Shown here one piece after another: positions 1-20,162 of a stretch of DNA of 20,162 bases. The translations under genes and the position numbers were made by a program. How positions within the stretch are numbered: the stretch's first letter is position 1; every line of letters begins with the position of its first letter. Location of the stretch: positions 1 through 20,162 of the IMG/VR virus record IMGVR_UViG_3300020477_000173; one strand, written 5' to 3'. The DNA comes from a virus. A model generated the notes under the pieces. That model did no database searches, was not told the DNA's origin, and worked only from the letters and a program-made list of their open reading frames with translations.

Positions 1-548
1 CCCATTCCTTTCATCTTTCCAAATCTAGGAAAGTTCAACAGGATTGCAAAGCTACTAAAGAGTTGTAGTCCTTCGGTGAAAGCTGAATAGACTGCTAAAG
101 TCCTGGCAATAGCTTTTTTGTTTCTTCTTGATGGTCTAAAGTTTGACACATAATCATGCTTGTTAGCCATCTCTTCATACTCTGAGAAAGCTTTGTATTC
201 TATTTCAGGCATACCTACAGTATCTAATAAAAGACTATAGGCATGTTGATGGATTGACTCCATGTTGGCAAAGGCTGTCATCATCATCCTAGCTTCAGGT
301 TGTTTGAATATTCTCATATACTTGTCTATATATCCTGATCCTACGTCTACGTCTGACTGTGTGAATAGTCTAAAGATTTGAGTTAGTAAGTTCTTGTCGG
401 AATCTGACAAGTCCTGCCAATCTTTGACATCAGTATGTAGTGGTACAGACTCAGGTAGCCAATGCATTTGGTTTTGTTCTACATACTTATCGAACATCCA
501 AGGATAGTCGAAAGGTTTGTAGTAGTCTCTATTACTTAATAGGCTCAT
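1..548 (-). CDS. nrdB: Ribonucleotide reductase small (R2) subunit, partial
   Basis: This is the N-terminal part (about 182 residues) of class I ribonucleotide reductase beta subunit, which houses the metal/radical centre and works with NrdA to make dNTPs in the cytoplasm. The gene starts at an ATG at 548 and runs off the left edge. Visible family features are the DxxxD-type segment SDVDVGSGYID, the metal-ligand helix MESIHQHAYS (an ExxH ligand pair) and the second ligand helix SAFTEGLQLFSSFA. The sequence is cut just after FPRFGKMKGMG, which in the family precedes the last ligand set. The ATG overlaps the TGA of the upstream Mom-like gene (ATGA), so the two are probably translationally coupled. 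The cofactor type and radical tyrosine cannot be judged with confidence from this fragment. Confidence 0.95.
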   Translation of the reverse strand, partial: MSLLSNRDYYKPFDYPWMFDKYVEQNQMHWLPESVPLHTDVKDWQDLSDSDKNLLTQIFRLFTQSDVDVGSGYIDKYMRIFKQPEARMMMTAFANMESIHQHAYSLLLDTVGMPEIEYKAFSEYEEMANKHDYVSNFRPSRRNKKAIARTLAVYSAFTEGLQLFSSFAILLNFPRFGKMKGM

Positions 549-1120
549 TGTCTTTCTCCACTATACTTACAGAATACTAATTTAGGTTTTAGATTTTTTG
601 TATCCCATATTCGCTTACCACTCCAATTATCAGTACCTTTTCCTTTAGTTCTTTTACACGTAAAGCCTTTCGTTTGTCCAACTAAAGTCCATTTATCTTT
701 TAAATACAACTCTCCTGTTCTAGGAAGTTCAACTAAAGATTCAAAACCTATTACTTCATCTCCGTATTTTTCTTCCCAATCATTTACTACTGTGCTACAA
801 AAAGCTCTTAAAACTTTTGTAGTAAAGTTCCTTGTAGGATATTTATTATTATGTTTTTCTATATGATAAAATATATTATTCACTATTCTTTTTAAATTTT
901 CTAACTTAGTATCTTTTGTTAAATTAAAGAAATCATCTCTACCTGCTAAATGCATAGTTGAAGAACCTCCCACAATATGTCCATAATAAATATCATTATA
1001 GGTTATGGCATAACAAATATTTCTTCCAACAAATCCTTTAGGTTTTGAATAATGTCTATTCATTAAATCAAGTAATGAAGTATCAGTTCTTTTTGTTACT
1101 GATAATAGTAGGCTCATTGT
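540..1120. repeat. 12-base direct repeat flanking the Mom-like gene
   Basis: The 12 bases TAGGCTCATTGT occur exactly at 540-551 and 1109-1120. Each copy contains a start codon: nrdB at 546-548 and the Mom-like gene at 1115-1117. The minus-strand sequence before both starts is also alike (GGAGAAAGACA and GAGGAAAACA). The repeat brackets the Mom-like gene almost exactly. Confidence 0.7.
545..1117 (-). CDS. Mom / DUF4338-like (GNAT-fold) putative DNA-modification protein
   Basis: This protein of about 190 residues has the pattern of the Mom/DUF4338 acyltransferase-like group. It has an early HYSKPKGFVGR segment (His-Tyr-Ser near residues 22-24), a central RDDFF, then the motifs DWEEKYGDEVIGFESLVE, RTGELYLKDKW and VGQTKG near the end. 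The Mu Mom protein converts adenine to a carbamoylmethyl form that blocks restriction; DUF4338 also occurs in Druantia defence proteins. I infer a nucleic-acid-modifying or related acyltransferase role from this pattern and cannot confirm it. I chose the ATG at 1117 because GAGGAAAACA precedes it; an in-frame start at 1144 would add nine residues. It sits in the nrd operon, and its start region repeats that of nrdB, which suggests insertion as a cargo gene. Confidence 0.6.
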   Translation of the reverse strand: MSLLLSVTKRTDTSLLDLMNRHYSKPKGFVGRNICYAITYNDIYYGHIVGGSSTMHLAGRDDFFNLTKDTKLENLKRIVNNIFYHIEKHNNKYPTRNFTTKVLRAFCSTVVNDWEEKYGDEVIGFESLVELPRTGELYLKDKWTLVGQTKGFTCKRTKGKGTDNWSGKRIWDTKNLKPKLVFCKYSGERQ

Positions 1121-1274
1121 TTTCCTCTTTCTTATTATTATCAACAGGCTTATAAAGAGCTTCCCAAATCATGCGTCTTCTTGTATCTTTAATAGCAGAG
1201 ATTAATTCCTCTGATGTATCACAAGTATAAGCTGTTAAATTTTTTCCTTCAAATGTTTTCTTCATTATCTTCAT
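1083..1274 (-). CDS. Small hypothetical phage protein
   Basis: This encodes 63 residues, rich in Lys, Asn and Glu, with no recognised domain. A possible amphipathic stretch (DTSEELISAIKDTRRRMIWE) covers the middle, and the C-terminus is low-complexity (NNKKEENNEP). It overlaps the upstream gene by 26 bases and the Mom-like gene start by 35 bases, so its tail carries the Mom-like gene's ribosome binding site. Two ATGs are possible, 1274 and 1265; neither has a strong Shine-Dalgarno sequence. Operon position and compact overlap support it being real. Confidence 0.6.
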   Translation of the reverse strand: MKIMKKTFEGKNLTAYTCDTSEELISAIKDTRRRMIWEALYKPVDNNKKEENNEPTIISNKKN

Positions 1275-1419
1275 CCACTTGTTTTGAATACTTATCTAAT
1301 AACCATATCCAATGTCTACTAACATACTCTTCATAGGTTAAAGCATTACTATGTAAGGTTTTATTTTCATCACAATGATCCAACCACATACGACTGCAAA
1401 AACTTTTAAAGTTAGCCAT
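1249..1419 (-). CDS. Small hypothetical protein with FCSRMWLDHCDEN motif
   Basis: About 56 residues starting MANFKSFCSRMWLDHCDENK. Short proteins with a WLDxCDEN segment are common hypothetical genes near replication genes in aquatic phages, from memory; their function is unknown. I chose the ATG at 1419 because it overlaps the upstream stop as TAATG, typical of coupled translation; an in-frame ATG at 1440 would add seven residues. The rest is rich in aromatic residues (RHWIWLLDKY) and ends acidic. Confidence 0.65.
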   Translation of the reverse strand: MANFKSFCSRMWLDHCDENKTLHSNALTYEEYVSRHWIWLLDKYSKQVDEDNEENI

Positions 1420-1631
1420 TAAAAACTGTCCAATAAACATTCTAATTTCTCTTGAGCATTTGCTAGTTCTGTCATTAACTTATCCATTGATTCTATTATA
1501 TGTGGATGTTCTGCTACACCTACACTAGATTCAAAATAAACTTCAAGTTCAGCTTTAGCTATTGCTATGTCTGCTTCATACTTTCTTTTCAAAGCATCAA
1601 ACCTGTTTTCTTTTCTTATATCTTCACTCAT
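1419..1631 (-). CDS. Small hypothetical protein, probable coiled coil
   Basis: Seventy residues, predominantly helical by composition. Residues 9-32 and 48-68 show heptad-like spacing of Leu/Ile/Ala among charged residues, with the segment GVAEHPHIIESMDKLM between them. No catalytic motif is visible. The ATG at 1631 overlaps the end of the oxygenase gene by 8 bases and is preceded by AGGAGAAGATA, a good ribosome binding site. Function unknown; a protein-interaction role is only a guess. Confidence 0.7.
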   Translation of the reverse strand: MSEDIRKENRFDALKRKYEADIAIAKAELEVYFESSVGVAEHPHIIESMDKLMTELANAQEKLECLLDSF

Positions 1632-2352
1632 TATCTTCTCCTTGTGATTCTATATCCCATACATTTAAGTTAGCTGCCACAGTTCTACGTTCTCCCTTCC
1701 CAAAGAAAGGATAGACCATGTGTTGCATCCATGAGGGGAACATTAATTGTCTACCTACTATTGGTTGTATTGAAGCTGATTGTGGAGGTCTTAATCTTTT
1801 AGTATTCATTATCTCATTACGACCATAAGTGAAAGCTAAGAAGCCATCACAAGCTCCTGAAGCTCCATATAATGAATATAGTCCTCCATTACTATCTTGA
1901 TTTAATTCCCCTAACTTACCAATCTGTTCAGGTACTTTAGTCCATGTCGTAGTAGATATACCTGTAAGTGTCTTAGTACCATGATCGTGTATAGGATTGT
2001 AGTCTCCTTCATAACTGTGAACTGACCATAGTTCATCTATGTCTACTGCTTTATTATTAAAGTAATGTCCTGTTGTATTACCAAAAGCTTGTAGATAAGT
2101 CACTCCCATAGCCGTAATAAATTTATAATAGTCTTCTAATAATTTATCGTTGTGATCCATTAATAACTGTTCACCTTGATGTATCTGTCCAACCAGAGTA
2201 TGAGCAAGAGATTTTCTATCTTTATCTTTTTTATAAACGTCTAGATAAGTATTCAAATCTTTTATTATCTTCTTTGGTAACTGACATTCCAGCATAATAA
2301 CAGCAGGTAAATTATGTATCTGTAAGTTTACTTCTTCTGCATTAAATTCCAT
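1624..2352 (-). CDS. 2OG-Fe(II) oxygenase family protein
   Basis: This 242-residue protein has the layout of the putative 2OG-Fe(II) oxygenase group seen in many aquatic phages. It has a helical N-terminal half, then a double-stranded beta-helix core. Likely iron ligands are His122 and/or His124 in NPIHDHG and His211 in FPSWMQHMVYP, followed by Arg222/Arg223 in GERRTVAANLNVW, the place where the 2-oxoglutarate carboxylate binds in the family. The motif GRQLMFPSW is also typical. Such enzymes hydroxylate proteins, small molecules or nucleobases; the substrate here is unknown. It sits between the NrdA-tail protein and the Mom-like gene. The ribosome binding site GAGGGTTA is formed by the last codons and stop of the upstream gene. 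Confidence 0.85.
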   Translation of the reverse strand: MEFNAEEVNLQIHNLPAVIMLECQLPKKIIKDLNTYLDVYKKDKDRKSLAHTLVGQIHQGEQLLMDHNDKLLEDYYKFITAMGVTYLQAFGNTTGHYFNNKAVDIDELWSVHSYEGDYNPIHDHGTKTLTGISTTTWTKVPEQIGKLGELNQDSNGGLYSLYGASGACDGFLAFTYGRNEIMNTKRLRPPQSASIQPIVGRQLMFPSWMQHMVYPFFGKGERRTVAANLNVWDIESQGEDNE

Positions 2353-2353
2353 A

Positions 2354-2584
2354 TTAACCCTCGCAACTTAAACAGTCAACTTCAGCTTCTGTTTCAATCC
2401 AAACTCTTGCTCCACAATTTAAAGGTTTTGTTGGGCTATAAATAACTTTACTCACTCCTTTAATATGAACTTCATGTGCATAAGTATTAGATTTATAAGT
2501 TTTAACTGTTATAACAGGCTTGTTAGTATTATGTTTTTGATTATATTTAATATTATGTTGATTGATATGAATCCTTTTTTTCAT
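2354..2584 (-). CDS. Small protein sharing the NrdA C-terminal CLSCEG tail
   Basis: Seventy-six residues, with a basic Asn/His/Lys-rich N-terminus, a beta-like middle (VITVKTYKSNTYAHEVHIKG, then KVIYSPTKPLNCGARVWIE) and a C-terminus EVDCLSCEG. The last six residues match the end of NrdA encoded just upstream (DVECLSCEG). In class I RNRs the C-terminal Cys pair shuttles electrons from thioredoxin or glutaredoxin to the active site, so the copy here could be a redox handle. The final EG-stop also forms the ribosome binding site of the next gene, but that does not explain the CLSC part. Its own ATG follows GGTTAGGAAAA at the end of nrdA. Function unknown. Confidence 0.75.
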   Translation of the reverse strand: MKKRIHINQHNIKYNQKHNTNKPVITVKTYKSNTYAHEVHIKGVSKVIYSPTKPLNCGARVWIETEAEVDCLSCEG

Positions 2585-2589
2585 TTTTC

Positions 2590-4503
2590 CTAACCTTCAC
2601 AACTTAAACATTCAACATCTTCTAACTTAACTCTAGGTATTTTTATATTTACATTCTCAACAGACCTAGCTGCATCTGATCTAAAGTAATACAAAGATTT
2701 AAGTTTATTCATACCATACCAATGCACATCATTAACATACTGTAGGTAATCATCATGCACTTCCTGTGACTCAGTAGCTTTAGGCATGGTAAAGAATAGA
2801 TTAACACTTTGACTCTGACAAATATATTCCTGTCGCATGTGTGCATGTTCCACTAGATATATCTGATTGATCTCTGGAGCTGTCTTAAATATCTCCTTCT
2901 CAGCATCATCCAGGATATCTAGGTGTTGCACAGAGCCATTAGTTCCTGCTATGTCTTTCCATACCTTTTCTCTGTCTTCTACATTAAGTCCTTTCTTTTT
3001 CAGTAACCTTTCTAAGTATTTATTTTTGACTTGGTAACTTCCTGAGAGCGTCTTGTGCGTAAACGAGTTAGCACGATATGGTTCAATGCTAGGGGAAGTT
3101 CCACCACATATAATACTACTACTAGCATTAGGAGCAATAGCCAAGAGATGAGAATTACGAATATTGCTACCATGTACATCAGGAGCTTCGCCACGTTCTT
3201 CGCCAAGTCTCTTGGTAGCTTTCGTAGCTTTTCCTTTGATGTGTGAAAACATGATATGGTTGTTACTAGTTGACTGTAAGCTTTGGAACGGAAGACCTTT
3301 ACTTTGGAGATAAGCGTGGAAGCCCATCGCTCCAAGACCCAACGACCTTTCTCTATAAGCCGAATAAGCTGCTTTAACCAATCCTTCTTTTTCTTCTTTA
3401 ACATAATTTTTAAACCTCTTAAAGTTTGCATTGTATCCACCTAGTCCTGAAGTATCTACAATCGCTTCGATAAAATGTTCTAATACATTATCGAGCATAG
3501 TTATTAAATCATCTATGAATTGTTCATCCTTCTTCCATTTGTCAAAGTGTTCTAAGTTGACACTAGATAAACAACACACAGCAGTTCGTTCTTCATTAGT
3601 AGGTAATACTATTTCAGAACATAAATTACTTTGATTAATCTTTAAACCTAAGTCCTTTTGCCCTTGTGGTAAGAACTCATTACACCTATCAATATTAATC
3701 ATATATGGTTCTCCTGTCTCAGCTCTTGCATTTAACAGTTGCCACCATAAATCTCTAGCACTAATAGTCTTAACAGCTTCATTAGATTTAGGATCAATCA
3801 ATCTCCATTCTTCATCATTCCTTACAGCAGTTAAAAACTCATCAGTTATATTAACTGCATTGTGAATGTTTAAACACTTCCTATTTATATCCCCACCAGA
3901 TTCCCTACGCATGTTGATAAATTCTTCAATCTCTGGATGGTCTATATCTGAGTAAGCTGCATAGCTTCCTCTCCTGGTTATGCCTTGATTGAAGGCTAAC
4001 ATCTCTGAGTCTACGACATGCATGAATGGTATTGATCCAGTAGAACGACTACCGTGCCTAGTTGCAACACCATTACTGCGAACATCTCCCCAATAGCCAC
4101 CGATACCTCCACCTGAACTAGCCAACCATATGTTCTCATCATAATGATCAGATAAACCCCTCCTACTATCAGGTACGTAATTGAGAAAGCAGCTAATAGG
4201 TAAGCCACGAGTGGTTCCTCCGTTAGAAAGTATAGGGGTACTAAACATAAACCAACAATCAGATGAATACTGATAGAGTCTTTGGGCAAGATCAAAATCA
4301 GTTTCTCCTTTATACGTTGCTCCAAATACACTAGCCCTTGCAAAAGCTTCTTGAGCATGACTTTCTTTCTCCCATAAATATCTATCTTTTAATGTATCTA
4401 AACTAAACTTATCTAGCTTAGACTCCTTATCATAATCTATTTCAATACCTAAGTATGATTTGTTTCCTACTTTATCCGTTATCATAATGACCTTCCTTGT
4501 CAT
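2590..4503 (-). CDS. nrdA: Ribonucleotide reductase large (R1) subunit
   Basis: Class I RNR alpha subunit, 637 residues, reducing ribonucleoside diphosphates with NrdB. Visible active-site residues are Cys105 (GLPISCFLNY), the NxCxE set Asn293, Cys295 and Glu297 in SNLCSEI, Cys310 in AVCCLSSVNL, the radical-transfer Tyr605-Tyr606 in LKSLYYFRSD, and the C-terminal redox pair Cys632/Cys635 in CLSCEG. It is shorter than the E. coli enzyme at the N-terminus and shows no ATP-cone, so dATP feedback inhibition is probably absent. The ATG at 4503 overlaps the upstream gene by 32 bases with GAGGAG ten bases away. An in-frame ATG at 4485 (MITDKVG) has AAGGAAGG close upstream and may be the true start. 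Confidence 0.97.
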   Translation of the reverse strand: MTRKVIMITDKVGNKSYLGIEIDYDKESKLDKFSLDTLKDRYLWEKESHAQEAFARASVFGATYKGETDFDLAQRLYQYSSDCWFMFSTPILSNGGTTRGLPISCFLNYVPDSRRGLSDHYDENIWLASSGGGIGGYWGDVRSNGVATRHGSRSTGSIPFMHVVDSEMLAFNQGITRRGSYAAYSDIDHPEIEEFINMRRESGGDINRKCLNIHNAVNITDEFLTAVRNDEEWRLIDPKSNEAVKTISARDLWWQLLNARAETGEPYMINIDRCNEFLPQGQKDLGLKINQSNLCSEIVLPTNEERTAVCCLSSVNLEHFDKWKKDEQFIDDLITMLDNVLEHFIEAIVDTSGLGGYNANFKRFKNYVKEEKEGLVKAAYSAYRERSLGLGAMGFHAYLQSKGLPFQSLQSTSNNHIMFSHIKGKATKATKRLGEERGEAPDVHGSNIRNSHLLAIAPNASSSIICGGTSPSIEPYRANSFTHKTLSGSYQVKNKYLERLLKKKGLNVEDREKVWKDIAGTNGSVQHLDILDDAEKEIFKTAPEINQIYLVEHAHMRQEYICQSQSVNLFFTMPKATESQEVHDDYLQYVNDVHWYGMNKLKSLYYFRSDAARSVENVNIKIPRVKLEDVECLSCEG

Positions 4504-4774
4504 TTAAATGATACTCCTCGTCTGTTAAGGCGATTGCTATTATTGCATAGTGTATTATTTTAAGTAAGTCCATCTCTACATCTGATCCATCTTTCTTACC
4601 ACACCTCATAGCATACTTCATAATATTACCCATGCAAAATCCTTCTCCATGTCCTGCATCTATAATCATATCAGTTGCTTGATACTTTCCTTGTGCGTAA
4701 TGTCTTTCATAGGTTCGATCGACATATCTCTGTACTTGTTGTATTATATTCTCTTCGTTAAATTTATATTCCAT
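4472..4774 (-). CDS. DUF3310-like protein
   Basis: One hundred residues with a pattern like phage DUF3310 proteins: HYAQGKYQATDMIIDAG, then GFCMGNIMKYAMRCGKKDG and DLLKIIHYAI. The conserved core resembles the family's GN-x-KY-x-R segment followed by a helical DLxKAxHY stretch. The molecular function of this family is not established to my knowledge; it is often carried near nucleotide-metabolism genes. The start ATG at 4774 is preceded by AAGGAGAACA. It overlaps nrdA, suggesting coupled expression. Confidence 0.65.
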   Translation of the reverse strand: MEYKFNEENIIQQVQRYVDRTYERHYAQGKYQATDMIIDAGHGEGFCMGNIMKYAMRCGKKDGSDVEMDLLKIIHYAIIAIALTDEEYHLNDKEGHYDNG

Positions 4775-4782
4775 TGTTCTCC

Positions 4783-4971
4783 TTAATGTATCTGTGTATC
4801 TTTCGGTATTCCTGTAGCACGATATTCTAATTCATTATCAGCTAACTCCATCAACTTCATAATAACATCGGTGTCTACGTCTTCTAATTTATTCCCTGCA
4901 AAAATAAAACTACCAGTAACTAGTATCAGTTCTTCTAATCCTATTTCATGGAGAGGTTTTTCTTCAGGCAT
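4783..4971 (-). CDS. Small acidic hypothetical protein
   Basis: Sixty-two residues, acidic, with a helical C-terminal half (DVDTDVIMKLMELADNELEYRATG is typical of an amphipathic helix). No known motif. The ATG overlaps the end of the upstream gene by 8 bases, with AGGAAATAG nearby as a weak ribosome binding site. Confidence 0.65.
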   Translation of the reverse strand: MPEEKPLHEIGLEELILVTGSFIFAGNKLEDVDTDVIMKLMELADNELEYRATGIPKDTQIH

Positions 4972-5236
4972 TTTCTATTTCCTGTACTGTAATTTTTTCA
5001 ATAGTCCTTTTATTCTTGCTAACAATTCTTTTAATTCTTTGTTGAAACCAACGAGGAGTATAAGCAGATAGATGAATACTGCGATTAGCAAAGAAGTGAG
5101 TTTGCTCTGGCATGTATTTATCCATGTTCTTAGGGTTAAGTTTCTTAGCTTCTTCATCGGTCAACATAGTTTTTAACCATTTAAGCACCAGTTGGTTTGC
5201 GTGTCTTCTTATTCTTTTTGCCTTTTTTCCATTCAT
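4964..5236 (-). CDS. Basic hypothetical protein following the exonuclease gene
   Basis: Ninety residues, strongly basic (MNGKKAKRIRRHANQ at the start, QQRIKRIVSKNKR near the end) with central aromatic segments (PEQTHFFANRSIHLSAYTPRWF). Similar short basic proteins next to the exonuclease occur in T7-like aquatic phages, as I recall, without assigned function. Nucleic-acid binding is plausible from charge only. The ATG at 5236 follows AAGGAACTAACTA and lies inside the last 56 bases of the exonuclease gene in another frame, an unusually long overlap; a later ATG at 5164 would avoid it but would lose the basic N-terminus. Confidence 0.7.
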   Translation of the reverse strand: MNGKKAKRIRRHANQLVLKWLKTMLTDEEAKKLNPKNMDKYMPEQTHFFANRSIHLSAYTPRWFQQRIKRIVSKNKRTIEKITVQEIENA

Positions 5237-6098
5237 TAGTTAGTTCCTTTACTTTAGGTTCTTTAACAACAGTTGTAAAATAAGCTAGTCCTTTAGCATA
5301 TTGAAATATCCTTAGACCTTTACCATCATTAGTATCTTGGTGGCATTCGTACTTATGTCTACAGTAAAAACATTCACGAGGTAGTTTCATATTGCCTGAT
5401 ACACCATCAGGTACAGGATCGTAGCATTTTTGAGGTGGTTGTGAAGACTTTAAAGCTTTCTTCACTCTACTTATTTTAGTCCGTATATTAGGTTTGTCAA
5501 GTTCTTCAGGTCTAAAGAGGGCAAGTTCTCCTGTTTCTTTATTAAGAGCAAGAAAACCTCCTCCCTCTGTACCCATAGCTTCTTCATACCCTGCAAGTTG
5601 TGACATATAACCAAAAGTATCTTGCTCTGCTAAAGTACCATCTCTAAATTTCTTAAAGGCAAAGCCTGAAGCAGTCTTAACATCAACCACTTCTCCATCA
5701 ATCGTACAATCCATGTGGCCTTTAACACCACTAACGGATACTTTCTTTTGTTCGTCATCTACTTTATGTCCTGCTAATCTAACCAGGAATAAGACAACCT
5801 CTTCTAAGATGTGACCATAGAGAAACTTAATAAAGGTTTGAGGAGCAAGTGGTGTATCACTATCGTCAGAGTTTAAGTCATACCACAACTGCCTCTCAGG
5901 TCTACCTATATTTGACATTCTTAAAGTTTCAGTACTGTTCCTTGGTTCAGGGTGGGCCCAATTCTTTAATGCAGTCTTAATAGATTCGCCAAGTTCATCT
6001 ATATCTTTCTCAGATACATCTAATTGTTTGCCTTCTCCTAGTACAGAGAGCTTACTATAAATGTCGTCTACTAAAGTATCTAGTTTTTTCTTTTTCAT
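5181..6098 (-). CDS. PD-(D/E)XK exonuclease, RecB/Cas4-like with Cys cluster
   Basis: A 305-residue nuclease of the RecB/Cas4-like group. Motifs in order are GHILEE (His96, Glu99), the catalytic GHMD (Asp130), VVDVKTAS (Asp139, Lys141), and a QxxxY motif in SQLAGYEEAM (Gln167, Tyr171). After these comes a Cys cluster: Cys225, then Cys243-x2-Cys246-x5-Cys252 in ECFYCRHKYEC, the spacing of the iron-sulfur clusters in Cas4 and AddB. The role is probably degradation of host DNA or resection of ends during recombination and packaging, replacing T7 gp6. The ATG at 6098 overlaps the stop of the endonuclease gene (ATGA) with GAGGCATT upstream. The C-terminus is Lys-rich. Confidence 0.9.
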   Translation of the reverse strand: MKKKKLDTLVDDIYSKLSVLGEGKQLDVSEKDIDELGESIKTALKNWAHPEPRNSTETLRMSNIGRPERQLWYDLNSDDSDTPLAPQTFIKFLYGHILEEVVLFLVRLAGHKVDDEQKKVSVSGVKGHMDCTIDGEVVDVKTASGFAFKKFRDGTLAEQDTFGYMSQLAGYEEAMGTEGGGFLALNKETGELALFRPEELDKPNIRTKISRVKKALKSSQPPQKCYDPVPDGVSGNMKLPRECFYCRHKYECHQDTNDGKGLRIFQYAKGLAYFTTVVKEPKVKELTNEWKKGKKNKKTRKPTGA

Positions 6099-6604
6099 AA
6101 TGCCTCTATAGTTTTCTTGGCTTCCTTTACAGATGTTTTAAACCATTCTCCATTATAGGTATCTGTAATTTTTTTAAGTTCTTTATGTGCTGACTGTTCT
6201 GCAGTTTTTCTATCTTCAAAATGTTTAAGATAACACAACTTATAATCTCTAAAAGGACTACTTGTTTGATATTGTTTACATCTATCTTCAGCATCGATTG
6301 CCATACCAACCTTTACCCAATCTTTCCAACAGGGATTATTAATAATGTAAACATATCCTTCTGTTGTGTTAGCATAACCTTCTAAAGAAGCAAAGGCTGC
6401 ACTCTCAAAGGTTTTGTACTTACCAGGCTTATGAAGTGGGTGAGAGAATGGGATATATTTCCCATTAACATACATTCTGCTATTATTATGCTCTTTTTTA
6501 CAAGAATTACACCAATACTTTTTCTGACGAGCTTGGCTAGATAGCCAATTATCTCCCTCTTTTAATTCAATATCACAATACGTACAGTGTCTAATGTGTC
6601 TCAC
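6095..6604 (-). CDS. GIY-YIG (T5orf172-like) endonuclease with zinc finger
   Basis: This 169-residue protein has an N-terminal putative zinc finger (Cys7-x2-Cys10 and Cys32-x2-Cys35) and a C-terminal GIY-YIG-like nuclease domain: GYVYIINNP (83-91), WVKVGMAIDAEDRCKQYQ (96-113), and the C-terminal GEWFKT (152-157). This layout matches T5orf172/Mug113-type GIY-YIG domains. It lies between the exonuclease and DNA polymerase genes, a typical place for a free-standing homing endonuclease, although a recombination or repair nuclease is also possible. The start is a GTG at 6604 with AGGAGATAACTGGA upstream; it overlaps the end of the polymerase gene by 14 bases. Confidence 0.85.
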   Translation of the reverse strand: MRHIRHCTYCDIELKEGDNWLSSQARQKKYWCNSCKKEHNNSRMYVNGKYIPFSHPLHKPGKYKTFESAAFASLEGYANTTEGYVYIINNPCWKDWVKVGMAIDAEDRCKQYQTSSPFRDYKLCYLKHFEDRKTAEQSAHKELKKITDTYNGEWFKTSVKEAKKTIEAL

Positions 6605-8321
6605 TCCAGTTATCTCCTACTTTGTATTCGGCATCTAAAGGACACCGAAGATTATAATAATTACCTGCCGTTTGTATACAATCAACAGCTAACTGCCCTA
6701 CGAAATCTACTAAGTCTTCCCTAACTTCCATCTGCCATTCATCGTGAATGTTCGCTACAAACTTTGCATCTAATGTCTGTAACTTTATTAAAGAATCTAA
6801 TATAGCTAAAGCTCTCTTCATAGCTATAGCTCCTCCACCTTGCAGTAAAGTATTCAATGCTGCGTGAGGGTGGCGAACAAATATCTTCCTACCATCTAAA
6901 CCTTTCACATATTTTTTCTGTGCTGATCTTCTAACTTTATCTCCAAGAGCCTTAAATGTTGGTTTATTATCAAAGAAATGTTGTCTAAGTCTTGTACCTT
7001 CTTTTGCACTTCCTCCAACCACACTACCAAGTTTTCTATCTCCTGCTCCGTATATGAGGGCATAGATGAATGTCTTCGCCTGATCTCTTGATTTAAGTCC
7101 TGCAAGTTTTTGATTAAAGGCGTGTATATCTCCGTTAATGATTTCATTTGTAAACTCCTCGTCATTCATATAATGTGCAAGTATTCTAAGTTCTAATCCA
7201 CTAGCATCTATTCCAACTAATTTATAACCTTCAGGTACTGTCCAACAAGAGCGACACTCTTCACCAAAAGGACTCTTTATATTAGGCACTTGAGCCATGT
7301 TGGGATTCCTATGTGCCATTCTCCCTGTTATCGTACCATTAGGTATAACAAATCCATGTACTCTATCATCTTCCTGTTGAGCTTCAAACCAGGAATCTAT
7401 CTGTGCTATTCTTTTTTGTAGTAGTAAATACTTAGCAATCAACCTAGCTTCAGGTATCTCTTTTATATTAGCTAAAGTCTTTTCATCTACCATAGGTTGC
7501 CCTGTTGGTGTCATCTTCTTCGGCTTCCAACCAAACTCTATTAAGTATTCTCCTATTTGTTTGCGTGAGCCTAAGTTAAAGTCTTGTAGCTTACGTCTAG
7601 TAAAGGGAGTTATATCATCAGTATAAAGTCTTTCTTTGTATTCTTCATCAGTTAATCCTTGCTTAGATAAAGTTCCATCTTGTTTTAATTTTGGTGTAAC
7701 TTCTTTAATGTCAATCATCTTAGGTTTAAATACCTCATGTACTTCCCTCTCTATGTTACCCATTCGTTCTCTTAGGTCAGCCAACAACAACTCAGCTTTT
7801 CTATCATCAAACAAGAAACCATTTACTTCTTGTTCTTTTAAGATACGAGCAGTAGAATGTTCCAAACTAACACTATCTTTAGTAAAGCCTTTACTCTCTT
7901 TCTTTAATTGTTCAAACACAAGAGTATTTAATTGAACATCTCTTGCACAATATCTTAGCATCTCAGGACTGTACTCTTGGTAATCTTCAAATTCTATTTT
8001 AGGTAAACTTAAACGATGACCCCATACCTCTAAGCTATGGCCTCCTTCTCTAACAGGATTGAATAATCTAGAGAGGACAAGGGTATCTACTATTGTTTTA
8101 TTAGATAACTTGACGTTACTAAACTTCTCTACCATTGGTATATCAAAACCTACAATGTTATGGCCTATAAGTTTCTCAGCAGATTCTAAAAAAGCATACC
8201 CTTCTTCTAATTTATTAGGAGGAAATTTAAAAATCTCCTTAGTCTCTACATCTTGAGCCACTAGACAATGTATCTTTGTAGCTTTTAGATCGTCTGTCTC
8301 TATGTCAAATACTAAGTTCAT
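6591..8321 (-). CDS. polA: T7-like family A DNA polymerase
   Basis: Replicative DNA polymerase with proofreading, 576 residues from the preferred ATG at 8321. Exonuclease motifs are FDIETD (Asp6, Glu8), GHNIVGFD and YCARDVQLN. Polymerase motif A is VGIDASGLELRILA; motif B is RDQAKTFIYALIYG (the Arg, Lys and Tyr at about 412, 416 and 420); motif C is the HDE at 526-528. Tyr420 is at the site of E. coli Pol I Phe762 and T7 Tyr526, which in T7 allows ready use of dideoxynucleotides. I chose MNLVFDIETD as the start because exonuclease motif I lies right at the N-terminus in this family; in-frame ATGs further upstream (to 8387) lie inside the primase-helicase gene. A 17-base overlap remains. Confidence 0.96.
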   Translation of the reverse strand: MNLVFDIETDDLKATKIHCLVAQDVETKEIFKFPPNKLEEGYAFLESAEKLIGHNIVGFDIPMVEKFSNVKLSNKTIVDTLVLSRLFNPVREGGHSLEVWGHRLSLPKIEFEDYQEYSPEMLRYCARDVQLNTLVFEQLKKESKGFTKDSVSLEHSTARILKEQEVNGFLFDDRKAELLLADLRERMGNIEREVHEVFKPKMIDIKEVTPKLKQDGTLSKQGLTDEEYKERLYTDDITPFTRRKLQDFNLGSRKQIGEYLIEFGWKPKKMTPTGQPMVDEKTLANIKEIPEARLIAKYLLLQKRIAQIDSWFEAQQEDDRVHGFVIPNGTITGRMAHRNPNMAQVPNIKSPFGEECRSCWTVPEGYKLVGIDASGLELRILAHYMNDEEFTNEIINGDIHAFNQKLAGLKSRDQAKTFIYALIYGAGDRKLGSVVGGSAKEGTRLRQHFFDNKPTFKALGDKVRRSAQKKYVKGLDGRKIFVRHPHAALNTLLQGGGAIAMKRALAILDSLIKLQTLDAKFVANIHDEWQMEVREDLVDFVGQLAVDCIQTAGNYYNLRCPLDAEYKVGDNWSETH

Positions 8322-9975
8322 TATCGTAATCGTCAAATTCAAAGGCATCTCTAGGTAATTCATGTAGCCTTCCTGTTTCATGGTCATATTTTAGAGAAGA
8401 GGAAAGACCTACATCTCCTGTATACCTAGATTTAAGAACACGCAAACGAGTAGTGTTAGATTCTTCTTTGTCATCGGCTTGTTGGTTTCTCTCCAAAGCA
8501 ATAACACAATCACTTAATTGTGCGATAGATTGACTTCCTCTTAAATGACTAAGCGACACTTCTATTCCTTGTTCATGTCCTTTATCAGAGGATACTCTCC
8601 TTAAATGAGATACCAGGATTAGTCCTGCTCCTGTTTCTTCAACTATACTTCTAAGTCTAGTCATAATATCATCTATGGCTCTCCTTTCATCGCCTTCGTG
8701 AACTGCCGACACAAGCATATGTAAGTGATCTATCACTACCCATTTGCAACCACACCCAATAATCATAAAGCGAAGTTTGGAAAATATTTCTTCAATACTA
8801 TTAGTACCGAAGTGAGCATGTACCCAAACTCTACCTTTGTTTTCTCCATCATATAAAACATTAAACAACTGATCGAGTTCGTCTTTGGAAAACTTCTCTC
8901 GTTCTTGGTCTATATATAATCTAGCATTAGCTTCGATTGAAAGTATGCCGTCAACAGTTCTTCGCCAATCTTCTTCAAGAGCTATCACACCTACATTATC
9001 AGTTGTATTCATTATTAAATGATGTTCAAGTTCACGAGTAACTGAAGACTTACCTAGACCTGTGCCTCCTGTAAGTGTTACAAGTTCGCCTTGTCGTAAA
9101 CCATAGAGCTTCTGATTCAAGTCTTGCCAAGGGTAAGGCACACTTTCTTTATGCTCTCTGTTATGAAACTTATCTCTTAATTCAGATATGTTTATAACTC
9201 CACTAGGAGTATATACTTTAGAATCCCAAAAGGACTGTATAAATTGTTGATGTTCGTTAGCTCTGAGCATATCGTTAGGGTCTTTAAAGCCATTAGGTAA
9301 AGTCATTATCTTCGCCTTTCCTGGTTTAAGTATTCGTGCTACTTTCTTAGAGGCTTCTCGACCTGCCTTGTCCTTATCAAAACAAATAACTACAAAATCA
9401 AAACCTTCTACAAACTCTAAACTATTCTTAACATCTTTAACTGAATTTCCTGCTCCACCTTTAACTGAAACTACAGGCCATTTCGATCCCATTAGTTGAT
9501 AAGAAGCCATAGCATCACATTCGCCTTCAACAATGGTAAGAAACTTACCGCCTGATTTAAAAAGATTCTCTCCAAATAGACCTACTTCAGATTGAGTTCC
9601 TGTCCATCTGAAATCTTTAGTAGCTACTGTCCTAATCTTTGAAGCTGTTAAAGTATTCTCAGAGTAGTAGGGGTACATGTGTTCAGCTACCTTACCTTCA
9701 TGGTTGTAGACAACTTTAACTCCATACTTACGAGCAGTATCTTCAGATATATCCCTATCAGTTAATGCTCCAAAAACATACTTAGAAGCATCAGGTTTAG
9801 ATAAGTTTATTTCAGCTTTAGTTTCGATTATTTCTTGGTTATATTTAAAAGGTGTGTCTCCGTCAACATTATGACTATGACACCAAGCAGTACCATTAGT
9901 GAAAACTGTTAAGCACTTCTTATGTTTACAGACAGGACAAGACTGATGAGTTTTAGCTACTCCGTTTGATGACAT
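8305..9975 (-). CDS. T7 gp4-like primase-helicase
   Basis: A fused primase-helicase of 556 residues that unwinds the fork and makes primers. The N-terminal zinc site is Cys13-x2-Cys16 with Cys32/His35. The TOPRIM primase core shows VEGECDA (149-155, Glu150) and FDKDKAG (Asp200, Asp202). The DnaB/gp4-type helicase has Walker A GGTGLGKSS (303-311), the EED of motif H1a (334-336), Walker B VVIDH (413-417), LVSHLRR (454-460) and a late LKSRYTGDVG segment with the likely arginine finger. Length is close to T7 gp4 (566). The ATG at 9975 has a strong AAGGAGG four bases away, and two hairpins lie just upstream in the leader. Confidence 0.97.
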   Translation of the reverse strand: MSSNGVAKTHQSCPVCKHKKCLTVFTNGTAWCHSHNVDGDTPFKYNQEIIETKAEINLSKPDASKYVFGALTDRDISEDTARKYGVKVVYNHEGKVAEHMYPYYSENTLTASKIRTVATKDFRWTGTQSEVGLFGENLFKSGGKFLTIVEGECDAMASYQLMGSKWPVVSVKGGAGNSVKDVKNSLEFVEGFDFVVICFDKDKAGREASKKVARILKPGKAKIMTLPNGFKDPNDMLRANEHQQFIQSFWDSKVYTPSGVINISELRDKFHNREHKESVPYPWQDLNQKLYGLRQGELVTLTGGTGLGKSSVTRELEHHLIMNTTDNVGVIALEEDWRRTVDGILSIEANARLYIDQEREKFSKDELDQLFNVLYDGENKGRVWVHAHFGTNSIEEIFSKLRFMIIGCGCKWVVIDHLHMLVSAVHEGDERRAIDDIMTRLRSIVEETGAGLILVSHLRRVSSDKGHEQGIEVSLSHLRGSQSIAQLSDCVIALERNQQADDKEESNTTRLRVLKSRYTGDVGLSSSLKYDHETGRLHELPRDAFEFDDYDNELSI

Positions 9976-9989
9976 AAAGCCTCCTTGTT

Positions 9990-10015
9990 GAGAGGGCAGA
10001 ATATACTACCCTCTC
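9990..10015 (-). promoter_or_regulatory. 10-bp hairpin just upstream of the primase-helicase ribosome binding site
   Basis: On the minus strand, GAGAGGGTAG pairs with CTGCCCTCTC (10 bp with one U-G wobble) around a 6-base loop TATATT. The stem ends four bases before AAGGAGG. There is no U-run after it, so it is not a classic terminator. It could be an RNase III processing site, as found between T7 genes, or a translational control element. Confidence 0.6.
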
Positions 10016-10025
10016 GTTTCGACAA

Positions 10026-10043
10026 GAGAAGTTTTACCTTCTC
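10026..10043 (-). promoter_or_regulatory. Second hairpin in the primase-helicase leader
   Basis: GAGAAG and CTTCTC form a perfect 6-bp stem with loop GTAAAA on the minus strand, ten bases upstream of the larger hairpin. The 79-base gap between genes is almost filled by these two structures. Confidence 0.45.
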
Positions 10044-10054
10044 GGCACACACAT

Positions 10055-10354
10055 CTACTCTGAATCTTCTTCTGATCCAGTATTAGATTCTTCTTCCCCT
10101 TCGCCATTTACGACAGGAGGATTACCTTCATGGTAACGAGCAACTAACTTAGAAGCAAACCCATCAATACCAACTTGAGTCTTTTCTAGACCATAAATTT
10201 GTTGTGCTTTGATTTTGGTTAGTTCTTGTAGTTGAGCAAACCACCTTTTACTATCAGCATCAGGTAGCTCATCAGCAGTTAATTGAATATCTCCAATAGT
10301 AATGAAAGGTAGTTTATTATCTACTTCTTCTACTTCTACTTCTTTATTTGCCAT
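10055..10354 (-). CDS. Hypothetical acidic-tailed protein next to SSB
   Basis: Ninety-nine residues: a Val/Glu-rich start, a segment FITIGDIQLTADELPDADSKRWFAQLQELTKIKAQQIYGLEKTQ... with a short beta hairpin followed by helix, and a very acidic tail (GEGEEESNTGSEEDSE). The core faintly recalls small DUF6447-type phage proteins, but I am not sure. The acidic tail resembles those of SSBs, which bind replication partners. It is one base pair group downstream of the SSB gene, and its ribosome binding site (GGAG) is formed by the SSB's last codons, so it is co-expressed with replication genes. Confidence 0.7.
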   Translation of the reverse strand: MANKEVEVEEVDNKLPFITIGDIQLTADELPDADSKRWFAQLQELTKIKAQQIYGLEKTQVGIDGFASKLVARYHEGNPPVVNGEGEEESNTGSEEDSE

Positions 10355-10356
10355 TT

Positions 10357-10800
10357 CTAAAACTCCAATTCAGTTTCTTCATTATCATCAAGTCCAAGCT
10401 CCTCTCCATCAACAGAGGTACCTTCGTACTCAATTAAGTTGTTTACTTGAACAGCTTGTAAGTCTAAGTTTCTACCTGATCTATCCCCAAATGTCCAATC
10501 ATAAGGTCTACATTGAACAGTCACATCTGAACCATTACCTACCTTACAATCTAAAGGATTCTTATCAGCATCAACTAATTTAGGTACTGCATTAGCACTA
10601 CCATCTTTCCTATTTACTTCCCTTTTAATAGTAATAAAAGGCGAGTACTCTTTATCATCTCTGACATTAAAGCCTTCAGTTTTTAATCTGTCGGCAGTCT
10701 CATCATCAAGAACTAAATCTAAAGAATACTTAGGTGGTGGGAACTTCGTTATTCCTGGTGAGGTTATTGAGGCCCACATTGCTTTACCACTTAGCAACAT
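10357..10800 (-). CDS. Single-stranded DNA-binding protein, gp2.5-like
   Basis: This 147-residue protein has an OB-fold-like core: GKAMWASITSPGITKFPPPKYSLDLVLDDETADRL at the start, a basic middle (FITIKREVNRKDG), and a beta segment VTVQCRPYDWTFGDRSGRNLDLQAVQVN. It ends in a long acidic tail (DGEELGLDDNEETELEF) finishing with Phe, like T7 gp2.5, whose acidic tail with terminal Phe contacts polymerase and helicase. It coats ssDNA at the fork and in recombination. The ATG at 10800 follows TAGGAGAAAACAAT. It stands directly before the primase-helicase and polymerase genes, as expected. Confidence 0.88.
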   Translation of the reverse strand: MLLSGKAMWASITSPGITKFPPPKYSLDLVLDDETADRLKTEGFNVRDDKEYSPFITIKREVNRKDGSANAVPKLVDADKNPLDCKVGNGSDVTVQCRPYDWTFGDRSGRNLDLQAVQVNNLIEYEGTSVDGEELGLDDNEETELEF

Positions 10801-10923
10801 ATTGTTTTCTCCTATATTTATTAAACAAAAACTGTGGGAGTTTTATGAAGATTCTAGACTCCCTAGAACTAGAGCTAATAGAATTAGCACAGAATAATTT
10901 TTGGAGGGTATCATGAGGTGTAA
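10801..10923. other. Intergenic region with CTAG palindrome and plus-strand mini-ORFs
   Basis: This 123-base gap upstream of the SSB gene holds a perfect inverted repeat TTCTAG-ACTCC-CTAGAA at 10852-10868, with two more CTAG/CTAA repeats right after it. On the plus strand, GGGAG lies before an ATG at 10845, and GGAGGG before an ATG at 10913. No minus-strand consensus promoter is obvious. It may hold the control region of the SSB gene. Confidence 0.5.
10845..10916 (+). CDS. Possible plus-strand mini-ORF (23 aa)
   Basis: A 23-residue reading frame (MKILDSLELELIELAQNN, then FWRVS) opposite to the surrounding genes, preceded by GTGGGAGTTTT. It reads like a short amphipathic helix. Its stop overlaps a second ATG (ATGA at 10913) preceded by GGAGGG, opening a 17-residue frame to 10966 that runs into the 3' end of the minus-strand gene. 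This could be a real leader peptide pair, a remnant of a lost gene's start, or chance. Confidence 0.25.
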   Translation: MKILDSLELELIELAQNNFWRVS

Positions 10924-11136
10924 TCATTCCGTATCTTCTGATCGTAAAAAAGGTTTATATATGTAAGTCATAAAATCCTTATACGCATTTTCACTTGGAA
11001 AAGATAATGTAAACATAGCATCAGCATCATCTCTATCAACTGAATAAGGTATCTTTAATTCATAACATTCTTTATAAGCTTCCGTAGTCAGCTTCCTAAG
11101 TTGATTGTCATTTATTATTAAGGACTTATTAAACAT
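10924..11136 (-). CDS. Small hypothetical protein
   Basis: Seventy residues, mixed alpha/beta by appearance (LIINDNQLRKLTTEAYKECY helix, then DADAMFTLSFPSENAYKDFM). No known motif. The ATG at 11136 is preceded by AGGAGTTAAT, formed from the stop region of the upstream gene. Function unknown. Confidence 0.7.
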   Translation of the reverse strand: MFNKSLIINDNQLRKLTTEAYKECYELKIPYSVDRDDADAMFTLSFPSENAYKDFMTYIYKPFLRSEDTE

Positions 11137-11137
11137 A

Positions 11138-11407
11138 TTAACTCCTATTTATATAAACAGCTTGACCATCTACGATTTTAGCGAAGTCTCCTCGCTTTGA
11201 TATATCTTCCCAAACTTTAATCGGCATGAGCTTCCTAGTATTTCGTGAGACAAGTCGGAGGGTTGCCCATTTGCGACCAAGAGTAATCACTCTATAATGA
11301 TAATGACCGCAAAGAGTTCCCCACCCTCTGTTCGTTAATCTTTTTTCAAAAATATACTGAGTTGGATTAAACCTCACTACATCTCCTTTCTCTATTTCTT
11401 CTGTCAC
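11138..11407 (-). CDS. Small hypothetical protein with possible leaderless GTG start
   Basis: Eighty-nine residues, probably beta-rich and basic: GDVVRFNPTQY, GHYHYRVITLGRKWATLRLV, then RKLMPIKVWEDISKRGDFAKIV. Its general look is that of small barrel-like (KOW/SH3-type) nucleic-acid-associated proteins, but no family is recognised. The GTG at 11407 has no Shine-Dalgarno sequence; instead a perfect TATAAT ends seven bases before it, the spacing expected if transcription begins at the start codon. No good -35 is visible. Confidence 0.7.
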   Translation of the reverse strand: MTEEIEKGDVVRFNPTQYIFEKRLTNRGWGTLCGHYHYRVITLGRKWATLRLVSRNTRKLMPIKVWEDISKRGDFAKIVDGQAVYINRS

Positions 11408-11446
11408 GATTCGGATTATACTAAAGTAATTAGTAAATTAAAAGTA

Positions 11447-11458
11447 TTTACCAGGATT
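11447..11458 (-). promoter_or_regulatory. Conserved intergenic element AATCCTGGTAAA, copy 1
   Basis: The exact 12-mer AATCCTGGTAAA (minus strand) lies at the stop codon of the TonB-like gene, about 40 bases before the next start. Identical copies occur in two other gaps. It is probably a phage regulatory site (promoter or protein-binding site); the function is not known. Confidence 0.55.
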
Positions 11459-12200
11459 AACTATTAACTGTTAGCTTCATGGCATAGATACAATCGTTTG
11501 CTCCAACCCTTGCCGAACTGTATGTAAACCTACTCACATGCCTAGTAGCAATCCTTTGAATGTCCATTGGTACTCCATCGTCAACTCTAATGTTATTAAC
11601 AGTACCATCAAAGGCCACATTATAAGTAACATCAAACTCAAAAGTTCCTACCGATCTAGCTTTCTCCAAAGCTCTTACTAAAGTTTTAGTAGAGGGTTTA
11701 GAAAGTCTATCATTAACACAGCTAATAAAGGTAGGCTCTTGCCACGAGTCCTTTATTATTTCAGTAGGTTCTGCTGTTACTTCTTCAACAACTGTTGGAG
11801 TAGTTTCTTCAACAACTGTTGGAGTTGGTACAACTTCTTCAACTGCAAGGGGTGGTTCAGTAGTTTCTAATGGCCTTATAAATAGAGCCACCTTATCCTC
11901 TAGGGATATAACAAAGTCTTCTAAACCTAAAACAAATTTCTCTAAGTCCTTTGTTCTACTAGTTAATTCGTCAATGCTTTCATCATAAGTTATAGCATCT
12001 AGGGATTGATAAAGTTTGTTAAGTTCCTGGTAAACATCATCATTGGATTGGTCGAGGGAATCTATCCTATTGACCAAACCTCCATAAGCTTCTTGTAGTT
12101 CCATGTCTATCTGTAAGTTAGTAAGTGATTTAGTAACTAAGACAGAAGCAACAACTGCAACTACTAATGTTATAATAATTTCAATTATTCTATTTTTCAT
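11457..12200 (-). CDS. Membrane-anchored TonB-like protein
   Basis: A 247-residue protein with the domain order of TonB. It has an N-terminal membrane helix (about residues 5-23, IIEIIITLVVAVVASVLV), a long coiled-coil-like stretch (29-105), a Pro/Glu/Thr/Val-rich linker (110-147, with repeated VVEETTPT-type units) and a C-terminal domain (155-247). The end reads FEFDVTYNVAFDGTVNNIRVDDG, then RHVSRFTYSSA and CIYAMKLTV, the beta-alpha-beta pattern of TonB C-terminal domains. Cys161 and Cys237 could form a periplasmic disulfide. The membrane helix lacks the His of TonB's SHLS motif used for ExbB coupling. A role in jamming or using TonB-dependent receptors, or in the cell envelope during lysis, is inference. 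AAGGAG precedes the ATG. Confidence 0.7.
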   Translation of the reverse strand: MKNRIIEIIITLVVAVVASVLVTKSLTNLQIDMELQEAYGGLVNRIDSLDQSNDDVYQELNKLYQSLDAITYDESIDELTSRTKDLEKFVLGLEDFVISLEDKVALFIRPLETTEPPLAVEEVVPTPTVVEETTPTVVEEVTAEPTEIIKDSWQEPTFISCVNDRLSKPSTKTLVRALEKARSVGTFEFDVTYNVAFDGTVNNIRVDDGVPMDIQRIATRHVSRFTYSSARVGANDCIYAMKLTVNS

Positions 12201-12243
12201 ATATTCTCCTTTTCAAAATTTAAAATACAATCTCCTAGAAATT

Positions 12244-12402
12244 TTAATAATAATAATGCCACAATAGCATAAAGAAAGCATATATCAAAGCAGATACCAG
12301 GATAGCTAAGTTCTTAAATCGTAACCAAAGTAAAAGAAATACTACGACAACTGTTACATCAGCTATCAGCATATCTACTTGAGTTAAGAATTGTTCTACC
12401 AC
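12244..12402 (-). CDS. Two-helix small membrane protein
   Basis: Fifty-two residues with two predicted membrane helices: about 14-29 (DVTVVVVFLLLWLRF) and 32-49 (LAILVSALIYAFFMLLWH), joined by a short basic turn RFKN. It starts with GTG at 12402 overlapping the stop of the upstream gene; an ATG at 12372 would give 42 residues and keep both helices. It sits immediately before the TonB-like gene. Size and topology fit a small holin-like or accessory membrane subunit, but there is no specific signature. Confidence 0.65.
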   Translation of the reverse strand: MVEQFLTQVDMLIADVTVVVVFLLLWLRFKNLAILVSALIYAFFMLLWHYYY

Positions 12403-12656
12403 TTATCTTTAAACTCCCTTCTACCTATGTACTTACCATCTTTATAATTGTAAATTGGTTTAGCAATTACAAAAGGATTTCTTCTCTTACCTACCCATTT
12501 AAAATGGAACGAGGCCATGATAGGTGTAACATTAGTTGCCCAATGTTGTATCGCAATAGCTTTTCTTTCACAGTAAGCTTCGATCTCCTCTTTACTATCT
12601 GCTGATAGGTAGTGATAGTTACACCCTCTGTCTATAGCTCTAGCAAACTGACTCAT
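12396..12656 (-). CDS. Basic hypothetical protein
   Basis: Eighty-six residues, basic, starting MSQFARAIDRGCNYHYLSADSK, with a helix EEIEAYCERKAIAIQHWA and a basic beta-like C-terminus (FKWVGKRRNPFVIAKPIYNYKDGKY). No known family. The start overlaps the upstream stop as ATGA, with GAGGAGGA just before it. Confidence 0.7.
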   Translation of the reverse strand: MSQFARAIDRGCNYHYLSADSKEEIEAYCERKAIAIQHWATNVTPIMASFHFKWVGKRRNPFVIAKPIYNYKDGKYIGRREFKDKW

Positions 12657-12829
12657 TCCTCCTCTCTACTTTTAATCTTACGGAGTCTACCAAGCCACCC
12701 CTTCTTCCATACTTCTCTTGTGCCGTCTTTAAAGTAGTAGGTAATTACACCATTGTTAGCTTCAACTGCTGATACTTTATTCTTTCTTTGTTGCTCTTCA
12801 TAGATAGCGAATGCGTCATACTCAGTCAT
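12653..12829 (-). CDS. Small hypothetical protein (58 aa)
   Basis: Fifty-eight residues: an N-terminal helix (MTEYDAFAIYEEQQRKNK), a beta hairpin (VSAVEANNGVITYYFKDGTREVW), and a basic end (KKGWLGRLRKIKSREEE). GGAGAAATTCT precedes the ATG at 12829. It ends with ATGA overlap into the next gene, and its last Glu codons make that gene's ribosome binding site. No function recognised. Confidence 0.65.
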   Translation of the reverse strand: MTEYDAFAIYEEQQRKNKVSAVEANNGVITYYFKDGTREVWKKGWLGRLRKIKSREEE

Positions 12830-13031
12830 AGAATTTCTCCTGTGTTACAAGTCCTTTGATGCATAGATCAAACAGTTCTTTTACTTCTTCCTTAGTAAGT
12901 TCTGTGTCTATGTTATGAGTTAAACGAATACCACTTTCCTCTTCGCCACTTGCGGTTCTATCAGCAAGGTAGTCTCCGTAAAAGAAAACTTTATTAATGA
13001 GTTCGTTTTCGTGGTCCATATTATTTAACAT
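12822..13031 (-). CDS. Small acidic hypothetical protein
   Basis: Sixty-nine residues, acidic; segments HENELINKVFFYGDYLADRT and TELTKEEVKELFDLCIKGLVTQ look helical. It overlaps both neighbours by 7-8 bases. Starts at 13031 or, less likely, at the second Met (12-base shift). No family recognised. Confidence 0.65.
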   Translation of the reverse strand: MLNNMDHENELINKVFFYGDYLADRTASGEEESGIRLTHNIDTELTKEEVKELFDLCIKGLVTQEKFYD

Positions 13032-13285
13032 ATCTTCTCCTCATCTTTTATCTCACAAAGCTCACTTTCTAACTCTCTTATTGCATCAGCGAAAACATCT
13101 TCACAACTAAAGAAAGCACACTCTAACATTCTTTGTGCTTCCCTAACCCCATCTAAAGCAAACTCCATTTCCTTTTCTAATCCATGTTCATATGCAAGAC
13201 TAGAAAGTTTTACTGATATGTCAGTAATAGGATTAGAAAGATACTTAGCTTTCTTGGTTATACTTCTTGCTTGTTCCATTATCAT
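13025..13285 (-). CDS. Small helical hypothetical protein
   Basis: Eighty-six residues starting MIMEQARSITKKAKYL, largely helical, with Cys residues in MLECAFFSCEDVF and the C-terminus SELCEIKDEEKIC. The ATG at 13285 is preferred over an in-frame ATG at 13300 because GGGAGTGGAAG precedes it and because it overlaps the stop of the upstream 53-residue frame as ATGA. Confidence 0.65.
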   Translation of the reverse strand: MIMEQARSITKKAKYLSNPITDISVKLSSLAYEHGLEKEMEFALDGVREAQRMLECAFFSCEDVFADAIRELESELCEIKDEEKIC

Positions 13286-13443
13286 AACTTCCACTCCCAT
13301 TTGAATAATTTAGTTCTGTCCACGATTGATAATTCTTCCATTACCTTTGTTGACTTTTTGTTGTCGTCTTTTGTGTTTGTTGTTGACTCGTGAGTTCCTG
13401 GATTTACCAATGCTTGTTTTTTTATATCGGTGTCGTGACTCAT
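13282..13443 (-). CDS. Small polar protein overlapping a second frame
   Basis: Fifty-three residues, MSHDTDIKKQALVNPGTHES to LFKWEWKL, rich in Asp/Thr/Lys. GGGAG lies ten bases before the ATG at 13443, and its TGA overlaps the next ATG (ATGA), as in many real junctions here. It overlaps the 13310-13480 frame by 134 bases in a different frame. One or both may be expressed. Confidence 0.5.
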   Translation of the reverse strand: MSHDTDIKKQALVNPGTHESTTNTKDDNKKSTKVMEELSIVDRTKLFKWEWKL

Positions 13444-13480
13444 TTCTTACTATCTCCCTTAATCCTCTAGCCTTTCTCAT
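13310..13480 (-). CDS. Very basic 56-aa protein (overprinted)
   Basis: Fifty-six residues with about 20 Arg/Lys and only two acidic residues (MRKARGLREIVRNESRHRYK..., later NNKHKRRQQKVNK). AAGGAG lies five bases before the ATG at 13480, a strong site. High charge suggests nucleic-acid or ribosome binding if made. Most of it lies over the 13282-13443 frame, so part of the composition could be a by-product of that gene's AAA/AAC/ACA-rich codons. Confidence 0.5.
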   Translation of the reverse strand: MRKARGLREIVRNESRHRYKKTSIGKSRNSRVNNKHKRRQQKVNKGNGRIINRGQN

Positions 13481-13604
13481 ATATACTCCTTTGCATTTCT
13501 ACATATCCGTCTGCAAATAGTTCTAATGAAAGACCTTTAAATCCTTTTAGTTCTCCTAGTTCGTAGCCTTCGTCTAACCAAACTTGTTCTAAGTCTCTAC
13601 TCAT
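13467..13604 (-). CDS. Small acidic hypothetical protein (45 aa)
   Basis: Forty-five residues, MSRDLEQVWLDEGYELGELKG to EMQRSIYEKG. AAAGGAGATAGCTAA precedes the ATG at 13604. Its last 14 bases overlap the start of the basic protein, whose ribosome binding site it contains. The acidic-aromatic composition is like many small anti-host phage proteins, but nothing specific is recognised. Confidence 0.6.
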   Translation of the reverse strand: MSRDLEQVWLDEGYELGELKGFKGLSLELFADGYVEMQRSIYEKG

Positions 13605-13617
13605 TTAGCTATCTCCT

Positions 13618-13974
13618 TTAATAATTACCTTTTTCATAACAAGACGTACAACTGTAGTATTCATCTAGATTTACAAATCCAAACTCTTGAGCATAGAAGG
13701 CTCTGTTATGTATAACTCCTTCATCAAACCATTCATCAATACCATCATGATCTTGAAAGTTTCCTAGATTTGCAGGTAGTTTTTTATTACAACCACTACA
13801 AAACATTTTGTCAGCGTCATAAGGATTGTTTATCATTCTATCTATTACATAAGCAACATCTTCGTCTGTCATACCCCATTTACCTCTACGCCCATTGACA
13901 TATTCTTTTATCTTTTGTGGAGTATCTAAATCAGTATAGAAATTGTATTTTAGTGTTTCTTCTGCCTTTCTCAT
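13618..13974 (-). CDS. Zinc-ribbon-like small protein
   Basis: One hundred and eighteen residues. The N-terminal half is helical (PQKIKEYVNGRRGKWGMTDEDVAYVIDRMI); the second half has two Cys pairs, CSGC and CTSC, about 50 residues apart, likely one zinc site closed around DHDGIDEWFDEG. Starts at ATG 13974, overlapping the upstream TGA (TGATG), with GAGGAGG before it. The zinc site is inferred from spacing; no family is recognised. Confidence 0.7.
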   Translation of the reverse strand: MRKAEETLKYNFYTDLDTPQKIKEYVNGRRGKWGMTDEDVAYVIDRMINNPYDADKMFCSGCNKKLPANLGNFQDHDGIDEWFDEGVIHNRAFYAQEFGFVNLDEYYSCTSCYEKGNY

Positions 13975-14222
13975 CACTCCTCCTCATTAGGTTTTACAAA
14001 TATCTGCTTGATAAAATCTTCAAGTATAAATATCAATTCAAATCTAACATCAATTCTATTAGGAGTTACCTCCTCTCTTAGAAATGTATTGTTTATTCTA
14101 CTCGTTAGATAATTGACAACATCTTCATCAACTTGGCCTAGCTCTGTAAATTCTTCGTTAAGAATATCAAAGACTAATTGTTCTTGTTCAGCTATCGCTT
14201 CTGCTCTTGTTGGACTACTCAT
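13974..14222 (-). CDS. Small hypothetical protein (82 aa)
   Basis: Eighty-two residues starting MSSPTRAEAIAEQEQLVFDI, largely helical and acidic (FDILNEEFTELGQVDEDVVNY). I chose ATG 14222, which has GGGAGAAAGTTA upstream and overlaps the previous stop by 8 bases; a longer in-frame start at 14276 lies inside the upstream gene. The C-terminus PNEEE supplies the next ribosome binding site. Confidence 0.65.
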   Translation of the reverse strand: MSSPTRAEAIAEQEQLVFDILNEEFTELGQVDEDVVNYLTSRINNTFLREEVTPNRIDVRFELIFILEDFIKQIFVKPNEEE

Positions 14223-14580
14223 TAACTTTCTCCCATTCGTTCCAAGTTTCCTCAAAGTCTGCATAGTCTCCATCAAATTCTTTAAAGTATTTCTGTATGC
14301 GTTCTTTCAGATTAACAGACTTGTCGTTCTCATCTAAGCAACCTTCTAACTTGAAAAGAATATCATCCGGGTCGTAGTATCTTTCATTCCAATACCCAAT
14401 CATTTCATCAAGTGTTTCAGGTATGTAGTTTGCTAACTCATCTTCTACTAACAAATCTATGATATTCTCCTTATCTCCACCACATATTACCTCATATAAA
14501 TCGTCTTCTGCATGTTCATAAGCCATTTCCCTACGCAGTTCCCAAAATTCTTTAGGTTTATTTTCTACATTTTCACTCAT
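14215..14580 (-). CDS. Acidic hypothetical protein (121 aa)
   Basis: One hundred and twenty-one residues, very acidic (many Asp/Glu, for example EHAEDDLYEVICGGDKENII and FDGDYADFEETWNEWEK). No known motif. A strongly acidic, DNA-mimic-like charge is notable, but fold and function are unknown. The start MSENVENK is nearly the same at DNA level as that of the next gene upstream (MSENIEKE). Confidence 0.7.
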   Translation of the reverse strand: MSENVENKPKEFWELRREMAYEHAEDDLYEVICGGDKENIIDLLVEDELANYIPETLDEMIGYWNERYYDPDDILFKLEGCLDENDKSVNLKERIQKYFKEFDGDYADFEETWNEWEKVNE

Positions 14581-14933
14581 ATCTTTTCTCCTCTATAAAA
14601 CTTAATAATAATCTCGAATAAATCGTAGAAATACATAAACAACTCCTGCCATTTTTCAAGGTTAGATTTGTACTCTTCAGTTTCATCAGCATCAGCTATA
14701 TGTGGTCTTTCACACCCACAATCACCTCTATCTAGACCACATTTTCTGCAAGATACCCAACCTGCTTCAAAAGCATAATACCAATCCGATGTTATGTCTT
14801 TTACATAGCCTTCTAAAGACATTTCTACTAAAGAAGATTTAGGCTCATCGTATAGTTCTGTCTCGGCACTATCCCATATACTCTGTAATTCTTTTTCGGT
14901 AAACTCTATTTCTTTTTCTATATTTTCACTCAT
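14577..14933 (-). CDS. Acidic protein with Cys cluster (118 aa)
   Basis: One hundred and eighteen residues from ATG 14933, chosen because GGAGGAAAGTA precedes it; an in-frame ATG at 15002 lacks a ribosome binding site. The N-terminal half is acidic. The middle has CRKCGLDRGDCGCERPH, a compact Cys/His set that may bind zinc. The C-terminus is aromatic and hydrophobic (LFMYFYDLFEIIIKFYRG) and might be a membrane-associated helix. Confidence 0.65.
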   Translation of the reverse strand: MSENIEKEIEFTEKELQSIWDSAETELYDEPKSSLVEMSLEGYVKDITSDWYYAFEAGWVSCRKCGLDRGDCGCERPHIADADETEEYKSNLEKWQELFMYFYDLFEIIIKFYRGEKI

Positions 14934-15031
14934 TACTTTCCTCCATTGTTCATTGTTAAAATTGTTAAAGTGTATATATCTTATAGCCTCTGTAAGAGCC
15001 ATTATATATATGTTGAAAATTATATCTACTC

Positions 15032-15043
15032 TTTACCAGGATT
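15032..15043 (-). promoter_or_regulatory. Conserved intergenic element AATCCTGGTAAA, copy 2
   Basis: Second exact copy of the 12-mer, 13 bases after the stop at 15056-15058 and before the 14577-14933 gene. A TATAAT follows seven bases after it on the minus strand, with a weak TTTAAA 17 bases further upstream, so a host-type promoter overlapping the element is possible. The 122-base gap holds nothing else obvious. Confidence 0.55.
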
Positions 15044-15055
15044 TAAAACTTTTCA

Positions 15056-15247
15056 TTAGTTGTCTCCCATTCCCATTCTTTTATCAATACAACATCTTAC
15101 ACAATACCACTTATCATCCCACACGAATGATGTCTTTATTGCGAAAGCTTTTAATCCTTTTAAGTATTTTTCATTTTGAGTCTTACACTTCTTACTTTGA
15201 AAGCACTTTGTCCTCTTAAAAAATTCATTCTCATACCATTCAACCAT
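15056..15247 (-). CDS. Small Cys-containing protein (63 aa)
   Basis: Sixty-three residues, basic, with four Cys (KCFQSKKCK and WYCVRCCIDK), a likely zinc or redox site. GGAGAAAGCTA precedes the ATG, which overlaps the upstream stop by 8 bases. No family recognised. Confidence 0.65.
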   Translation of the reverse strand: MVEWYENEFFKRTKCFQSKKCKTQNEKYLKGLKAFAIKTSFVWDDKWYCVRCCIDKRMGMGDN

Positions 15248-15569
15248 TAGCTTTCTCCTCTTTATCCCATTGACTCCAAGAACCCATGTAATCAGTTAAT
15301 ACAACATACTCATTAACTTCCTCTTTTATCAAGTCATTAATTATATGTGTTTTATAACCAAAACTATTTAGTATCTTTGTAAATAATAAAACACTTGCGT
15401 AGCCGTCTATCCAATACATATATAAACCTTTGTCTTGGATAAAATCTTTTGGTGTATCTCCCATATCCTCAAATCTATCGGCTTGTTCAAAATAAAAACT
15501 GCGTGTAGATGTATGATGAAGTTCATCAACATCATCTAATTCAAACTTTAATGTTATTTGCTCACTCAC
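15240..15569 (-). CDS. Hypothetical protein (109 aa)
   Basis: About 109 residues from a GTG at 15569 that has AGGAGG six bases upstream; it begins (M)SEQITLKFELDDVDELHHTS. Alternating beta/alpha appearance, with a Tyr/Trp-rich middle (DKGLYMYWIDGYASVLLF). No motif recognised. A longer frame to a TTG at 15584 would overlap the upstream gene more and is less likely. Confidence 0.65.
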   Translation of the reverse strand: MSEQITLKFELDDVDELHHTSTRSFYFEQADRFEDMGDTPKDFIQDKGLYMYWIDGYASVLLFTKILNSFGYKTHIINDLIKEEVNEYVVLTDYMGSWSQWDKEEKANG

Positions 15570-15570
15570 A

Positions 15571-16026
15571 CTACACCTCCTCAACAGTAGTAAGCTTTGC
15601 TCTCTCTCGAATAGCTAATTGTAATTCTTCCATGTGTAACCTTTGATACTCCTTCATATTTTCAGCTTTATATTTAAGTTCTATTCGGCCTTCGGCTACC
15701 TCCTCGATACTAGCTTTAAGAGCCTTTATCTTCCAATCCCACTTCTTAATAGCTTGTAACCGCTTATCAACCTTAGTAGGTTTAGTGTAGAAATAGTAAA
15801 CAATTTCTTCGCCATGTTCTAAAGGTAGTTCCTGGTCATAAGCTCTTGCATGATAACCATTAGCTATCGCATGGACTTTCCTCTTACCTCTAGCCCTCTT
15901 TCTAATAGAGTAAGTATCTGTATTAAACAACGACATTAACAATCGTTTAAGCCACTCTATATCAACTTGGACTCCTTCAAACTCAAAGTCTTTGTTTAGT
16001 ATCTTTAGTATGTGATGTGACCTCAT
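15571..16026 (-). CDS. Basic hypothetical protein (151 aa)
   Basis: One hundred and fifty-one residues; basic N-terminal half (SIRKRARGKRKVHAIANGYHAR) and a helical, coiled-coil-like C-terminal half (KIKALKASIEEVAEGRIELKYKAENMKEYQRLH...). No catalytic motif. AAGGAGGAGACAAC precedes the ATG at 16026, which overlaps the previous stop as ATGA; this leader is the repeated KEETT junction. Confidence 0.7.
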   Translation of the reverse strand: MRSHHILKILNKDFEFEGVQVDIEWLKRLLMSLFNTDTYSIRKRARGKRKVHAIANGYHARAYDQELPLEHGEEIVYYFYTKPTKVDKRLQAIKKWDWKIKALKASIEEVAEGRIELKYKAENMKEYQRLHMEELQLAIRERAKLTTVEEV

Positions 16027-16181
16027 GTTGTCTCCTCCTTATAAGATTCTTCCACAAACTCTTGGACAGATTCTATTAAATCTTCTCTAGTGTAATCACT
16101 TTCTATAAACCACATTAAAGTATCTATAGCTTCTCTGTAGTTCTCTGCCCATAGTTCCATATCTTCTCTAGTTATTTTCAT
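16023..16181 (-). CDS. Small acidic protein ending KEETT (52 aa)
   Basis: Fifty-two residues, MKITREDMELWAENYREAID to VEESYKEETT, acidic and helical. Its ATG overlaps the TGA of the upstream gene (ATGA). Its last codons AAG GAG GAG ACA ACA followed by TGA are the ribosome binding site of the next gene. No function recognised. Confidence 0.65.
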   Translation of the reverse strand: MKITREDMELWAENYREAIDTLMWFIESDYTREDLIESVQEFVEESYKEETT

Positions 16182-16363
16182 ATCCAATTCTCCCTTACTA
16201 CTTTTTCAGCAAACTCATCTCGTTCTTTTTCTGTTACGAATACATAGTAATCCTCTGAAAATGGAACATCTTCGTGATTGATTGTTTCACATATAGCCCG
16301 GACATCAACCACGAATTTTCTTCGTTCATCTGTTCTAAATCCAAACACAATGTTTCTACTCAT
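16178..16363 (-). CDS. Small hypothetical protein (61 aa)
   Basis: Sixty-one residues: MSRNIVFGFRTDERRKFVVD, then EDVPFSEDYYVFVTEKERDEFAEKVVREN, which looks like a strand-helix pair. The ATG follows AAGGAGGAGACAAC and overlaps the upstream TGA. No family recognised. Confidence 0.65.
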   Translation of the reverse strand: MSRNIVFGFRTDERRKFVVDVRAICETINHEDVPFSEDYYVFVTEKERDEFAEKVVRENWI

Positions 16364-16539
16364 GTTGTCTCCTCCTTTTTAACTACATGAAAATATCCAC
16401 CCTCAGTTATAAATCCATTGTAGGTTTTTCCTTCTATCTCACACTCGCCAAACTTTTTAGAGTTTGTTATGTGTTTAGCCTCTAAATAACAAGGCTTATC
16501 TATAAAATAGATAATTGGATCTCTTTCTACTTCACTCAT
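16360..16539 (-). CDS. Small protein ending KEETT (59 aa)
   Basis: Fifty-nine residues: MSEVERDPIIYFIDKPCYLE, then GECEIEGKTYNGFITEGGYFHVVKKEETT. Probably beta-rich. Begins at an ATGA overlap after GAGGAGACAAC and ends by donating the same sequence to the next gene. No function recognised. Confidence 0.65.
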   Translation of the reverse strand: MSEVERDPIIYFIDKPCYLEAKHITNSKKFGECEIEGKTYNGFITEGGYFHVVKKEETT

Positions 16540-16760
16540 GTTGTCTCCTCTTTTTTTGTAGCAATTCTTATGTCATGTTCAATCTCGTCATTTGGCTCTC
16601 TTTCTACTTGAACATATACCATATCGTGATTATCTTTATGATGAATTGTGCAACCATCATCATAATTACCAATAGCGATTTGTATGTCATTTATTTTGAA
16701 AACTAAATCAAAATTGTTTTTATCATTTTTATCAATATCTAGTTTTATTATTTCAATCAT
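16536..16760 (-). CDS. Small protein ending KEETT (74 aa)
   Basis: Seventy-four residues, MIEIIKLDIDKNDKNNFDLV to EHDIRIATKKEETT; beta-rich look with His pairs (IHHKDNHDM). Third consecutive-region gene ending KEETT. Its start CGACAATGATTGAAATA is shared with the upstream gene. Function unknown. Confidence 0.65.
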   Translation of the reverse strand: MIEIIKLDIDKNDKNNFDLVFKINDIQIAIGNYDDGCTIHHKDNHDMVYVQVEREPNDEIEHDIRIATKKEETT

Positions 16761-16968
16761 TGTCGGACTCCTCTATTTCTGTAATAAATTTTTCAGTACA
16801 TGGATAACAAAACCAATCATATAAATCTATATTTGGATTCTTGCTCTTCCATTGTTCTGTTGTTTGATCTGAACATTCAAGTATCTCCTCTAAATCCAAA
16901 ATCATATTTTCGTATTCATCTACTTTGTTGCATACGTTACATTGTCTAGGTTCTACTATTTCAATCAT
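16753..16968 (-). CDS. Small zinc-finger-like acidic protein (71 aa)
   Basis: Seventy-one residues with two CxxC pairs, CNVC near residue 10 and CYPC near residue 54, enclosing an acidic helical stretch (ENMILDLEEILECSDQTTEQW). Likely one zinc site. AGGAGGTAACGACA precedes the ATG at 16968. No family recognised. Confidence 0.68.
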   Translation of the reverse strand: MIEIVEPRQCNVCNKVDEYENMILDLEEILECSDQTTEQWKSKNPNIDLYDWFCYPCTEKFITEIEESDND

Positions 16969-16980
16969 TGTCGTTACCTC

Positions 16981-17160
16981 CTACAGTAAGTTATCGTTTA
17001 CATAATCTATTAACAACTCTCTAGTATTGAACAAATCTTCTTCGCCACTTTTAAAGTTATCAACAATTTGTTTAAAACCACTATCTTTAAGACACTTCTT
17101 AAAGTTAGCACTTGTTTCATTTTCAAAGTCTGAAACTAAGACTTGTATATCATCAATCAT
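16981..17160 (-). CDS. Small acidic helical protein (59 aa)
   Basis: Fifty-nine residues, MIDDIQVLVSDFENETSANF, continuing helical to RELLIDYVNDNLL. GAGGAGATATAAAA precedes the ATG at 17160, and the next gene begins 13 bases after its stop. No function recognised. Confidence 0.65.
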   Translation of the reverse strand: MIDDIQVLVSDFENETSANFKKCLKDSGFKQIVDNFKSGEEDLFNTRELLIDYVNDNLL

Positions 17161-17162
17161 TT

Positions 17163-17372
17163 TTATATCTCCTCTCTTTCTCTCTCAACTGTAAATGTTG
17201 CAACTGTATTACCATTTATGTCATTAGACTTTCCATAATCATCTATTTCAAGTCTTGGTAAAATATTTTTCAATATTCTTTCAACTTCTCCATAATAAAA
17301 TTGTGGGTTATCGTCTTCATCATAGTTCCAAAAGGCACTATTACCCGTATCTATTTCTATATTAATTTTCAT
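17163..17372 (-). CDS. Conserved-type phage hypothetical protein (69 aa)
   Basis: Sixty-nine residues: MKINIEIDTGNSAFW, GEVERILKNILPRLE, then DINGNTVATFTVE. This strand-helix-strand layout with TGN-x-AF and D-NGN motifs is a recurrent small phage hypothetical protein as I recall; function unknown. GCGAGGTGAAAT precedes the ATG at 17372. Confidence 0.72.
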   Translation of the reverse strand: MKINIEIDTGNSAFWNYDEDDNPQFYYGEVERILKNILPRLEIDDYGKSNDINGNTVATFTVEREREEI

Positions 17373-17421
17373 ATTTCACCTCGCTTGTAATTCTATTTAT
17401 TAGTTATTATTAAAGATAGTT

Positions 17422-17433
17422 TTTACCAGGATT
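17422..17433 (-). promoter_or_regulatory. Conserved intergenic element AATCCTGGTAAA, copy 3
   Basis: Third exact copy, two bases after the stop at 17436-17438 and about 50 bases before the ATG at 17372. The surrounding 63-base gap is AT-rich with no other feature. Confidence 0.55.
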
Positions 17434-17435
17434 CT

Positions 17436-17606
17436 TTAAACTATAAATTGTCTTGTATCAATGAACGCATCTTCATTAGGATAATCCCAATAAATAAGAA
17501 CACCATACCCAAATCTTTTGAGTATGTTATGTATTCTTAATTGCTCACTGTCTTGGTAGTTATGGTCTTGCCATATATCGCCCTTGTATTTAAAAATTAT
17601 TGGCAT
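17436..17606 (-). CDS. Small hypothetical protein (56 aa)
   Basis: Fifty-six residues, MPIIFKYKGDIWQDHNYQDS, then RFGYGVLIYWDYPNEDAFIDTRQFIV; aromatic and beta-rich. GGAGGTGTAAT precedes the ATG at 17606. No family recognised. Confidence 0.65.
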   Translation of the reverse strand: MPIIFKYKGDIWQDHNYQDSEQLRIHNILKRFGYGVLIYWDYPNEDAFIDTRQFIV

Positions 17607-17607
17607 A

Positions 17608-18054
17608 TTACACCTCCTTTAGTATAACTATTTTATCTTGATAGTATTTAACTGTTGCTTTAGTGCCAACTGTAAAGTCACTTAACCAATTATGCCTTAT
17701 ATCAATACAAGGATATACCTCTCCTTTGTTATGGCATTTATAAGTGTGTTGTTTGCTATCTTGCCTTTGCGTAGTGCCATTAAGTTTAATTTCTTTTCTT
17801 GGCCTAAGTGTTAAACCATTAGTAAATTTATTAAACTTAATCCCTACTCCATAATCAAAACCACATTTAAACAGTTCCTTACGCATTAATACTATGCGTG
17901 GTTGTCCTGTCTTTCTGTAATCCTGGACCTTAACTTTCCTAGTAAGTATTAATTCATTGGTAGGTTGTTCGACCTCTTGCACTTCATAATTGTAATAAGT
18001 GCTACAGATTGGCCCGGCTTCGCCTTGTTTAATGTAAGTGTAAGTTACTTTCAT
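17608..18054 (-). CDS. Duplicated SymE/AbrB-like protein
   Basis: One hundred and forty-eight residues with two similar segments. Residues 52-85 (PRIVLMRKELFKCGFDYGVG, then IKFNKFTNGLTLRP) and 115-148 (PCIDIRHNWLSDFTVG, then TKATVKYYQDKIVILKE) both follow the SymE/AbrB swapped-hairpin pattern: P-x-I-x-L, a short helix, F-x-x-G, then two strands. SymE is an SOS-induced toxin with an AbrB-like fold; AbrB-fold proteins are usually DNA-binding. A DNA- or RNA-binding regulator or toxin is inferred; I cannot confirm it. The ATG at 18054 overlaps the previous stop (ATGA) with AGGAGGTACAAGA upstream. Confidence 0.6.
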   Translation of the reverse strand: MKVTYTYIKQGEAGPICSTYYNYEVQEVEQPTNELILTRKVKVQDYRKTGQPRIVLMRKELFKCGFDYGVGIKFNKFTNGLTLRPRKEIKLNGTTQRQDSKQHTYKCHNKGEVYPCIDIRHNWLSDFTVGTKATVKYYQDKIVILKEV

Positions 18055-18335
18055 TCTTGTACCTCCTTCTGATACTTATTTAAAAGCTTTAACATTTCTT
18101 CAAAACTTGCCCATTCTCCGACAATTTCAACTTCGCCTTCATCAATCCAAGTTCCAATCTCTACAGATTTAAACCTTGTTGCGTAGTGATGTTTGCCTTG
18201 TTGAATTGAGATAGTTCTACCATTGTCTAAAGTAAATTGAACACCCTTTGAGTTAGCTAGTAAACCTTCAAAATAATCTTTAAATATTGGATTTACATTT
18301 TCTAACCCAAACATTTTTAATATAGGATTTGCCAT
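18051..18335 (-). CDS. Small hypothetical protein (94 aa)
   Basis: Ninety-four residues: MANPILKMFGLENVNPIFKD, a beta-rich middle (GVQFTLDNGRTISIQQGKHHYATRFKSVEIG), an acidic segment (DEGEVEIVGEWASFEEML) and a C-terminal helix. GAGGAGGGTTAAACA precedes the ATG. No family recognised. Confidence 0.7.
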   Translation of the reverse strand: MANPILKMFGLENVNPIFKDYFEGLLANSKGVQFTLDNGRTISIQQGKHHYATRFKSVEIGTWIDEGEVEIVGEWASFEEMLKLLNKYQKEVQE

Positions 18336-18338
18336 TGT

Positions 18339-18527
18339 TTAACCCTCCTCATTACAAGCTGTTAAAAATCTAGCTCTATCAAAATTAGGATTATCTTCTT
18401 TAAAGATAGTGCATAAGGCATTAATTAAATTTTCTTCAATAATTAAATAACTCATACCTCCTTTAGTAGCACTATAACTATTGTTGTTTATTGCCTTCGC
18501 AATTTTTACATAATCTTTTTTTGTCAT
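18339..18527 (-). CDS. Small conserved-type hypothetical protein (62 aa)
   Basis: Sixty-two residues: MTKKDYVKIAKAINNNSY at the start and FDRARFLTACNEEG at the end. Short phage proteins with KKDYxxIA and FDRxRFLxAC segments are frequent, as I recall, and uncharacterised. AAAGGAGGGTTAAAC precedes the ATG at 18527. Its last codons GAG GAG GGT TAA form the next gene's ribosome binding site. Confidence 0.7.
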   Translation of the reverse strand: MTKKDYVKIAKAINNNSYSATKGGMSYLIIEENLINALCTIFKEDNPNFDRARFLTACNEEG

Positions 18528-18608
18528 GTTTAACCCTCCTTTGAGTTATTTATTTTGACTAAGACTAACCCACTCCATTGCGTTAGTTTCTGCATTAAGC
18601 TTCATCAG

Positions 18609-18740
18609 TTAGCCTTTAAGTAAAACTGCTCTATCTTTTTCAGTAGCTTTGCCGTCTAGTAATCTATTCAAAGCTCTTAATTGTGATAAAGATAATTTAC
18701 CTATAGCTTCTTGATTTATAGCTTGTTTAAATTCTTTCAT
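18609..18740 (-). CDS. Small helical protein (43 aa)
   Basis: Forty-three residues, MKEFKQAINQEAIGKLSLSQ, then LRALNRLLDGKATEKDRAVLLKG. Helical, moderately basic. AAAGGAGGGTTAAAGA precedes the ATG at 18740. Downstream, 18528-18608 holds only a possible 19-residue frame (18546-18605) and the AAAGGAGGG leader of the next gene. Confidence 0.6.
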   Translation of the reverse strand: MKEFKQAINQEAIGKLSLSQLRALNRLLDGKATEKDRAVLLKG

Positions 18741-18743
18741 TCT

Positions 18744-18932
18744 TTAACCCTCCTTTGAGTTATTATTTATTAAATCTAATGTCCAAAGATGCCCGGTGAG
18801 TATTAAAATTTCGTCATCATCTACGCATCTAACTTTGAAGTCCCCAAATTCAGTCTCTTTTAGAACCTCTACTTCAAATTCATCTATATCTGAACTTGCC
18901 CAATGAGTTTGATTGTCTAATTGTGTTGACAT
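18744..18932 (-). CDS. Small acidic protein ending SKEG (62 aa)
   Basis: Sixty-two residues, MSTQLDNQTHWASSDIDEFE to LDLINNNSKEG; the middle FGDFKVRCVDDDEILILTG looks like a small beta sheet. The ATG at 18932 overlaps the upstream TGA (TGATG) after AAAGGAGGTGAG. The tail NNSKEG is shared with the 19187-19327 gene. Confidence 0.65.
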   Translation of the reverse strand: MSTQLDNQTHWASSDIDEFEVEVLKETEFGDFKVRCVDDDEILILTGHLWTLDLINNNSKEG

Positions 18933-19183
18933 CACTCACCTCCTTTTGATTCATAGCCCATCATTTTCTCAACTCTGTTTCTTAATTTATTAAATTGCTC
19001 TCTTATAAGTTTCAGTTCTCTTTCTGTATATAGGTTATCATTCCAATATTCACCTTTCTTTTTATCTAAGTGCACATTCACATAATTTTCAAGACCATCT
19101 GCTCTTGCAAATAAAGCATCAACAATCATGTCTTGAGCTACCATTTTAGGAGTAATTTTTTCTCCATTTTTCTTTAATGCCAT
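18932..19183 (-). CDS. Basic helical hypothetical protein (83 aa)
   Basis: Eighty-three residues: MALKKNGEKITPKMVAQDMI, then helical ALFARADGLENYVNVHLDKK and TERELKLIREQFNKLRNRVEKM. Basic overall. AAAGGAGGGTTAAAGA precedes the ATG at 19183. No known family. Confidence 0.68.
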   Translation of the reverse strand: MALKKNGEKITPKMVAQDMIVDALFARADGLENYVNVHLDKKKGEYWNDNLYTERELKLIREQFNKLRNRVEKMMGYESKGGE

Positions 19184-19186
19184 TCT

Positions 19187-19327
19187 TTAACCCTCCTTTG
19201 AGTTATTTATTAATTGACCATTCTTAAAAGCTTGTGGCTTCTTAAAGGTAATGTCTAGTTTCCAATTTTTACCCCTTATTACTCCACTTCTCTTAGTGCC
19301 TACTTTCCAATTCTTATTATTATCCAT
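19187..19327 (-). CDS. Small basic protein ending SKEG, first clear gene of the leftward block
   Basis: Forty-six residues from ATG 19327, MDNNKNWKVGTKRSGVIRGK to GQLINNSKEG, basic and probably beta. AAGGAGGGTATAATA precedes this ATG, making it the preferred start. An in-frame ATG at 19396 would add 23 residues and has no ribosome binding site, but a TATAGT ends six bases before it, so a leaderless longer form is possible. A LexA-like palindrome lies between the two starts. Confidence 0.62.
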   Translation of the reverse strand: MDNNKNWKVGTKRSGVIRGKNWKLDITFKKPQAFKNGQLINNSKEG

Positions 19328-19351
19328 TATTATACCCTCCTTAAAGGTATG

Positions 19352-19367
19352 CTGTATATTTATACAG
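19352..19367. promoter_or_regulatory. LexA/SOS-box-like perfect palindrome
   Basis: CTGTATATTTATACAG is a 16-base perfect inverted repeat (7-bp arms, TT/AA centre) and fits CTGT-N8-ACAG; it differs by one base from the E. coli SOS-box core CTGTATATATATACAG. It sits 25 bases upstream of the ATG at 19327. Confidence 0.6.
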
Positions 19368-19402
19368 TGGTTATTTATGTTATGGTTTTTTGCCATGTGT
19401 TA

Positions 19403-19430
19403 ACTATACTCCTATTATTAAGAATTGCAA
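19403..19430 (-). promoter_or_regulatory. Possible sigma70 promoter
   Basis: On the minus strand, TTGCAA (19425-19430) and TATAGT (19403-19408) are 16 bases apart. They would start transcription near 19396. Moderate match only. Confidence 0.35.
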
Positions 19431-19463
19431 CAACTATTTTAAATTAATTTTTTGCAGCTGGTT

Positions 19464-19485
19464 CCTGGTTGGTGTGTTAGCCAGG
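19464..19485. repeat. Inverted repeat around CCTGG/CCAGG
   Basis: CCTGGTT (19464-19470) and AGCCAGG (19479-19485) can pair (7 bp with one wobble, 8-base loop). It lies in the leader of the leftward block. Confidence 0.4.
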
Positions 19486-19488
19486 TAA

Positions 19489-19541
19489 TACACTACAACA
19501 CTAGGACACTGATACACTACAACACCATTACACTACAACAC
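19489..19541. repeat. Three iteron-like 13-base direct repeats
   Basis: TACACTACAACAC occurs exactly at 19489-19501, 19513-19525 and 19529-19541 (start-to-start 24 and 16 bases). The repeats sit in a gene-free region next to an AT-rich stretch. Candidates are initiator or regulator binding sites. Confidence 0.65.
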
Positions 19542-19542
19542 C

Positions 19543-19561
19543 ACAAGGACCCCTTCCTTGT
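19543..19561. repeat. Perfect 7-bp hairpin
   Basis: ACAAGGA-CCCCT-TCCTTGT, 5-base loop, directly after the iterons. No strong U-run on either strand, so terminator function is doubtful. Confidence 0.45.
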
Positions 19562-19615
19562 TTAAAAGTTTATAAAGCTTTTGTCATTGGTGGAGGTGGT
19601 CTTTAATAATTGTTT

Positions 19616-19759
19616 AAGCTGTTGAAGTCTTTGGAGTTGTTGGAGTTGTTAAAGTTACTCTAACAACTCTAAAGCTGTTACTTCTTCTCCATTAACTAGA
19701 ACTTCAAAGACTTTAAAGCTGTTGAAGTGGTGGTTCTCTTTGGAGTTGTTGGAGTTGTT
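19616..19759. repeat. 35-base direct repeat with GGAGTTGTT microrepeats
   Basis: The 35 bases at 19616-19650 recur at 19716-19759, interrupted by a 9-base insertion (19729-19737). Both end in GGAGTTGTTGGAGTTGTT. A 9-bp inverted repeat GAGTTGTTA/TAACAACTC (19643-19651 and 19661-19669) joins the first copy to the space between them. The region 19397-19654 has no convincing gene. Confidence 0.65.
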
Positions 19760-19801
19760 GGAGTCTTTAGAGGTGTTGGAGTAGGCCGGGAGGGGTGGCA
19801 T
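19655..19801 (-). CDS. Possible low-complexity small protein (48 aa)
   Basis: A 48-residue frame: MPPLPAYSNTSKDSNNSNNS, then KENHHFNSFKVFEVLVNGEEVTALELLE. The first half is Asn/Ser low complexity produced by the repeated AAC-AAC-TCC triplets; the last 20 residues look like normal protein (strand-turn-helix). There is no Shine-Dalgarno sequence before the ATG. The second copy of the repeat downstream encodes a similar Asn/Ser peptide (NNSNNSKDFNS) in a different frame. It would be the first gene of the leftward transcript, but it could also be non-coding repeat DNA. Confidence 0.35.
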   Translation of the reverse strand: MPPLPAYSNTSKDSNNSNNSKENHHFNSFKVFEVLVNGEEVTALELLE

Positions 19802-19917
19802 GGTGGGTACCTATATATATATACTAAATCACATACATTTTTAGCTACTTTTGAACATTAACTAGTTTTAGGTTTGTGGCCATTAGTTACATATATAAAA
19901 GTGTCAAACCGCCACGC

Positions 19918-19939
19918 CCTGTAATGTCTATTATACAGG
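19918..19939. promoter_or_regulatory. Operator-like inverted repeat over the leftward -10
   Basis: CCTGTA (19918-19923) and TACAGG (19934-19939) form a 6-bp dyad with a 10-base centre, covering the -10 box and predicted start of the leftward promoter. A second dyad, CAGATT-AC-AATCTG (19941-19954), fills its spacer. Candidates for repressor binding. Confidence 0.45.
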
Positions 19940-19958
19940 TCAGATTACAATCTGTCAA
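19930..19958 (-). promoter_or_regulatory. Consensus sigma70 promoter, leftward
   Basis: On the minus strand TTGACA (19953-19958) and TATAAT (19930-19935) are both perfect and separated by 17 bases. The start would be near 19923. It is the likely main early promoter for the whole leftward gene block. Confidence 0.85.
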
Positions 19959-19986
19959 GTACTTTAAAAACTTTAAATACTTGACA
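19953..19986. repeat. Symmetric dyad joining the two divergent -35 boxes
   Basis: TGTCAAGTA (19953-19961) and TACTTGACA (19978-19986) are 9-bp inverted arms, each containing a -35 hexamer. The 16-base centre is CTTTAAA-AA-CTTTAAA, a direct repeat. Confidence 0.7.
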
Positions 19987-20009
19987 ATACCGTAAACCAG
20001 ACCTATAAT
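19981..20009 (+). promoter_or_regulatory. Consensus sigma70 promoter, rightward
   Basis: TTGACA (19981-19986), 17-base spacer, TATAAT (20004-20009). The start is predicted at about 20016-20017, the first base of the ATG at 20017, so the transcript may be leaderless. Confidence 0.85.
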
Positions 20010-20016
20010 AGATACT

Positions 20017-20162
20017 ATGAGTTATTTACCCTCAACCGAAGTAAAAGAAAGAAGCCTTACTGATAAGCAACAGGCCTTCTTAGATAATCTCATTACCACA
20101 GGTGGCAATCCCAAAGAAGCTGCAGAACTAGCAGGATACTCAGGCAACTATCATCAAGTTAT
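20017..20162 (+). CDS. Terminase small subunit-like protein, partial
   Basis: The first 48 residues of a rightward gene cut by the window edge: MSYLPSTEVKERSLTDKQQA, then FLDNLITTGGNPKEAAELAGYSG. The pattern LTxKQxxFLxxLxxxGxNxxEAAxxAGYS is the N-terminal helix-turn-helix of many phage terminase small subunits, which recognise phage DNA for packaging. The adjacent rightward genes are therefore probably packaging and structural genes. No Shine-Dalgarno sequence is present upstream. A small HTH regulator is an alternative, since only the N-terminus is visible. Confidence 0.75.
   Translation, partial: MSYLPSTEVKERSLTDKQQAFLDNLITTGGNPKEAAELAGYSGNYHQV

What the first reader, a model, noticed from the sequence alone, without database searches (positions are those of the whole stretch)
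545..2352. Mom/DUF4338-like protein and 2OG-Fe(II) oxygenase inside an RNR operon: possible DNA-modification set
A Mom-like acyltransferase and a 2OG oxygenase are separated only by three tiny genes and flanked by nrdA and nrdB. Mom modifies adenine; 2OG oxygenases can oxidise nucleobases. Together with small unknown genes this could be a new nucleobase hypermodification route protecting phage DNA from restriction.
Basis: partly seen in the sequence, partly recalled or inferred. Interest (0 to 1): 0.6.

Follow-up and report, generated by a model that had tools for sequence, protein, structure and literature searches.

The report
Mobile DruA-like acyltransferase in phage RNR operon
A small Mom/DruA-type acyltransferase gene, which moves between unrelated viruses and lands beside DNA-replication genes, has been inserted between the two ribonucleotide reductase genes of a virus related to Pelagibacter phages; it sits near an older, unrelated oxygenase gene, and the two show no sign of being a DNA-modification team.

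Summary
Between nrdA and nrdB of a Pelagibacter-phage-like fragment lie a DUF4338 (now Pfam DruA) protein of 190 aa and a PF13759 2OG-Fe(II) oxygenase, separated by three small ORFs. The 190-aa protein is a DUF4338/DruA relative by sequence (27% identity to a bacterial DUF4338 protein, E 2e-14; hhalign 97%) and a GNAT acyltransferase by predicted fold, best solved match phage Mu Mom (Z 14.4). It is not detectably Mom by sequence.

The 'set' interpretation fails. The gene was found in 69 viral loci in about 44 unrelated gene neighbourhoods, next to DNA polymerase A, DNA methyltransferases, helicase or RNR genes; none has the oxygenase beside it. None of 50 records with the oxygenase has the gene. 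Close relatives of the window have nothing, an Endonuclease VII gene or other small ORFs in the same slot. The oxygenase is older there, occurs in two further contexts without modification genes, and its model resembles protein prolyl hydroxylases.

Most likely: a mobile, stand-alone DruA-type acyltransferase that modifies DNA (inferred, untested), inserted at a homing-type site before nrdB and unrelated in function to the oxygenase. New variant of a known kind; moderate interest.

The parts
545..1117 (-). DUF4338/DruA-type GNAT acyltransferase, 190 aa (the 'Mom-like' gene)
   Evidence: PF14236 E 2.9e-6; BLASTP to bacterial DUF4338 protein E 2e-14; hhalign 97.3%; model pLDDT 86, best solved fold match Mu Mom 8bv8 Z 14.4 over 157 residues; 69 viral loci
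1083..1274 (-). 63-aa ORF found only in the window; overlaps the start of the 190-aa gene and probably came with, or arose at, the insertion
   Evidence: no relative in L001-L088
1249..1440 (-). 63-aa ORF, conserved part of the ancestral operon
   Evidence: present before nrdB in most RNR-operon relatives
1419..1631 (-). 70-aa ORF, phrog_1811, conserved part of the ancestral operon
1624..2352 (-). 2OG-Fe(II) oxygenase, PF13759; putative metal/2OG residues H122, H124, H211, R222 invariant in 35 relatives
   Evidence: model closest to 3bvc/2rg4 (Z 17) then P4H (Z 15.9)
2354..2584 (-). 76-aa phrog_8676 protein whose last residues copy the NrdA redox tail (CLSCEG)
2590..4503 (-). nrdA, class I ribonucleotide reductase large subunit
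   Evidence: PF02867 E 1e-98
3..548 (-). nrdB, small subunit, 3' end cut by the window
   Evidence: PF00268 E 4e-44
1106..1120 (-). start of the 190-aa gene: shares acaATGAGCCTA (12 nt) with the nrdB start, so its first residues MSLL look taken from nrdB
   Evidence: relatives start MIEL..TKRTD

Best explanation
The 190-aa gene is a stand-alone DUF4338/DruA-type GNAT acyltransferase of phages that spreads horizontally and is inserted next to conserved replication and nucleotide genes, here directly in front of nrdB at a site used by mobile endonuclease genes in relatives. It most likely transfers an acyl group to a nucleobase of DNA, as Mom does, protecting or marking the phage DNA. The 2OG oxygenase is an older, separate passenger of the same operon, more like a protein hydroxylase, and does not act with it. 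Shown: family, fold (predicted), mobility between contexts, purifying selection, lack of linkage with the oxygenase. Inferred: DNA as substrate, acylation as reaction, protection as benefit.
For: Sequence kinship to DUF4338; GNAT model whose top solved match is Mu Mom, Z 14.4 against 13.0 for the next GNATs; 69 loci in about 44 independent neighbourhoods; Pfam scan of the flanking proteins: 7 DNA polymerase A, 3 DnaB, 5 DNA methyltransferases, RNR; GC lower than the surrounding locus in 13 of 14 loci and lowest GC3 of the operon genes in the window; tree in which polA-adjacent copies lie on several separate branches; slot before nrdB empty, Endonuclease VII or other ORFs in relatives; T4 mobE is a free-standing homing endonuclease between nrdA and nrdB (PMC2988022); a bacterial DUF4338 domain is fused to an ISAs1-type transposase; phage copies lie beside a resolvase (L118), TnpB (L161) and a NUMOD3 GIY-YIG gene (L133).
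Against: No experiment known to me shows that any DUF4338 protein acts on DNA. The phage family is not similar to Mom above shuffled sequence (hhalign E 0.074), and Z 14.4 is only 1.4 above other GNATs. DNA-gene neighbours could reflect insertion hotspots, not function. The gene itself has no nuclease domain, so how it moves is unknown.
Confidence: 0.6

Rival explanations
1. One reading: acyltransferase and oxygenase form one nucleobase hypermodification route, the oxygenase activating a base that the acyltransferase then decorates.
For: Both genes lie in one operon within 1.8 kb; Mom-type enzymes modify DNA elsewhere (PMC7824862), and some 2OG enzymes oxidise nucleobases (general knowledge).
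Against: No oxygenase in the flanks of 68 loci of the acyltransferase; 0 of 50 oxygenase records have the acyltransferase (positive control); only 3 of 50 acyltransferase records hold a remote 2OG protein, over 5 kb away. The oxygenase has two other contexts, at the terminase genes and behind a tail protein.
Confidence: 0.04
2. The 190-aa protein is an acetyltransferase for a protein (for example host RNA polymerase or a replication protein), not for DNA.
For: The GNAT fold is shared with many protein and small-molecule acetyltransferases; phage GNATs that acetylate RNA polymerase are known (PMC7824862).
Against: Top fold match is Mom; sequence kin are DUF4338/DruA proteins tied to transposases and anti-phage defence; repeated DNA methyltransferase neighbours.
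Confidence: 0.25
3. The gene is a purely selfish insertion-site passenger whose activity (for example blocking homing endonuclease cutting or guiding insertion) serves only its own spread.
For: Many neighbourhoods, homing-type sites, broken copies (L122, L163), mobile-element neighbours.
Against: Purifying selection fits either view; no nuclease domain, so no known way to drive its own insertion.
Confidence: 0.11

Closest known systems
DruA / DUF4338 (PF14236), including Druantia type I DruA
   Same: Same conserved domain from the HY motif to Y....W...G.T.G; 27% identity over 158 aa to a bacterial member
   Different: Much shorter stand-alone protein (190 aa against a 297-position model); no other Druantia genes, no relevant PADLOC match
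Mom of phage Mu (PF25680, PDB 8bv8)
   Same: Predicted GNAT fold, best solved match; same order of HYS, Nxx[ST] and Y...G motifs (by eye)
   Different: No significant sequence similarity
DruA-like proteins of six Synechococcus phages (Phold paper, PMC12774648)
   Same: Phage-encoded DruA-like fold
   Different: Reported there at 12.7-17.1% identity to DruA; the named-phage collection gave no tblastn match to the present family
Free-standing homing endonuclease mobE of T-even phages (PMC2988022)
   Same: Occupies the nrdA/nrdB gap as a promoter-less cassette of the operon
   Different: mobE is an HNH nuclease; here a GNAT protein without nuclease domain
PF13759 / phrog_81 2OG-Fe(II) oxygenases of marine phages
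   Same: Domain, invariant putative metal and 2OG residues
   Different: Located inside the RNR operon; function unknown in all contexts

Membership tests
DUF4338/DruA domain (PF14236) | Pfam score above the gathering cut-off of 27 | tested here: met
   27.1 bits window, 29.3 bits L001; other members fall below it (L142 22.5, several none)
DUF4338/DruA domain (PF14236) | alignable over the domain to a bona fide member | tested here: met
   L249, 167 bits to PF14236: BLASTP E 2e-14, hhalign 97.3%, HMM 54 bits
Druantia defence system | druB-druE partner genes | tested here: not met
   no such ORFs in the window; PADLOC gave only a weak chance match to Cas9; the fragment is incomplete
Mom (PF25680) | Pfam match or sequence similarity above chance | tested here: not met
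   no PF25680 match at E<=1; not above shuffles; hhalign E 0.074
Mom (PF25680) | GNAT fold with Mom as nearest solved structure | tested here: met
   8bv8 Z 14.4, rmsd 2.9, 157 aligned; other GNATs up to 13.0
Mom (PF25680) | residue equivalent to Mom S124 (mutant S124A is named inactive in the PDB title) | tested here: inconclusive
   motif-level match Nxx[ST] (T98 in the window; S/T in nearly all members, Q in L120); no residue-level structural alignment available
Mom (PF25680) | adenine modification in DNA | not testable with these tools
   needs LC-MS or nanopore
PF13759 2OG oxygenase | Pfam score above cut-off and invariant metal/2OG residues | tested here: met
   48.9 bits vs 27; invariant H122, H124, H211, R222
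TET/JBP nucleobase oxygenases | Pfam match to a TET/JBP family | tested here: not met
   only PF13759 and PF13640 listed at E<=1
Free-standing homing endonuclease | nuclease domain (GIY-YIG, HNH, LAGLIDADG, Endonuclease VII) | tested here: not met
   no such Pfam match and a whole-length GNAT model

The most novel reading that the evidence does not exclude
Phages carry a class of mobile genes with no nuclease that spread like homing endonucleases: a DruA-type acyltransferase that marks DNA at or near conserved polA/nrd sites, blocking homing or restriction nucleases and so capturing these insertion sites; Druantia DruA and transposase-fused DUF4338 would be the same DNA-modifying chemistry put to defence and transposition.
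Probability: 0.1. Interest if true: 0.85.

Novelty: new variant of a known kind. Interest (0 to 1): 0.42.

Why it matters
DruA of Druantia type I has, to my knowledge, no shown activity. A small stand-alone viral relative with a Mom-like predicted fold, found beside polymerases, methyltransferases and transposases, gives a simple protein with which to test whether DUF4338 is a DNA acyltransferase. The case also shows that what looks like a phage modification operon can be an accident of gene insertion at a homing-type site.

Tried and rejected
1) Joint modification set: rejected on co-occurrence. 2) Mom membership by sequence: hhalign E 0.074 and HMM scores no better than shuffles, so only fold-level likeness is claimed. 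3) Relatives in cellular genomes: two genome-contig scans found none; these scans use short peptide patterns and find close relatives only, so bacterial copies are not excluded. 4) Named phage collection: no tblastn match. 5) PDB sequence search with the family profile: only chance matches. 6) Promoter scan of the operon: counts equal to shuffles, so no statement on transcription. 8) Counting caveat: L001-L005 reappear as L092-L096; contigs were counted once. 9) The fold comparison lists no TET/JBP structure for the oxygenase, which by itself shows nothing.

Full report
WHAT IS THERE. The finding is real. On the minus strand the window reads nrdA, a 76-aa ORF, a 242-aa 2OG-Fe(II) oxygenase, ORFs of 70, 63 and 63 aa, a 190-aa protein and nrdB. 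The oxygenase matches PF13759 (E 9e-13) and phrog_81; the 190-aa protein matches PF14236, DruA, which was called DUF4338 (E 2.9e-6, just at the cut-off). The nearest named relatives of the surrounding genes are in Pelagibacter phages (NrdA 59%, DNA polymerase 51%).

WHAT THE 190-AA PROTEIN IS. Named phages gave no match, but IMG/VR gave 8, then 33, then 69 loci as the profile widened. Conserved residues are HY.KPKGFVGR, NN.F, RNF[T], DW..KY, E.L.E.PR and Y....W...T.G. A bacterial DUF4338 protein on a Thiodictyon plasmid (L249) aligns over 158 residues (27%, E 2e-14; hhalign 97.3%; profile 54 bits), so kinship is firm. The AlphaFold model (pLDDT 86) is a GNAT; the best solved match after realignment is phage Mu Mom, 8bv8, Z 14.4 over 157 residues, the next GNATs reaching 13.0. 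By sequence it is not Mom: scores against eight Mom proteins are no better than against shuffled ones. So it has a Mom-like scaffold but is filed under DUF4338/DruA.

HOW IT TRAVELS. The flanking genes of the loci fall into about 44 unrelated neighbourhoods. Among 70 flanking proteins, 7 are DNA polymerase A, 3 DnaB helicases, 5 DNA methyltransferases (N6/N4, Dam, D12, C5), and others RNR and terminase. Copies beside polA lie on several separate branches of the tree. One copy lies before class II RNR (L098), one before a MerR-type resolvase (L118), one by TnpB (L161), one by a NUMOD3 GIY-YIG gene (L133), and a bacterial DUF4338 is fused to an ISAs1-type transposase. The gene has lower GC than its locus in 13 of 14 loci tested and is under purifying selection; two copies are broken (L122, L163). 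In close relatives of the window the slot before nrdB is empty (L009, L016), or holds Endonuclease VII genes (L013, L020, L027) or other ORFs (L010, L012, L025). T4 mobE, a homing endonuclease, occupies the same nrdA/nrdB gap (PMC2988022). The isolate HTVC115P has nrdA and nrdB adjacent with no insert. The gene's start shares 12 nt with the nrdB start and its first residues MSLL are nrdB's, not the family's, which fits insertion at the nrdB start; this last point is suggestive only.

THE OXYGENASE. It is conserved between nrdA and nrdB in the window's lineage without the 190-aa gene. Relatives of 57-76% identity sit between small- and large-terminase genes, or behind a tail fibre/spike protein. 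Putative metal and 2OG residues are invariant. Its model (pLDDT 76) matches two uncharacterised structures (3bvc, 2rg4; Z 17), then Pseudomonas P4H, solved with EF-Tu (Z 15.9 and 15.4), PHD2 (about 15) and AlkB (14.0). Fold does not prove substrate, but nothing points to a nucleobase.

LINKAGE. A profile of the oxygenase found nothing in 574 kb of flanks of 68 loci. At the level of whole records, 3 of 50 with the acyltransferase hold a remote 2OG protein, more than 5 kb away, and 0 of 50 with the oxygenase hold the acyltransferase (positive control 6 of 6). Records are fragments, so absence is not proof for each virus, but the pair is not inherited as a set.

MECHANISM. Best reading: a mobile acyltransferase that modifies DNA. 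DNA as substrate rests on the Mom-like fold, the kinship with DruA and transposase-linked proteins, and the methyltransferase and polymerase neighbours; it is inference. A protein substrate remains the main rival. How the gene is inserted is open: it has no nuclease domain, so it may ride on recombination at sites cut by other phages' homing endonucleases.

NOVELTY. Mom-type enzymes and DruA-like phage proteins are known (PMC7824862; PMC12774648). What appears new is a compact stand-alone DUF4338 family of phages, missed by PHROGs, with homing-like distribution.

Noticed in passing
window 2354-2584 (-); L025, L170, L171: The 76-aa phrog_8676 protein behind nrdA ends in DCLSCEG, the redox tail of NrdA (ECLSCEG). 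Only 3 of 80 relatives kept by the scan have it, plus the window; L171 carries it with no nrdA nearby. In L025 the last 24 nt equal those of its nrdA. It looks like a captured tail, perhaps able to act in trans on RNR.
   Followed up: partly
window 6095-6604 (-): A T5orf172/MUG113 (GIY-YIG-type) gene directly follows polA, the same place where the acyltransferase sits in L092-L096.
   Followed up: no
L122:3750-4878 (-): A tryptophan halogenase gene, split in two ORFs, lies between a C5 methyltransferase and a broken copy of the acyltransferase.
   Followed up: no
L013:6475-7014, L020:5611-6617, L027:8073-8594: Endonuclease VII genes with long basic repeat-rich N-termini (KEQIAAYKKEYREKNKE) occupy the slot before nrdB; L020 has two in tandem.
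   Followed up: no
window 1083-1274 (-): 63-aa ORF with no relative in L001-L088, overlapping both neighbours; may be a by-product of the insertion.
   Followed up: no
L250:1371-2705 (-): DUF4338 domain fused to DDE_Tnp_1_assoc and DDE_Tnp_1 in an ISAs1-type transposase.
   Followed up: partly
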